53,469 nucleotides of DNA from Rhizobium sp. Q54. Lineage in GTDB: Bacteria > Pseudomonadota > Alphaproteobacteria > Rhizobiales > Beijerinckiaceae. Both the position numbers and the translations under genes were made by a program. How positions within the stretch are numbered: the stretch's first letter is position 1; each line of letters opens with the position of its first letter. The stretch is from positions 1 to 53,469 of the forward strand of contig CAMCUC010000016.1 of NCBI GenBank assembly GCA_945878875.1, read 5' to 3'. The notes under the pieces are model-generated. The model had not been told where the DNA came from, ran no database searches, and saw nothing but the letters and a program-made list of their open reading frames with translations. This document shows positions 1-53,469 of this stretch, in pieces.

Positions 1-11
1 TTGTTTGACAT
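1..11 (-). CDS. Start of next leftward gene (partial), probably DppC-type permease
   Basis: On the minus strand an ATG begins one base after the stop codon of the DppB-type permease; only the first three codons (Met-Ser-Asn) are inside the window. Peptide ABC operons normally carry a second permease at this place and none is found elsewhere here, so a DppC-type permease is inferred from context only. Confidence 0.35.
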
Positions 12-12
12 G

Positions 13-1020
13 TTATTTGGCAAGACGGATTCGCGGATCGGCTGCGGCATAACAAAGGTCCACAATGAGGTTCACGACCACGAAGAGGCTCGTGTAGACG
101 ATCACGACTCCGGTGATCAGCGGATAATCTCTCGACGTCAGGCCTTGCAGCAGCAGATTGCCGATGCCCGGCCATGAGAAGATCGTCTCGACGATGATCG
201 AGCCCGACAGCAGCGCGCCAAACTCAAGGCCCACAACCGTAATCACAAGGATCAGCGCGTTGCGAAAACCATGGCGCCAAATCACGGCGCGCTCATCCAG
301 CCCCTTGGCGCGCGCCGTCATGATGAAATCCTCGCTCAGGGTTTCCAGCATGGAGGAGCGCGTGACGCGCATCAGAATGCCCGTCATGTTGATGCCAAGA
401 ACGAAGGCCGGCATGATGAGATAGATCATCGCGTCCTTGAACGATTCCCAGTTCAGGCCGATGATGGAATCAATCAGCAGGAAGCCGGTGACTGGATCGT
501 CGGGCACGCCAAACGTGTGGCGCCCGCTGGAGGGCAGAATGTTAAGGCTGCCCGCCAGCAACAACACGAGCATGATGCCAAGCCAGAAGTTTGGCATGCT
601 GATGCCAAAGAAGCCGCCGATGGAGCCAACATGATCGACCCATGAGTTTGGCTTCGAGCCTGCCCACACGCCCAGCGGCACGCCGATAGCGATGGCGAGC
701 AATGTGGCGGTCACGGCAAGTTCAAGACTTGCGGGGAAGCGTTCGGCGATCAGACCCATCACGGGTTCGTCGTAGCGAAAGCTGCGGCCAAAATCGAACG
801 AGAGCGCGTTGACCAGAAAACGCCAGTATTGCAACAGCACGGGCTGATCGAGGCCCCAGCGTGCGCGGGCCTCCAATATGTCGGCCTCGTTCGCCTGGTC
901 GCCCGCCAGCATTTCCGCCGGATCGCCCGGCGCTGCGTGAAGCAGCAGAAACACAAGCAACGAGATCATGAGGATGACGGGTATTGTTCCCGCAAGCCTG
1001 CGTATGAAATAGGCGATCAT
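13..1020 (-). CDS. Dipeptide/oligopeptide ABC transporter permease (DppB/GsiC type)
   Basis: Inner-membrane permease of a peptide-type ABC importer, 335 aa, full length for the DppB family. It starts with the usual IRRLAGTIPVILMISLLVFLL first helix followed by the family motif HAAPGDPAE. It has about six membrane segments and the EAA-like coupling loop (TARAKGLDERAVIWRHGFRN, near residues 238-257) that contacts the ATPase. It lies 46 bases downstream of the substrate-binding protein gene on the same strand, so the two are probably one transcript, continuing into a second permease at the window edge. The ATPase is encoded divergently at 3008-4885. Substrate cannot be read from the sequence; peptides or peptide-like nitrogen compounds are the family expectation. 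Confidence 0.92.
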   Translation of the reverse strand: MIAYFIRRLAGTIPVILMISLLVFLLLHAAPGDPAEMLAGDQANEADILEARARWGLDQPVLLQYWRFLVNALSFDFGRSFRYDEPVMGLIAERFPASLELAVTATLLAIAIGVPLGVWAGSKPNSWVDHVGSIGGFFGISMPNFWLGIMLVLLLAGSLNILPSSGRHTFGVPDDPVTGFLLIDSIIGLNWESFKDAMIYLIMPAFVLGINMTGILMRVTRSSMLETLSEDFIMTARAKGLDERAVIWRHGFRNALILVITVVGLEFGALLSGSIIVETIFSWPGIGNLLLQGLTSRDYPLITGVVIVYTSLFVVVNLIVDLCYAAADPRIRLAK

Positions 1021-1066
1021 GGATGCATTCCCCGATCAGGTCCGACCACAGCTTTTCGTCGTTCGA

Positions 1067-2641
1067 TTATTTTGCGCGCTGGCGCGGGATCATCTTGATG
1101 TCCACCGCCAGAATGTCGGTGGTGGCAAGCGGCTTGTAATCAACGTTCTGCGCGATGCCCCAGGCGAGCTTGTGGCGCCACATGAAGTGGGCCGGCGCCT
1201 CGTCGGTAATCAGCGCCATCGCCTGTCGCAAAAGTTCAATGCGCTTTGGCTCGTTGAATTCCTGACGCTCGGCCTGCAACAGCTTGTCCACTTCCGGATT
1301 TGAATAGCCGATGCGCGGCGAGCCGCCGGTTTCAAAATATTGCGACAGCGCAGCGCTGGGATCGATCACGGTGCCGCGTCCCATGTAATAGAAAGGCACG
1401 CCGCCTTTCTGCACGTTGGACCAGAGCGTGCCCCATTCCGGCGTTTTCAACGTCACCTTGAAGCCGGACGCCTCAAGCATCGGCAGCATGGCTTCCGCGA
1501 TCTGCTTGTCGGCGATGTAGCGTGCGACCGGCGTATAGAAATCGATCTCGACGCCGTCGGGATAGCCGGCCTTTGCGAGCAGCTCGCGCGCCTTCTTGGG
1601 ATTGTAGGTGTACTTGGGTTCGAGGTTTGGATCGTAGGCGTATTGGCCGGGGCCGATGGGGCCGTCGAGACGCTCTGCCTGTCCGCGCAGGATCGCCTTG
1701 ATGATGGCGTCGCGATCAACCGCATAGGCCAGAGCCTGGCGCACTTCCTTCTTGTCCCACGGCTTTTGCTTGGGGCTCATGGCCAGGAACATGATCTCGG
1801 TCGAGCCTTCCCAAACCAGCTTTACGTTTTTGGCGGCTTCAACGCGCCCGACAAGCTGGGGCGGAATGAATTGTGCGATCTGGATTTCGCCGTTCAGGAG
1901 CGCGGTGACGCGGCTTTCAGCTTCTTTCTGAATGCGGAAGATCACTTCGTCCGGATTCTCGGGCTTCACTTCCTTGTGGCCCACGACTTTTTCAAGCGCG
2001 ACGAAATTATCGACGGAGAGCTGGCGAATGCGATAGGGACCAAAGCCGATGGGCGCCTCGCGGTCCGCTTTCTCGCCCAGCGTATCGTGCTGCGCTTTCG
2101 ACGTGATGATGAGCTGGCGCAGGAAGTCGAGCAAGGTCGCCAGCGGCTCGGTCGTTTTCATCACCACGGTGTAGGCGTCCGGCGCCTCGGCGGAGGCGAT
2201 GTAGCGCACGTTGTGCTTCTGGCGCGATTGCGCATCGTTCTTGGCGCGGTTGATGGAATGCAGAATGTCAGCCGAGGTCACTTCCTCGCCGTTGCTGCGC
2301 TTCACGCCTTTTTTCAGATTGAACACCCAGGTGTTGGGATCTTTCACCTCCCATTTATCGACGATGCGCGACGTGAAATTGCCGAGCGCATAATCGCGGT
2401 CGAACATGCAGCCATAGCTTTGGCAGAACACGGCGTACATAAGAGAGACGCTGTCGGCGTAGGGATTATGCGAGGCGATGGTCTCGGTGACGCCGATGGA
2501 GACGCGCGTTTTGGTTTGCGCGACGGCGTGTCCGATTGTGGCGCCGAGCGCGGCGCTGACGAGCGCGGCTGTGAGGGCGCTGACCTTGAGCGTGCGTTTT
2601 GCCGTGCCGTTCGCCAATTCATTCGCCAACAGATTTGACAT
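1067..2641 (-). CDS. ABC transporter substrate-binding protein, family 5 (peptide type)
   Basis: Periplasmic solute-binding protein of the SBP_bac_5 (DppA/OppA) family, 524 aa, the usual length. An N-terminal signal peptide covers roughly residues 1-41 (hydrophobic stretch, then A-V-A-Q), followed by the typical VSIGVTETIASHNPY start of the mature domain and the YNPKKARELLAKAGYPDG segment characteristic of the family. It is the first gene of the leftward operon with the DppB-type permease. Its ATG is preceded by GGGAGCGG. A sigma-54-like promoter (2720-2736) faces it about 70 bases upstream, so nitrogen-linked expression is inferred. The ligand is unknown. Confidence 0.92.
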   Translation of the reverse strand: MSNLLANELANGTAKRTLKVSALTAALVSAALGATIGHAVAQTKTRVSIGVTETIASHNPYADSVSLMYAVFCQSYGCMFDRDYALGNFTSRIVDKWEVKDPNTWVFNLKKGVKRSNGEEVTSADILHSINRAKNDAQSRQKHNVRYIASAEAPDAYTVVMKTTEPLATLLDFLRQLIITSKAQHDTLGEKADREAPIGFGPYRIRQLSVDNFVALEKVVGHKEVKPENPDEVIFRIQKEAESRVTALLNGEIQIAQFIPPQLVGRVEAAKNVKLVWEGSTEIMFLAMSPKQKPWDKKEVRQALAYAVDRDAIIKAILRGQAERLDGPIGPGQYAYDPNLEPKYTYNPKKARELLAKAGYPDGVEIDFYTPVARYIADKQIAEAMLPMLEASGFKVTLKTPEWGTLWSNVQKGGVPFYYMGRGTVIDPSAALSQYFETGGSPRIGYSNPEVDKLLQAERQEFNEPKRIELLRQAMALITDEAPAHFMWRHKLAWGIAQNVDYKPLATTDILAVDIKMIPRQRAK

Positions 2642-2719
2642 GATCCGCTCCCGTTTGTTCGTGTAATTTCACTGCGACGTGCGCCCCAAATTTTCAGACG
2701 GCGCTTTCAAAAAGTATTG

Positions 2720-2736
2720 AGCAAGCGCCATGCCAG
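2720..2736 (-). promoter_or_regulatory. Sigma-54 (RpoN) promoter for the binding protein/permease operon
   Basis: On the minus strand the sequence is CTGGCATG-N4-TTGCT. It fits the -24/-12 consensus TGGCACG-N4-TTGCW with one mismatch and exact GG-to-GC spacing. The predicted start is near 2709, giving a leader of about 68 bases before the ATG at 2641. Confidence 0.65.
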
Positions 2737-2916
2737 CGAGAAAAAGAGCTTCTCCCACGGGCGCAACGCCTTGCATAAGTTTCAGTGATCGAGGCCTGCG
2801 CGATTCATGGGCGGCTGTGCGTTTGTGCGCGACGATCTGCATCTTGTGTTTGCGTTTGGCGCTTGCGCCGCGGGCTGACGAGCAATTCAGCGGTTGCAAA
2901 AGAGCTTGCAGGAGAT

Positions 2917-2933
2917 TTGGCACGTCGCATGCT
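2917..2933 (+). promoter_or_regulatory. Sigma-54 (RpoN) promoter for the transporter ATPase
   Basis: TTGGCACG-N4-ATGCT matches the RpoN consensus with one mismatch and correct spacing of the GG and GC elements. The predicted start is near 2944, about 64 bases before the ATPase start codon at 3008. It is the divergent partner of the promoter at 2720-2736. Confidence 0.65.
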
Positions 2934-3007
2934 TTGAAAAGCCGGAGGTTTGCATTCATGCTTGCGCGTGAACGCGAACCGTCATGCGCATGCAGGAGAT
3001 GAAGACC

Positions 3008-4885
<1,878 letters not shown>

Positions 4886-4963
4886 AACCTGTTCATTAAA
4901 ACTTGCGAACCAAAACCGGCTCGCTAAGCTGTGCGCAAAATACCGCCGATGGAGGAAAACATC

Positions 4964-5671
4964 ATGATCGACCCCTTCGAGGACCATTGCTGGCAAGACG
5001 TCATCCCGCCCAACGTTCTTGAGCTTTACAAGCATTACAAGCGCGATCTGTTCATCGGGCCGCGCGCCGCCGTGCTGGCGATTGATCTTTATGAGTTGGC
5101 CTATCAGGGCGGACCGCTGTCGGTTGAAGAGGTCGCAAAGCAATATCCCTCGTCGTGCGGGATCAATGCGTTCAACGCCATTGGCCCGACGCAGGCCGTG
5201 TTTGCGGCCGCCCGCGCCGCTGGCCTGCCGGTCTTTTACACCACGAGCGAGACGCGGGCTTTGGGCAAGCCCGGTGCGGTCAAAGCGACCAATCGCAACA
5301 TGGGCGCGTTTGATCCGTCGGTGTATGACATTCGCCCCGAGTTCGCGCCGCAGCCCGGCGACACCGTGCTCTTCAAGCAGCGCGCCAGCGGTTTCTTTGG
5401 TACGCCGTTGATCGCGCATCTGACGCAATTGAAAATAGACACGGTGATCATCTTTGGCGAAAGCACGTCAGGCTGCGTGCGCGCCTCGACGGTTGACGGC
5501 TATTCCAACGGGTTTCACATGGTGATGGCCGAGGAATGCTGCTTCGACCGCAGTGAGATTTCCCACAAGGTGAACCTGTTCGACCTGCACCACAAATATG
5601 CTGACGTGATGAAGGCGCAGGAAATCGTGGATGTTTTGACCGCGCGCGCCGTGCAGCAGGCAGCCCAATAA
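4964..5671 (+). CDS. Isochorismatase-family cysteine hydrolase (N-carbamoylsarcosine amidase-like)
   Basis: Cytosolic alpha/beta hydrolase, 235 aa, of the isochorismatase superfamily. The catalytic triad is visible: Asp41 (VLAIDLYE), Lys138 (LFKQRASGFFGT) and nucleophile Cys171 (GESTSGCVRAST), the last followed by the usual threonine-rich turn. This arrangement is closest to N-carbamoylsarcosine amidase-like members, which release ammonia from ureido or amide compounds; the true substrate is unknown. The start at 4964 is chosen over an upstream in-frame GTG at 4931 because GGAGGA sits at 4951-4956. Its position behind a sigma-54-linked peptide transporter suggests a role in nitrogen scavenging (inference). 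Confidence 0.88.
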   Translation: MIDPFEDHCWQDVIPPNVLELYKHYKRDLFIGPRAAVLAIDLYELAYQGGPLSVEEVAKQYPSSCGINAFNAIGPTQAVFAAARAAGLPVFYTTSETRALGKPGAVKATNRNMGAFDPSVYDIRPEFAPQPGDTVLFKQRASGFFGTPLIAHLTQLKIDTVIIFGESTSGCVRASTVDGYSNGFHMVMAEECCFDRSEISHKVNLFDLHHKYADVMKAQEIVDVLTARAVQQAAQ

Positions 5672-5698
5672 CCCACCTGAGCTTGGCAATTGAAGGAT

Positions 5699-5732
5699 AA
5701 AAAAGGCCCCATGCGTGATGGACGCATGGGGC
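5699..5732 (-). terminator. Intrinsic terminator of the candidate sRNA
   Basis: GCCCCATGCGT (5706-5716) pairs perfectly with ACGCATGGGGC (5722-5732) around a five-base loop. On the minus strand the stem is followed by CC and six T (5704-5699). On the plus strand no T run follows, so the terminator is oriented leftward although the neighbouring genes run rightward. Confidence 0.8.
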
Positions 5733-5808
5733 TCAGAGGCTAGAAGGTAACTGGGAGGAAACGCTTCATGTTTGGCTTACGCGGCTCTTCTGACCCCGGA
5801 TCACCGTA
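5699..5808 (-). ncRNA. Candidate trans-acting small RNA with anti-SD segment (AbcR/alpha-r15-like)
   Basis: The minus strand carries a complete small-RNA unit of about 110 nt: a promoter (-35 CAGACA at 5838-5843, 17-base spacer, -10 TAATAT at 5815-5820), a start near 5808, and an 11-bp perfect stem followed by CC and six T. Between them lies UUUCCUCCC (5761 to 5753), complementary to Shine-Dalgarno sites of the GGGAGGAAA kind. AbcR (alpha-r15) RNAs of Rhizobiales are about this size, carry such CUCCC motifs and silence ABC-transporter mRNAs. The region lies among three transporter operons. Family membership rests on these motifs only; no alignment was possible. Confidence 0.65.
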
Positions 5809-5814
5809 GTTTTA

Positions 5815-5843
5815 ATATTATTTTGTCTCTTTGAACGTGTCTG
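5815..5843 (-). promoter_or_regulatory. Sigma-70-type promoter of the candidate sRNA
   Basis: On the minus strand CAGACA is followed after 17 bases by TAATAT in an AT-rich patch that stands out from the GC-rich surroundings. The spacing is ideal and the inferred start (about 5808) precedes the anti-SD segment and terminator. Confidence 0.6.
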
Positions 5844-5901
5844 ACCCGACCTTTGAGCTCCTGAAGATTGACGGCGCCAAGCGCAATCTACAACATAACC
5901 T

Positions 5902-7611
5902 TTGAACCCGGCTGTCTTGCTGAGCGTTACAGGGGTACTCGTCATGGGGATTTTGCTTTTACCTTTTCAGGCCCGCTTTCTCGCGTTGACGGTCTGCTTT
6001 ACAGGCAGCGTGATCCTGAGCTTGATATTGGCTTTTCATCCTGAAAGCGTCTGGGTGGTCGCAGCTCCGCTTGCAATCGCTGCGGGCTTCACTCTTCTTG
6101 GTTTGCGCGACATTACGCAGACGAGCCATTCGGTCCTTCGAAACTATCCCATTCTCGCGCATCTGCGGTTTCTGTTTGAAACGATCCGTCCGGAGATGCG
6201 GCAGTATTTCTTCGAAGCTGACACCGACGGCGCGCCATTTGCGCGCGACAAGCGCGCCATTGTCTATCAACGCGCCAAGCGCGCGCTCGACAAACGTCCT
6301 TTTGGCACGATGCAAAATGTCTATGCCGACGCCTATGAATGGGTTCACCATTCGATGGCCCCAAAACCTCTGTCCACAGAGCCGTTCCGCATCATGATCG
6401 GCGGTCCCGATTGCACGGCGCCTTATTCCGCCTCCATCCTCAACGTCTCGGCGATGAGCTATGGCGCCCTGTCGGCCAATGCGATCATGGCGCTGAACAA
6501 GGGCGCGCGGATGGGGGATTTCGCGCATGATACGGGCGAGGGTTCGATCAGCCCCTATCATCGCAAGCATGGCGGGGATCTGATCTGGGAGCTTGGCTCA
6601 GGCTATTTTGGATGTCGAGACCGCGAGGGCCGGTTCTCGCCTGAAACGTTCGCCGCCGTCGCCGCCGACCCGCAGATCAAGATGATCGAGATCAAGCTGT
6701 CGCAAGGCGCCAAGCCGGGCCATGGCGGCGTGCTGCCGGGCGCAAAAGTAACGGCTGAAATCGCCGCCATCCGCGGCGTGGAGGAGGGGCGCGATTGCGT
6801 TTCGCCAGCTGCCCATTCCGCCTTCTCGACGCCTGTCGAATTGCTGCGCTTCATCGCACAATTGCGCTCACTGTCGGGCGGCAAGCCTACAGGCTTCAAG
6901 TTTTGCGTTGGCCATCCTTACGAGTTTTTCGGCCTCGTGAAGGCGATGCTGGAGACGGGGATTACGCCCGATTTCATTGTGATCGACGGCACGGAAGGGG
7001 GCACCGGCGCGGCGCCGCTGGAATTCATGGACCATGTGGGAACGCCTCTGCGCGAGGGGCTTTCGTTCGTTCACTCTGCGCTCGTGGGCGCCAATCTGCG
7101 AGCACATATCAAGCTGGGATGTTCGGGCAAGATCGCTACCGCCTTCGATATGGCCCGGCTTCTCGCGCTGGGCGCAGACTGGTGCAATGCGGCGCGCAGT
7201 TTCATGTTTGCGCTCGGCTGCATTCAGGCGCAACAATGCCATTCTGGAGGATGTCCGACTGGCGTGGCCACCCAGGATCCTTTGCGACAGCGTGCGCTTG
7301 TGGTCGCCGAGAAAGCCCGGCGGGTGCATAATTTTCATCACGAGACGCTGAAGGCTCTGGCTGAACTTGTCTCCGCCGCAGGCCTTGAGCGTCCTGCCGA
7401 TTTAGCGCCGGACCATTTCATGCTCCGCGCGTCGCAGGATCAGGTGGTCACGTTCGCCCGGCAATATCCCTGTCTGGTGCCTGGCCAATTGCTAACGAGC
7501 GCACAAGATTCAAAGCTTCCGCACCATCTGGCGCAAGCATGGGCGATGGCGCGCAGCGATGATTTTGCGCCCCAAATCCTGCAAAGGGACCACGCTGGGC
7601 CTTCCCGCTGA
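5902..7611 (+). CDS. FMN-binding glutamate synthase-family protein, membrane-anchored
   Basis: A 569-aa protein of the Glu_synthase family, which corresponds to the FMN-binding synthase domain of GltB/GltS. Two hydrophobic segments near residues 1-60 suggest an inner-membrane anchor with the catalytic domain facing the cytoplasm. Hallmarks are AHDTGEGSISPYHRKHGGD, GAKPGHGGVLPG, the flavin-phosphate region IDGTEGGTGAAPLEFMDH and a cysteine cluster CIQAQQCHSGGCPTG for a 3Fe-4S centre. It lacks the glutaminase domain, so the amino donor and product are uncertain; related stand-alone proteins are poorly characterised. The TTG at 5902 is the first possible start because a stop lies just upstream at 5896; an in-frame ATG at 5944 is an alternative. 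Confidence 0.85.
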   Translation: MNPAVLLSVTGVLVMGILLLPFQARFLALTVCFTGSVILSLILAFHPESVWVVAAPLAIAAGFTLLGLRDITQTSHSVLRNYPILAHLRFLFETIRPEMRQYFFEADTDGAPFARDKRAIVYQRAKRALDKRPFGTMQNVYADAYEWVHHSMAPKPLSTEPFRIMIGGPDCTAPYSASILNVSAMSYGALSANAIMALNKGARMGDFAHDTGEGSISPYHRKHGGDLIWELGSGYFGCRDREGRFSPETFAAVAADPQIKMIEIKLSQGAKPGHGGVLPGAKVTAEIAAIRGVEEGRDCVSPAAHSAFSTPVELLRFIAQLRSLSGGKPTGFKFCVGHPYEFFGLVKAMLETGITPDFIVIDGTEGGTGAAPLEFMDHVGTPLREGLSFVHSALVGANLRAHIKLGCSGKIATAFDMARLLALGADWCNAARSFMFALGCIQAQQCHSGGCPTGVATQDPLRQRALVVAEKARRVHNFHHETLKALAELVSAAGLERPADLAPDHFMLRASQDQVVTFARQYPCLVPGQLLTSAQDSKLPHHLAQAWAMARSDDFAPQILQRDHAGPSR

Positions 7612-7752
7612 AGCAAGCGCCGATGCTTGGTTGTGATGACCGGATCGTCCTATACGCGCCTTGCGCAATCGCGCTGAACGCGGCAGAACGTGGCTGCAGT
7701 TTAGACAAGTGCAATCTCAACACCGAGGGCCCGCATCGGCCAAGGAGGCGAC

Positions 7753-8778
7753 GTGAACCGTTCCATATTTCTATTTGCGGCCATGGCCGCCTTCCTTTCG
7801 CCAGCGCTTGCGCAGGCTCCGGCGCCCGTGCCCGCAAAGCCGCTGGAGAAGATCGTCTTCGCCACCAATTGGCTGGCCGAGGGCGAGCACGGCGGCCATT
7901 ATCAGGCGGTCGTCGACGGCACCTACGCCAGGTTCGGCCTTGACGTAAAGATCATCCCCGGCGGGCCGCAGACCAACAATCGCCTGCTGCTTCTGAGCGG
8001 CAAGGTCGATTTCTACATGTCGGCCAATCTCGTCACTACGTATACGGCGTTGGAGCAGAACGTGCCGGTGGTGGCTGTGGCCGCCATGTTTCAAAAAGAC
8101 CCTTTCATCCTGATGTCGCATCCCGGACAGGGGCTCGATACCTGGGCCGATCTCAACAAGGGCACAATTTTCATCGGCGCGGAGACGCGCGCGACCGTGT
8201 TTCAATGGCTCAAGCAAGAGTTCGGCTTTCGCGACGAACGGCTGAAGCCTTACGCCTTCAACCCTGCGCCCTTCATCGCCGACAAGAAGTCGATCCAGCA
8301 GGGCTACGCCACCTCCGAGCCGTTCGCGGTCGAGAACGTCGGCAAGTTCAGGCCCAACGTGTTTCTGGCCGCCGATTACGGCTTCGACACCTATTCTACG
8401 CTGATCGAGACGCGCAGGGAAACCGTTGAGAAGCGGGCCGATATGGTGCAGCGCTTCATCGACGCCTCGATCATCGGCTGGTATAATTTTATGTATCATG
8501 ACAATGCGGCGGCCAACGCGCTCATCAAGCGTGAAAACCCCGAGATGACCGACGCGCAGATCGCGTTCACGCTCGCCAAAATGAAGGAGAGCGGCATCGT
8601 CGATTCCGGCCAGTCGCTGACCAAAGGCATTGGCGCGATGTCGCATGAACGCATCGCCAGCTTCTACGACAAAATGAGCAAGGCGGGCGTGGTGAAGCCG
8701 GGCCTTGATTTGTCGAAGGGCTATACGCTTCAATTCGTCAACAAGGGCGTCGGTCTGGAGCTGAGACCGAAGAATTGA
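7753..8778 (+). CDS. NitT/TauT-family ABC transporter substrate-binding protein (NMT1/THI5-like)
   Basis: Periplasmic binding protein, 341 aa, with a signal peptide (residues 1 to about 20, ending ALAQA). It belongs to the NMT1/THI5-like fold: IVFATNWLAEGEHGGHYQA and the GKVDFYMSANLVTTY segment match proteins that bind thiamine-pyrimidine or related ring compounds, but the ligand cannot be assigned. The start is GTG at 7753 with AAGGAGG at 7742-7748. Its stop overlaps the beginning of the ATPase reading frame and the permease follows, giving an SBP-ATPase-permease operon at 7753-10321. Its SD core AGGAGG could pair with the CCUCC of the candidate sRNA upstream. Confidence 0.88.
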   Translation: MNRSIFLFAAMAAFLSPALAQAPAPVPAKPLEKIVFATNWLAEGEHGGHYQAVVDGTYARFGLDVKIIPGGPQTNNRLLLLSGKVDFYMSANLVTTYTALEQNVPVVAVAAMFQKDPFILMSHPGQGLDTWADLNKGTIFIGAETRATVFQWLKQEFGFRDERLKPYAFNPAPFIADKKSIQQGYATSEPFAVENVGKFRPNVFLAADYGFDTYSTLIETRRETVEKRADMVQRFIDASIIGWYNFMYHDNAAANALIKRENPEMTDAQIAFTLAKMKESGIVDSGQSLTKGIGAMSHERIASFYDKMSKAGVVKPGLDLSKGYTLQFVNKGVGLELRPKN

Positions 8779-8789
8779 GCGGGGCGCAT

Positions 8790-9557
8790 ATGGGCGCCGA
8801 CATGAGCCCGTCGCTGGTCACGCTGCGCGCCGTCTCAAAGACTTTTCAGACAGGCACGCGTGCGCTCGACAACCTCAATCTTGACGTTCGACTGGGAGAG
8901 TTTCTCACTTTGCTGGGGCCGTCCGGCTGCGGCAAATCCACGGCCTTGCGTATCATAGCGGGGTTGATGGCGCCGATGAGCGGGCAGGTGGAATGGGGCT
9001 GCGTAAAGCCCGAGCTGGGGTTTGTGTTTCAGGATCCGACGCTGATGCCATGGGCCAGCGTTGAGGACAACATCTGGCTGCCGCTGCGGCTGCGTGGACA
9101 ATCGAAGGCGCAGGCCCGCAAGCGCATTGACGAGGCGCTTGCGCTTGTAGGCCTGTCACGCTTTGGCGGCGCCTTCCCGCGCGAATTGTCGGGCGGCATG
9201 AAGATGCGCGTCTCCATCGCCCGCGCGCTTGTCACGAGGCCCGCGATTCTGTTGCTCGACGAGCCGTTCGCCGCGCTCGACGAGATCACGCGCTTTCGCC
9301 TCAACGACGATTTGCTTGCGCTGCAAAAAGAGCTTGCCGCGACCATCGTATTCGTCACCCATTCGGTGTTTGAGAGCGTTTATCTATCGTCGCGCATTTG
9401 CGTGTTCAGCAATCGCCCTGGTCGGGTTATGCAAGAGATCGTCGTCGATGCGCCGACGCGTGGTTCAGACTTTCGCGCCAGCGCCTTGTTTGGGCAAACC
9501 TGCCAGCAGGCCTCTGCGGCGCTTGAACGCGCCTATGGGCTGGAGGGCACGACATGA
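8790..9557 (+). CDS. NitT/TauT-family ABC transporter ATP-binding protein
   Basis: Cytoplasmic ATPase, 255 aa, with Walker A GPSGCGKST, Q-loop region FVFQDPTLMPWASVEDN, signature LSGGMKMRVSIARAL, Walker B ILLLDEPFAALDE and switch histidine (FVTHSVFES). The MPW after the Q loop is typical of nitrate/sulfonate/taurine-type importers. It energises the neighbouring binding protein and permease. The start is uncertain: TTG 8775, ATG 8790 and ATG 8805 are all in frame without a strong ribosome site; 8790 is chosen by spacing. Its TGA overlaps the permease ATG (ATGA at 9554-9557), indicating translational coupling. Confidence 0.92.
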   Translation: MGADMSPSLVTLRAVSKTFQTGTRALDNLNLDVRLGEFLTLLGPSGCGKSTALRIIAGLMAPMSGQVEWGCVKPELGFVFQDPTLMPWASVEDNIWLPLRLRGQSKAQARKRIDEALALVGLSRFGGAFPRELSGGMKMRVSIARALVTRPAILLLDEPFAALDEITRFRLNDDLLALQKELAATIVFVTHSVFESVYLSSRICVFSNRPGRVMQEIVVDAPTRGSDFRASALFGQTCQQASAALERAYGLEGTT

Positions 9558-10321
9558 AACGGCTTTTTGAAAAGCTGGCGCCATGGCTGCTGTTTGCCGC
9601 CGCCATCGGCGCATGGGAAATCACCGTGCGCGTGCGCGAGATTGCGCCCTACATCTTGCCTGCGCCCAGCGTGATCGCCGCGACCGCGATCAGCGATTGG
9701 TCATTGTTATGGGCGGCTTTGCTCGTGACGCTGCGCACAACGTTTCTGGCATTGCTGATGGCAAGCTTTGGCGGGCTTGCGCTGGCTTTGTTGTTTGCGC
9801 GCTGGCGCTGGGTGGAGCGCTCGCTGTTTCCTTTTGCGGTGGTGTTGCAGGTGACGCCGATCATCGCAATTGCGCCGCTGTTGCTGGTCTACCTTGAGAC
9901 GGATGCAGCGGTTTTGACGTGCGCGTTTATCGTCGCGTTTTTCCCCGTTCTGTCCAATTCCGTGCTTGGCTTGCGTTCGGTGGATCGCAATCTGATCGAA
10001 TTATACGAGCTTTACGGGGCCTCGCGCTGGCAGCAATTGCGTTTGCTGCGGCTGCCTGCCGCGCTTCCGTACTTTCTGGGCGGCCTGCGCATCGGCGGCG
10101 GGCTGGCGCTGATTGGCGCCATTGTTGCCGAGATAGCGGCGGGCTCGGCGGGCAAAGGGGCGGGGCTGGCGTTCCGCATCATTGAGGCGGCCTACAGGCT
10201 CAACGTGCCGCGTATGTTTGCGGCGCTGGCGCTTATTTCGCTAACAGGTATCGCGATTTACTTAACGTTCTCGCTGATGTCGCGACTGCTGCTCGCCCGC
10301 TGGCACGAAAGCGAGATATGA
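9554..10321 (+). CDS. NitT/TauT-family ABC transporter permease
   Basis: Inner-membrane permease, 255 aa, about six transmembrane segments. It has the family start YILPAPSVIAATAI and the EAA coupling loop around LYELYGASRWQQLRLLRLPAALPYFLGGL. It is the last gene of the SBP-ATPase-permease operon and overlaps the ATPase gene by four bases. An 83-base gap containing a hairpin separates it from the TTT-type binding-protein gene. Confidence 0.92.
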   Translation: MKRLFEKLAPWLLFAAAIGAWEITVRVREIAPYILPAPSVIAATAISDWSLLWAALLVTLRTTFLALLMASFGGLALALLFARWRWVERSLFPFAVVLQVTPIIAIAPLLLVYLETDAAVLTCAFIVAFFPVLSNSVLGLRSVDRNLIELYELYGASRWQQLRLLRLPAALPYFLGGLRIGGGLALIGAIVAEIAAGSAGKGAGLAFRIIEAAYRLNVPRMFAALALISLTGIAIYLTFSLMSRLLLARWHESEI

Positions 10322-10372
10322 GCCGCACTTGACTAGAATGCGGCGTGCGCTTCACATCATCGTCTTATTAAG

Positions 10373-10393
10373 CACTGCGGTCTCGCCGCAGTG
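10373..10393 (+). other. Hairpin in the leader of the TTT-type binding-protein gene
   Basis: CACTGCGG and CCGCAGTG form a perfect 8-bp stem around loop TCTCG, ending five bases before the GGGAAGGG ribosome site. There is no T run. It may stabilise the mRNA or separate it from the upstream ABC operon. Confidence 0.4.
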
Positions 10394-10410
10394 AACAGGG
10401 AAGGGTGAAA

Positions 10411-11445
10411 ATGTACAGAACCTCGCAATCCAATCCTCCGCGCGCTAACCGTCGCCAGATGTTGCGCTCCACCGCCATGCTGGTTGGCGCTTTTGCCGGA
10501 GGCTTTGCGCTGCTTGGCGTCAATGTCGTCCCTGCCAGCGCGCAGGCCAAATATCCCGAAAGTCCGATCAAGGTCGTGGTGCCGTTTGGCGCCGGCGGCG
10601 TCGGCGACGTCACCGCGCGCATCGTTGGCGAGAAGCTCGGCGCCGTGCTTGGCCAGCGCATCGTGATCGAGAACCAGCCTGCCGCTGGCGGCATCACCGC
10701 CGCCCAGAACGTGCTGCGCGCGCCCGCTGATGGCTACACGCTGGCTTTGTTTTCCAACGGCACGGCGGTCAGCGTCGGGCTGTTCAACAAATTGCCTTTC
10801 GATCCGGTGAAGCAATTCCAGCCTGTCTCCTCAATGGGCTTTTTCGATTTCGTGTTCGTGACCGGCGCCGACAAGCCCTACAAGACTCTTGGCGATCTGT
10901 TGAAGGCGGCCAAAGACAAGCCCGGCGCTCTCAACATAGGCACCGTGGTTGTGGGCTCGACGCAAAACCTCACCGGCGAATTGTTCAAGACGAGCGCGGG
11001 CATTGACGCGCGCATCGTACCCTTCAAGACTACGCCCGATCTTCTACTCTCCGCCATGCGCGGCGACGTGGACCTGATGATTGATTCCTACGCCTCGCTG
11101 AAGACCAATATCGAGGACGGAAAAATCCGCGCGCTCGCCACCTCCGGCGCCAGGCGTTCGCCGGTTCTGCCCAACGTGCCCACTGTCGCTGAAAGCGGCG
11201 TGAAGGATTTCGACGTCGTGTCGTGGAACGCGTTCTTCGTCCATGCCGATACGCCCAAAGCTATTGTTGATACGCTGAACGCAGGCCTGAAGACCGCTCT
11301 CGAAGATCCCGAGACGAAGCGCAAGGCGCTGGAGCTGGGTATTGAGGCGCGTCACTCAACCCCGCTGGAGATTGGCAAGCGCCTGAGCGACGACATCGCC
11401 AAATGGAGCGCGGTGATCGAGAAGGCCGGGGTGGAGAAGCGCTGA
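10411..11445 (+). CDS. Tripartite tricarboxylate transporter (TTT/Bug) family substrate-binding protein
   Basis: Extracytoplasmic receptor of the Bug/TctC family, 344 aa. The N-terminus has a twin-arginine type signal (NRRQML then a hydrophobic stretch ending PASAQA). The mature protein begins with KYPESPIKVVVPFGAGGVGDV, the family hallmark, followed by VENQPAAGG-like and PADGYTLAL motifs. Start ATG 10411 is favoured by GGGAAGGG at 10398-10405; a GTG two codons earlier is possible. The TctA and TctB membrane partners are absent nearby, a common situation because Bug receptors greatly outnumber their transporters. The stop overlaps the start of the 2-hydroxyacid dehydrogenase gene (TGATG), so a hydroxy- or dicarboxylate ligand is a reasonable guess. 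Confidence 0.9.
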   Translation: MYRTSQSNPPRANRRQMLRSTAMLVGAFAGGFALLGVNVVPASAQAKYPESPIKVVVPFGAGGVGDVTARIVGEKLGAVLGQRIVIENQPAAGGITAAQNVLRAPADGYTLALFSNGTAVSVGLFNKLPFDPVKQFQPVSSMGFFDFVFVTGADKPYKTLGDLLKAAKDKPGALNIGTVVVGSTQNLTGELFKTSAGIDARIVPFKTTPDLLLSAMRGDVDLMIDSYASLKTNIEDGKIRALATSGARRSPVLPNVPTVAESGVKDFDVVSWNAFFVHADTPKAIVDTLNAGLKTALEDPETKRKALELGIEARHSTPLEIGKRLSDDIAKWSAVIEKAGVEKR

Positions 11446-12458
11446 TGGCCAGTCCGGGCGCTGATTCACGCACGCAATTGTTGATGCCGGCGCCTTTGCC
11501 TGCATTGATTCAGGAAGCGCTGGAGCGGCGCTTCCTTGTTCATCGCCTCTATGAGGCGAGCGACAGGGAGGCCGCGCTGGCGCAGGCTGCGGATGTGCGC
11601 GTGATAGCGACCGGCGTGCCGATCCTGACGCAGGACGTGCAGGCGCCCGTTAACGCCGCGCTGATGGACCTTCTGCCCAAACTGGAGCTGATCGCCAATC
11701 TTGGCGTTGGCTATGACAACATTGATGCGCAGGCCGCCGCCGCGCGCGGGATCATCGTCACCAATACGCCCGACGTGTTGACGGAGGAGACCGCCGATAC
11801 GGCGTTTGGTCTGCTGCTCAATTGCGTGCGGCAATTGTCCCGGGCCGAGCGTTTTGTGCGCGCGGGGCGCTGGCTGCACGGACAGTTCGAGCTGAGTGCG
11901 TCTTTGCGCGGACGCACGATGGGGATATTGGGGCTTGGGCGTATCGGTTCGGCGATTGCGCGCCGGGCAGAGGCGTTTGGCGTACAGGTCGTCTATCACA
12001 ATCGCAAACCCGTTGAGGGCGCGCCCTACCGCTATTTCGACTCCCTCATCGACATGGCGCGCGCCAGCGATATTTTGATGATCGCAATCCCCGGCGGCGC
12101 GCAAACGCAGAAGCTGGTCAATGCGCAGGTGCTGGAGGCGCTTGGGCGCCAGGGCGTGCTCATCAACATTGCGCGCGGCGCCATCGTCGATGAAGAGGCG
12201 CTGATCGAGGCGCTGCAAACCGGCAAGATTTTGACCGCCGGGCTCGATGTGTTCGCCAACGAGCCGCGCGTACCGCAAGCCCTGATCGACATGGAGCACG
12301 TCGTGCTGCTGCCCCATGTCGGATCAGCCTCGCAGGTCACCCGCGACGCTATGGGCATGCTGCTGGTGGAGAACGTCTTTGCATGGCACACAGGGGCGAA
12401 CATTCCCTGCCCCGTACCGGAGACGCCATGGCGGCGACCGCCAGAACAGACGGGTTGA
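11445..12458 (+). CDS. D-2-hydroxyacid dehydrogenase (GhrB/hydroxypyruvate reductase-like)
   Basis: Cytosolic NAD(P)-dependent oxidoreductase of the D-isomer-specific 2-hydroxyacid dehydrogenase family, 337 aa. It would interconvert a 2-oxoacid such as glyoxylate or hydroxypyruvate with the D-2-hydroxyacid. Visible are the substrate loop NLGVGYDNID, nucleotide-binding GLGRIGSA, and the catalytic set Arg in NIARGAIVDE, Glu in FANEPRVP and His in LLPHVGSAS. ATG 11445 overlaps the stop of the Bug receptor gene (TGATG), so both are probably coupled in one catabolic unit. An upstream extension lies inside the receptor gene and is rejected. Confidence 0.9.
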   Translation: MASPGADSRTQLLMPAPLPALIQEALERRFLVHRLYEASDREAALAQAADVRVIATGVPILTQDVQAPVNAALMDLLPKLELIANLGVGYDNIDAQAAAARGIIVTNTPDVLTEETADTAFGLLLNCVRQLSRAERFVRAGRWLHGQFELSASLRGRTMGILGLGRIGSAIARRAEAFGVQVVYHNRKPVEGAPYRYFDSLIDMARASDILMIAIPGGAQTQKLVNAQVLEALGRQGVLINIARGAIVDEEALIEALQTGKILTAGLDVFANEPRVPQALIDMEHVVLLPHVGSASQVTRDAMGMLLVENVFAWHTGANIPCPVPETPWRRPPEQTG

Positions 12459-12482
12459 ATGTTCTTAAATGGAGGAATTTGA

Positions 12483-12857
12483 ATGCATCTGTTGAGGCGT
12501 AGGTTTGCGCAAGCTGGCGCGCTGGCTCTCGTCGCCGCGTTATCGATGACGTCCGCGCACGCTGCGCCGCCCGCGCGCGCCGCTGACCTGGCTGGCCGTT
12601 ACGCCATATTGCGCGACGCCCGGGATACCGGCTGCATGGTGACGTTGTCGCCCAATCCACGCGCCAAGGGCTTCCGCGCCCAATTGGCGCCCGCCTGCCG
12701 CGATCAGGGGATTGTGGTGTTCGATCCCGTCGGCTGGTGGCTGGAGCGCGGCAAGCTGCACCTGCAAGCCCGCAAGGGCCACAACATCGCCCTTGATTTT
12801 CAAGACGGCGTCTGGAGCCGGGAGGGTGAAAAGCCGCTGGGGCTGAAGAAGATATAA
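12483..12857 (+). CDS. AprI/Inh-family metalloprotease inhibitor-like exported protein
   Basis: Small secreted protein, 124 aa, with a signal peptide ending near residue 27 (TSAHAA). The mature part shows the AprI/Inh pattern: AGRYAILRDARDTGCMVTLS, a second cysteine (APACRDQGIV) that can form the single disulfide, a tryptophan-containing strand (FDPVGWWLERGKLHL) and a terminal strand IALDFQDGVW. Family members occupy the active site of serralysin-type metalloproteases in the periplasm and protect the producer. No such protease is in the window, so here it may act on another target. It lies 24 bases after the dehydrogenase gene with SD GGAGG. Confidence 0.7.
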   Translation: MHLLRRRFAQAGALALVAALSMTSAHAAPPARAADLAGRYAILRDARDTGCMVTLSPNPRAKGFRAQLAPACRDQGIVVFDPVGWWLERGKLHLQARKGHNIALDFQDGVWSREGEKPLGLKKI

Positions 12858-12890
12858 TGATCCTCGGACGGCCGGTTCAAGCAGCCCGCC

Positions 12891-15800
12891 TCACTCCGCC
12901 GGGCGCAGGCTCGCAAGCGGGGGCTTCTTCTCCTCGTCCTCGTCGCGCGGCCCGACAAAGCGCGAGAACAGGCGCCACGTCACGCGGCCGACGTCGTCCA
13001 TGATAGTGAAGACGGCGGGCACGAACACCAGCGACAGCATGGTCGACACGATCAGGCCGCCGATCACGCCAATCGCCATTGGCGCGCGGAATTCACCGCC
13101 GTCGCCAATGCCCAGCGCGGAAGGCACCATGCCCGCCACCATTGCGATGGTGGTCATGACGATGGGGCGCGCGCGCTTGCGCCCCGCCTCAACGATGGCG
13201 GTGGTGCGGTCCATGCCGTGCGCCATTTGCTCGACTGCAAAATCCACCAGCATGATCGCGTTTTTGGTGACGATGCCCATCAGCATCAATATGCCGATGA
13301 CGACCGGCATCGAGATTGAATTGCCGGTGAGCAGCAGCGCGATGATGACGCCGCCAATCGACAGCGGCAGCGAGAACAGGATTGTGATTGGTTGCAAGAC
13401 GCTGCCAAACAGCAAAATCAGCACCGCCAGCACCATCATGATGCCCGCGCCCATGGCTTGCGCAAAGCCCTGGAACACTTCCGCCATGACTTCCGCATCG
13501 CCCGATTCAGTAATCGTCACGCCAGCTGGGAGATTCTTTGCCGCCGGCAATTCATAGATATTGCCCAGCGCCTCGCCGAGCGCCACGCCGCCCACCAGAT
13601 CTCCCTCAACCGCAATGCGGCGCTGGCGATCATAGCGCGAGATGCTGGCTGGTCCCTGGCTGAACGTGATGTCCGCGACTGACGACAGAGGCGCCGAGCC
13701 GCCCCTGCTGGTGGCCACGCGCAAATTGCCCAGCATGTCGATGTCGGCGCGCGCATTGCGCTCCAGCGCCACGCGGATCGGCACAAGCCGGTTGCCGGCG
13801 TTGAACTTGGCGAGGTTGGCGTCAACGTCGCCGATGGTGGCGACGCGAATGGCTTCGGCCACCGCATCGGTTGAAACGCCCAGTTCAGCTGCCCGGTCGC
13901 TGCGCGGAATGATGCGGACTTCAGGCCGGTCAAGTGCGACGCTGGAGACCACATTGGCCACCATTGGCAGGCGTTTCATCTGGCTGGCGAGTTCCACGCC
14001 AACCTTTTCGACAAGCGCAGTATCTGCGCCCAGAACGACGACCGAGACGGCGCGCTGGCCGTTGTCGTTGAGGAACCATGAACGCACGTCCGGCACGCCC
14101 GCCACGAGGGCGGCGACGTCGCCCTCGATCTGCTTTTGCTTTTTCGTGCGTTTGCTTTTGTGAGTCAGATTGATGGTGATCTGCGCCTTGCGCACCTCGG
14201 CTGCCCCCATACCGAGCCGCCCGCCGTCCACGAACACGCTGCTTACTTCAGGCTTGGCGCGCAGGCGTTCTGCGATGTCGTCGGTGACCCGCATTGTATC
14301 TTCGATGCGCGCGCCCGGCGGCAGTTCAACGGCGAGCAACAGGCGGGCCACATCTTCGGCGGGCAAGAAACCCGACGGCAACAGTTTGGTCGCCTGTATC
14401 GAGCCCATGAAGATTGCAAGGCCTGCGAACAGCGTCAGGAAGCGATGGCGGACGGAGAAGCCGACCAGCTTCGTGTAGCTGCGCATCACGGCGCCTTCAG
14501 GCTTTTCGACCTCAGTGTGCGGCGCCATGAAATACGCCGCCAGCAGAGGCGTTATCAGTCGCGCGACAAGCAGCGAGAACAAGACCGCCACGGCCACAGT
14601 GAGGCCGAATTGCTTGAAATACTGGCCCGCAATCCCGCCCATGAAACTGACGGGCGCAAACACCGCGACGATGGTGAGCGTGATCGCCATGACGGCGAGC
14701 CCGATCTCCTCGGAGGCGTCAAGCGCCGCCCGCCATGGCGATTTGCCCATGTGCATATGGCGCACGATGTTCTCGATCTCGACGATGGCGTCGTCAACGA
14801 GAATGCCGGTCGCCAAAGTCAGCGCAAGCAGGCTGACAAGATTGAGCGAGAAGCCCATCATGTGGATCGCCCAGAACGTGGGGAAGATCGACAGCGGGAT
14901 GGCGAGCGCGGTGATGAGGGTGGCGCGCCAATTACGCAAAAATACGAACACCACAAGCACCGAGAGCAGGGCGCCCTCGATCAGCGTGTTCATCGCCGAT
15001 TTGTAATTGCCAAGCGTGTAATCGACGAAACTGTCGATCAGGTCGATTGAGACACCGGGATTGTTGGTGCGCAGGGCTTCAATTTTGGAGGTGACGAGGG
15101 CGGCCACCGTGGCGTCGCTGGCGCCGGTTGCGCGCACCACGCCGAACGCCACGACAGGGCGCCCGTCGAGCCGCGCAAAACGTCGCGCCTCGGCTGCGCC
15201 ATCGCTGACGTTGGCGACATCCATCAACCGCACATGGCGCCCGCCGGACAACGCAATGGTGATGTTGCCGACGTCCTCGACGCTGCGCACGCCAGCCAGC
15301 GTGCGGATAGATTGCTCTTGGCCCGCGATTTCGCTGCGCCCGCCGCCGATGTCGGAATTGGTGGCGCGCAATTGCCGGCTGACTTCCCCCGCCGTCACGC
15401 CCAGCGACAGCAATCTGTCAGGATCGAGTTCGACCTTGATCTCGCGATCAACGCCGCCGATGCGCTGCACCTGCCCCACGCCGCGCAGGCCTTGCAGAGC
15501 GCGCGCGGCCACATCGTCCACGAACCACGACAATTGTTCGAGGTTCATGTCGGGCGCCGACACCGCATAGGTGACGATGGGAAGCCCGGCGATATCGAGC
15601 CGCTGGATGACGGGCTCTTCAATCGTGCGCGGCAGATCGGCTTTGATCCTGGCGATCGAATCCTTGACGTCGTTGACCGCGCGATCCGAATTCACCTCAA
15701 GACGAAACTCGATGGTGGTTTGCGACAGGCCGTCCGAGATCGAGGACGTGACGCGTTTGACGCCGGCGATGCCAGCCACCGCGTCCTCGACCTTTTTCGT

Positions 15801-15995
15801 CACCTGCGATTCAAGTTCTGACGGCGCTGCGCCTGATTGCGACACCGCAACGGTGACGATGGGGACGTCGATGTTTGGAAAGCGCGTGATCGGCAATTTG
15901 CCGAATGCGAAAACGCCCAGCAAAGTCAGGATGAAGAACAGCACGATGGAGGCGATGGGCTTGCGGATCGCCCAGGCGGAAATGTTCCAGTTCAT
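12891..15995 (-). CDS. Efflux RND transporter permease (AcrB/HAE1 type)
   Basis: Proton-driven inner-membrane drug exporter, 1034 aa, full length. It has the 12-helix RND layout with two large periplasmic loops. The start NWNISAWAIRKP is typical, and the TM4 proton-relay pair is present in GILVDDAIVEIEN. The C-terminal half shows GIVTKNAIMLVDFA and the conserved GRKRARPIVMTTIAM. It overlaps the adaptor gene by four bases (ATGA), so pump and adaptor are translationally coupled under the tetR-type repressor. The outer-membrane channel is not in the window. Confidence 0.96.
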   Translation of the reverse strand: MNWNISAWAIRKPIASIVLFFILTLLGVFAFGKLPITRFPNIDVPIVTVAVSQSGAAPSELESQVTKKVEDAVAGIAGVKRVTSSISDGLSQTTIEFRLEVNSDRAVNDVKDSIARIKADLPRTIEEPVIQRLDIAGLPIVTYAVSAPDMNLEQLSWFVDDVAARALQGLRGVGQVQRIGGVDREIKVELDPDRLLSLGVTAGEVSRQLRATNSDIGGGRSEIAGQEQSIRTLAGVRSVEDVGNITIALSGGRHVRLMDVANVSDGAAEARRFARLDGRPVVAFGVVRATGASDATVAALVTSKIEALRTNNPGVSIDLIDSFVDYTLGNYKSAMNTLIEGALLSVLVVFVFLRNWRATLITALAIPLSIFPTFWAIHMMGFSLNLVSLLALTLATGILVDDAIVEIENIVRHMHMGKSPWRAALDASEEIGLAVMAITLTIVAVFAPVSFMGGIAGQYFKQFGLTVAVAVLFSLLVARLITPLLAAYFMAPHTEVEKPEGAVMRSYTKLVGFSVRHRFLTLFAGLAIFMGSIQATKLLPSGFLPAEDVARLLLAVELPPGARIEDTMRVTDDIAERLRAKPEVSSVFVDGGRLGMGAAEVRKAQITINLTHKSKRTKKQKQIEGDVAALVAGVPDVRSWFLNDNGQRAVSVVVLGADTALVEKVGVELASQMKRLPMVANVVSSVALDRPEVRIIPRSDRAAELGVSTDAVAEAIRVATIGDVDANLAKFNAGNRLVPIRVALERNARADIDMLGNLRVATSRGGSAPLSSVADITFSQGPASISRYDRQRRIAVEGDLVGGVALGEALGNIYELPAAKNLPAGVTITESGDAEVMAEVFQGFAQAMGAGIMMVLAVLILLFGSVLQPITILFSLPLSIGGVIIALLLTGNSISMPVVIGILMLMGIVTKNAIMLVDFAVEQMAHGMDRTTAIVEAGRKRARPIVMTTIAMVAGMVPSALGIGDGGEFRAPMAIGVIGGLIVSTMLSLVFVPAVFTIMDDVGRVTWRLFSRFVGPRDEDEEKKPPLASLRPAE

Positions 15996-17221
15996 CGACG
16001 CGTCTCCGCTTTGCCGGCCGGAGCTTCCGTTTGTTTGCTCTGCTGCACAGGCGCAATTGCGTCGCCATCGCGCAGGAAGGCGCCGGCGCGCACAATCACG
16101 TTGTCGCCCTCCTTCAGGCCTTCGCGGATTTCTGCATGGCCGTTGTCGACCACGCCCAGTACGACGTTGAGCTTGCGTACGGCGCCGCCTTCAGCAATCA
16201 GAACGTTGGCGCCATCGCTTGAATAATTGACCGCGCTGGCGGGCGCGAGCAGCGATTGCGAGCGGCGGATTTCAATCTCTGCCCGCGCAAACGAGCCGAT
16301 GCGCGCCGATTGCGATTTGGCGAGGCTGATACGCACGCGCCCCAGCCGCGTCGTACGATCAACTTCCGGCGACACAAGCCGCACGACGCCGGACGTGCGC
16401 TCGCTGTCGGCCAGAATGATTTGCGCGCTCTGGCCGGGCTTGATGGCGCCAAGGCGAGCCTCGGGCGCTTCCGCCTCAAGCTCGATCTCGCCATTGGCGA
16501 TGACGCGAAACATCGGCTCGCCGATTGACAAAGCGACGGCGCCAAGGCGGGCGTTGCGGCGGGCGACAATGCCGGCTTCAGGGGTGCGCACCTGTGTGCG
16601 CGACAGGCGCACCTGCAATTCTCGGCGCTGGGCCTCGACGCTCTTGCGCTGGGCTTGCGCGGCGCGCTCGAAATCAATGGCGGCCTGCACTTGCGCACGT
16701 GTCACGCGCACAGACGATTGCTTCTGGTCGACGATTGCCTGCGTGGAGGCGCCGGTTTTCAGCAGCGTCTGGCTGCGCGCCAAATCGGCCTCGGCATAAC
16801 TGGCGCTGGCTTCGGCCTGCGAAATCTGGCTGCGGGCCTGCGCGATGGCGGCGTCCGAGCGGGCAAGCTCTGCATCTGACTGGGCGATTTGCGCGTCGAT
16901 GGTCTCGCGTGAGAGGCGCATCAGCACGGCGCCTTTCTCGACCCAATCGCCTTCCTCCGCCAGCAATTCGACAATCCGCAAACCCTCAATCTCGGGGCCA
17001 ACGAGAACTTCGCTGCGCGCGACAAGCGTGCCCGTGACCATGGCGGTCTCAACGACCGGACCGCGCACGGCGGGGGTGACGGTGACGGCGGCGGCGCGCA
17101 ATTCCGGCTGCGCCACAGGGGCCTTGGCCCCGGCAGCCTTCGGTCCTGCAACCTGCCAGCCTGCAAAGCCGACGCCCACGACAAGCAGGCCCGCGATCAT
17201 AAATCCGTGCGACTTCTTCAT
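15992..17221 (-). CDS. RND efflux periplasmic adaptor (membrane fusion protein)
   Basis: HlyD/AcrA-type adaptor, 409 aa. An N-terminal helix (residues 7-27) anchors or exports it. It is followed by the lipoyl half EIEGLRIVELLAEEGDWVEKGAVLMRL, a long coiled-coil hairpin rich in Ala/Gln/Arg (about residues 105-205), the second lipoyl half RTPEAGIVARRNARLGAVA and beta-barrel domains ending in AVNYSSDGANVLIAEGG. It bridges the inner-membrane pump and an outer-membrane channel in the periplasm. It overlaps the regulator upstream and the pump downstream by ATGA junctions. Confidence 0.95.
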   Translation of the reverse strand: MKKSHGFMIAGLLVVGVGFAGWQVAGPKAAGAKAPVAQPELRAAAVTVTPAVRGPVVETAMVTGTLVARSEVLVGPEIEGLRIVELLAEEGDWVEKGAVLMRLSRETIDAQIAQSDAELARSDAAIAQARSQISQAEASASYAEADLARSQTLLKTGASTQAIVDQKQSSVRVTRAQVQAAIDFERAAQAQRKSVEAQRRELQVRLSRTQVRTPEAGIVARRNARLGAVALSIGEPMFRVIANGEIELEAEAPEARLGAIKPGQSAQIILADSERTSGVVRLVSPEVDRTTRLGRVRISLAKSQSARIGSFARAEIEIRRSQSLLAPASAVNYSSDGANVLIAEGGAVRKLNVVLGVVDNGHAEIREGLKEGDNVIVRAGAFLRDGDAIAPVQQSKQTEAPAGKAETRR

Positions 17222-17880
17222 GAACGCTGCTCCGCCAATTCCATCGTATTCAAGTTTGCTCTGTCTGGTTTACGCTTTTGTGGCGCCGTCTGGGGGCGCA
17301 ACACTGCCCCGACCATAGCCATGAACACCTGGCCCGCCGCCGCTGCGTCGAAGTCCGGATCGACGGCGCGGCGCCAAAACATGCCCTCCGCAATCACGTT
17401 CATCGCCGCAACCAGATCCTTCAGCGGCAAAGCCGGGCTGATCTGACCCGCCTCAATGGCGCGCTCCATGATGCCTTGCAGGGATGCGCTTACCGCTTCA
17501 TCGAATTTCGCCATCGTTTGCGCCACGGCCTTGTTGCGCGCAGCTTCAGCGGCGATTTCCAGAAAGAGTACGGACTTCTCGCGCGGTCGGTTCAGGATGC
17601 ATTCTTCCAAAGTGGCAGCGATTCCGGCCATGAAATCCTGCGCGACGGACATGGGACCAAACGAGGCCAGAACCTCATCGCGATTGCGCGACGTAATGCC
17701 GCCGATCAGAGCTTCTTTGGAATCAAACCACGTATAGACCGCGCCGGGGCTTACCCCTGCCTCTTTGCAAATGTCCTGCATGGTGGCGCCGCGAAAGCCC
17801 GACCGCGTGAAGCAGCGCTCGGCGGCGTCCAGAATGCGTGCGCGGCGCTCATCCTGCTGGGCGTCGGTGAGTTTGGGCAT
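17218..17880 (-). CDS. TetR/AcrR-family transcriptional regulator of the RND pump
   Basis: DNA-binding repressor, 220 aa. The N-terminal helix-turn-helix is clear (ARILDAAERCFTRSGFRGAT then QDICKEAGVSPGAVYTWF), followed by an alpha-helical ligand domain. It is first in the operon with adaptor and pump, coupled by ATGA, and by family analogy represses this operon until a drug-like ligand binds. The open frame continues to an ATG at 17928, but that start would put the operator-like dyad (17908-17919) inside the coding region and add 16 atypical residues rich in Phe. The ATG at 17880, followed by PKLTDAQQDERRARIL, is therefore preferred. Confidence 0.9.
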   Translation of the reverse strand: MPKLTDAQQDERRARILDAAERCFTRSGFRGATMQDICKEAGVSPGAVYTWFDSKEALIGGITSRNRDEVLASFGPMSVAQDFMAGIAATLEECILNRPREKSVLFLEIAAEAARNKAVAQTMAKFDEAVSASLQGIMERAIEAGQISPALPLKDLVAAMNVIAEGMFWRRAVDPDFDAAAAGQVFMAMVGAVLRPQTAPQKRKPDRANLNTMELAEQRS

Positions 17881-17907
17881 GAGGCACCCTGTCTCGAAAC
17901 AGAAAAA

Positions 17908-17919
17908 GAACGAGCGTTC
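17908..17919. promoter_or_regulatory. Operator-like dyad of the TetR-type regulator
   Basis: GAACG-AG-CGTTC is an inverted repeat located 28 bases upstream of the preferred regulator start codon, in an AT-richer patch. AcrR-type repressors commonly bind dyads of this look close to their own promoter, so autoregulation of the tetR-adaptor-pump operon is inferred. Confidence 0.5.
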
Positions 17920-18000
17920 GTTTTCCATGAATCCCGGAGGATGTCAACCTGTTGTTCGGCTCAAGCGGGGCGCGCATGAAAGCACGGCTTGCGCCGTTTT

Positions 18001-18027
18001 GCGGGCTTCCAGCCCGGATTCTTTGCA
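18001..18027 (+). repeat. Short dispersed palindromic repeat, copy 1 (degenerate)
   Basis: GCGGGCTTCCAGCCCG followed by GATTCTTTG recurs at 53412-53437 with one base difference in the stem. The stem-loop followed by a T-rich tail also resembles a weak terminator. Here it lies between the converging 3' end of opgD and the start of the RND operon. Confidence 0.5.
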
Positions 18028-18038
18028 GATGCAGAATC

Positions 18039-19649
18039 TCACAGATTATAAATTTTCCACGACCAGCTCCACGTCTCGGTCAGCACGCGCGGGCCGTTGC
18101 GCAGATGGCATTTCACGTAGGTGATCTTTTTAGGATCCAGCTCCACGTCGATCATGACGCGGAAGCCCTTTATGGCGGGATTGGGCACGAGGAACGTGCG
18201 CAGCACTTTGCCGTCGATGGCCGAGGCCACGATCTCGACCGAGTTAGGCTGGTTGAGATAATAGGCCATGTCGCCTTCGGCAAAATCAATCATGAAGCGG
18301 CGCGTGTCGGCGCGCTGGGCTTCCGCCGATCCCAGCGCAAAGGCGGGGGCGGTGAAGGTGTGGATGGTGCGGCCGAGGCGGTGCAGCTCGCCGCCGTCCG
18401 CCATCGAGCGCATACGATAGGCGAAGTTGAAGGGCTTGCCCGCCTCGATGGTTTTATTGGGCACGAAGGCGACGATGATGTTGTCGAACGTCTCGTCGCG
18501 CGTCGCCAGTTCGATCAGCTCGATCCGACCCTCGCCCCATTTGCCGATGGGCTCGATCCAATAGCTGGGGCGCTCCTCATAGGCCAGTTCAATGTCCTGA
18601 TAATGCTCAAAGCGCCTGTCGCGCTGCATCAATCCAAATCCACGTACGTCCGTGACCGCAACGTTGTGGACTTCCTGGATCAGCGGATTGCGCAACGGGC
18701 GCCAGATCCATTCGCCCTTCTCAGTGTGGACAAGCAGGCCGTCGGAATCGTGCAATTCGGCGCGGAATTCATCGTATTTGTTGGGCGCGTTCATGTGGCG
18801 ATCATTTTCGCCAAGGAAATACATCGAGGTCAGGGGCGCCATGCCCAAAAGCTCCAGCGGCTTGCGCGGGAACAGGGTCGCCTCAATATCGACAGGCGAA
18901 TCGGGACCGGGATGGAATACGAACTTGTAGGCGCCCGAGACCGAGGGAGAATCAAGCAGCGCATAGATCGTGATCGAATCCGTGTTGGCGTCGGGCGTGT
19001 CGAGCCAGAATTCGCGGAAGAAGGGGAATTCCTCCTTGTTGTCGAGGAGGCCGGTGCCGAGCGCGAGGCCGCGCGCCGAAAGGCCGTATTTTTGCGCGCG
19101 CCCAAGCCAGCGGAAATAGCTTGATCCTATGAACGAGAGCAATTCGTCCGAACCGCGCGGATCGTTCAGCGGATAATGCACGCGGAAGCCCGCAAACCCC
19201 ATGTTGACGGGCAGGGGCTTGTCGAATTTGGCGCGCCCGTAATCAAACAGGCTTGCGGTGTAGGGAATGGGCGTGGCCACACCGTCGCGCACGATGTTGA
19301 TGGTGACTGGCTTCAGGAACAAATGTCCAAGATGGAACAATTGCAGGCGAAACTTGCCGCCCGCCCCGCCCAGCATCGAGCGGTCGGAGCGGAAACGAAT
19401 TTCGCGCCAGCCGTCGAAGTCGAGGCGGGTAAGCTGTTCGGGCAAGGGCTGCACGGCGCTCTCATAGGGCGCCGACGAGACGTCGCGGGCGCGGCGCACC
19501 ACGTCGTCGAAACTGAACGCCGATTGCGGCGGGGCGGGGCGCTGGCCCTGCGCGCCGGGCGCCGGCGTCTGCGCGTGAGCCTCCCCGGAAAGGCTGGCGG
19601 CTGAAATGGCGAGGCCTGCGATAAGCGTGCGGCGGTCGAGTTCCGTCAT
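18039..19649 (-). CDS. opgD: Glucan biosynthesis protein D, periplasmic (OpgD/MdoG family)
   Basis: Periplasmic protein for osmoregulated periplasmic glucans, 536 aa, matching the family length. It carries a twin-arginine signal (LDRRTLIAGLAISAASL) as OpgD proteins do. The mature part has the MdoG-type beta-sandwich motifs VRYPLNDPRG-like HYPLNDPRGSDELLSFIGSS, YFRWLGRAQKYGLSARGLAL and FFREFWLDTP. OpgD trims or shapes glucan branches after synthesis by OpgH; no opgH is in the window. OpgG and OpgD are homologous, and the Tat signal is the reason for choosing D. Confidence 0.85.
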   Translation of the reverse strand: MTELDRRTLIAGLAISAASLSGEAHAQTPAPGAQGQRPAPPQSAFSFDDVVRRARDVSSAPYESAVQPLPEQLTRLDFDGWREIRFRSDRSMLGGAGGKFRLQLFHLGHLFLKPVTINIVRDGVATPIPYTASLFDYGRAKFDKPLPVNMGFAGFRVHYPLNDPRGSDELLSFIGSSYFRWLGRAQKYGLSARGLALGTGLLDNKEEFPFFREFWLDTPDANTDSITIYALLDSPSVSGAYKFVFHPGPDSPVDIEATLFPRKPLELLGMAPLTSMYFLGENDRHMNAPNKYDEFRAELHDSDGLLVHTEKGEWIWRPLRNPLIQEVHNVAVTDVRGFGLMQRDRRFEHYQDIELAYEERPSYWIEPIGKWGEGRIELIELATRDETFDNIIVAFVPNKTIEAGKPFNFAYRMRSMADGGELHRLGRTIHTFTAPAFALGSAEAQRADTRRFMIDFAEGDMAYYLNQPNSVEIVASAIDGKVLRTFLVPNPAIKGFRVMIDVELDPKKITYVKCHLRNGPRVLTETWSWSWKIYNL

Positions 19650-19975
19650 GGCGTGATCCGGGAATAGGATGGCGGTCGCGGTTGCGATTTCATGACGTAA
19701 TCAGGTTCTCCGGCGCGGGCAAGCTCTTGAGCGCGAGATCGGGACTGTCCGGCGCAAGTTCCTCATTACCGGCTGTTCGGAGCGGACGAATGTGCCAATT
19801 TCCCTTCCCGGATGCGGCGCCGGCGCCTCATCCCGCAGTTTTTTCGCTCAAAGGCAAAAAATCGCTTGATCTGCGGCGGCGTATGCATATGTTTCGCCTT
19901 GCCCAAATCGCACGTGCCTGTGGTCGTGTGTCGGTTGGCGGGGATCCGGACAAGAGGCCGGTTAACCGTCATTAA

Positions 19976-20381
19976 AAGCCGGCAGCCGGAGCGAACCGGC
20001 GAACCCCGCCAAACGGGGGACGCGACTTAAAGCAACGACGGACCGGGCTTTTTCGTCTCGGTCGACCCCTCCAAAGGTCGGCGTACCGAAGAGGCTTGTC
20101 TCTCTTGCCGGGCGTGCGGACAGGGTTTTCCCTTTCCAATCGATGGCCACTGACACTCTGATCGCGTGCGCGCTTGCGCTCGTTTTCGGGGTCGTACGTG
20201 TCCTACGGCGCTGCACCGGATCGCATTGTTCGTCGCCGACAGTTCGGCGAAGACGGCGCGGTCCAGGACGGACGTACTTTGCACGACGCCGCCTCCACAG
20301 CGGCGCCGCAGCGTTGACGTTCGCCCATCCCATGTTTGGACGTTTTGTACGGCGTAAGGCCGTGCCTTGGGGGATGCCGCG
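19976..20381 (+). promoter_or_regulatory. Long structured leader of ornithine decarboxylase (candidate speF-motif RNA)
   Basis: About 700 bases without a convincing gene precede the decarboxylase. The last 400 are rich in possible stem-loops, for example CGACC/GGTCG at 20063-20080, CGCCGA/TCGGCG near 20235-20250 and CGCCGC/GCGGCG (20287-20292 with 20300-20305). In alphaproteobacteria a conserved structured RNA, the speF motif, lies upstream of this same gene. Assignment here rests on position and foldedness, not on an alignment. The upstream part 19650-19975 shows nothing recognisable. Confidence 0.45.
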
Positions 20382-20385
20382 ATGA
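20143..20385 (+). CDS. Possible upstream ORF coupled to ornithine decarboxylase (arginine-rich, 80 aa)
   Basis: An ATG-initiated frame of 80 codons ends with a TGA that overlaps the decarboxylase start as ATGA (20382-20385). Sixteen of its 80 residues are arginine, including five in a row. No clear Shine-Dalgarno sequence precedes it and GC-rich DNA often gives such frames by chance, so it may not be translated. If it is, translation would run through the leader structure and could couple decarboxylase synthesis to arginine/ornithine supply, as the unrelated speFL peptide does in gammaproteobacteria. No known domain was recognised. Confidence 0.25.
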   Translation: MATDTLIACALALVFGVVRVLRRCTGSHCSSPTVRRRRRGPGRTYFARRRLHSGAAALTFAHPMFGRFVRRKAVPWGMPR

Positions 20386-21524
20386 CCGATCGCATTATGG
20401 ATTTTCTGCGCCGACGCCGTGAAGAAGGCCGCGACAATGGTCCGTGCCTTGTCGTCGATCTCGACGTGGTTCGCGACAATTACACCTCTTTCGCCCGGGC
20501 TCTGCCGGACACGCGCGTATTTTACGCCGTGAAGGCGAACCCGCAGCCTGAAGTGCTCGACCTGTTGGCGCGCCTTGGCTCCTGCTTCGACACGGCTTCC
20601 GTCGTGGAGATCGAGCAGGTTCTGGCCACCGGCTGCCCGCCCGAGCGCCTGAGCTACGGCAACACGATCAAGAAGGAGCGCGACATCGCGCGCGCCCATG
20701 CGCTTGGCGTCCGGCTGTTCGCGGTCGATTGCGAGGCCGAGGTCGAGAAAATCGCGCGCGCCGCTCCCGGCTCGAAAGTATTCTGCCGCATCCTGTGCGA
20801 CGGCGCGGGCGCCGAATGGCCGCTCTCGCGCAAGTTCGGCTGCGTGCCGGAAATGGCCACGGGCGTTCTTGAGCACGCCCATCGTCTGGGCTTGCAGGCC
20901 TATGGCGTGTCGTTCCACGTCGGCTCGCAGCAGCGCAACCCGCGCATGTGGGATTCGGCGCTGGCCGCGTCCTCGACGATCTTCCGTGAGCTGGCCGAGC
21001 GCGGCATCCACCTCCAGATGGTGAATCTGGGCGGCGGGTTCCCGACCAAGTACCTCAAGGACGTGCCGGCGGTGAAAGCCTACGGACAGGCGATCTTCCG
21101 CTCGCTGCGCAAGCATTTTGGCAATCGCATCCCCGAGACGATCATCGAGCCGGGTCGCGGCATGGTCGGCAATGCAGGCGTGATCGAGGCCGAAGTGGTG
21201 CTGGTGTCCAAGAAGTCTGCGGACGATACGGTAAAGTGGGTCTATCTCGACATCGGCAAGTTCAATGGGCTGGCCGAAACCATGGACGAGATGATCCGTT
21301 ATCCGATCCGTACCGATTTCGATGGCGACGATACGGAAGCGTGCGTGATTGCAGGCCCGACCTGCGATTCGGTGGACGTATTGTACGAGAAGGAACCCTA
21401 TTTCCTTCCCGTGAGCCTTGAAGTGGGCGCCAAAGTGCTGATCGACGGCACCGGCGCGTATACGACGACTTATTCGGCCGTCGGCTTCAACGGCTTTCCG
21501 CCGCTTGAGACGCATGTGATCTGA
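20382..21524 (+). CDS. speF: Ornithine (or ornithine/lysine) decarboxylase, PLP-dependent, fold type III
   Basis: Cytosolic enzyme converting ornithine to putrescine and CO2, first step of polyamine synthesis. The 380-aa length is that of the short alphaproteobacterial/eukaryotic-like group. The PLP lysine is Lys51 (YAVKANPQPEVL). Also visible are the HVGSQ motif, the phosphate loop EPGRGMVGNAG and the catalytic cysteine Cys328 (AGPTCDSVDVLYE) contributed across the dimer. The ATG at 20382 is preferred over TTG 20367 because GGGGGAT precedes it. An acetyltransferase and homospermidine synthase follow, an arrangement that channels putrescine into homospermidine. Some relatives also use lysine. 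Confidence 0.93.
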   Translation: MTDRIMDFLRRRREEGRDNGPCLVVDLDVVRDNYTSFARALPDTRVFYAVKANPQPEVLDLLARLGSCFDTASVVEIEQVLATGCPPERLSYGNTIKKERDIARAHALGVRLFAVDCEAEVEKIARAAPGSKVFCRILCDGAGAEWPLSRKFGCVPEMATGVLEHAHRLGLQAYGVSFHVGSQQRNPRMWDSALAASSTIFRELAERGIHLQMVNLGGGFPTKYLKDVPAVKAYGQAIFRSLRKHFGNRIPETIIEPGRGMVGNAGVIEAEVVLVSKKSADDTVKWVYLDIGKFNGLAETMDEMIRYPIRTDFDGDDTEACVIAGPTCDSVDVLYEKEPYFLPVSLEVGAKVLIDGTGAYTTTYSAVGFNGFPPLETHVI

Positions 21525-21544
21525 TCTACGGATAGGATCCAAGA

Positions 21545-21568
21545 GATCGCGGGCGCAAGTCCGCGATC
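21545..21568 (+). other. Hairpin between speF and the GNAT gene
   Basis: GATCGCGG (21545-21552) pairs with CCGCGATC (21561-21568) around an eight-base loop. No T run follows, so it is unlikely to be an intrinsic terminator and may stabilise the speF mRNA end. Confidence 0.4.
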
Positions 21569-21673
21569 CAGACTGCCAAATCTCCAATTGTCCCGAACGG
21601 CCCCGAACCTTTGCGCTTCTGCGCAAAGAATTGTGGGTGCGAGGGTCGCTGACTGCCTCTCATGGAGGGTCGG

Positions 21674-22336
21674 ATGACCTTGTTTTCGCATGCGCCTTCG
21701 CGCGTCGATTTTTCAAATCACGCCGCTGTTCCACAAGCCCTTTTTCCCTGCGCGGAGTTTCTCCCGCAGGCTCGCGGACTCGCGCCGCTCGTTCTGCGCA
21801 CGCAAATCGCGTCTGATGCGCCAGCACGCGAGCTTCTGCTCGATGCGGCGCTGGGCGCAGGCCGTCGCGCCAAGACCAGCGAGCTGTTTCGCACCGGGCG
21901 CTTGCCCGCGCACGGCCTTGCTTTGAGCGCTACGCATGGCGGCGAGCTGGTCGGCACCGTGCGGCTGTGGAACGTGAGCGCTGGCGGCAAGCCCGCTCTG
22001 CTGCTTGGCCCGCTGGCGGTCTCCGGCGCCCATCGCTCGCTTGGCATCGGCGCCGCGCTCATGCAGATGGCCATCGAGCGCGCCCGCACGCTCGGCCATG
22101 GCGCGATTCTGCTGGTTGGGGATGCGGCCTATTACCAGCGCTTTGGCTTCCAGCCGGAGCTGACGACATCGCTCGATTTGCCAGGGCCGGTGGAGCGCGC
22201 GCGTTTTCTGGCGCTGGAGCTTGCGCCCGGCGCGCTGGCTGGCGCGACCGGCATGGTGGTTCCGACCGGGGCTCGGGAGCGCTCGCGTCCCCGCACGCTT
22301 ATTCGCCAGCGCGTAAAAAGCGCGCAGGCAGCATAA
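21674..22336 (+). CDS. GNAT-family N-acetyltransferase
   Basis: Acetyl-CoA-dependent acetyltransferase, 220 aa. The acetyl-CoA-binding motif A appears as LAVSGAHRSLGIGAALMQMAI, followed by LVGDAAYYQRFGFQPE typical of the YhbS-like branch. Its place between ornithine decarboxylase and homospermidine synthase recurs in Rhizobiales and suggests a polyamine or related amine as acceptor, but this is inference. Start ATG 21674 is chosen because GGAGGG lies at 21664-21669; the ATG twelve bases upstream overlaps that site. Confidence 0.85.
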   Translation: MTLFSHAPSRVDFSNHAAVPQALFPCAEFLPQARGLAPLVLRTQIASDAPARELLLDAALGAGRRAKTSELFRTGRLPAHGLALSATHGGELVGTVRLWNVSAGGKPALLLGPLAVSGAHRSLGIGAALMQMAIERARTLGHGAILLVGDAAYYQRFGFQPELTTSLDLPGPVERARFLALELAPGALAGATGMVVPTGARERSRPRTLIRQRVKSAQAA

Positions 22337-22355
22337 TCCTCTATCAACATTGACG

Positions 22356-22421
22356 GGGCAGGCCCGGTTTGGTTGATGGCTGCAGCATTGCAGCCCTTGA
22401 CCTGCCGGGCCTGCCCTTTTT
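22356..22421 (+). terminator. Intrinsic terminator or attenuator directly upstream of homospermidine synthase
   Basis: A perfect 12-bp GC-rich stem (GGGCAGGCCCGG 22356-22367 with CCGGGCCTGCCC 22405-22416) is followed by five T. Inside its loop a second 7-bp stem (GGCTGCA 22378-22384 with TGCAGCC 22389-22395) forms. The T run ends 15 bases before the hss start codon and directly before its AGGAG site, leaving no room for a promoter downstream. Confidence 0.75.
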
Positions 22422-22436
22422 CATCAGGAGCATAAA

Positions 22437-23912
22437 ATGACCAATTGGCCCATACATGGCCGGATCGACGGCCCGATCGTGATGATCGGCTTTGGTTCCA
22501 TCGGCCGGGGAACGCTGCCGCTGATCGAGCGCCATTTCACCTTCGACAAATCGCGCTTCGTCATCGTCGGGCCTGACGATGCGGACCGCGCCATCGCCGA
22601 AAAGCACGGCGCGCGCTTCATCAAACAGGCCGTGACGCGCGAGAATTACCGCGAGCTGCTGAAGCCCTTGCTGACCGAGGGCGGCGGGCAGGGGTTTTGC
22701 GTCAATCTCTCCGTAGATACCTCCTCAGTAGCGATCATGGAATTTTGCCGCGAAATTGGCTCGCTCTACATCGACACGGTGATCGAGCCGTGGCCCGGTT
22801 TCTATTTCGACAAGGACATGCCGGTCGATCAGCGCACCAATTATGCTTTGCGTGAATCGCTGCTGGCTGCGCGCCGAAAATCGCCGGGCGGCACGACGGC
22901 GGTGTCCTGCTGCGGCGCCAATCCGGGCATGGTGTCGTGGTTCGTCAAGCAGGGCCTCGTCAATTTGGCCAAAGACCTTGGCGACAAGGCGCCTGAGCCC
23001 ACGACCCGCGACGGCTGGGCGCAGCTTGCGCAGCGCCTCGGCGTGAAGGGCATTCACATCGCCGAGCGCGACACGCAGCGCGCCAAATCTCCCAAGCCGA
23101 TGCAGGTCTTCGTCAACACATGGTCGGTCGAGGGCTTTTTGTCGGAAGGCGTGCAGCCTGCGGAACTGGGCTGGGGCACGCACGAAAAATGGATGCCCGA
23201 CAACGCGGGAACGCATAAAGAGGGCTGCGGCGCGGCGATCTATCTGCAACAGCCCGGCGCCAACACCCGCGTGCGGTCCTGGACGCCGACGGCCCAAGCT
23301 CAATACGGCTTCCTCGTCACGCACAATGAATCGGTCTCCATCGCCGATTACCTGACGGTGCGCGACGCCTCTGGCGCAGCAGTTTATCGCCCCACCTGCC
23401 ATTACGCCTATCATCCCTGCAACGATGCGGTTCTCTCGCTGCATGAATTGTTCGGGCAGGCGGGCCGCGTGCAGGAAGTCCAGCACATCCTGAACGAGGA
23501 CGAGATTGTGGACGGCATCGACGAGCTTGGCGTGCTGCTCTACGGCCACGGCAAGAACGCCTATTGGTACGGCTCGCAGCTCTCGATTGAAGAGACGCGC
23601 CGCGTCGCGCCCTATCAGAACGCGACCGGCCTTCAGGTCACGTCCGCAGTGCTGGCTGGCATGGTTTGGGCGCTGGAGAATCCCAACAACGGGATTACCG
23701 AGGCCGACGAGATGGATTATCGCCGCTGCCTTGAAGTGCAGACACCTTATCTCGGCCCCGTTATCGGCGCCTATACCGATTGGCATCCGCTGGTGGGGCG
23801 TCCCGGTTTCTTCCCCGAAGACATCGATACGAGCGACCCGTGGCAGTTCCGCAACGTGCTCGTGCGCTCGGGAGATTCGCCGGTGCAGGCGCAGCCGATC
23901 TTGAAGAAGTAA
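22437..23912 (+). CDS. hss: Homospermidine synthase
   Basis: NAD-dependent enzyme joining two putrescine molecules (or putrescine and spermidine) into homospermidine, 491 aa, the normal length for bacterial HSS. The N-terminal Rossmann start GPIVMIGFGSIGRGTLPLIE binds NAD. Family segments include IDTVIEPWPGFYFDK, SCCGANPGMVSWFVKQGL and NNGITEADEMDYRRCLEVQ. It uses the putrescine produced by the upstream decarboxylase; homospermidine is the characteristic polyamine of many Rhizobiales. AGGAG at 22426-22430 precedes the ATG. A terminator-like stem sits immediately upstream, so its expression may be controlled separately. Confidence 0.96.
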   Translation: MTNWPIHGRIDGPIVMIGFGSIGRGTLPLIERHFTFDKSRFVIVGPDDADRAIAEKHGARFIKQAVTRENYRELLKPLLTEGGGQGFCVNLSVDTSSVAIMEFCREIGSLYIDTVIEPWPGFYFDKDMPVDQRTNYALRESLLAARRKSPGGTTAVSCCGANPGMVSWFVKQGLVNLAKDLGDKAPEPTTRDGWAQLAQRLGVKGIHIAERDTQRAKSPKPMQVFVNTWSVEGFLSEGVQPAELGWGTHEKWMPDNAGTHKEGCGAAIYLQQPGANTRVRSWTPTAQAQYGFLVTHNESVSIADYLTVRDASGAAVYRPTCHYAYHPCNDAVLSLHELFGQAGRVQEVQHILNEDEIVDGIDELGVLLYGHGKNAYWYGSQLSIEETRRVAPYQNATGLQVTSAVLAGMVWALENPNNGITEADEMDYRRCLEVQTPYLGPVIGAYTDWHPLVGRPGFFPEDIDTSDPWQFRNVLVRSGDSPVQAQPILKK

Positions 23913-23918
23913 CGCGAC

Positions 23919-23948
23919 AGCGCCTCCCCGGATAAGCGGGGAGGCGCT
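23919..23948. terminator. Hairpin between converging hss and corA
   Basis: AGCGCCTCCCCG and CGGGGAGGCGCT form a perfect 12-bp stem around GATAAG. Neither strand has a T run afterwards, so it is probably a 3'-end stabiliser or bidirectional weak terminator for the converging genes. Confidence 0.5.
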
Positions 23949-23959
23949 ACGGCCAGCTC

Positions 23960-24961
23960 TTACAACCAGCCCTTGCGGCGGAAATATATGAACGGCAGCA
24001 CGCCCGCGACAAACATCAGCCCCACCGCCGCCGGATAGCCCCATTCCCAGCCCAATTCCGGCATGTATTTGAAGTTCATGCCGTAGACGGAGGCGATCAG
24101 CGTCGGCGGCATCAGGCAGACGGACGCGATCGAGAAAATCTTGATGATCTGGTTCTGCTCAAGATTGATCAGGCCAAGCGTGGCGTCGAGCAGGAAGGTG
24201 ATCTTGCTCGAAAGATAGGTCGAGTGATCGGTGAGCGAGGCGATGTCGCGCTGGATTGAGCGGATACGCTGGCGCGCTTCCTTGATGGCGCGCTTGCCCG
24301 CGTCTTCCGATATTGCGGTGTGATAGGTCAGCAGCCGGATCATGGTGACGAGGCTTTCGCGTACCAGCGACAATAAATCGCCCTCGCGCCCAATGCTCAC
24401 CAAAACGTTCTTGAAATCACGGCTTCTCGTTTTGGCGGAATTGTTGGCCTCGTGGAATACCTCACGCGAGATTGAATCGATCTTGGTCCCGACGCGCTCC
24501 ATCACGTCGGCGATGCGGTCGATCATCGCCTCCAGCAGGCTGAGCATGATTTGCTCGCCGGTGGCGCAGGGGACGGCGCCGGGGCGCTGCGCGCGGGCGG
24601 CAAACATCGTGAACGGGCGCGGCTCGGCGTAGCGCACGGTGACGAGCGTGGCGCCTTTCATGACGAAGGTGATCGGCGTCACGATAGGCTCTTCGTCAAG
24701 ATGGGCCAGTGCGGCGATGGTCATGAACTCGCCGCCGTCCTCGCTGTAGAGCCGCGAGGAGACTTCGATTTCCTGCATTTCCTCGCGGGTGGGAATCGAC
24801 ACGCCGACGAAGCGCTCAACATAGCGATCCTCGTCCGGCGTCGGATTGAGCAAATCGACCCACAGGATTGGCCCCTCGGGCAGCGGCGCGGACAGGTCCG
24901 GCGTCACGACGAGATCGTGAGGTTCAAGATGGTCGTTGATGCGAACGTAAATGCGCAGCAT
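23960..24961 (-). CDS. corA: CorA-family divalent cation (magnesium) transporter
   Basis: Inner-membrane Mg2+/Co2+ channel subunit, 333 aa. A large N-terminal cytoplasmic alpha/beta domain with long helices is followed by two C-terminal membrane helices. The selectivity motif is intact at the end of the first helix (ASVYGMNFKYMPEL), and the protein ends in a basic tail (FRRKGWL). The ATG at 24961 (LRIYVRINDHLEPHD) with AGAAGAG upstream fits the family. The open frame extends 54 codons further upstream to 25123 but that extension looks non-coding. Confidence 0.92.
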   Translation of the reverse strand: MLRIYVRINDHLEPHDLVVTPDLSAPLPEGPILWVDLLNPTPDEDRYVERFVGVSIPTREEMQEIEVSSRLYSEDGGEFMTIAALAHLDEEPIVTPITFVMKGATLVTVRYAEPRPFTMFAARAQRPGAVPCATGEQIMLSLLEAMIDRIADVMERVGTKIDSISREVFHEANNSAKTRSRDFKNVLVSIGREGDLLSLVRESLVTMIRLLTYHTAISEDAGKRAIKEARQRIRSIQRDIASLTDHSTYLSSKITFLLDATLGLINLEQNQIIKIFSIASVCLMPPTLIASVYGMNFKYMPELGWEWGYPAAVGLMFVAGVLPFIYFRRKGWL

Positions 24962-25166
24962 GGGCTCTTCTCGCTGGCTCAAGAGCCGTGGCAGACCAGG
25001 ATTTGAGTACGTAGAACTTGAGACGAGAGACTTGAAGACAAAGCCTGCGTGCCAGCATCGCTCCGGCCCGTCAATATCGGCGGCTTTCTCTATGCCCGGC
25101 GCCTGACGACGTTTGCGTGACAAAACTGCGTCCGGCCCGCCTTGCTTTAGCCGGGATCATTGGGTC

Positions 25167-25835
25167 ATGTTACAACGAATCATGAGCATCTCACGCGTCC
25201 TCTTCGCCCTGATTTTTGCAGCTGCCCTCGGTCTTGGCGCGCTCAAGCCCGCGCGCGCCCATCCGCATGTGTTTGTAGCGGTCAAAACGATTGTGCTGTT
25301 TGGGCCGGACGGCAAGATTTCCGGCGTGCGTCATTCATGGACGTTCGACGACATGTATTCAGCCTTCGCCACGCAGGGGCTTGGCGGCAAAAGCGGCAAG
25401 CCCAGCGCAGCCGAATTGACCGAACTGGCCAAGGTCAATGTCGAGCAATTGGAGGAGGCCTCATTCTTCACCTTTGCGCGGGCGGGCGGGCGCCCGGTCG
25501 AATTTGCGCCAGCTTTCGATTATTCGATCACGCTGGATTCCAAAAAGCTTGTGACCCTGCATTTCACCGCGCCCTTCAAGGCGCCCGCCAGCGCGGGGAA
25601 GGCGTTTGCGGTGCAGGTGTACGATCCCACTTATTTTGTGGCGTTTGATTTTGAAAAGCAGGCGCCGGTGTCGCTGCGCGGGGCCCCCGCAGGCTGCAGC
25701 GTCAGCGTCAGCGAGCCGCCGCCGCTGTTGCCCGAAGATAAAGGCAAGCTCAATGATTCCCTTGGCACGAACGTCTCGCCCGGCGCAGATTTCGGTCTTA
25801 AACTGGCGAGCCGCGTTATCGTGGCGTGTCCGTGA
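25167..25835 (+). CDS. DUF1007 family exported protein
   Basis: Periplasmic protein of unknown function, 222 aa, with a signal peptide (LFALIFAAALGLGALKPARA). The mature protein starts HPHVFVAVKTIVLFGPDGK and contains RHSWTFDDMYSAFA, both DUF1007 hallmarks. Members are regularly found beside NicO/RcnA nickel-cobalt transporters, as here (transporter starts 41 bases downstream), so an accessory role in periplasmic metal handling is likely but unproven. Starts at 25167 and 25182 are both possible; neither has a strong ribosome site. Confidence 0.85.
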   Translation: MLQRIMSISRVLFALIFAAALGLGALKPARAHPHVFVAVKTIVLFGPDGKISGVRHSWTFDDMYSAFATQGLGGKSGKPSAAELTELAKVNVEQLEEASFFTFARAGGRPVEFAPAFDYSITLDSKKLVTLHFTAPFKAPASAGKAFAVQVYDPTYFVAFDFEKQAPVSLRGAPAGCSVSVSEPPPLLPEDKGKLNDSLGTNVSPGADFGLKLASRVIVACP

Positions 25836-25875
25836 GCGCCTGTCTTTGGATCCATCATTTTACGCAGGCGATATC

Positions 25876-26949
25876 GTGAAACACATGTCTGCATCGCCGT
25901 CCCTGTCCCGCAAGCTTGCGCTGCTTGCCTGCGCGTTGATAGGCGCCGTTCTGATCGCCTCCGTCGATGCGCTGGCGCATGAGGCTTTTGCGCAAGCTCT
26001 GGCGCCTGCGCGCAATCCCTTCGACATGGGTATGAGGGAGGGTTCAGGCCCGCCCACCAGCGGTTTTGCGGCGTGGGTTGTGGCCGAACAAATGCGATTT
26101 GAGCGCATGCTCAGCGGCGCCGTGCGCGCCATCGAGGCGGATGCGTCTGCGCTGTGGACCTTGCTTGGAATCAGTTTCGCCTATGGCGTGTTTCATGCGG
26201 CGGGGCCGGGTCACGGCAAGGCGGTGGTGGCGTCCTACATGTTCGCCAACGACAATTCGCTGCGGCGTGGTATCGCGATCTCGTTCATGGCGGCTGTGTT
26301 GCAGGCGGTGGTCGCGGTGCTGATCGTGGCCGTGCTGGCGGTCGCGCTCAACGCAACGTCTGCACGCATGAAGGAAGTCGCCAATCTTGTGGAGCTGGCC
26401 AGCTATGGCGCCATCGCGCTGCTGGGCGCCTGGCTGGTCTGGCGCAAAGGCCGCGCGCTGGCGGGCGAGCTGCGCGGCAAGCAGACTCATCACCACGACC
26501 ATGGGCATCACGATCACGATCATGGCCACCACGATCATGCGCACGCGCACAAACCCAAAGCGCATGTTCACGATGAGCATTGCGGCCATTTCCATGCGCC
26601 ATCCCCAGCCACATTGGGGGACGGTTTCACATGGCGCGGCGCCATCGCCACCGTGTTCGCCGCTGGCGCGCGTCCCTGTTCGGGCGCAATTCTCGTTCTG
26701 GTGTTTGCGCTGGCGCAGGGCATTTTCATGGCTGGCGTCGCGTCGGCTTTCGCCATGGCGATGGGCACTGCCCTCACCACCAGCGCGCTCGCGGCTGTAG
26801 CCGTCGGCGCCAAGGGGCTGGCCGTGCGCTTTCTCGGGCAAGCCTCGGGAGGCGGGGTCATCGTCGTGCGCCTGCTGGAGCTGGCCGCCGCGCTGCTGGT
26901 GCTGTTCCTGGGCGCAAGCCTTGTGCTGGCGGCGATTGTTGGGCGTTAG
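25876..26949 (+). CDS. Nickel/cobalt transporter of the NicO/RcnA family
   Basis: Polytopic inner-membrane metal transporter, 357 aa. The hallmark HAAGPGHGKAVVASY appears at about residues 108-122. A cytoplasmic or periplasmic loop at about 205-240 contains 16 or more histidines, many in alternating His-Asp pairs, as in RcnA exporters. A second conserved block is GARPCSGAILVLVFALAQGI. It forms a unit with the DUF1007 gene. GTG 25876 is chosen as start (AGGCG just upstream); ATG 25885 is the alternative. A frame extending back over the DUF1007 gene is not credible. Export of Ni/Co is the likely role; uptake cannot be excluded. Confidence 0.88.
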   Translation: MKHMSASPSLSRKLALLACALIGAVLIASVDALAHEAFAQALAPARNPFDMGMREGSGPPTSGFAAWVVAEQMRFERMLSGAVRAIEADASALWTLLGISFAYGVFHAAGPGHGKAVVASYMFANDNSLRRGIAISFMAAVLQAVVAVLIVAVLAVALNATSARMKEVANLVELASYGAIALLGAWLVWRKGRALAGELRGKQTHHHDHGHHDHDHGHHDHAHAHKPKAHVHDEHCGHFHAPSPATLGDGFTWRGAIATVFAAGARPCSGAILVLVFALAQGIFMAGVASAFAMAMGTALTTSALAAVAVGAKGLAVRFLGQASGGGVIVVRLLELAAALLVLFLGASLVLAAIVGR

Positions 26950-26965
26950 GGGGTAGGGGGCTCTT

Positions 26966-28546
26966 CTAAAATCCCAAAGCCGCGCCATCTCCGCGTGGAT
27001 CGTGACCGCCGTCGACGCCGCTCCTTGGCCAGCGCATCAGCGCGCCGGCCTCGCCGAAGCTTCCCGCGTGCTCAATCTCCTGGCCCGCCCGCCGCAGCGC
27101 CGACAGCACGGAGGGATCGAACCGGTCCTCCATGTTCAGGCGTACTTCCTGACCATCGCAACGAGATGCAAAACGCGGCGCCTCAAGGGCTTCCTGCAAA
27201 CGCATTCCCGAAGCCAGCGCCAGGAAAATCTGCGCCTGAACTTGCAGAAGCGTATCGCTCCCGCCATTGCCCGCGCCCAGAACCGCTATGCGGCCATCGT
27301 CGAAGGCCGCCAGCGCCGGGTGCGTGGAATGGAAAGCCTGCCGCCCCGGCGCCAATGCATGCAGCTTGTCAGCGTGAAGGCAGAAGCCCGCCGCGCGATC
27401 CTGCATCAAAAGCCCGGTCGTCTTCAGCACGCAGCCAGAGCCAAATTCTGAACCAATCGACTGGACGCAGGACACCGCCAGCCCCGAGGCGTCAATCGCG
27501 CCCAGCCATGCAGAGCCCTGCGCGCTTTCCGGCGCCATCGCGAAGGGCGCCGCACGCGACATGGAGATCGCAGCCGCCTCGCGTTCCAGCACCGCCGATG
27601 TCAGAAATTGCGCGGGGTCTTCAAAGCTGTGGTCGAAATCGCCGCAGGCGCGATCACGAATATCTGCTGCGCGCTTGCTCACCTCAACCAATGCATGGAT
27701 ATGTTCGAAACTTGCGGCGCGCGCAGTCTCCAGCCGCTGCAATATCCCTTGCAGCACAAGGCCAGCCAGCCCCTGGGTGGGCGGCTGCCCGCCCCACAAC
27801 ATTGCGCTGGGAATGGCCAGATTGAGCGGCGCCCGCCAGCGCGCTTGCGTGCGCTCAATGTCGATCCGCGTGATGGGCGCCTCGATGTCGGCCAGATCAG
27901 CGGCCAGCTCGCGGCCAATATCGCCGCGATAAAAATCGCGCAGGCCCGCATGGCCCAATTGCTCAAGGATGATCGCGAGCCTTGGCGCCATGCGCAAAGC
28001 GCCCTCTTTGGCGCGCTCGCCCTCATTGAGAAAGGCGGCGGAAAAGCCCAGCGTGTCTTTTAGCACATCAAAATCAGACGGACGCAAACGCGCCTCAACC
28101 GGACTCACGCAATAACCCTCGCGCGCATAGCCATAAGCGTCAGACAGCAAATCAGCCAAAGGCAGACGCCCGCCGAGCGCTTTGGCGAGCTCCAGCGCGC
28201 ACCGCCAGCCGTCAACCAGCCCCGGGGTCGCCAGTGCGCCCAATGGTCCGCGCGCAGGCGGGCCATGATCGTAGCCGAGCCCGCGATAGAATTTGATCGT
28301 CGCGCCAGCGCCTGCAAACCCGCAGGCTTGCAGATAATGCACGCGCCCCTTTGGCTCGCGCATCAGCCAGAAAGCATCGCCGCCCAGCGAATTGGCGTGC
28401 GGGGAGATAACGCAAAGCGTGGCTGCCATCGCGACTGCGGCCTCTATTGCGTTGGCCCCGAGCGCCAGCATGTTGCGCCCGGTGCGGGCGGCCGCGTCAT
28501 GGGGCGCGCTGACGGCGGCACCGGAAAATTCAGGAGCGTGGGGCAT
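26966..28546 (-). CDS. Gamma-glutamyltransferase family protein with Ser nucleophile
   Basis: Ntn-hydrolase of the gamma-glutamyltransferase family, 526 aa, normally cleaved into two subunits with the new N-terminus as nucleophile. Family signatures are MLALGANAIEAAVAM, HANSLGGDAFWL, LATPGLVDGW and, in the small subunit, AVSCVQSIGSEFGSGCVL and LGAGNGGSDTLLQVQAQI. At the autocleavage site the residue aligned with the usual Thr is Ser345 (GSAWLGAID against DTVWFGVVD in relatives). No signal peptide is seen, so a cytosolic acylase-like enzyme is more likely than periplasmic glutathione breakdown. Confidence 0.85.
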   Translation of the reverse strand: MPHAPEFSGAAVSAPHDAAARTGRNMLALGANAIEAAVAMAATLCVISPHANSLGGDAFWLMREPKGRVHYLQACGFAGAGATIKFYRGLGYDHGPPARGPLGALATPGLVDGWRCALELAKALGGRLPLADLLSDAYGYAREGYCVSPVEARLRPSDFDVLKDTLGFSAAFLNEGERAKEGALRMAPRLAIILEQLGHAGLRDFYRGDIGRELAADLADIEAPITRIDIERTQARWRAPLNLAIPSAMLWGGQPPTQGLAGLVLQGILQRLETARAASFEHIHALVEVSKRAADIRDRACGDFDHSFEDPAQFLTSAVLEREAAAISMSRAAPFAMAPESAQGSAWLGAIDASGLAVSCVQSIGSEFGSGCVLKTTGLLMQDRAAGFCLHADKLHALAPGRQAFHSTHPALAAFDDGRIAVLGAGNGGSDTLLQVQAQIFLALASGMRLQEALEAPRFASRCDGQEVRLNMEDRFDPSVLSALRRAGQEIEHAGSFGEAGALMRWPRSGVDGGHDPRGDGAALGF

Positions 28547-28635
28547 ATGGTTTTGATGGATCGCTTGCGAGGGAAACCGGGGTATTATACTTGATAAGCG
28601 AGCAGGGCGTGAGCGCCCCTGACGAGGAGCGGGCC

Positions 28636-28872
28636 TTGACGCAGAAGAAGCAGATCAACTGGCGCAATGTCGTCACGATTTTCAGCGTGGCGATCCTGGT
28701 CGGAACTGAATTGATCGGCATGACGTGGGCCGCAGGTTGGGCTATCGGCGGGCTGCTCGATTTGCCGCCGCTGTTTCGCCGCGCGTTCGAGATCGTCGGC
28801 GGCTGCCTTGGCGCCACGGGCCTGTATTATTTTGTGCGCGCCGCGCTCAAGGTCGAGCCCCTGCGCAGCTAA
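28636..28872 (+). CDS. Small two-helix membrane protein, unknown function
   Basis: No family was recognised. The 78-aa product has a short polar start (TQKKQINWRN), a membrane segment VVTIFSVAILVGTELIGMTWAAGWAIGG and a second one ending GCLGATGLYYFVRAAL. The TTG at 28636 is preceded by GAGGAG at 28624-28629; longer forms from GTG 28609 or TTG 28591 are possible. It diverges from the gamma-glutamyltransferase gene and its stop overlaps the 3' end of the converging AMP-binding gene by four bases. The glycine-rich helix resembles small accessory membrane proteins. Confidence 0.6.
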   Translation: MTQKKQINWRNVVTIFSVAILVGTELIGMTWAAGWAIGGLLDLPPLFRRAFEIVGGCLGATGLYYFVRAALKVEPLRS

Positions 28873-29912
28873 TCTTGCAAGCCTTTTGCCCCGCTATCGA
28901 CGGGCGCAATATCGACCCCGGTCGCCGCCTTCCACCGCTCGGCAATGTCCGCCGTCATTCCTGCGCTTAGGCTGGCGCATGCTTTCAGCCGCGACAGATC
29001 CACACCGGCGAGCGCTTTACCACCGGCGAGCGCGCCATAGAGCGCCGGGCTCAGCGCCAGCATGTCGGGCGGCGATTTTCTGAACGCTTTGATGGCGTCA
29101 CCGGTATCGCGCGCGTCCATCAGCAGGATTTGTTTTGCGCCGATGCGCCACATAAAGAGCCAGCACAGGATCAGCGCTACAGGGTTTGAAACCGGCTGAT
29201 CGTGTGCAAGCGCAGCGGATGTCGTTGGAAGCTCGCCAATCCCGGGCTCATGGAGCCAGCTTCCGGCCTGCGCGATTTCCGCCAGCAGAGCCCGATGGGC
29301 CAGCCTCACGCCGCCCTGCCCGGCGCCTGCATAGCGCCATAAAGCCACGTCGTCGGGCGTATGATCGACGGGTTTTGGCGCCTCGCCCGCGCCCCATTCC
29401 GTGAAACTTCCAAAGGGTAAAGTGGCGAACAAAGTATAGGGCTTCACCCGGCGGCGCAGGCGGCGCACCGTCACATTGGCGAAAAAACCGCGCCAGCCAA
29501 TGAGATCGCCCGGCGCCATGATGATCGCCCGCTCCAGCGTCTCAAGGCTTTCAACCGCGTCGCATAAAATATGTGCGCTCGTCTCCAGCACGAACATCAC
29601 TCGGGCGCCGGACGCGTTCAATTGCGCGGCAAGCTCTTGCGGGCTTGCGTCAGGATCAACGGGCGCAAGCACGAAGCCGCCTGCGATGACGCCAAACAAG
29701 ACTGGCGCGCAGGCCATGACGTTCGATGCCATGATCGCGACGCAATCGCCCTTTTGCAGGCCCAGCCTTTGCAGGCCCGAGGCTATGGCGCGGGCGTGAT
29801 CGGCGACCGAGGAAAAGCTCAGGCGGGCGCCGAAGCTCTCGAAGGCGATGCGATCCGCAAAATCGGCGGCGCCGGTCTCGAACACATCGACCAGCGTTTC
29901 TGCGACCGCCAT
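28869..29912 (-). CDS. Degenerate, C-terminally short AMP-binding (acyl-CoA synthetase-like) protein
   Basis: 347 aa, whereas active acyl-CoA synthetases have about 500-560. The N-terminal half matches the AMP-binding fold: LVDVFETGAADFADRIAFES, LGLQKGDCVAIMASN, VLFGVIAGGFVLAPVDP. The phosphate loop, normally YTGGTTGxPKG, reads RYAGAGQGGVRLAH and so lacks the key Thr and Lys residues. The chain stops after MTADIAERWKAATGVDIA, before the YGxTE adenylate motif and the whole catalytic C-terminal domain. Adenylation activity is therefore unlikely. The reading frame is otherwise open and in normal codon usage, so it may be a repurposed protein rather than a fresh pseudogene. The start at 29912 follows GGAAGGG. 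Confidence 0.75.
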   Translation of the reverse strand: MAVAETLVDVFETGAADFADRIAFESFGARLSFSSVADHARAIASGLQRLGLQKGDCVAIMASNVMACAPVLFGVIAGGFVLAPVDPDASPQELAAQLNASGARVMFVLETSAHILCDAVESLETLERAIIMAPGDLIGWRGFFANVTVRRLRRRVKPYTLFATLPFGSFTEWGAGEAPKPVDHTPDDVALWRYAGAGQGGVRLAHRALLAEIAQAGSWLHEPGIGELPTTSAALAHDQPVSNPVALILCWLFMWRIGAKQILLMDARDTGDAIKAFRKSPPDMLALSPALYGALAGGKALAGVDLSRLKACASLSAGMTADIAERWKAATGVDIAPVDSGAKGLQD

Positions 29913-29949
29913 GTTCTGCGACCCTTCCATTGCCGCCAACCGGCGCCGA

Positions 29950-30678
29950 TTATTCTTTGGTCTTCAAATCTTTCAGCTTGGCGAACACGGAATCAACGTC
30001 GATCTCGTCTTCCTCGTCCACCTGCAGAGCCGGGGAGGGCGTAGAGAACACGCTCTCTCGCGTCGGCGCCTCGGGCTCGGCCTCCCATGCGCGCGGGCCG
30101 GTGGTGATTTCGGCGGGCGCGAGCATCTGCCCGGCATCGGGCGTCTGCGGGCGATCCTTGTTGGCGCGCGCAACTTCAAAATCGAGATCGAGCTGCGAGC
30201 ACAGGCCCAGCGTCACTGGGTCCATTGGGGCCAGCGAGGCTGAACTCCAGTGGGTGCGGTCGCGAATGCCCTGCAAGGTGGTCTTGGTGGTGCCGACGAG
30301 GCGCATGATCTGCGCGTCTTTCAGCTCGGGATGATTGCGGATCAGCCACAAAATCGCGTTCGGGCGATCCTGACGGCGCGACAGCGGGGTGTAACGGGCG
30401 CCGCGGCCCTTCTTGGCTTCCGGCAGGCGCACTTTGGAGACTGCAAGCTGGAGCTTGTAATCGCCGCTCTGCTCGCCGCGCGCGATCTCGTCGCGGGTGA
30501 GCTGGTTCGACGTGACGGGATCCTGGCCCTTGATGCCGGTCGCCACTTCGCCGTCGGCGATGCCCTTCACCTCAAGCGGGTGCAGCTTGCAGAAATCGGC
30601 GATCTGGTCGAACGTCAGGGACGTGTTCTCCACGAGCCAGACGGCGGTCGCCTTCGGCATCAGCGGTGCGTTGCTCAT
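29950..30678 (-). CDS. trcR: DUF1013 protein, cell cycle transcriptional regulator TrcR
   Basis: 242-aa protein of the alphaproteobacterial DUF1013 family, annotated in related genomes as the cell-cycle regulator TrcR. The conserved blocks are all present: an N-terminal helix-turn-helix-like stretch (LVENTSLTFDQIADFCKLHP, LEVKGIADG), a central ARYTPLSRRQDRPNAILWLI, and RNHPELKDAQIMRLVGTTKT which looks like a second DNA-binding helix pair. The C-terminal 60 residues are acidic and low-complexity. The start has AAGGAG upstream. A sigma-70 promoter is visible about 130 bases before the gene. It is essential or important for growth in relatives (family knowledge, not visible here). Confidence 0.85.
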   Translation of the reverse strand: MSNAPLMPKATAVWLVENTSLTFDQIADFCKLHPLEVKGIADGEVATGIKGQDPVTSNQLTRDEIARGEQSGDYKLQLAVSKVRLPEAKKGRGARYTPLSRRQDRPNAILWLIRNHPELKDAQIMRLVGTTKTTLQGIRDRTHWSSASLAPMDPVTLGLCSQLDLDFEVARANKDRPQTPDAGQMLAPAEITTGPRAWEAEPEAPTRESVFSTPSPALQVDEEDEIDVDSVFAKLKDLKTKE

Positions 30679-30812
30679 GACATGCTCCTTGCGGCGTATC
30701 TGGCGCCGTGCAGCGAACGAAAAATCGGCAAGGCTGATCAGGTTCCGGAACTCAGGCTCCGGTCCGGTCGAGGCTTACCTCAACAGCGATCATCCATGAC
30801 GGGGATGCTGCT

Positions 30813-30841
30813 TGTATAGTCGCGACCGGGGCGCAACGCAA
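30813..30841 (-). promoter_or_regulatory. Sigma-70 promoter of trcR
   Basis: On the minus strand TTGCGT is followed after exactly 17 bases by TATACA. The predicted start near 30806 leaves a leader of about 128 bases that contains an inverted pair GACCGGA/TTCCGG, before AAGGAG and the trcR ATG. Confidence 0.55.
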
Positions 30842-30883
30842 TCGTTTGTGCGCTGCGCTTCTCGTCAAGCCAGCGCTTGACCC

Positions 30884-31528
30884 TTAGCCGGCGGCCTTGC
30901 GTATCGCGTCGCCCTTCTCGTAAGTCCGCTGCACCGCCGGGCGCGCCTTGATGGCCTCAAACCAGCGTTTCACATTGGGATAATCGGCCATGTTCACTTT
31001 GTGGCGCTCATGATTGGCGATGGCGGGATAGCAGGCGATGTCGGCGATGGAATAATCCGCCCCCGCCAGAAAAGCGCCGCGTCCAAGCTGGCCGTCGAGC
31101 ACTTTGTAGAGCCGGGCCAACTCGTTGAAGCAGCGCTCCGTGGCGCCCGGGTTCTGCGTGGCCGTGTCGCTGACATAAAGATTGGCCTGGCCGGACGCCG
31201 GGCCAAGACCGCCAATCTGCCAGAACACCCATTCCATGGCGCGAATGCGTCCGAGTGGATCTTTGGGCAAGAACTGCCCGGTTTTGTCAGCCAGATAAAA
31301 CAGGATCGCACCGGATTCGAACACGCCCGCAGGCTCGCCGCCATTGGCGGGCGCGCGGTCGAGAATTGCGGGAATGCGGTTGTTGGGCGAAATCTTCAGA
31401 AATTCCGGACGAAACTGCTCTTTTTTGCTGATGTTCACGGGGTGAAGCTCGTGGGCGATCCCGCTCTCTTCCAGAAAAATCGCGATCTTTTGTCCGTTTG
31501 ACGTCGGCCAGTAATGCAATTCAATCAT
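30884..31528 (-). CDS. Glutathione S-transferase family protein (YfcG/nu-class-like)
   Basis: Cytosolic 214-aa protein with an N-terminal thioredoxin-like domain (residues 1-85) and a C-terminal helical domain. The glutathione site shows the YfcG-like start YWPTSNGQKIAIFLEESG with Thr/Asn instead of Tyr or Cys, the cis-proline region NNRIPAILD and the ESGAILFYLADK helix. Such enzymes act mostly as glutathione-disulfide oxidoreductases. It lies upstream of trcR on the same strand and diverges from the M3 peptidase gene. Confidence 0.88.
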   Translation of the reverse strand: MIELHYWPTSNGQKIAIFLEESGIAHELHPVNISKKEQFRPEFLKISPNNRIPAILDRAPANGGEPAGVFESGAILFYLADKTGQFLPKDPLGRIRAMEWVFWQIGGLGPASGQANLYVSDTATQNPGATERCFNELARLYKVLDGQLGRGAFLAGADYSIADIACYPAIANHERHKVNMADYPNVKRWFEAIKARPAVQRTYEKGDAIRKAAG

Positions 31529-31626
31529 GCCGCTTCCCCCTGATGGTTTCTTTGGTACGCTTCGTGTTCATTCTTGCGCACTATATATCCGATAAGCTCC
31601 GCGTCGAATCCGCAAAAGAGACATTC

Positions 31627-33678
31627 ATGGCCAATCGTTCCGAAAACCAGAATCCCTTCTTTGAAGTCTGGAATACGCCATTCGGCCTGGCGCCTTTCGA
31701 CAAAATAGCGCCGGAGCATTTTGCGCCCGCCTTTACAAGCGCCCTGATTGAGCATGACGCGCAGATCGCCGCCATAGCCGGAGCGCAGGAGCCCGCCAGT
31801 TTCCAGAATGTAATCGAGGCGCTGGAGCGCAGCGGTCGCGCCCTGCGCCGCGTGGGCCGCGTGTTCTTCAATCTCGCCGCCACCGATTCCAGGCCGGCCC
31901 TGCAGGCCATTGAGCGCGAGATGTCGCCAAAACTGGCCGCCCACGGCGCCGCGATCTCGATGAACGCAGATTTGTTCAGGCGTATCGACGCTGTGCCAGC
32001 TGAAGGTTTGAATGAAGAACAGGCGCGGGTGTTGACGCGCATCCACAAGGATTTCGTTCGCTCGGGCGCAAGGCTCAACGAGGCCCAAAAAGCCCGTATG
32101 GCGCGGATCGTCGAGCGCATGGCGGTCCTGGGCACGCAATTTGGCCAAAACCTTCTGGCGGACGAAGCCGATTTTGTGATGGAGCTTGGCGAGGCCGACA
32201 TGGCAGGCTTGCCGGATTTGCTGCGCGCCAGCGCCGCCCGCAGGGCAAAAGAGCGCGGCCTGTCGTGCGCGTATGCCATCACGCTGTCGCGCTCGCACGT
32301 CGAGCCGTTTCTGGAAAGCTCAACCCGGCGCGATCTGCGTGAGACTTTGTTCAACGCATTTGTCGCGCGCGGCGCTCGCGGGGGTGCCAGCGACAATCAC
32401 ACGATCATCAATGAGATTGTGGCTTTGCGAGCCGAGAAAGCCGCGCTGCTCGGCTATCCCACCTACGCCCATTACAAGCTCGACGACACGATGGCGAAGA
32501 CGCCGGACGCGGTGCGCGGCCTGCTCGATCAGGTGTGGGAGAAGGGCCGCGCGCGGGCGCTGCAAGAGGCCGCCGATTTGCAGGGCATGGCGGATTCAGA
32601 AGGCGCCAATTTCAAAATTGCAGCGCATGACTGGCGCTATTATTCCTCGAAACTGCGGGCTGCGAAATTTGCAATCGACGATGCGCAGGTGAAGCCTTAT
32701 TTCGAGCTGGAAAACATTCGCGCCGCCGCCTTCGATGTGGCGGACCGCCTCTTCGGCCTGACGTTTGAAGAGCGCAAGGGGTTGGCGCTTTACCATCCGG
32801 ACGTGCGCGCGTTCGAAGTGAAAAACGCACAAGGCGCGCATGTGGCTTTGTTCGTGGCGGATGATTTTGCGCGCGCCTCCAAGCGCAGCGGCGCGTGGAT
32901 GACCGCGTTCCGTTCGCAGCAAAAGCTCGACGGCGACGTGCGCCCGATCATCGTCAACGTGCTCAACGTCGCAAAGCCCGGCGCGGGCGAGCCTGCGCTG
33001 TTGTCACTCGATGAAGCGCGCACGTTGTTCCACGAATTTGGCCATGCGTTGCACGGCATGTTATCGGACGTGCTTTATCCGCGCATCTCGGGCACCAGCG
33101 TCTCATCTGATTTTGTCGAACTGCCCTCGCAATTGTTCGAGCATTGGCTGACGCAGCCCGACGTTTTGCGCCGCTTTGCGCGCCACGTGAAAACTGGCGA
33201 GGCGATGCCGGAGGATTTGCTTGAGCGCATACTGGCCATGCGCACGTTCAATCAGGGTTTCGCCACGGTTGAATATTGCTCGTCGGCTTACGTGGATATG
33301 GATTTTCACGCGCTGGCGCACCCGGTCAACGTGGATTCAGCAGCCTTCACGCGCAAGCGCCTTGAGGCGATTTCCATGCCCGCTGAAATCGCCATGCGCC
33401 ATGCCACGTCGCACTTTGCGCATGTGTTTTCGGGCGAGGGCTATTCGGCCGGATATTACTCATACCTCTGGTCGGAAGTGCTGGACGCTGACGCGTTCGA
33501 TGCATTTTTGGAGACCGGCGATGCGTTTGATCCGGTTGTGGCGCAGCGGTTGCATGAATTTATCTATTCAGCGGGCGGCAAGCGCGAACCCGACGACGCC
33601 TATATCGCCTTCCGTGGTCGCCTGCCCACCCCGGACGCCTTGCTGCGCAAGCGCGGACTGGCGGAAGCGGCGGAGTAA
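31627..33678 (+). CDS. M3 family oligopeptidase (peptidyl-dipeptidase Dcp/oligopeptidase A type)
   Basis: Cytosolic zinc metallopeptidase, 683 aa, full length for the thimet oligopeptidase family. The zinc motif is His469-Glu470-Phe-Gly-His473 (LFHEFGHALHGML), with the third ligand Glu in SSDFVELPSQLFEHW. Substrate-side motifs QGFATVEYCSSAYVDM and GYSAGYYSYLWSEVLDADAF are also typical. It degrades short peptides, matching the peptide-import genes at the left end only in theme. The ATG at 31627 is chosen: a frame 43 codons longer has a membrane-like lead that is not family-typical, and an AT-rich promoter-like TTCGTG-N17-TATATC (31561-31589) lies inside it. Confidence 0.92.
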   Translation: MANRSENQNPFFEVWNTPFGLAPFDKIAPEHFAPAFTSALIEHDAQIAAIAGAQEPASFQNVIEALERSGRALRRVGRVFFNLAATDSRPALQAIEREMSPKLAAHGAAISMNADLFRRIDAVPAEGLNEEQARVLTRIHKDFVRSGARLNEAQKARMARIVERMAVLGTQFGQNLLADEADFVMELGEADMAGLPDLLRASAARRAKERGLSCAYAITLSRSHVEPFLESSTRRDLRETLFNAFVARGARGGASDNHTIINEIVALRAEKAALLGYPTYAHYKLDDTMAKTPDAVRGLLDQVWEKGRARALQEAADLQGMADSEGANFKIAAHDWRYYSSKLRAAKFAIDDAQVKPYFELENIRAAAFDVADRLFGLTFEERKGLALYHPDVRAFEVKNAQGAHVALFVADDFARASKRSGAWMTAFRSQQKLDGDVRPIIVNVLNVAKPGAGEPALLSLDEARTLFHEFGHALHGMLSDVLYPRISGTSVSSDFVELPSQLFEHWLTQPDVLRRFARHVKTGEAMPEDLLERILAMRTFNQGFATVEYCSSAYVDMDFHALAHPVNVDSAAFTRKRLEAISMPAEIAMRHATSHFAHVFSGEGYSAGYYSYLWSEVLDADAFDAFLETGDAFDPVVAQRLHEFIYSAGGKREPDDAYIAFRGRLPTPDALLRKRGLAEAAE

Positions 33679-33682
33679 ACTT

Positions 33683-33700
33683 TGGACCGCGCGCGGTCCA
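33683..33700. repeat. 18-bp perfect palindrome between converging genes
   Basis: TGGACCGCGCGCGGTCCA is self-complementary and lies between the stops of the M3 peptidase and the quinone oxidoreductase. CTGGACCGCG strings recur at about 43457 and 53405, so it seems part of a dispersed repeat family; it may also serve as a 3'-end stem. Confidence 0.55.
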
Positions 33701-33709
33701 GATGGCGCT

Positions 33710-34708
33710 TCACATCGTTAGCACGATCTTGCCGATGTGATGGCCCTCCTCCATGCGCGAATGGGCTTTGGCCACGTCACGCAGGTGAAAGGTTGAATCA
33801 ATCACCGGCCTGCATTTGCCTTGCGCAAAAAGCGGCCACACGCGCTTGAATAGATCTTCGGCGATGGCGCCCTTCTGCTCGATGGTGCGCGGGCGCAGCG
33901 TCGATCCAGTATACATGATGCGCCTGGCCGAGATCGGGCGCATGTCAAAGTTCTCGATTTTATAGCCCTGCTGAAAAGCGATCTGCACGATGCGACCGTC
34001 CATCGCCGCGCATTCAAGATTGCGCTGCACGTAAGGTCCGCCGATCATGTCAAGGATCAGGTCAACACCCGCGCCGTTGGTGAAACGCTTCACCTCTTCA
34101 ACGAAATCTTGCGTGCGGTAATTGATCGCAAGATCCGCGCCCAGCTTAACGCAGGCGTCGAGTTTGTCCTCTGCGCCAGCGGTAACGATGATGCTGGCGC
34201 CAAAGGCTTTTGCGAGCATGATCGCCGTGGTGCCAATGCCCGACGAGCCGCCATGCACGAGCGCGGTCTCGCCAGCGCTCAGGCGCCCGGTCATGAACGC
34301 GTTCACCCACACGGTGAAAAACGTCTCGGGGATTGCGCCGGCCTCGACCATCGAAAAGCCTTGCGGCGCAGGCAAAGCATGGGTTTCATGCACTGCGCAA
34401 AATTCTGCATAGCCGCCGCCGTTGGCCAAAGCGCACACTTTGTCGCCGAGCTGGAAGCGCGTTGCGCCTTCCCCAAGCGCAACCACTTCGCCCGCCACCT
34501 CAAGCCCCGGCAGATCGCTGGCGCCGGGCGGGGGCGGATAGCGGCCAAGCCGCTGCGACACGTCAGGTCGGTTGACCCCGGCGGCCATCACTTTCACCAG
34601 AATTTCATGAGCGCGCGGCAAGGGCAGGGGCCGGGTCTCAAGCTGCAGCATCTCCGGCCCGCCGGGGGCTTTGATCGCGATGCAGGTCATCTGTGAGGGC
34701 AGGGACAT
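33710..34708 (-). CDS. NAD(P)H-quinone oxidoreductase, zinc-free MDR superfamily (QOR/PIG3-like)
   Basis: Cytosolic 332-aa NADPH-dependent quinone reductase. It shows the MDR catalytic fold without zinc ligands, with DLPGLEVAGEVVALGEGATRF, the conserved AGAIPETFFTVW and the nucleotide motif LVHGGSSGIGTTAIMLAKAFG, which is the PIG3-type variant. ATG 34708 has AGAAGAGG five bases upstream; the frame runs 26 codons further but with an implausible sequence. It is divergent from the DUF1192 gene, an arrangement often seen in Rhizobiales next to rcdA. Confidence 0.9.
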   Translation of the reverse strand: MSLPSQMTCIAIKAPGGPEMLQLETRPLPLPRAHEILVKVMAAGVNRPDVSQRLGRYPPPPGASDLPGLEVAGEVVALGEGATRFQLGDKVCALANGGGYAEFCAVHETHALPAPQGFSMVEAGAIPETFFTVWVNAFMTGRLSAGETALVHGGSSGIGTTAIMLAKAFGASIIVTAGAEDKLDACVKLGADLAINYRTQDFVEEVKRFTNGAGVDLILDMIGGPYVQRNLECAAMDGRIVQIAFQQGYKIENFDMRPISARRIMYTGSTLRPRTIEQKGAIAEDLFKRVWPLFAQGKCRPVIDSTFHLRDVAKAHSRMEEGHHIGKIVLTM

Positions 34709-34844
34709 GTCGGCCTCTTCTGCTGCTGCGGCGTTGAGCCTCCTGCGTAGCCCGCCGCCGCACGCCGGGCAATGGCGCTGATACAATGGCGTGACTCATG
34801 TGCGCGCCCGCACTAGGCTGGTGGCTGCGAATGAGGAGACGGCG

Positions 34845-35048
34845 ATGGCGAGCATTGACGAAGATCCGTTCGGCGCCCCGGTGCGCAAGAAAATCATCCA
34901 TGAGCTTGGCGAGAATCTCGACATTCTATCTGCGCATGAATTGCGCGAGCGGATAGAGCTTTTGCGTGCGGAGATCGCTCGGCTGGAGGCTGCGGCCGAG
35001 GCCAAGGAGGCTTCGAGGCGCGCGGCGGATGCTTTTTTCAAGGCGTGA
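34845..35048 (+). CDS. DUF1192 family small protein
   Basis: 67-aa cytosolic protein of the alphaproteobacterial DUF1192 family. The pattern is diagnostic: IDEDPFG start, HELGENLDILSAHELRERI, ELLRAEIARLEAAAEAKEAS coiled-coil and AADAFFK end. Function is unknown; the helix suggests dimerisation. Start ATG 34845 follows GAGGAG by eight bases; an 18-codon extension upstream is not family-typical. Confidence 0.88.
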   Translation: MASIDEDPFGAPVRKKIIHELGENLDILSAHELRERIELLRAEIARLEAAAEAKEASRRAADAFFKA

Positions 35049-35053
35049 GACTA

Positions 35054-35188
35054 CCCCTCATCCGCCCCTTGCTGACGCAAGGCGCACCTTCTCCCGCAAG
35101 GGGAGAAGAAGGAAGAGGCCATGCTGATCGTGTGCGCCCTTCTCCCCTTGCGGGAGAAGGTGTCACGCGCGAAGCGTGACGGATGAGG
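35054..35188. repeat. Rhizobiales palindromic repeat element, copy 1 (MITE-like)
   Basis: A 135-bp element with inverted ends (CCTCATCCG ... CGGATGAGG) and an inner large stem built of CTTCTCCCGCAAGGGGAGAAG and its complement. It is about 75-80% alike by eye to 38293-38433; part of its right arm is found inverted at 43515-43555. No ORF or transposase is inside. Confidence 0.8.
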
Positions 35189-35249
35189 AGTCTTGCGTAA
35201 CGACATTGATTACCATTCACCCTATGTTAAGGATTATATGCATTAAATA

Positions 35250-35352
35250 AGCCGTCCCGGATTTCGGGGCACTTGAGTGGCTCCTGTCCACTTTGTCTGA
35301 CGCTAACCTGTTGCCAACTTCAAAGAGCCGCTCCCCCCGCGGCTCTTTTTTT
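35250..35352 (+). ncRNA. Candidate small RNA with C-rich loops upstream of rcdA
   Basis: Three consecutive stem-loops end in a strong intrinsic terminator that belongs to no visible gene: GTCCCG/CGGGGC (35254-35270), GAGTGG/CCACTT (35275-35293) with loop CUCCUGU, and the terminator with loop UCCCCCC. CUCCU is a perfect anti-Shine-Dalgarno core, and exposed C-rich loops plus a U7 tail are typical of Hfq-dependent alphaproteobacterial sRNAs. An AT-rich stretch (35222-35250) could hold the promoter but no clean -35/-10 pair is seen. It could also be the leader of rcdA that is terminated early. Confidence 0.5.
35322..35352 (+). terminator. Intrinsic terminator upstream of rcdA
   Basis: AAAGAGCCGC (35322-35331) pairs with GCGGCTCTTT (35339-35348) around UCCCCCC, followed by further T to 35352. 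It lies 274 bases after DUF1192 and 135 bases before rcdA, so it probably ends a separate short transcript. Confidence 0.85.
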
Positions 35353-35486
35353 GCGTCGCTGCCCGAGGCTCGTGCGGGTTAAGGTTAACGGAGCTTTAAA
35401 AGCACAAGCGCGCGTTCCCGCGCTAGGATCGACCCAGATAATCGCATTGCCTTCGAGGCCCCGCTCGTCGGGGCGACGTTTAGCGG

Positions 35487-36017
35487 ATGGGTCGCAACAT
35501 GCTTTCAATCGAAGACAACACCGTATTTTTCGGTGAGAAACTTGCTTCCTCCGATGCGTTCAAGTCCCTGTTTCGGGAGGGGATGCTGCTTGTTGAGGAA
35601 TCTGCTGAATATCTCGATGGACCCGGTCGCCTTGAATCGCGCAGTCTCGCCCGCGCTGAGGCGCTGGCCTATGCCTCCGAGAGCATGCGGCTGACGACGC
35701 GGCTGATGCAGATGGCGTCGTGGTTATTGCTGCAACGGGCTGTCAATGAGGGCGAGATGAGCCTGACGCAAGCAGGCGCCGACAAGCACAAAGTCAAGCT
35801 GACGCGGCAGGAATCGGCCACTGACGGATCGCTCTTCCAACGTCTGCCGGCGCGGCTTCGCGATCTCGTGCAACAATCCATGCGTTTGCAGGACCGGGTG
35901 ATCCACCTCGATCAATTGCTCTACGCGAGCCCGGCGCAGAACGCGGCTCCCGCGCAGATGCCGCTTGAGGGCCAGCATGCGTTGCTGCGGCGGGCGTTCA
36001 CCTCGCCCGTGCGCTGA
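35487..36017 (+). CDS. rcdA: RcdA family protein (DUF1465), regulator of CtrA degradation
   Basis: Cytosolic 176-aa helical adaptor of the RcdA/DUF1465 family. In Caulobacter RcdA, with CpdR and PopA, brings substrates such as CtrA to the ClpXP protease at the cell pole. The family core is well conserved: REGMLLVEESAEYLDGPGR, LAYASESMRLTTRLMQMASW, LLLQRAVNEGEM and a C-terminal helix QSMRLQDRVIHLDQLLY. The start is either 35487 or ATG 35499 (LSIEDNTVFFGEKLAS); neither has a strong ribosome site. A shared bidirectional terminator with rpmE follows. Confidence 0.9.
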   Translation: MGRNMLSIEDNTVFFGEKLASSDAFKSLFREGMLLVEESAEYLDGPGRLESRSLARAEALAYASESMRLTTRLMQMASWLLLQRAVNEGEMSLTQAGADKHKVKLTRQESATDGSLFQRLPARLRDLVQQSMRLQDRVIHLDQLLYASPAQNAAPAQMPLEGQHALLRRAFTSPVR

Positions 36018-36040
36018 AAGCTCCGCCGATCGAACACATA

Positions 36041-36073
36041 AAAAAACGGCCGGGGAAAACCCGGCCGTTTTTT
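36041..36073. terminator. Bidirectional intrinsic terminator between rcdA and rpmE
   Basis: AAAAAACGGCCGGG and CCCGGCCGTTTTTT form a perfect 14-bp stem around GAAAA. Both strands end in a T run, serving the converging rcdA and rpmE. Confidence 0.93.
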
Positions 36074-36092
36074 AGTCACTGGAAACAGCCGC

Positions 36093-36320
36093 TTACTTGC
36101 GGGCGCCGATGCTGCCAAAGCGCGCGTTGAAGCGCGAGAGGCGGCCGCCGCGATCCAGCAGCTGCTGGGTTCCGCCGGTCCAGGCCGGGTGAGTCGTGGG
36201 GTCGATGTCGAGGTTCAGGGTCGAACCTTCCTCGCCGTAGGTGGACCGGGTCATGAACTCGGTTCCGTTGGTCATCACGACCTTGATCATGTGGTAATGG
36301 GGATGAATGTCGTTTTTCAT
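36093..36320 (-). CDS. rpmE: 50S ribosomal protein L31
   Basis: 75-aa ribosomal protein of the large subunit. It starts [20 protein letters not shown] and contains [20 protein letters not shown] and [11 protein letters not shown], the standard alphaproteobacterial L31. The zinc CxxC motifs found in some L31 proteins are absent, which is normal for this subtype. The start at 36320 follows from the family; an upstream continuation of the frame is not coding. Divergent from the ABC exporter gene. Confidence 0.95.
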
Positions 36321-36453
36321 GGCGGTTAAGTCCTCGCAACAGCAAGCTACGGGGCGTGACCGCAGCAAAATCAGGATTGGCCGGTCGTATACATGAGGGC
36401 GGGCCGGGAAACAAGGCGAGCCCATTCCGTCGCGGCGCTAAAAGTCGTAGACA

Positions 36454-38280
36454 ATGGCTATGACTGATGACGCCTATCACGACAGCGCCGCAGGACGGCG
36501 CCCCAGGGCTTCGCTGAAAGCCCTGCTTCCGCTCATTCCCTACGCCCTGCGATATCGCGGGCGTCTTTTGAGCGCGCTCGCCGCCCTTAGCGTGGCTTCA
36601 GCCGCCACGCTCACCGTGCCGGTGGCCGTTCGGGGCATGATAGACAATGGTTTTTCAGCCGAAAGCGCAGGCGTGATCGACCTGTATTTCGGGGCCATGA
36701 TGGCCGTGGTCGGCGTTCTCGCGCTCGCTTCGGGCGTTCGCTATTACCTTGTGATGACGCTGGGCGAGCGGGTCGTCGCCGATTTGCGCCGCGATGTGTT
36801 CGCGCATTTGCTGAGGCTTGATTCGGCTTTTTATGACACCGCCCGCACCGGCGAGCTGGTGTCACGCCTTACCGCCGACACCACGCAGATGAAATCGGCT
36901 TTCGGCTCCTCAGCCTCGGTGGCTTTGCGCAATCTGTTCATGTTCGTGGGCGCCATCGCCATGATGGTCTACACCAGCCCCAAGCTGTCCGGGCTTGTGC
37001 TGATCGCCATTCCGCTCATCGTGCTGCCGCTGATGGCGTCTGGCCGGTCCGTGCGCGAGCGTTCGCGCCGGGCGCAGGATACGCTGGCCGAAGCCTCCGC
37101 CTTCGCCTCCGAGAGCCTTGGCGCCGTGCGCACGCTGCAAGCCTTCACGGCGGAGCCCGCCGCCTCCAGCCGTTTTTCCTCTGCCGTAGAGGATTCCTAC
37201 GAGGCCGCCCGCCGCACAATGGCTGCGCGCTCGCTGTTGACTGTGGTTGCGATCTTTCTGGCCTTCGCCAGCGTCATCGCAGTTTTGTGGCTTGGCGCGC
37301 AGGATGTGCTGGCGGGGCGCATTTCGGGCGGTCTGCTGTCGCAATTTGTGCTCTACGCCGTTTTTGGCGCCAGCGCGCTGGGCCAATTGTCGGAAGTGTG
37401 GAGCGAGATTTCCTCAGCCGCAGGCGCTGCCGCCCGCATTGCCGATCTCTTGGAGACGGAGCCCAAAATCGTGGCGCCTGCCGCGCCGCTGGATTTGCCG
37501 AGGCCCGCGCGCGGCGAGATCGCGTTTGAGGGGGTGAGCTTTTCCTATCCCACGCGGCCTGAAGTCGCCGCCGTTCATGATCTGACGTTCGCCGTGCGCG
37601 CTGGGGAAACCATCGCCATCGTCGGCCCCTCGGGGGCGGGCAAATCGACCGTGTTTCAATTGCTGATGCGCTTCTACGATCCCCAGACCGGGCGCGTCAG
37701 CGTCGATGGACTGGATGTTTCGCAGGTTGACCCGGCGCAATTGCGCGCACGACTTTCGCTTGTGCCGCAGGAAGCTGCAATCTTTGGGGCGACGATCGCA
37801 GAGAACATCGGCTATGGCCGCACAGACGCTGATCGCGCGCAAATCATTGAAGCAGCGAAGCGGGCGGCTGCGGATGAGTTTATCGCCAACCTGCCCAAGG
37901 GCTATGAGACGCGTGTGGGCGAACGTGGCGTCACGCTGTCGGGCGGCCAGCGTCAGCGCATCGCCATCGCGCGGGCCATTTTGAAAGACGCGCCGATCCT
38001 GCTGCTCGACGAGGCGACATCGGCGCTCGACGCCGAGAACGAGACGCTGGTGCAGGCCGCGCTCGAAAACGTGATGGGCGCCCGCACCACCATCGTCATC
38101 GCTCACCGGCTGGCCACAGTGCTCAAAGCTGACCGCATTCTGGTGCTGGACGAGGGCCGCGTGGTCGAAGAGGGCACGCACGCTTCCCTGGTCGCCCGCG
38201 ACGGCCTGTACGCAAGGCTGGCGCGGCTGCAGTTTGACGCCGGGGCGAAGGCGTTGGCGGGTGTAGCAATTAGCGAGTAG
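36454..38280 (+). CDS. ABC exporter, fused permease/ATPase (MsbA-like)
   Basis: 608-aa homodimeric half-transporter. An N-terminal six-helix membrane domain (about residues 20-330) is followed by an ATPase with Walker A GPSGAGKST, Q loop PQEAAIFGATIAENIGYGR, signature LSGGQRQRIAIARAIL, Walker B ILLLDEATSALD and H loop IAHRLATV. The type fits lipid A or lipid/drug exporters; the substrate cannot be told. It stands alone between rpmE and a palindromic repeat, upstream of pal. Confidence 0.92.
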   Translation: MAMTDDAYHDSAAGRRPRASLKALLPLIPYALRYRGRLLSALAALSVASAATLTVPVAVRGMIDNGFSAESAGVIDLYFGAMMAVVGVLALASGVRYYLVMTLGERVVADLRRDVFAHLLRLDSAFYDTARTGELVSRLTADTTQMKSAFGSSASVALRNLFMFVGAIAMMVYTSPKLSGLVLIAIPLIVLPLMASGRSVRERSRRAQDTLAEASAFASESLGAVRTLQAFTAEPAASSRFSSAVEDSYEAARRTMAARSLLTVVAIFLAFASVIAVLWLGAQDVLAGRISGGLLSQFVLYAVFGASALGQLSEVWSEISSAAGAAARIADLLETEPKIVAPAAPLDLPRPARGEIAFEGVSFSYPTRPEVAAVHDLTFAVRAGETIAIVGPSGAGKSTVFQLLMRFYDPQTGRVSVDGLDVSQVDPAQLRARLSLVPQEAAIFGATIAENIGYGRTDADRAQIIEAAKRAAADEFIANLPKGYETRVGERGVTLSGGQRQRIAIARAILKDAPILLLDEATSALDAENETLVQAALENVMGARTTIVIAHRLATVLKADRILVLDEGRVVEEGTHASLVARDGLYARLARLQFDAGAKALAGVAISE

Positions 38281-38292
38281 GCAGCAGAAGAA

Positions 38293-38433
38293 CCCCTCAT
38301 CCGCCCTTTGCTGACGCAAGGCGCACCTTCTCCCGCGCACGGGAGAAGGAAGAGCCATTTTCAGCATGGACACCTCTTTCTTCCTTCTCCCCTTGCGGGA
38401 GAGGGTGGCGTGCGAAGCATGATGGATGCGGGG
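38293..38433. repeat. Rhizobiales palindromic repeat element, copy 2 (MITE-like)
   Basis: A 141-bp relative of the 35054-35188 element: it starts CCCCTCATCCGCCCTTTGCTG, shares GACGCAAGGCGCACCTTCTC and CTTCTCCCCTTGCGGGAGA, and ends in the inverse GATGCGGGG. It fills most of the gap after the ABC exporter gene. The rest of the gap to pal (38434-38678) holds TTAACC strings at 38514 and 38579, possible half-sites for CtrA, and no gene. Confidence 0.8.
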
Positions 38434-38678
38434 TTTCTACTGCCTGCTGGCCACTCGCTACTCGCCTCCTCCCCGCCCCGCCTCATTCCCGCCACTAACC
38501 TCCCGTTAACCAGTTTTGGCGTTTGCTTAAATGCAACGCTTCGAAACAAGCTTCCGGCAGGGTTGATGGAACCTTCGCTTAACCATCTGATGGCTTATTC
38601 ACTGACACGTCCGCCGGCGCTTGTGCGTCCGGATTACGAATTCTGGACCCCAAATCCGGCAGCACAGGAGTTCCCGGC

Positions 38679-39191
38679 ATGACTATTTCCTCCAGCGCGC
38701 GCGTCATTCGCATCGTCGCCGCTTTGACAGCAGCGCTTGCAATTGCGGCCTGCTCGAAAAACCCCAATGACGATCCGAACGCGCTCGGGCTCGCAGGCGC
38801 CGGCGGCGCCGGCTCGGCTCGCCCGGGCACGCAGCAGGATTTCGTCGTCAACGTCGGCGACCGCGTCTATTTCGAAACCGATTCGGTGGAATTGACCCCC
38901 CAGGCTCAGGGCATTCTTGAAAAGCAGGCGCGCTGGCTGGCGCAATATCCCAGCTACGTGATCACCATGGAAGGCCACGCCGACGAGCGCGGCACGCGCG
39001 AATACAATTTCGCGCTCGGCGCCCAGCGCGCAGAAGCGGCCAAGACCTATCTGGCCGCCCGCGGCGTGCCCGCCAGCCGTCTGCGCACGATCAGCTATGG
39101 CAAGGAGCGCCCGGTGGCGGTCTGCAACGACATCTCGTGCTGGTCGCAGAATCGCCGCGCCGTCACCGTGCTCGGCGGCGCCGGTTCGTAA
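38679..39191 (+). CDS. pal: Peptidoglycan-associated lipoprotein Pal
   Basis: 170-aa outer-membrane lipoprotein of the Tol-Pal envelope system. The lipobox LAIAAC places the lipidated cysteine at about residue 24. After a Gly/Ala-rich linker the OmpA-like domain has VYFETDSVELTPQAQGILEK, EGHADERGTREYNFALGAQR and the peptidoglycan-binding NRRAVTVLG end. Normally tolB precedes pal; here the preceding gene is an ABC exporter and a repeat, so pal starts its own unit. An intrinsic terminator follows, separating it in part from cpoB. Confidence 0.95.
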   Translation: MTISSSARVIRIVAALTAALAIAACSKNPNDDPNALGLAGAGGAGSARPGTQQDFVVNVGDRVYFETDSVELTPQAQGILEKQARWLAQYPSYVITMEGHADERGTREYNFALGAQRAEAAKTYLAARGVPASRLRTISYGKERPVAVCNDISCWSQNRRAVTVLGGAGS

Positions 39192-39217
39192 GCAGATTTC
39201 TGCCTTGATAATCTCAT

Positions 39218-39253
39218 CGACCGCCGCAAACCTTTGTTTGCGGCGGTCGTTTT
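39218..39253 (+). terminator. Intrinsic terminator after pal
   Basis: CGACCGCCGCAAAC and GTTTGCGGCGGTCG form a perfect 14-bp stem around CTTT, followed by TTTT. Confidence 0.88.
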
Positions 39254-39392
39254 GCGTTCATATTTGCAAACAAGGCGGGTTTGCGCCTGATTTTGGCCAT
39301 CGGTTGGTCTATGATTGCTAGCAATTCCGGCAAGGCTGCCGCTCCTGGTTAGCTCGCGCCAAACCGCCCGTTCGCAATTGGATGCCGCCCGC

Positions 39393-40310
39393 ATGACCTT
39401 TCCGCGCAGCCTTTTCTTTTCCGCCATGCTGATCTGCGTCTGGCTTCCCCCGGGGGCAAATGCGCAATTGTTTGGCTCGTCGTCGCCGCCCCCGGTGGAT
39501 GTTTCGTCCCTGATCCTGCGACTCGACCGGCTTGAAAAAGAAGTGCGGTCGCTGACCGGCCAGCTTGAACAGACTCAGTTTGAATTGCGTCGCCTGCAAG
39601 ATCAGAACGGGAACCCCTCAAGCGGCCAGCCGGAGACCCGTACGCCCGGTCGGCGCAGCGACATGCTGGACCCCTCCCAAAGCCAGCCTCCGCGCTCCGC
39701 TCTGGAGGGTCGCCCGGGCATCTCCGGTCCCTTGGGCGGCGCGCTGGTTGAGACGATCGACGATCCCAACGCCCCGCTTGATTTGATGAGCCCACGCCGT
39801 CCCCGCCAAAATGGGAACCAAACCGGCAATCTTGCGCCCGGGCCGGCGCCGCTTGGCTCCACGCCGCCCTCGTCCCCCATCGCTCCGGCGGCGTCAGCCA
39901 GCCTTGCGCCCGCCCAGCCGGTCGCGGCGGGACCGCGCGGCGAATATGAGGCGGCGATTGCGCAAGTGCGCGCCAACCAGCTCGATGACGCCGAATCGAG
40001 CCTGAAGGGGTTTCTGGAGCGCTATCCCAACGGGCAGCTCGCGCCCGGCGCGGCGTATAATCTGGGCGATATTTATGCAAGGCGTGGTCGCCATCGGGAA
40101 GCCGCCGAACAGTTTTTGAAGATTTCGACCGATTACAGCAAGTCCTCGCAGGCGCCGCAAAGCCTGCTGCGTCTCGGGCAATCGCTGGAAAAACTCGGCG
40201 CCAGGGAGCAGGCCTGCGCAGCGTGGGGCGAAATCGGGCGCAAATATTCCAACGCCAGCGCCAATATCAAAGCCGGCGCGGATCGCGATATGAAACGCGT
40301 GCAGTGCTGA
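39393..40310 (+). CDS. cpoB: Tol-Pal system protein YbgF/CpoB
   Basis: Periplasmic 305-aa coordinator of outer-membrane constriction and peptidoglycan synthesis. It has a signal peptide (RSLFFSAMLICVWLPPGANA), an N-terminal coiled coil (LRLDRLEKEVRSLTGQLEQ), a long Pro/Ser-rich linker (about residues 75-185), and a C-terminal TPR domain with EYEAAIAQVRANQLDDAESS, YPNGQLAPGAAYNLGDIYA and SKSSQAPQSLLRLGQSLEKL. The ATG at 39393 gives a proper signal peptide; a TTG 26 codons earlier does not. Its stop overlaps tilS. Confidence 0.9.
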   Translation: MTFPRSLFFSAMLICVWLPPGANAQLFGSSSPPPVDVSSLILRLDRLEKEVRSLTGQLEQTQFELRRLQDQNGNPSSGQPETRTPGRRSDMLDPSQSQPPRSALEGRPGISGPLGGALVETIDDPNAPLDLMSPRRPRQNGNQTGNLAPGPAPLGSTPPSSPIAPAASASLAPAQPVAAGPRGEYEAAIAQVRANQLDDAESSLKGFLERYPNGQLAPGAAYNLGDIYARRGRHREAAEQFLKISTDYSKSSQAPQSLLRLGQSLEKLGAREQACAAWGEIGRKYSNASANIKAGADRDMKRVQC

Positions 40311-41341
40311 GCGAAAGTTTCCCGTTGGAAAATCGCGACAGTCTGCTCGCGCCTTTATTGCGCGCCGGCAAAGTCCTGCTGGCGATCTCCGGTGGTCCCG
40401 ATTCGACGGCCCTTCTGAAACTCGCCGCAGATTGGCGCGCCGCCGACCCTGCCCGCCCCAAAATTCTAGCCGCTACAATTGACCATGGCCTGCGGCCCGA
40501 ATCGCAGGCGGAATCGCAGGACGTCGCCGCTCTGGCGCAAAGGCTTGGAATTCCCCACGCCATTTTGGTCTGGGAGGGCGAGAAGCCCATCTCCCGATTG
40601 CAGGAAAAGGCGCGCGCCGCCCGCTATCGGCTGCTTGTCGGTCACGCCCGTGAGATTGGCGCCGATTGCATCGTCACCGCCCACCATGCCGACGATCAGG
40701 CCGAGACCGTGCTGATGCGCATGGCGCACGGCAGCGGAATCGCCGGGCTTGCCGGGATGCGGCCGGTGACGATTCTGGACGGACTGTCGCTGGTCCGGCC
40801 CCTGCTCGATATCCCCAAATCCGGCCTTGTGGCTTTTTGCCACGCGCAGGGTTTGGCCTTCGCGGAAGACGCCTCAAACATAAATCCCCGCTATGCCCGC
40901 GTCCGCTGGCGTCTGCTGGCGGATACGCTCGCGGGGCAGGGGCTGACCGCCCGGCGTCTTGCCCGGCTCGCCCAGAGGGCTGCTCGCGCCGACGATGCGC
41001 TGGCGGCGATGGCGCAGACGCTGGCGAAGGAGGCGGTTACGCGCGGGCCTGAGGGTACGAGCGTGAATTTTAGCGCTCTGCTGGCGGGGCCGGAGGAGGT
41101 CGGCTTGCGGGTTTTGATTGCCGAGGTGGAGAATCTGGGCGTGGCGCCTTTGCGCCTGCAACGCCTGGAGAGCGCTTTTGAGCGGCTGGCGCAGGCGCTC
41201 CATCGCGGCGAATCGCTCAAGCTGTCGCTTGGCGGCGCGCTTTTGCGGCTCGATAAAACGGGACGGCTGGAGCTTGTCAGGGAGCCTGTCCGCCAGCGCG
41301 GACGCAACGTAATGTCGCAATCTGTTCATCGCGTCGGCTAA
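40304..41341 (+). CDS. tilS: tRNA(Ile)-lysidine synthetase
   Basis: Cytosolic ATP-pyrophosphatase, 345 aa, that converts the wobble cytidine of tRNA-Ile(CAU) to lysidine so that it reads AUA. The PP-loop is ISGGPDST near residues 28-35. Further family blocks are [23 protein letters not shown] and [25 protein letters not shown] 40304 overlaps the cpoB stop by seven bases and is chosen because homology begins there; no strong ribosome site is visible. The C-terminal anticodon-binding region is shorter than in E. coli, as usual in alphaproteobacteria. Confidence 0.92.
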
Positions 41342-41378
41342 AAGCCGGTCTTTAATGCAGATCGGCGGGGCGCTTCCC

Positions 41379-41407
41379 TTGGCAAGGGGGCCAGTCGAGC
41401 CTAGATT
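41379..41407 (+). promoter_or_regulatory. Promoter of ftsH
   Basis: TTGGCA is followed after 17 bases by TAGATT, a good sigma-70-like pair, lying between tilS and ftsH and giving a leader of about 70 bases. It lies inside the in-frame upstream extension of ftsH and so supports the ATG at 41484. Confidence 0.5.
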
Positions 41408-41483
41408 ACATCAATCAGTAAGCGGTGCGAGGTCCGGCACAAGTTCCGGCGCATCCTTCAACAGGATCTACGGCAGGACCGCA

Positions 41484-43397
<1,914 letters not shown>

Positions 43398-43403
43398 GTG
43401 AAG

Positions 43404-43429
43404 AAAAAGCCCCTCGCGGGGCTTTTTTT
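43404..43429 (+). terminator. Intrinsic terminator after ftsH
   Basis: AAAAAGCCCC (43404-43413) pairs with GGGGCTTTTT (43418-43427) around TCGC, ending in seven T. It lies seven bases after the ftsH stop. Confidence 0.93.
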
Positions 43430-43514
43430 ATGGGTTGGTCTGTTTTTTCGCTGCAATCTGGACCGCGCGCACCTTGGGATGCCGCAAAAAGAGCGCTCGA
43501 GGCCGCGCGGCACT

Positions 43515-43555
43515 CTTCCTTCTCCGCTTGCGGGAGAAGGGCGCACACGATCAGC
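43515..43555 (-). repeat. Partial, inverted copy of the palindromic repeat
   Basis: Read on the minus strand, GCTGATCGTGTGCGCCCTTC and the following CTCCCGCAAG match the inner right arm of the 35054-35188 element almost exactly. A CTGGACCGCGCGCACC string at about 43457 precedes it. Confidence 0.65.
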
Positions 43556-43564
43556 GTTGAGCCA

Positions 43565-44383
43565 TTACTCCCATTCCGCAGGCCGCGCCTCTTGCAGGCG
43601 CCCGCCTATGCGCACAGGCGCGATCATTGTGGCGAGCCCGCTGGAATCGGTTTCAATCGCCACGCCGCAGAGCGTTGCGGGGCCTTCAGCGGGCTCGAAG
43701 CGGCCAGACGAGATGCGGCGGGTGAAGCGGTTCAGCGGTTCGGCTTTTTGCATCCCGATCACAGAATCATAATCGCCCGTCATGCCCGCGTCGCTCATAT
43801 AGCCGGTGCCGCCGGGCAGGATTTGCGCGTCCGCCGTGGGCGCATGGGTGTGCGTGCCCACCACCAGCGAGGCGCGACCGTCGGCGAAATGGCCCATCGT
43901 GTATTTTTCGCTCGTGGTCTCGGCGTGAATGTCGATGATGGCGGCGTCGCAGGCGCGGCCCAGCGGGCAGGCTTCAAGCTCGCGGTCGGCGGCGGCGAAG
44001 GGATCGTCGAGTGGGTCCATGAAAATGCGGCCCATCAGGTTCATCACCAGAACGCGGGCGCCGTTTTGCGCCTCGATCAGATTGGCGCCGCGCCCGGGCG
44101 TACCGGGCGGGAAATTGGCCGGGCGGATCAGGCGCGGCTGGCGCTCGATGAACACAAGCGCCTCGCGCTGGTCCCAGGCGTGATTGCCCAGCGTGATGCA
44201 ATCGGCGCCGCTGGCCAGAAATTCCTCGCAGATCGATTCGGTGATGCCAAACCCGCCCGCCGCGTTCTCGCCATTGACGACGACAAAATCGAGCTTCCAG
44301 CGGCGGCGCAAATCAGGCAGCGCGCCCACAAATGCATGGCGCCCGGCGCGGCCCACGACGTCGCCTACAAACAGAATGCGCAT
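43565..44383 (-). CDS. TIGR00282 family metallophosphoesterase (YmdB-like)
   Basis: 272-aa cytosolic di-metal phosphodiesterase of the YmdB/DR1281 family; B. subtilis YmdB hydrolyses cAMP in vitro and influences biofilm development. The metal-ligand motifs are in place: GDVVGRAGR (Asp8), VNGENAAGG, TLGNHAWDQ, DIHAETTSEK and VVGTHTHAPTADAQILPGG. It probably forms a transcriptional unit with the 5-FCL gene 27 bases upstream. Confidence 0.92.
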   Translation of the reverse strand: MRILFVGDVVGRAGRHAFVGALPDLRRRWKLDFVVVNGENAAGGFGITESICEEFLASGADCITLGNHAWDQREALVFIERQPRLIRPANFPPGTPGRGANLIEAQNGARVLVMNLMGRIFMDPLDDPFAAADRELEACPLGRACDAAIIDIHAETTSEKYTMGHFADGRASLVVGTHTHAPTADAQILPGGTGYMSDAGMTGDYDSVIGMQKAEPLNRFTRRISSGRFEPAEGPATLCGVAIETDSSGLATMIAPVRIGGRLQEARPAEWE

Positions 44384-44410
44384 GAAAAGTCCTTCTTCGT
44401 CGTTCTCATT

Positions 44411-45004
44411 CTAGCGCCAGGCGAGCGAACAATCGATCAGCTCGCCCTCGGTCAGGATCAAATCGAGCGGCTGGTCGTGTTCTTCTTCGGGGACGCGGGC
44501 GATCTCTTGCGCGGCAAACGCAATGCCGATGGCAGGCGCGGACCGGCTGGCGCGGATTTGGGCGAGTGTGGCGTCATAATAGCCCCCGCCATAGCCGATG
44601 CGATAGCCGCGCCGGTCAAAAGCGGTCATCGGCGTGAAGATAAGGTCGGGCTGAACGCTGCGCGCGCCGGGCGCGGGCTCGGGAATGCGCATCGCGCCCT
44701 CGACCAGCGCCTGCCCCTGCTTCCAGGCGCGAAACGTGAGCGGCTCGCCCATGGCGCCCGCGCAGGGCAAAGCGACGATGATCTCGTGGTAGGTGAGCGC
44801 CTGCGCCATCAGCAGCGTGTCGGGCTCGGTGCCCACGGGCCAGAAAATGGCGACGGAGCGCGCAAACGCCCGCCGCGCCAAAGCCACGCCCTCAATCGCC
44901 AGCCTTTCAGCGAAAGCCTCGCGCGTGGCCGCGTCGACCTGCGCCCGAAGCGTAAGTGCGCTGCGGCGCAAGCTGTGTTTGGAAAGCGGATCTGACTCAC
45001 CCAT
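44411..45004 (-). CDS. 5-formyltetrahydrofolate cyclo-ligase
   Basis: 197-aa ATP-dependent enzyme converting 5-formyl-THF to 5,10-methenyl-THF (YgfA/FAU1 family). Near the N-terminus the substrate/ATP-binding Lys-Leu-Arg region appears as SKHSLRRSALTLRAQ. The C-terminal family motif is RRGYRIGYGGGYYDATLAQI, and IGIAFAAQEIARVPEEEHDQ follows. In proteobacteria this gene typically lies downstream of zapA and the 6S RNA gene, as it does here apart from the inserted cassette. Confidence 0.93.
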   Translation of the reverse strand: MGESDPLSKHSLRRSALTLRAQVDAATREAFAERLAIEGVALARRAFARSVAIFWPVGTEPDTLLMAQALTYHEIIVALPCAGAMGEPLTFRAWKQGQALVEGAMRIPEPAPGARSVQPDLIFTPMTAFDRRGYRIGYGGGYYDATLAQIRASRSAPAIGIAFAAQEIARVPEEEHDQPLDLILTEGELIDCSLAWR

Positions 45005-45051
45005 GCCGGCTGGCTACCACAAAGGCGGCGGGCATGGGAGTCGAAGGCGAG

Positions 45052-45210
45052 AAGTGCGGAGCCACATGAGCCGTGGGACATCGATCCCGGGTGCCTACAA
45101 AGTAGGTGGGCGCCGTGTGCTCAGGTCCACGGACAAGAACAGGGACAGCTCCCTAAAGATCGATAAGGCCCCGGAAATTGTGATCCACACGTGAACCGCA
45201 GCCCCGCCCA
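45052..45210 (-). ncRNA. ssrS: 6S RNA
   Basis: 6S RNA mimics an open promoter and binds sigma-70 RNA polymerase in stationary phase. The call rests on position (between zapA and 5-FCL, its standard place) and on sequence and fold. The ends close as GCGGGGCT with GGCTCCGC (including wobble pairs). The interior is rich in possible stems such as GGGAGCTGTCCC, CCGTG/CACACGG and the CCTAC/GTAGG hairpin. The 3' segment CACCCGGGATCGATG is the kind conserved in alphaproteobacteria. A -10 element TACATT (45219 to 45214, minus) lies just upstream. Ends are approximate. Confidence 0.7.
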
Positions 45211-45259
45211 TGCAATGTAGGGCGGATCGGGGGGGATTGCTAGCGGGATTAGCGACGTC

Positions 45260-45399
45260 GGACCGCGCCCGTCCCCTGGGCATTTTTGATGTGCCAGAAG
45301 GTGCGCGCGGGGTCGCGCGCGGTCCATGCGCCCCTAAACCTTCCGGCTCCCGGAATTCATCTGCTGCGAGAGCGCCTCAATCCGCACCGAGGCTGTATC
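45260..45399 (-). repeat. Left flanking copy of zapA 3' end plus spacer
   Basis: This 140-bp stretch is a diverged direct copy of 46950-47093. Both begin (plus strand) GGACCGCnCCCGTCCCCTGGGC, differ in the middle, then share CCTAAACC, TTCATCTGCTGCGA and GAGGCTGTATC. Identity ends abruptly at 45399/45400, the left edge of the inserted cassette. Confidence 0.8.
45334..45399 (-). pseudogene. zapA 3'-end remnant (last 21 codons)
   Basis: On the minus strand the frame reads DTASVRIEALSQQMNSGSRKV then TAG. The intact zapA ends DTASVRIEALSQQMNAGGRRV. Most base differences between the copies are at third positions, so this piece was once under selection as a zapA end and is not random similarity. 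It has no start and is cut off at the cassette boundary. Confidence 0.8.
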
Positions 45400-45401
45400 G
45401 A

Positions 45402-45740
45402 TCAACCAGACACAGGTGAATATACCGTATTCAACACCGGCAGCTTACCTTCATGCTGGATATGGATATTCATCCAAGTTCGTTCGACTTTCTCCATTTC
45501 AAGGCTTTCGAACCAGTAAAAATATGTCGCTCGGCCCAGCGCTGTTGGTGCGGTCTTCTCGTCGCTACTCAAATGGTTTTTCATTCTGGTTCGCAGATTC
45601 TTCGCCAACCCAACGTAAAGCAACTCCTTTGCAAATGTGGCCAGTGCATAGCAGCCAGATTTTTCTGGTATGAACCTCTCGCGGCTGCGTTTGAAAATTT
45701 CATATTCAACAGGTTGCGGCGTCAACATATCGATCTTCAT
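45402..45740 (-). CDS. GIY-YIG domain nuclease-like protein
   Basis: 112-aa protein. The GIY-YIG fold is visible at residues 28-57: SGCYALATFAKELLYVGLAKN with GCY and YVG in place of GIY and YIG, followed by the conserved Arg in NLRTRMKNHL. A Glu (MEKVERTW) and an Asn late in the domain fit the catalytic set. Single-domain members nick or cut DNA in repair, homing or restriction. The ATG at 45740 overlaps the stop of the DGQHR gene (ATGA), so the two proteins are made together in coupled fashion. The stop lies three bases from the cassette edge. AT-rich, foreign-looking codon use. Confidence 0.8.
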   Translation of the reverse strand: MKIDMLTPQPVEYEIFKRSRERFIPEKSGCYALATFAKELLYVGLAKNLRTRMKNHLSSDEKTAPTALGRATYFYWFESLEMEKVERTWMNIHIQHEGKLPVLNTVYSPVSG

Positions 45741-46864
45741 AACTCGATATCCACCCGCATGGACGCCTTGTGCAGTGCTTTGGAAAGCTCCTGGGAGACG
45801 ACGTTGATTGCACCCGCATTCAAAAAGCTTGCGTTGCTGCCCTTTGCCCACCATTCAGGATGACCGACGCCTGCATATTCGCCCTCTACGTTCTCAAAAC
45901 AACTGGTGAGCAGCTTCTCCATAGTAGTGACTTTGAAATCGCCTCGGTCCTGAAGTTTCGTAAAGAACGGGATTGAAAATTTACAGAATAGCTCGACGCC
46001 ATTATATTTATATAATACGGCTGAATTACCGTTATCCAGCAATGCAGTAACAGCTTTCCAATAGTTAAGAAAAATTCTCTTTTCTCTATCAAAATCTTTC
46101 ACAATCGTCAGTGGATTGTTGGCCGTCAGGATGTATTTAACAACCGCCTTTACGAACGACTTCTGATTGATCGTGGTTTTATCCGAGTCGTCATTCGCCA
46201 TGAGGATTTTGCCCTTCCACGGTGAATCGGGTGCCTCATTCAGATAAACTACAAATTTAAGAGCTTTATCTACCTCGCCTCTTTCGACCGTGTTCAGGAT
46301 CCACTTCGGCAAGCTCGGTATGTCTTCGACATCAAGCGCATCAGTCAGCCTTGCAATAATCCTCTGTGCGACAGACTGATCGACGCTTTTTTGCGTCGTA
46401 TTGACGATCAGGAAATGACACATTTGTGCTATGTGAGGGAGATTAATCGCTACATTTACGGGGACCTCAAAGTCAAGAACTCTGGGATCTTTTTGAGCCG
46501 CCATCTTCAAACCTTCGAGGCGATGTTGTCCATCTACAACACTGAATGGCCCAACAAGCTTTGTGTCGATCTCAATCGTATGATCGCGTGTGTTGAAGGG
46601 AATTGTCTTATCTGTCGCCAACAATACAGATGTGGGAAGGAACGCGTCGCTTCTGTCTTGGCCCTTCAAGATATAATCGGCCAGTTTCTTTGCGCGCGCA
46701 GTGTTTAGTAACCTTTGATACCCCTTAGCGTCTTTGTTGTCGGGATCTAGCGTCTCGACATTATAAAAATTATCCACTGCAAGATCGCGAACCCGCATTG
46801 AAGTAGCATACAGGACCAGATCACCCTGCTTCACGCGGGCGGCAGGTATCACTATCTTCGCCAT
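45737..46864 (-). CDS. DGQHR domain-containing protein (DndB/DpdB-like)
   Basis: 375-aa protein with the name-giving motif at residues 111-115 (FSVVDGQHRLEGLK) and the companion region LIVNTTQKSVDQSVAQRI. DGQHR proteins include DndB, repressor/accessory of DNA phosphorothioation, and DpdB of the 7-deazaguanine DNA-modification system; most others sit in defence islands with unknown function. None of the Dnd or Dpd partner genes is nearby. It is first in a two-gene operon with the GIY-YIG protein. AAAGGAG lies 24 bases before the ATG, unusually far. An AT-rich stretch with TTGAAC and TATATA upstream (46897-46930) may be the promoter. Confidence 0.85.
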   Translation of the reverse strand: MAKIVIPAARVKQGDLVLYATSMRVRDLAVDNFYNVETLDPDNKDAKGYQRLLNTARAKKLADYILKGQDRSDAFLPTSVLLATDKTIPFNTRDHTIEIDTKLVGPFSVVDGQHRLEGLKMAAQKDPRVLDFEVPVNVAINLPHIAQMCHFLIVNTTQKSVDQSVAQRIIARLTDALDVEDIPSLPKWILNTVERGEVDKALKFVVYLNEAPDSPWKGKILMANDDSDKTTINQKSFVKAVVKYILTANNPLTIVKDFDREKRIFLNYWKAVTALLDNGNSAVLYKYNGVELFCKFSIPFFTKLQDRGDFKVTTMEKLLTSCFENVEGEYAGVGHPEWWAKGSNASFLNAGAINVVSQELSKALHKASMRVDIEL

Positions 46865-46949
46865 GTCTTGACAGCCTTTGTTCTGAGTCTCCTTTCTTCA
46901 GCTTAGCTATATATTTTCAAAAGTTCAAAGCTAATTGACCGAGCCCTCT

Positions 46950-47093
46950 GGACCGCACCCGTCCCCTGGGCGCAGCTTCTCATGGCCCCAAAACAGCGTG
47001 CGGGGACGCGCGCACTCCACACCCCGCCTAAACCCTCCGCCCACCCGCGTTCATCTGCTGCGACAGCGCTTCAATGCGCACGGAGGCTGTATC
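46950..47093 (-). repeat. Right flanking copy of zapA 3' end plus spacer
   Basis: Direct-repeat partner of 45260-45399, here continuous with the intact zapA. The spacer part contains GTGCGCGCG/CGTGCGGGG-type GC-rich strings. Over the alignable parts about a quarter of the bases differ from the left copy (estimate by eye). Confidence 0.8.
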
Positions 47094-47399
47094 CAGCGCA
47101 TCGGCGAGCCTTCCGGCCCAGCCGTCGCTGGCGTTGAGCGCGGCTTGCCGGGTCTCGTCCATGCTGGCGACTTCGGCCTCCAGCTTTTCGATGCGGCGGC
47201 GGGCCTCAGACAATTCGTCCGACACGGTGATGGCGGCCATCACGATCAGGCGCTGGTCGCCGATCTCGCCAAAGGCGCGCCTCATCTCGCCGATCTTGTC
47301 GTCGAGCTGGCGGGCGAGCTGTTGCAGGTGCTCTTCCTCGCCCTCGGCGCAGGCCATGCGATAGGGGCGCCCGGCGATGTTGACGTTGATCTGCGGCAT
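47028..47399 (-). CDS. zapA: Cell division protein ZapA
   Basis: 123-aa cytosolic protein that cross-links FtsZ filaments at the division ring. The ZapA fold is clear: PQINVNIAGRPYRMACAEGE, EEHLQQLARQLDDKIGEMRR, GDQRLIVMAAITVSDEL and a C-terminal coiled coil ARRRIEKLEAEVASMDE. Its ATG overlaps the stop of the DUF4164 gene (TAATG). The coding region is complete although its last 21 codons also occur as a detached remnant at 45334-45399, so its own 3' end may have been delivered by the cassette. Confidence 0.95.
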   Translation of the reverse strand: MPQINVNIAGRPYRMACAEGEEEHLQQLARQLDDKIGEMRRAFGEIGDQRLIVMAAITVSDELSEARRRIEKLEAEVASMDETRQAALNASDGWAGRLADALDTASVRIEALSQQMNAGGRRV

Positions 47400-47692
47400 T
47401 AGGCCTCCTCCTCACGCTGCGCGGCGGCCAGCACGGCGCGCACGCTGGCGCTGGCGCGCTCCACTGCAAGGCGCGCGTCGTCGTTGGCCAGCGCCAAAGC
47501 GCGGGTGCGGGCGAGGGAGCCGTCAAGCTCGACGGCGAGGCGCGCGCGGTCGTCCTGCATCACGGCCAGCTCGTCCTCCAGGTCGGCGCGCACGCGGTCT
47601 GCGATCGCGCGGCGCTCGCCGGCGGCCTCAAGCTGTTCGAGCGCGGAGGCCAGACGCGACAGCGCCTCCTGAAGTCTTTGCGGAAGTTTCAT
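47399..47692 (-). CDS. DUF4164 family protein
   Basis: 97-aa, almost wholly coiled-coil protein (residues 4-95) rich in Ala, Arg, Glu and Leu: RLQEALSRLASALEQLEAAG start and RADLEDELAVMQDDRARLAV middle. DUF4164 genes regularly precede zapA in Rhizobiales and diverge from transketolase; function unknown, perhaps linked to division. The ATG at 47692 fits the family, and translation is coupled to zapA via TAATG. The 259-base gap to tkt shows no further gene. Confidence 0.8.
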   Translation of the reverse strand: MKLPQRLQEALSRLASALEQLEAAGERRAIADRVRADLEDELAVMQDDRARLAVELDGSLARTRALALANDDARLAVERASASVRAVLAAAQREEEA

Positions 47693-47951
47693 GTTATCAA
47701 CACCTGACTGCTCATTAGCGGCCTGCGGGGGCGCGCGGTCAAAGCGCAAATCGCGTTTGCCCACAGATGAATCGTCGCGGAGCTTTGGACTCGGCGCCAA
47801 AGGGGCCGTTGGCCTTTGACAGGGCGGGGCGAGGTGCTATCAGAAACCCCTTTCCGGTTGTCTGCAAGCGTAAGCGGTCAGCCTTGCAATATCCGCTTTG
47901 TTGTCTCCGCCTGCCGGGCTGATCCAGCCTCCGGCCCAAAATTGGAAAGTC

Positions 47952-49937
47952 ATGATGACGGTTTCCCAGCACGATATGGCCAACGCGATCCGCGCGCTCG
48001 CCATGGACGGGGTCGAAAAGGCCAAGTCCGGCCATCCCGGCCTGCCGATGGGCGCCGCCGACATCGCCACCACTTTGTTCTCCAAAGTGCTGAAATACGA
48101 TCCCGCCGATCACCACTGGCCGGATCGCGACCGCTTTGTGCTCTCGGCGGGCCATGGCTCGATGTTGCTCTATGCGCTGCTTTATCTGACCGGCGCGCCG
48201 GAAATGGGGATCGAGGATCTCAAGAATTTCCGTCAATTGCACTCCAAAACCCCCGGCCATCCTGAAAACTTCGTCACGCCGGGCATTGAAACCACCACCG
48301 GCCCGCTTGGGCAGGGGCTGGCGACAGCCGTCGGCATGGCGCTGGCCGAGCGGATGCTGAATGCAGAATTTGGCGACGTTGTGGACCATCGCACCTATGT
48401 GCTGGCCTCAGACGGCGATTTGATGGAGGGGATTTCGCAAGAATCCATCGCCATCGCTGGTCATCTCAAGCTGAACCGCCTGATCGTGCTGTGGGACGAC
48501 AACGGCATCTCCATCGACGGCCCGCTGTCGGTGTCTGATTCCATCGACCAGCTGAAGCGCTTTGAGTCCGCCGGCTGGGCCGCCGTGCGCATCGACGGCC
48601 ACGACCAGAACGCGATTCTGGCCGCTGTTGAAGCCGCCAAAGCCGCTGACCGCCCGACGCTGATCGCCTGCCGCACCATTATCGGCTTTGGCGCGCCCAA
48701 GCGCGCGGGCACGTCCAAATCGCACGGCGAGCCGCTGGGCGCCGAGGAAATTGCGGGCGCGCGCGCCGCCCTCAACTGGCCGCACGAGCCTTTCGTGGTG
48801 CCGACTGACATTCTCGCCGCATGGCGGACGGCTGGCGCCAGAAGCGCGTCGGTCAATGCAGACTGGAAGGCGCGCTTGTCCAGGCTGGACGGTGCCAAAA
48901 AGGCCGAGTTCGAACGCCGCATGTCGGGCCAATTGCCGCTGGCGCTGAAGGCGGCAGCTTTGCACTACAAGCTGAAGCTGGCGGATGATTCGACGGAAAT
49001 AGCCACCCGCAAGGCGTCCGAAGCCGTGCTCGCCGCGCTGGCTCCGCACGTGCCCGAGCTGATTACGGGCTCGGCGGACTTGACCGGCTCCAACAACACC
49101 AAGGTTGTGGCCACCCCTGCGATCTCGCCGGGCTCTTACGCTGGCCGCTTTGTCCATTGGGGCATTCGCGAGCATGGCATGGCGGCAGCCCTCAACGGCA
49201 TGGCGCTGCATGGCGGCTATATTCCCTCGGGCGCGACCTTCCTTGTATTCGCCGATTACATGCGCCCGGCGCTGCGTCTGGCGGCCCTCATGGGCGTGCG
49301 CCATATCGAAGTGCTGACGCATGATTCCATCGGCCTTGGCGAGGATGGGCCGACCCATCAGCCGGTCGAGACGCTGGCGAGCCTGCGCGCGATTCCAAAC
49401 TTCAACGTGTTCCGCCCCGCCGACCAGACCGAGACGCTGGAATGCTGGCAGCTCGCTCTGGAGGGCGCCTCCACCCCGTCGTGTCTTGCGCTGACGCGGC
49501 AGAATCTTACCCAGGTGCGCAAGCAATTTGTTGAGGAAAACCTCAGCGCAGGCGGCGCCTATGAATTGTCGCCCGCCAGCAACGGCCCCGCAAAGGTGTC
49601 GCTGTTTGCGTCCGGCTCCGAGGTCGAGATTGCGATGGCTGCGCAAAAGCTGCTGGCGGAGAAGGGCATTTCGGCCCGCGTCGTCTCCGTGCCATGCATG
49701 GATATATTCCTGTCGCGAGACGTCTCAGAGCGTCGCGCCATCATCGGCGACGCGCCGGTGAAGGTGGCGATAGAGGCCGCCATTCGTCAGGGTTGGGACG
49801 CGATCATCGGGTCCGACGGCGTGTTCATCGGCATGGACGGGTTTGGGGCGAGTGCGCCCTACAAGAAACTTTACGAATATTTCGGCATAACGGCGCAACA
49901 TGCCGCAGACGCGGCGATGGCGCAGCTGAAGAGCTGA
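47952..49937 (+). CDS. tkt: Transketolase
   Basis: 661-aa thiamine diphosphate enzyme of the pentose phosphate (and, where present, Calvin) pathway, moving two-carbon units between sugar phosphates. Visible are [19 protein letters not shown], the ThDP/Mg site [20 protein letters not shown] with [10 protein letters not shown], the transketolase histidine [19 protein letters not shown], and the second-domain region [19 protein letters not shown] and [22 protein letters not shown] 47952 follows GGAAAG; a start 18 codons upstream is not family-like. First gene of the cluster tkt-gap-pgk-fba. Confidence 0.96.
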
Positions 49938-49987
49938 CCTTTTCGATCAATCAAACGTTATGCAAACGTGATGCAAGGGGAAATGAA

Positions 49988-50995
49988 ATGGCTGTGAGGG
50001 TCGCAATCAACGGTTTCGGGCGGATTGGCCGCAATGTGCTGCGCGCCATCATCGAATCTGGCCGCACCGACATCGAAGTCGTGGCCATCAACGATCTCGG
50101 CCCGGTCGAGACCAATGCGCATCTCTTGCGCTTTGACTCGGTGCATGGCCGCTTTCCCGGCGAAGTGATCGTCAAGGGCGATACGATTGACGTCGGCCGC
50201 GGCCCCATCAAGGTGACGGCGATCCGCAATCCGGCGGAATTGCCCCATCGCGAAATGAACGTCGACATCGCGCTGGAATGCACCGGCCTGTTCACCACCA
50301 AGGACAAGGCGAAAGCGCATCTCGACGCAGGCGCCAAGCGCGTTCTGGTGTCGGCGCCCTGCGACGACGCGGACCTCACGGTCGTGTTCGGCGTCAACCA
50401 TGACAAGCTGACGAAGGACCATCTCGTGGTCTCCAACGCCTCGTGCACCACCAATTGCCTGTCGCCTGTCGCCAAGGTGTTGAACGATACGATCGGCATC
50501 GCGCATGGCTTCATGACGACGATCCATTCCTATACCGGCGACCAGCCGACGCTGGACACGATGCACAAGGATCTCTATCGCGGCCGCGCGGCTGCGCTCT
50601 CGATGATCCCGACGTCCACCGGCGCCGCCAAGGCCGTGGGTCTCGTTCTGCCCGAACTCAACGGCAAGCTTGATGGCGCTGCGATCCGCGTGCCGACCCC
50701 CAACGTCTCGGTCGTGGATTTGAAGTTCACCGCCAAGCGCGCCACGAGCGCGCAGGAGATCAACGACGCGATCAAGCTCGCCGCCTCAAACGAGCTGAAG
50801 GGCGTTCTGGGTTATACGGACGTTCCCAACGTCTCGGCGGATTTCAACCACGACAGCCGTTCGTCGGTGTTCCACCTCGACCAGACGAAGGTGATCGACG
50901 GCACGTTCGTGCGCATCCTCTCCTGGTACGATAACGAATGGGGCTTCTCGAACCGCATGGCCGATACTGCGGTTGCGATGGCCAAGAAGATATAA
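49988..50995 (+). CDS. gap: Glyceraldehyde-3-phosphate dehydrogenase, type I
   Basis: 335-aa cytosolic enzyme of glycolysis and gluconeogenesis, oxidising glyceraldehyde-3-phosphate to 1,3-bisphosphoglycerate. The start [17 protein letters not shown] binds NAD(P). The catalytic cysteine is Cys153 ([15 protein letters not shown]). [38 protein letters not shown] and the end [16 protein letters not shown] are canonical. ATG 49988 follows AAGGGGAAA. A strong terminator lies seven bases after the stop, before pgk. Confidence 0.97.
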
Positions 50996-51002
50996 TCAAT
51001 CC

Positions 51003-51030
51003 GGGCGCGGCAATGGCCGCGCCCTTTTTT
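51003..51030 (+). terminator. Intrinsic terminator between gap and pgk
   Basis: GGGCGCGGC (51003-51011) pairs perfectly with GCCGCGCCC (51016-51024) around AATG, followed by six T. It ends 22 bases before the pgk ATG. Confidence 0.88.
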
Positions 51031-51052
51031 CATTCAGCCGCACACCAGGATC

Positions 51053-52246
51053 ATGACCAGATTTCGCTCTCTCGATTCCGTTGATTTTTCGAACAAGCGC
51101 GTTCTGCTGCGCGTCGATCTGAATGCGCCGATGGAGAACGGCAAGCTCAGCGACGGCACCCGCATCGAGCGCATTGCACCAACCATTACCGAGATTGCGG
51201 ACAAGGGCGGCAAGGTGATCCTGCTGTCGCATTTTGGCCGCCCAAAGAGCGGGCGCGACGCAGAAAATTCGCTCGTCATCCTCGTCGATATCTTGAAGCA
51301 ATACATCGGGCGCCCAGTCGCCTTCGCCAATGATTGCATTGGACCAGAGGCGGAAGCAGCCGTGGCCGCCATGAGGCCGGGCGATATTCTGCTGCTTGAG
51401 AACACGCGCTTTCACGCGGGCGAGGAAAAGAACGATCCTGCGTTTGCGGCAGAGCTGGCCAAACTTGGCGATCTTTACGTGAACGACGGCTTCTCCGTCG
51501 CCCATCGCGCGCACGCCTCCACGGCGGGCGTGGCGCGTCTGCTGCCAGCCTACGCCGGGCGCACCATGCAGGCGGAGCTTGAGGCGCTGGAAAAGGCGCT
51601 TGGCAATCCGGCGCGCCCGGTGGCGGCCATCGTCGGCGGCGCCAAGGTGTCCACCAAGCTCGATCTGCTCGGCAATCTGGCGAAAAAAGTTGATTTCCTG
51701 ATTATCGGCGGCGGCATGGCCAACACGTTTCTGGCGGCGCTTGGCCATGATGTTGGAAAATCGCTGTGCGAGAAGGGCCTTGTCGACGTCGCCCGTACGA
51801 TGATCGAGGAGGCCAAGGCCGCCAAATGCCAGATCGTGTTGCCGGTGGACGTTGTGCTGGCCAAGGAATTCAAGGCCCATGCGCCCGCGCGCGTGGCCAA
51901 TATGGATGCGGTTGGCGCCGACGAGATGATCCTCGACATGGGCCCGCGCTCGGTCGTCGAGGTCGAGCGCATTCTTGGCATGTGCAGGACGCTGGTGTGG
52001 AACGGACCGTTTGGCGCCTTCGAGTTGCAGCCGTTTGACGCGGGCACCAATGCGGTCGCCAAACTGGCGGGCGCGCTGACCGATGCCGGCAAACTTGTCA
52101 CGGTGGCTGGCGGCGGCGATACGGTGTCCGCGCTCAATCAGGCGGGCGTTGGCGAGCATTTCACCTATATTTCGACTGCTGGCGGCGCCTTCCTTGAATG
52201 GATGGAAGGCAAGGTTCTGCCCGGCGTCGAGGCGCTGGAATCCTGA
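51053..52246 (+). CDS. pgk: Phosphoglycerate kinase
   Basis: 397-aa two-domain kinase making ATP and 3-phosphoglycerate from 1,3-bisphosphoglycerate. N-terminal motifs: [31 protein letters not shown] and [15 protein letters not shown]-like [17 protein letters not shown]-terminal ATP side: [29 protein letters not shown] and [15 protein letters not shown]. It starts directly behind a terminator, so part of its expression needs read-through or a promoter overlapping the end of gap. Confidence 0.97.
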
Positions 52247-52269
52247 TTGAAATTCGTTAAGGCAAAAGC

Positions 52270-52300
52270 AAGCGGCGGCTGGCAGGCTCGCCGCTTTATT
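52270..52300 (+). terminator. Weak terminator-like hairpin between pgk and fba
   Basis: AAGCGGCG (52270-52277) pairs with CGCCGCTT (52289-52296) around an eleven-base loop and is followed by TATT. It lies 15 bases before the fba ATG. Confidence 0.5.
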
Positions 52301-52314
52301 ATGGAGCAAAGACC

Positions 52315-53379
52315 ATGGCGCGCATCACCCTTCGACAGCTTCTCGACCACGCCGCCGAACAGGGCTATGGCGTGCCCGCGTTCAACATCAACAATATGGA
52401 GCAGGCGCTCGCCATCATGGCCGCCGCCGACGCAACCGACGCGCCTGTCATCATCCAGGCCTCGCGCGGCGCCCGCCAATACGCCAACGACATCATGCTG
52501 AAGCACATGATGGACGCGGTGATGGAAATCTACCCCCACATTCCCGTCTGCGTGCATCTGGATCACGGCAACGAGCCCGCCACCTGCATGACAGCGATTC
52601 AGGCCGGCTTCACCTCAGTGATGATGGACGGCTCGCTGAAGGAAGACGGAAAAACCCCCGCCGATTGGGCCTATAACGTCGCCGTGACAAAGAAGGTCGT
52701 CGAGATGTCGCATCTGGGCGGCATTTCGGTTGAGGGGGAACTCGGCGTACTCGGCTCGCTGGAGACCGGCATGGGCGAGAAGGAAGACGGCCACGGCGCC
52801 GAGGGCGTGCTCTCGCACGACCAGCTTCTCACCAATCCCGATGAGGCAGTGAAATTCGTCAACGAGACGCAGGTCGATGCGCTCGCCATCGCCATGGGCA
52901 CGTCGCACGGCGCCTACAAGTTTTCGCGCAAGCCGGACGGCGCGGTGCTTGCGATGAACGTGATCGAAGAGATCCACCGCCGCATGCCCAACATGCATCT
53001 GGTGATGCACGGATCGTCGTCCGTGCCGCAGGATTTGCAGGACATCATCAACACGTATGGCGGGAAAATGCCGCAAACATGGGGCGTGCCGGTTGAGGAA
53101 ATCCAGCGCGGCATCAAGAACGGCGTGCGCAAGATCAACATCGACACCGACAACCGGATGGCGATCACCGGTCAGATCCGCAAAATTCTGGCCGAGCATC
53201 CCGGCGAGTTCGACCCGCGCAAATATCTCAAGCCCGCCCTCGACGCCATGACCAAGCTCTGCAAAGAGCGGCTTGAACAGTTCAACACGGCGGGCCAGGC
53301 TGGCAAGATCAAGCCTATCCCGCTGTCGGAAATGGCCAAGCGTTACGCCAAGGGCTCTTTGGCGGTGAAGGCGAGCTGA
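52315..53379 (+). CDS. fba: Fructose-bisphosphate aldolase, class II (CbbA/FbaA type)
   Basis: 354-aa zinc-dependent aldolase interconverting fructose-1,6-bisphosphate with dihydroxyacetone phosphate and glyceraldehyde-3-phosphate. It starts [20 protein letters not shown] followed by [16 protein letters not shown]. Metal-binding histidines are in [14 protein letters not shown] and [10 protein letters not shown], and the substrate region is [14 protein letters not shown]. The length and the insert [19 protein letters not shown] mark the CbbA-like subgroup common in alphaproteobacteria. Last gene of the tkt-gap-pgk-fba cluster. Confidence 0.97.
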
Positions 53380-53411
53380 GGGGCGCTCCAGTTTGACGCT
53401 CAATCTGGACC

Positions 53412-53437
53412 GCGGGCTTCCAGCCCGCATTCTTTCT
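53412..53437 (+). repeat. Short dispersed palindromic repeat, copy 2, terminator-like, after fba
   Basis: GCGGGCT-TCC-AGCCCGC is a 7-bp stem followed by ATTCTTTCT. The same core occurs at 18001-18027. It is preceded by CTGGACC, as in the strings near 33683 and 43457. It may act as the terminator of the glycolytic cluster. Confidence 0.6.
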
Positions 53438-53469
53438 GCGTAAGCCTCGTGCGCTGGCGTTCTGTTTCG

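What the first reader, a model, noticed from the sequence alone, without database searches (positions are those of the whole stretch)
45400..46949. Two-gene DGQHR + GIY-YIG cassette inserted between 6S RNA and zapA: candidate new defence module
Seen: an AT-rich operon of a DGQHR-domain protein (motif at residues 111-115) and a 112-aa GIY-YIG nuclease overlapping as ATGA, with foreign codon use, placed into a conserved housekeeping locus. Known: DGQHR proteins (DndB, DpdB) work in DNA-modification defence systems and GIY-YIG domains are nucleases of restriction or repair. None of the Dnd/Dpd modification genes is present. Inference: a compact stand-alone module in which the DGQHR protein senses or binds (modified?) DNA and the GIY-YIG protein cuts it.
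Basis: partly seen in the sequence, partly recalled or inferred. Interest (0 to 1): 0.8.

Follow-up and report, generated by a model that had tools for sequence, protein, structure and literature searches.

The report
Mobile DGQHR–GIY-YIG two-gene nuclease module
Two overlapping genes, one for a protein built like a DNA-partition enzyme and one for a small DNA-cutting enzyme, have spread as a unit among very different bacteria, an archaeon and a phage, and are probably a compact weapon against invading DNA that the papers searched do not describe.

Summary
The window holds a 1,549-bp low-GC insert at the zapA–6S RNA junction with a 375-aa DGQHR protein and a 112-aa GIY-YIG nuclease that overlap as ATGA. 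A near relative has the empty site. The pair recurs in twelve phylum-level groups (one archaeal), on plasmids, and as a clean insert in a phage. Of 55 informative loci 53 have the partner; 44 of those 53 keep the 4-nt overlap. Distances of the two proteins correlate (r = 0.86). The DGQHR motif and the nuclease's catalytic residues are nearly invariant. The DGQHR protein is predicted to have a ParB/sulfiredoxin fold, like the sensor half of GmrSD, BrxU and SspE. No third gene recurs, and DndC passes its cut-off in only 3 of 46 pair-bearing genomes. Neighbours hit defence models more than control genes do. Best reading: a mobile module in which a DGQHR NTPase licenses a GIY-YIG nuclease against invading DNA. 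Defence, NTPase activity and modified DNA as trigger are inferred. I found no description of the pair in the papers searched. New variant of a known kind.

The parts
45400..46948 (-). unique inserted DNA (1,549 bp), absent from the empty site of G168
   Evidence: blastn of window against L107; GC
45737..46864 (-). DGQHR protein, 375 aa: predicted ParB/Srx-fold N-terminal part plus helical C-terminal half; invariant Q50-R51, D111-H114, F151, N155
45402..45740 (-). GIY-YIG nuclease, 112 aa (GCY29-31, YVG42-44, R52, H56, E86, N104)
45737..45740 (-). ATGA overlap of the two genes
46865..46948 (-). 84-bp leader between the repeat and the DGQHR start (presumed promoter and ribosome site, inferred)
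   Evidence: sequence printed; role not tested
45256..45399 (-). distal copy of the zapA 3' end and downstream region (144 bp)
46949..47093 (-). zapA-side copy of the same repeat (145 bp), includes the zapA stop codon
47028..47399 (-). zapA, intact (gene at whose 3' end the insertion lies)
   Evidence: Pfam ZapA 90.4 bits
45055..45207 (-). 6S RNA (ssrS)
   Evidence: Rfam RF00013 62.2 bits
44411..45004 (-). neighbouring gene, 5-formyltetrahydrofolate cyclo-ligase-like (name recalled from its sequence, no call)
   Evidence: ORF

Best explanation
The pair is a horizontally mobile two-gene module against invading DNA. The DGQHR protein is a ParB/sulfiredoxin-fold NTPase that monitors DNA. Its nucleotide cycle, with the DGQHR motif in the pocket, licenses the small GIY-YIG protein, which has a complete catalytic site but no room for a DNA-binding domain of its own, to cut. 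It would thus be a split, GIY-YIG version of what GmrSD, BrxU and SspE do with a DUF262 NTPase domain and an HNH nuclease. Shown: the pair, its coupling, co-inheritance, catalytic conservation, spread among unlike replicons and purifying selection. Predicted: the fold class. Inferred: NTPase activity, physical contact of the two proteins, DNA as target, modified DNA as trigger, and anti-phage or anti-plasmid effect.
Confidence: 0.6

Rival explanations
1. A selfish, homing-like mobile cassette: the GIY-YIG nuclease, aimed by the DGQHR protein, cuts target genes and the cassette is copied in during repair, leaving a remnant of the target's 3' end.
For: GIY-YIG domains were first identified in homing enzymes (start of the abstract of PMC1564403, listing). 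Clean insert between phage tail genes and an insert at zapA. In the window and in Sphingomonas L025 a diverged copy of the upstream gene's 3' end lies behind the cassette. Behind the zapA stop the zapA-side copy is the less similar to G168 (61/78 against 64/75 bases), as imported DNA would be.
Against: In the coding part of the repeat it is the other way round (zapA side 61/66, distal 58/66). Few loci share neighbour genes (largest shared clusters span 4 loci), so no cognate site is visible; only 4 of 49 loci exceed the null for flanking direct repeats, one of them barely. An NTPase partner is not known for homing enzymes (recalled).
Confidence: 0.15
2. A toxin-antitoxin module: the GIY-YIG protein is a toxic nuclease and the larger upstream DGQHR protein holds it in check.
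For: Two short coupled genes at many unlike sites; two loci have the DGQHR gene without the nuclease (L036, L052), as an orphan antitoxin would; in one genus relative (L116) a gene that looks HigB-like by eye lies in the same zapA-6S gap.
Against: A 375-aa NTPase-fold antitoxin is unusual (recalled); no shared operator was seen by eye in 58 leaders. Orphan nucleases were looked for only in 398 genomes (own genome alone) and in one viral scan, because the main scan was seeded with the DGQHR protein.
Confidence: 0.12
3. A small restriction-modification-like pair in which the DGQHR protein marks host DNA and the GIY-YIG protein cuts unmarked DNA.
For: GIY-YIG restriction enzymes exist (R.Eco29kI and Hpy188I are among the rows); ParB/Srx folds include kinases (SbnI and a free serine kinase among the rows).
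Against: No DGQHR protein is known to me to modify DNA; DndB is described as a ParB-superfamily protein with proposed regulatory, NTPase or nuclease roles (PMC10853773, passages); no methylase or sulfur-transfer gene recurs beside the pair.
Confidence: 0.08
4. A DNA repair or recombination accessory pair of housekeeping type.
For: Nuclease fold close to UvrC-type domains.
Against: Rare and patchy (2 of 397 and 1 of 398 genomes), low GC against its flanks, carried by phage and plasmids.
Confidence: 0.05

Closest known systems
GmrSD / BrxU (type IV restriction, DUF262 + DUF1524 HNH)
   Same: ParB/Srx-fold NTPase domain with a DGQ[Q/H]R motif paired with a nuclease, in two genes or one; the QR pair, DGQHR and FxxxN motifs described for GmrS and DGQHR domains (PMC4619093, passages) have invariant or nearly invariant counterparts here (Q50-R51, 111-115, F151/N155; matched by eye)
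   Different: Pfam GmrSD_N does not reach its cut-off (14.7 against 33.2); nuclease is GIY-YIG, not HNH; DGQHR instead of DGQQR
SspE of SspABCD-SspE
   Different: Single chain with an HNH domain that depends on phosphorothioate genes; here separate chains, GIY-YIG, and no recurrent modification genes
DndB / DpdB / DGQHR_dnd_1
   Same: Same DGQHR domain family (TIGR03187; Pfam DndB)
   Different: Scores far below each equivalog cut-off (22.1/328, 49.7/300, 66/450); no DndC or DpdA in the own genome
UvrC / R.Eco29kI / I-TevI GIY-YIG nucleases
   Same: Same fold and catalytic residues
   Different: Little more than the catalytic domain (112 aa); in the loci found it stands beside a DGQHR gene
GIY-YIG anti-phage proteins PD-T4-3 and PD-lambda-1
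   Same: GIY-YIG domain in a defence gene (table in PMC10952713, passages)
   Different: No DGQHR partner is mentioned in the passages seen; not compared by sequence here

Membership tests
GIY-YIG nuclease superfamily | GIY-YIG domain over the curated cut-off with Tyr, Tyr, Arg, Glu and Asn of the active site | tested here: met
   29.7 against 22.6 bits; GCY/YVG, R52, E86, N104; R, E and N in 52 of 52; which residues are catalytic is recalled
DGQHR domain family (TIGR03187) | score over cut-off and the DGQHR pentapeptide | tested here: met
   113.6 against 58.85 bits; motif 52 of 53
ParB/sulfiredoxin fold | predicted structure resembles solved ParB/Srx proteins | tested here: met
DndB (equivalog) | TIGR03233 cut-off 328 bits | tested here: not met
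   22.1 bits
DpdB (equivalog) | NF041060 cut-off 300 bits | tested here: not met
   49.7 bits
Dnd / Dpd system | modification genes DndC or DpdA in the genome | tested here: not met
   no DndC and no DpdA in G000, which is 92.8% complete
GmrSD type IV restriction | DUF262 (GmrSD_N) over its cut-off | tested here: not met
   14.7 against 33.2 bits
GmrSD type IV restriction | HNH (DUF1524) nuclease partner | tested here: not met
   partner is GIY-YIG
GmrSD type IV restriction | NTP-stimulated cutting of modified DNA | not testable with these tools
   needs biochemistry
Stand-alone anti-phage defence system | conserved operon without a recurrent third gene, on unlike replicons and in unlike taxa | tested here: met
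Stand-alone anti-phage defence system | enriched near known defence genes | tested here: inconclusive
   PADLOC families among 182 neighbours, none among 75 control ORFs, but the control is not phylum-matched and hits per protein are lower bounds
Stand-alone anti-phage defence system | measured protection | not testable with these tools
   no experiment
Homing endonuclease cassette | insertion at a recurrent cognate site | tested here: inconclusive
   few loci share neighbour genes, but zapA and integrase 3' ends are duplicated behind two cassettes

The most novel reading that the evidence does not exclude
A previously undescribed minimal immune system of bacteria, archaea and phages. A ParB/Srx-fold NTPase of the DGQHR family reads a feature of invading DNA and switches on a bare GIY-YIG nuclease domain that cannot find DNA by itself. 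Phages carry it as a cargo gene pair in the tail operon to exclude competitors, and it moves between hosts as a cassette of little more than two overlapping genes.
Probability: 0.45. Interest if true: 0.8.

Novelty: new variant of a known kind. Interest (0 to 1): 0.62.

Why it matters
DGQHR proteins are known mainly from phosphorothioate and 7-deazaguanine systems, where the role of DndB is disputed (PMC10853773 lists regulator, NTPase and nuclease options; passages). Here the same domain works in a two-gene unit with one nuclease and no recurrent modification genes, so its role can be tested in isolation with two small genes. If it is a sensor that gates a nuclease, that would argue for a common NTPase-licensing logic across DndB, SspE, GmrSD and this pair, with interchangeable nucleases.

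Tried and rejected
Artefact or chance pairing: rejected by 53 of 55 co-occurrence and the overlap. Member of a Dnd or Dpd system: rejected by equivalog scores and missing genes. Against a clean separation: in one carrier (L033, genome G917) DndC lies about 22 kb from the pair, if contig C1 is the contig. The two DGQHR genes without nuclease (L036, L052) are both in genomes with a DndC-like match (148.5 bits, below the cut-off, and 328.7 bits, above it). Recurrent third gene: neighbour clustering found none (largest cross-locus clusters span 4 loci). Conserved leader or operator: none seen by eye in 58 leaders. Flanking repeats as a general insertion mark: rejected, 4 of 49 above the null maximum of 29, at scores 179, 118, 49 and 33. 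RAMA domain in the other cargo genes of the phage junction: 0 of 3 records. Sequence search of solved structures with the DGQHR profile gave only chance rows, so the fold rests. DUF5655-like N-terminal fusion: found on four rhizobial plasmid copies only (Pfam 20.7 and 28.4 against 24 for two of them), so not a general part.

Rows dropped: of 191 listed neighbour proteins 182 were scanned (9 near-duplicates or end fragments left out); L019 was not in that list and one protein of L024 fell out. Of the 58 rows, L119 repeats L021 and was not counted; L066 (interrupted, IS-like by eye), L069 and L075 (contig ends) were not counted as informative. L071, L072 and L073 (distant or fragments, below the score limit) were left out; none has a partner. 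L067 and L068 have broken DGQHR frames but keep the nuclease gene, in L067 303 nt behind the broken frame; L034's nuclease gene runs off its contig. In the phage comparison L178 was left out and L179 and L182 gave no tape-measure match.

Literature searches: 'DGQHR' 6 papers; GIY-YIG + DndB + defense 6 and GIY-YIG + DndB 6; SspE/GmrSD/DUF262/NTPase 17, 15 listed; GIY-YIG + anti-phage defense + nuclease + two-gene 0; 29, 15 listed; 538, 5 listed; 9. I saw listings with abstract starts, and passages of four papers (PMC10853773, PMC4619093, PMC10952713, PMC9646914); no paper was read whole. None of what I saw describes the pair; subscription journals and preprints are mostly not held.

Full report
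What is in the window. On the minus strand, between zapA (47028-47399) and the 6S RNA (45055-45207), lie a 375-aa DGQHR protein (45737-46864) and a 112-aa GIY-YIG protein (45402-45740) sharing ATGA. Both pass curated family cut-offs. The cassette is 46% GC in 65% surroundings, and the DGQHR gene has the lowest GC3 of 35 window ORFs of 200 aa or more.

How it got there. The relative G168, with ZapA 97% identical, matches the window on both sides but has no cassette. In the window the cassette sits between two copies of the last zapA codons plus the region behind the stop (144 and 145 bp, 78% alike). The copy on the 6S side runs on into native sequence (98% to G168 up to the end of 6S). Behind the zapA stop the zapA-side copy is the less similar to G168 (61/78 against 64/75 bases); in the coding part it is the more similar (61/66 against 58/66). 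I read this as insertion at the zapA 3' end in which new sequence behind the stop came with the cassette and the old 3' end was left as a remnant; the numbers are small and this is an inference. In Sphingomonas L025 the same anatomy appears with another gene: an intact tyrosine integrase, the cassette, then a diverged copy of the last 59 codons of an integrase (69% identical). This is not general: 4 of 49 loci exceed the null for flanking repeats, one barely. In the genus relative L116 a gene that looks HigB-like by eye lies in the same zapA-6S gap, and in L113 genes that look TacAT-like lie just behind 6S.

The pair is a unit. One pattern-based scan of 84,980 species genomes gave 53 loci. Those on the tree fall, by submitters' titles, into Pseudomonadota, Bacteroidota, Chloroflexota, Acidobacteriota, Myxococcota, Thermodesulfobacteriota, Verrucomicrobiota, Spirochaetota, Planctomycetota, Elusimicrobiota, Bdellovibrionota and the archaeon Methanoperedens; many are metagenome bins. 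Five plasmids and a virus contig carry the pair too. Of 55 informative loci, window included, 53 have the GIY-YIG gene behind the DGQHR gene; the two without it are L036 and L052. The start lies inside the stop (NTGA) in 43 of 52 other loci, 44 of 53 with the window. Of twelve distant DGQHR genes from the window's bacterial family none has such a neighbour (about 1 kb of flank), nor have the distant L071 and L072. Distances of the two proteins correlate at 0.855 over 50 pairs, against a maximum of 0.35 in 2,000 permutations. In a sample of 398 genomes of the phylum neither gene of this clade was found alone; only the own genome matches. In the order 2 of 397 genomes match, the own one included. 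It is rare, patchy and inherited as one.

It moves between very different vehicles. The closest relative of the window's copy is in a virus contig (92% protein identity; tree support 100/99), then Blastochloris (100/98). In the virus the pair lies antisense between the tape-measure gene and a DUF2460 tail gene. Of 42 relatives in which both genes could be placed, 39 have at most 60 nt between them, most a one-base overlap or a few nucleotides; the seven closest of these apart from L140 (58 nt) overlap by one base. L138 has 1,699 nt, and L143 and L168 have 497 and 465 nt with a different short antisense ORF, so this is a cargo site. The pair is under strong purifying selection between phage and window copies (dN 0.046 and 0.152; dS 2.1 and 1.5, near saturation). 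Cassette GC is below its flanks in 48 of 49 loci, 12.3 points on average.

Mechanism. In SspE the D96GQQR100 pocket hydrolyses GTP on binding the DNA mark, and this opens the protein and turns on its nuclease (PMC9646914, abstract and passages). BrxU and GmrSD couple the same kind of domain to an HNH nuclease (PMC10952713, passages). The simplest reading of the pair is the same logic with separate chains and a GIY-YIG nuclease that depends on its partner for DNA. The trigger is unknown. Modified DNA is a reasonable guess from kinship, but no modification gene recurs: no DndC or DpdA in the own genome; of 48 genomes with the DGQHR gene 8 have some DndC match and 4 pass the cut-off, 3 of these among the 46 with the pair (many are incomplete bins). 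A self-mark made by Dnd is therefore unlikely to be the rule. Both genomes whose DGQHR gene lacks the nuclease have a DndC-like match, one over the cut-off, so those two may be doing something else.

Context. No third gene recurs. Near neighbours include type I, IIG and II restriction genes, AbiE, MADS, a Ppl-like and GajB-like genes. That is 83 and 21 PADLOC families at 1e-20 among 89 and 93 proteins, against none for 75 ORFs from arbitrary places in 17 genomes. The control is from the window's own order only, families overlap, and many neighbours are plain housekeeping genes. This supports a defence link but is no proof.

Verdict. Observation confirmed; interpretation partly supported. By the tests above it is a DGQHR-family protein with a GIY-YIG nuclease; it is not DndB, DpdB or GmrSD. 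It probably works like the last. I found no description of the pair in the papers searched.

Noticed in passing
L138 4301-6000; L143 just before 3416; L168 just before 6001: The tape-measure/DUF2460 junction of a phage group is a cargo spot: the DGQHR pair in one phage, other antisense ORFs (135 and 131 aa, not RAMA by PF18755) in two, at most 60 nt in 39 of 42.
   Followed up: partly
L116 2961-3707; L113 5334-6169 (oriented coordinates): In two genus relatives the zapA-6S region holds genes that look by eye like HigB-type (in the zapA-6S gap, L116) and TacAT-type (just behind 6S, L113) toxin-antitoxin genes, so this region may be a small insertion spot.
   Followed up: no
L036 10001-11131; L052 7837-9006: The two DGQHR genes without nuclease partner lie in genomes with a DndC-like match (148.5 bits below, 328.7 bits above the cut-off): orphan DGQHR genes may have turned to Dnd company.
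   Followed up: no
L020 9344-11323 (Pseudomonas phage PfAC19): A filamentous Pf-type phage carries a distant DGQHR protein (27.8% identity) followed at once by a 324-aa protein of unknown function: possibly another DGQHR pair.
   Followed up: no
L015-L018, residues before the DGQHR start: Rhizobial plasmid copies of the DGQHR protein carry an N-terminal DUF5655-like extension of about 140 aa.
   Followed up: partly
L025 8536-15046: In Sphingomonas sp. BK345 the pair sits between an intact tyrosine integrase and, behind a remnant of an integrase end, a type IIG restriction-methylase gene, i.e. probably in an island.
   Followed up: partly
window 19901-20052 and 35210-35352: Rfam sRNAs ar45 and BjrC1505, described as alphaproteobacterial, are present.
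   Followed up: no
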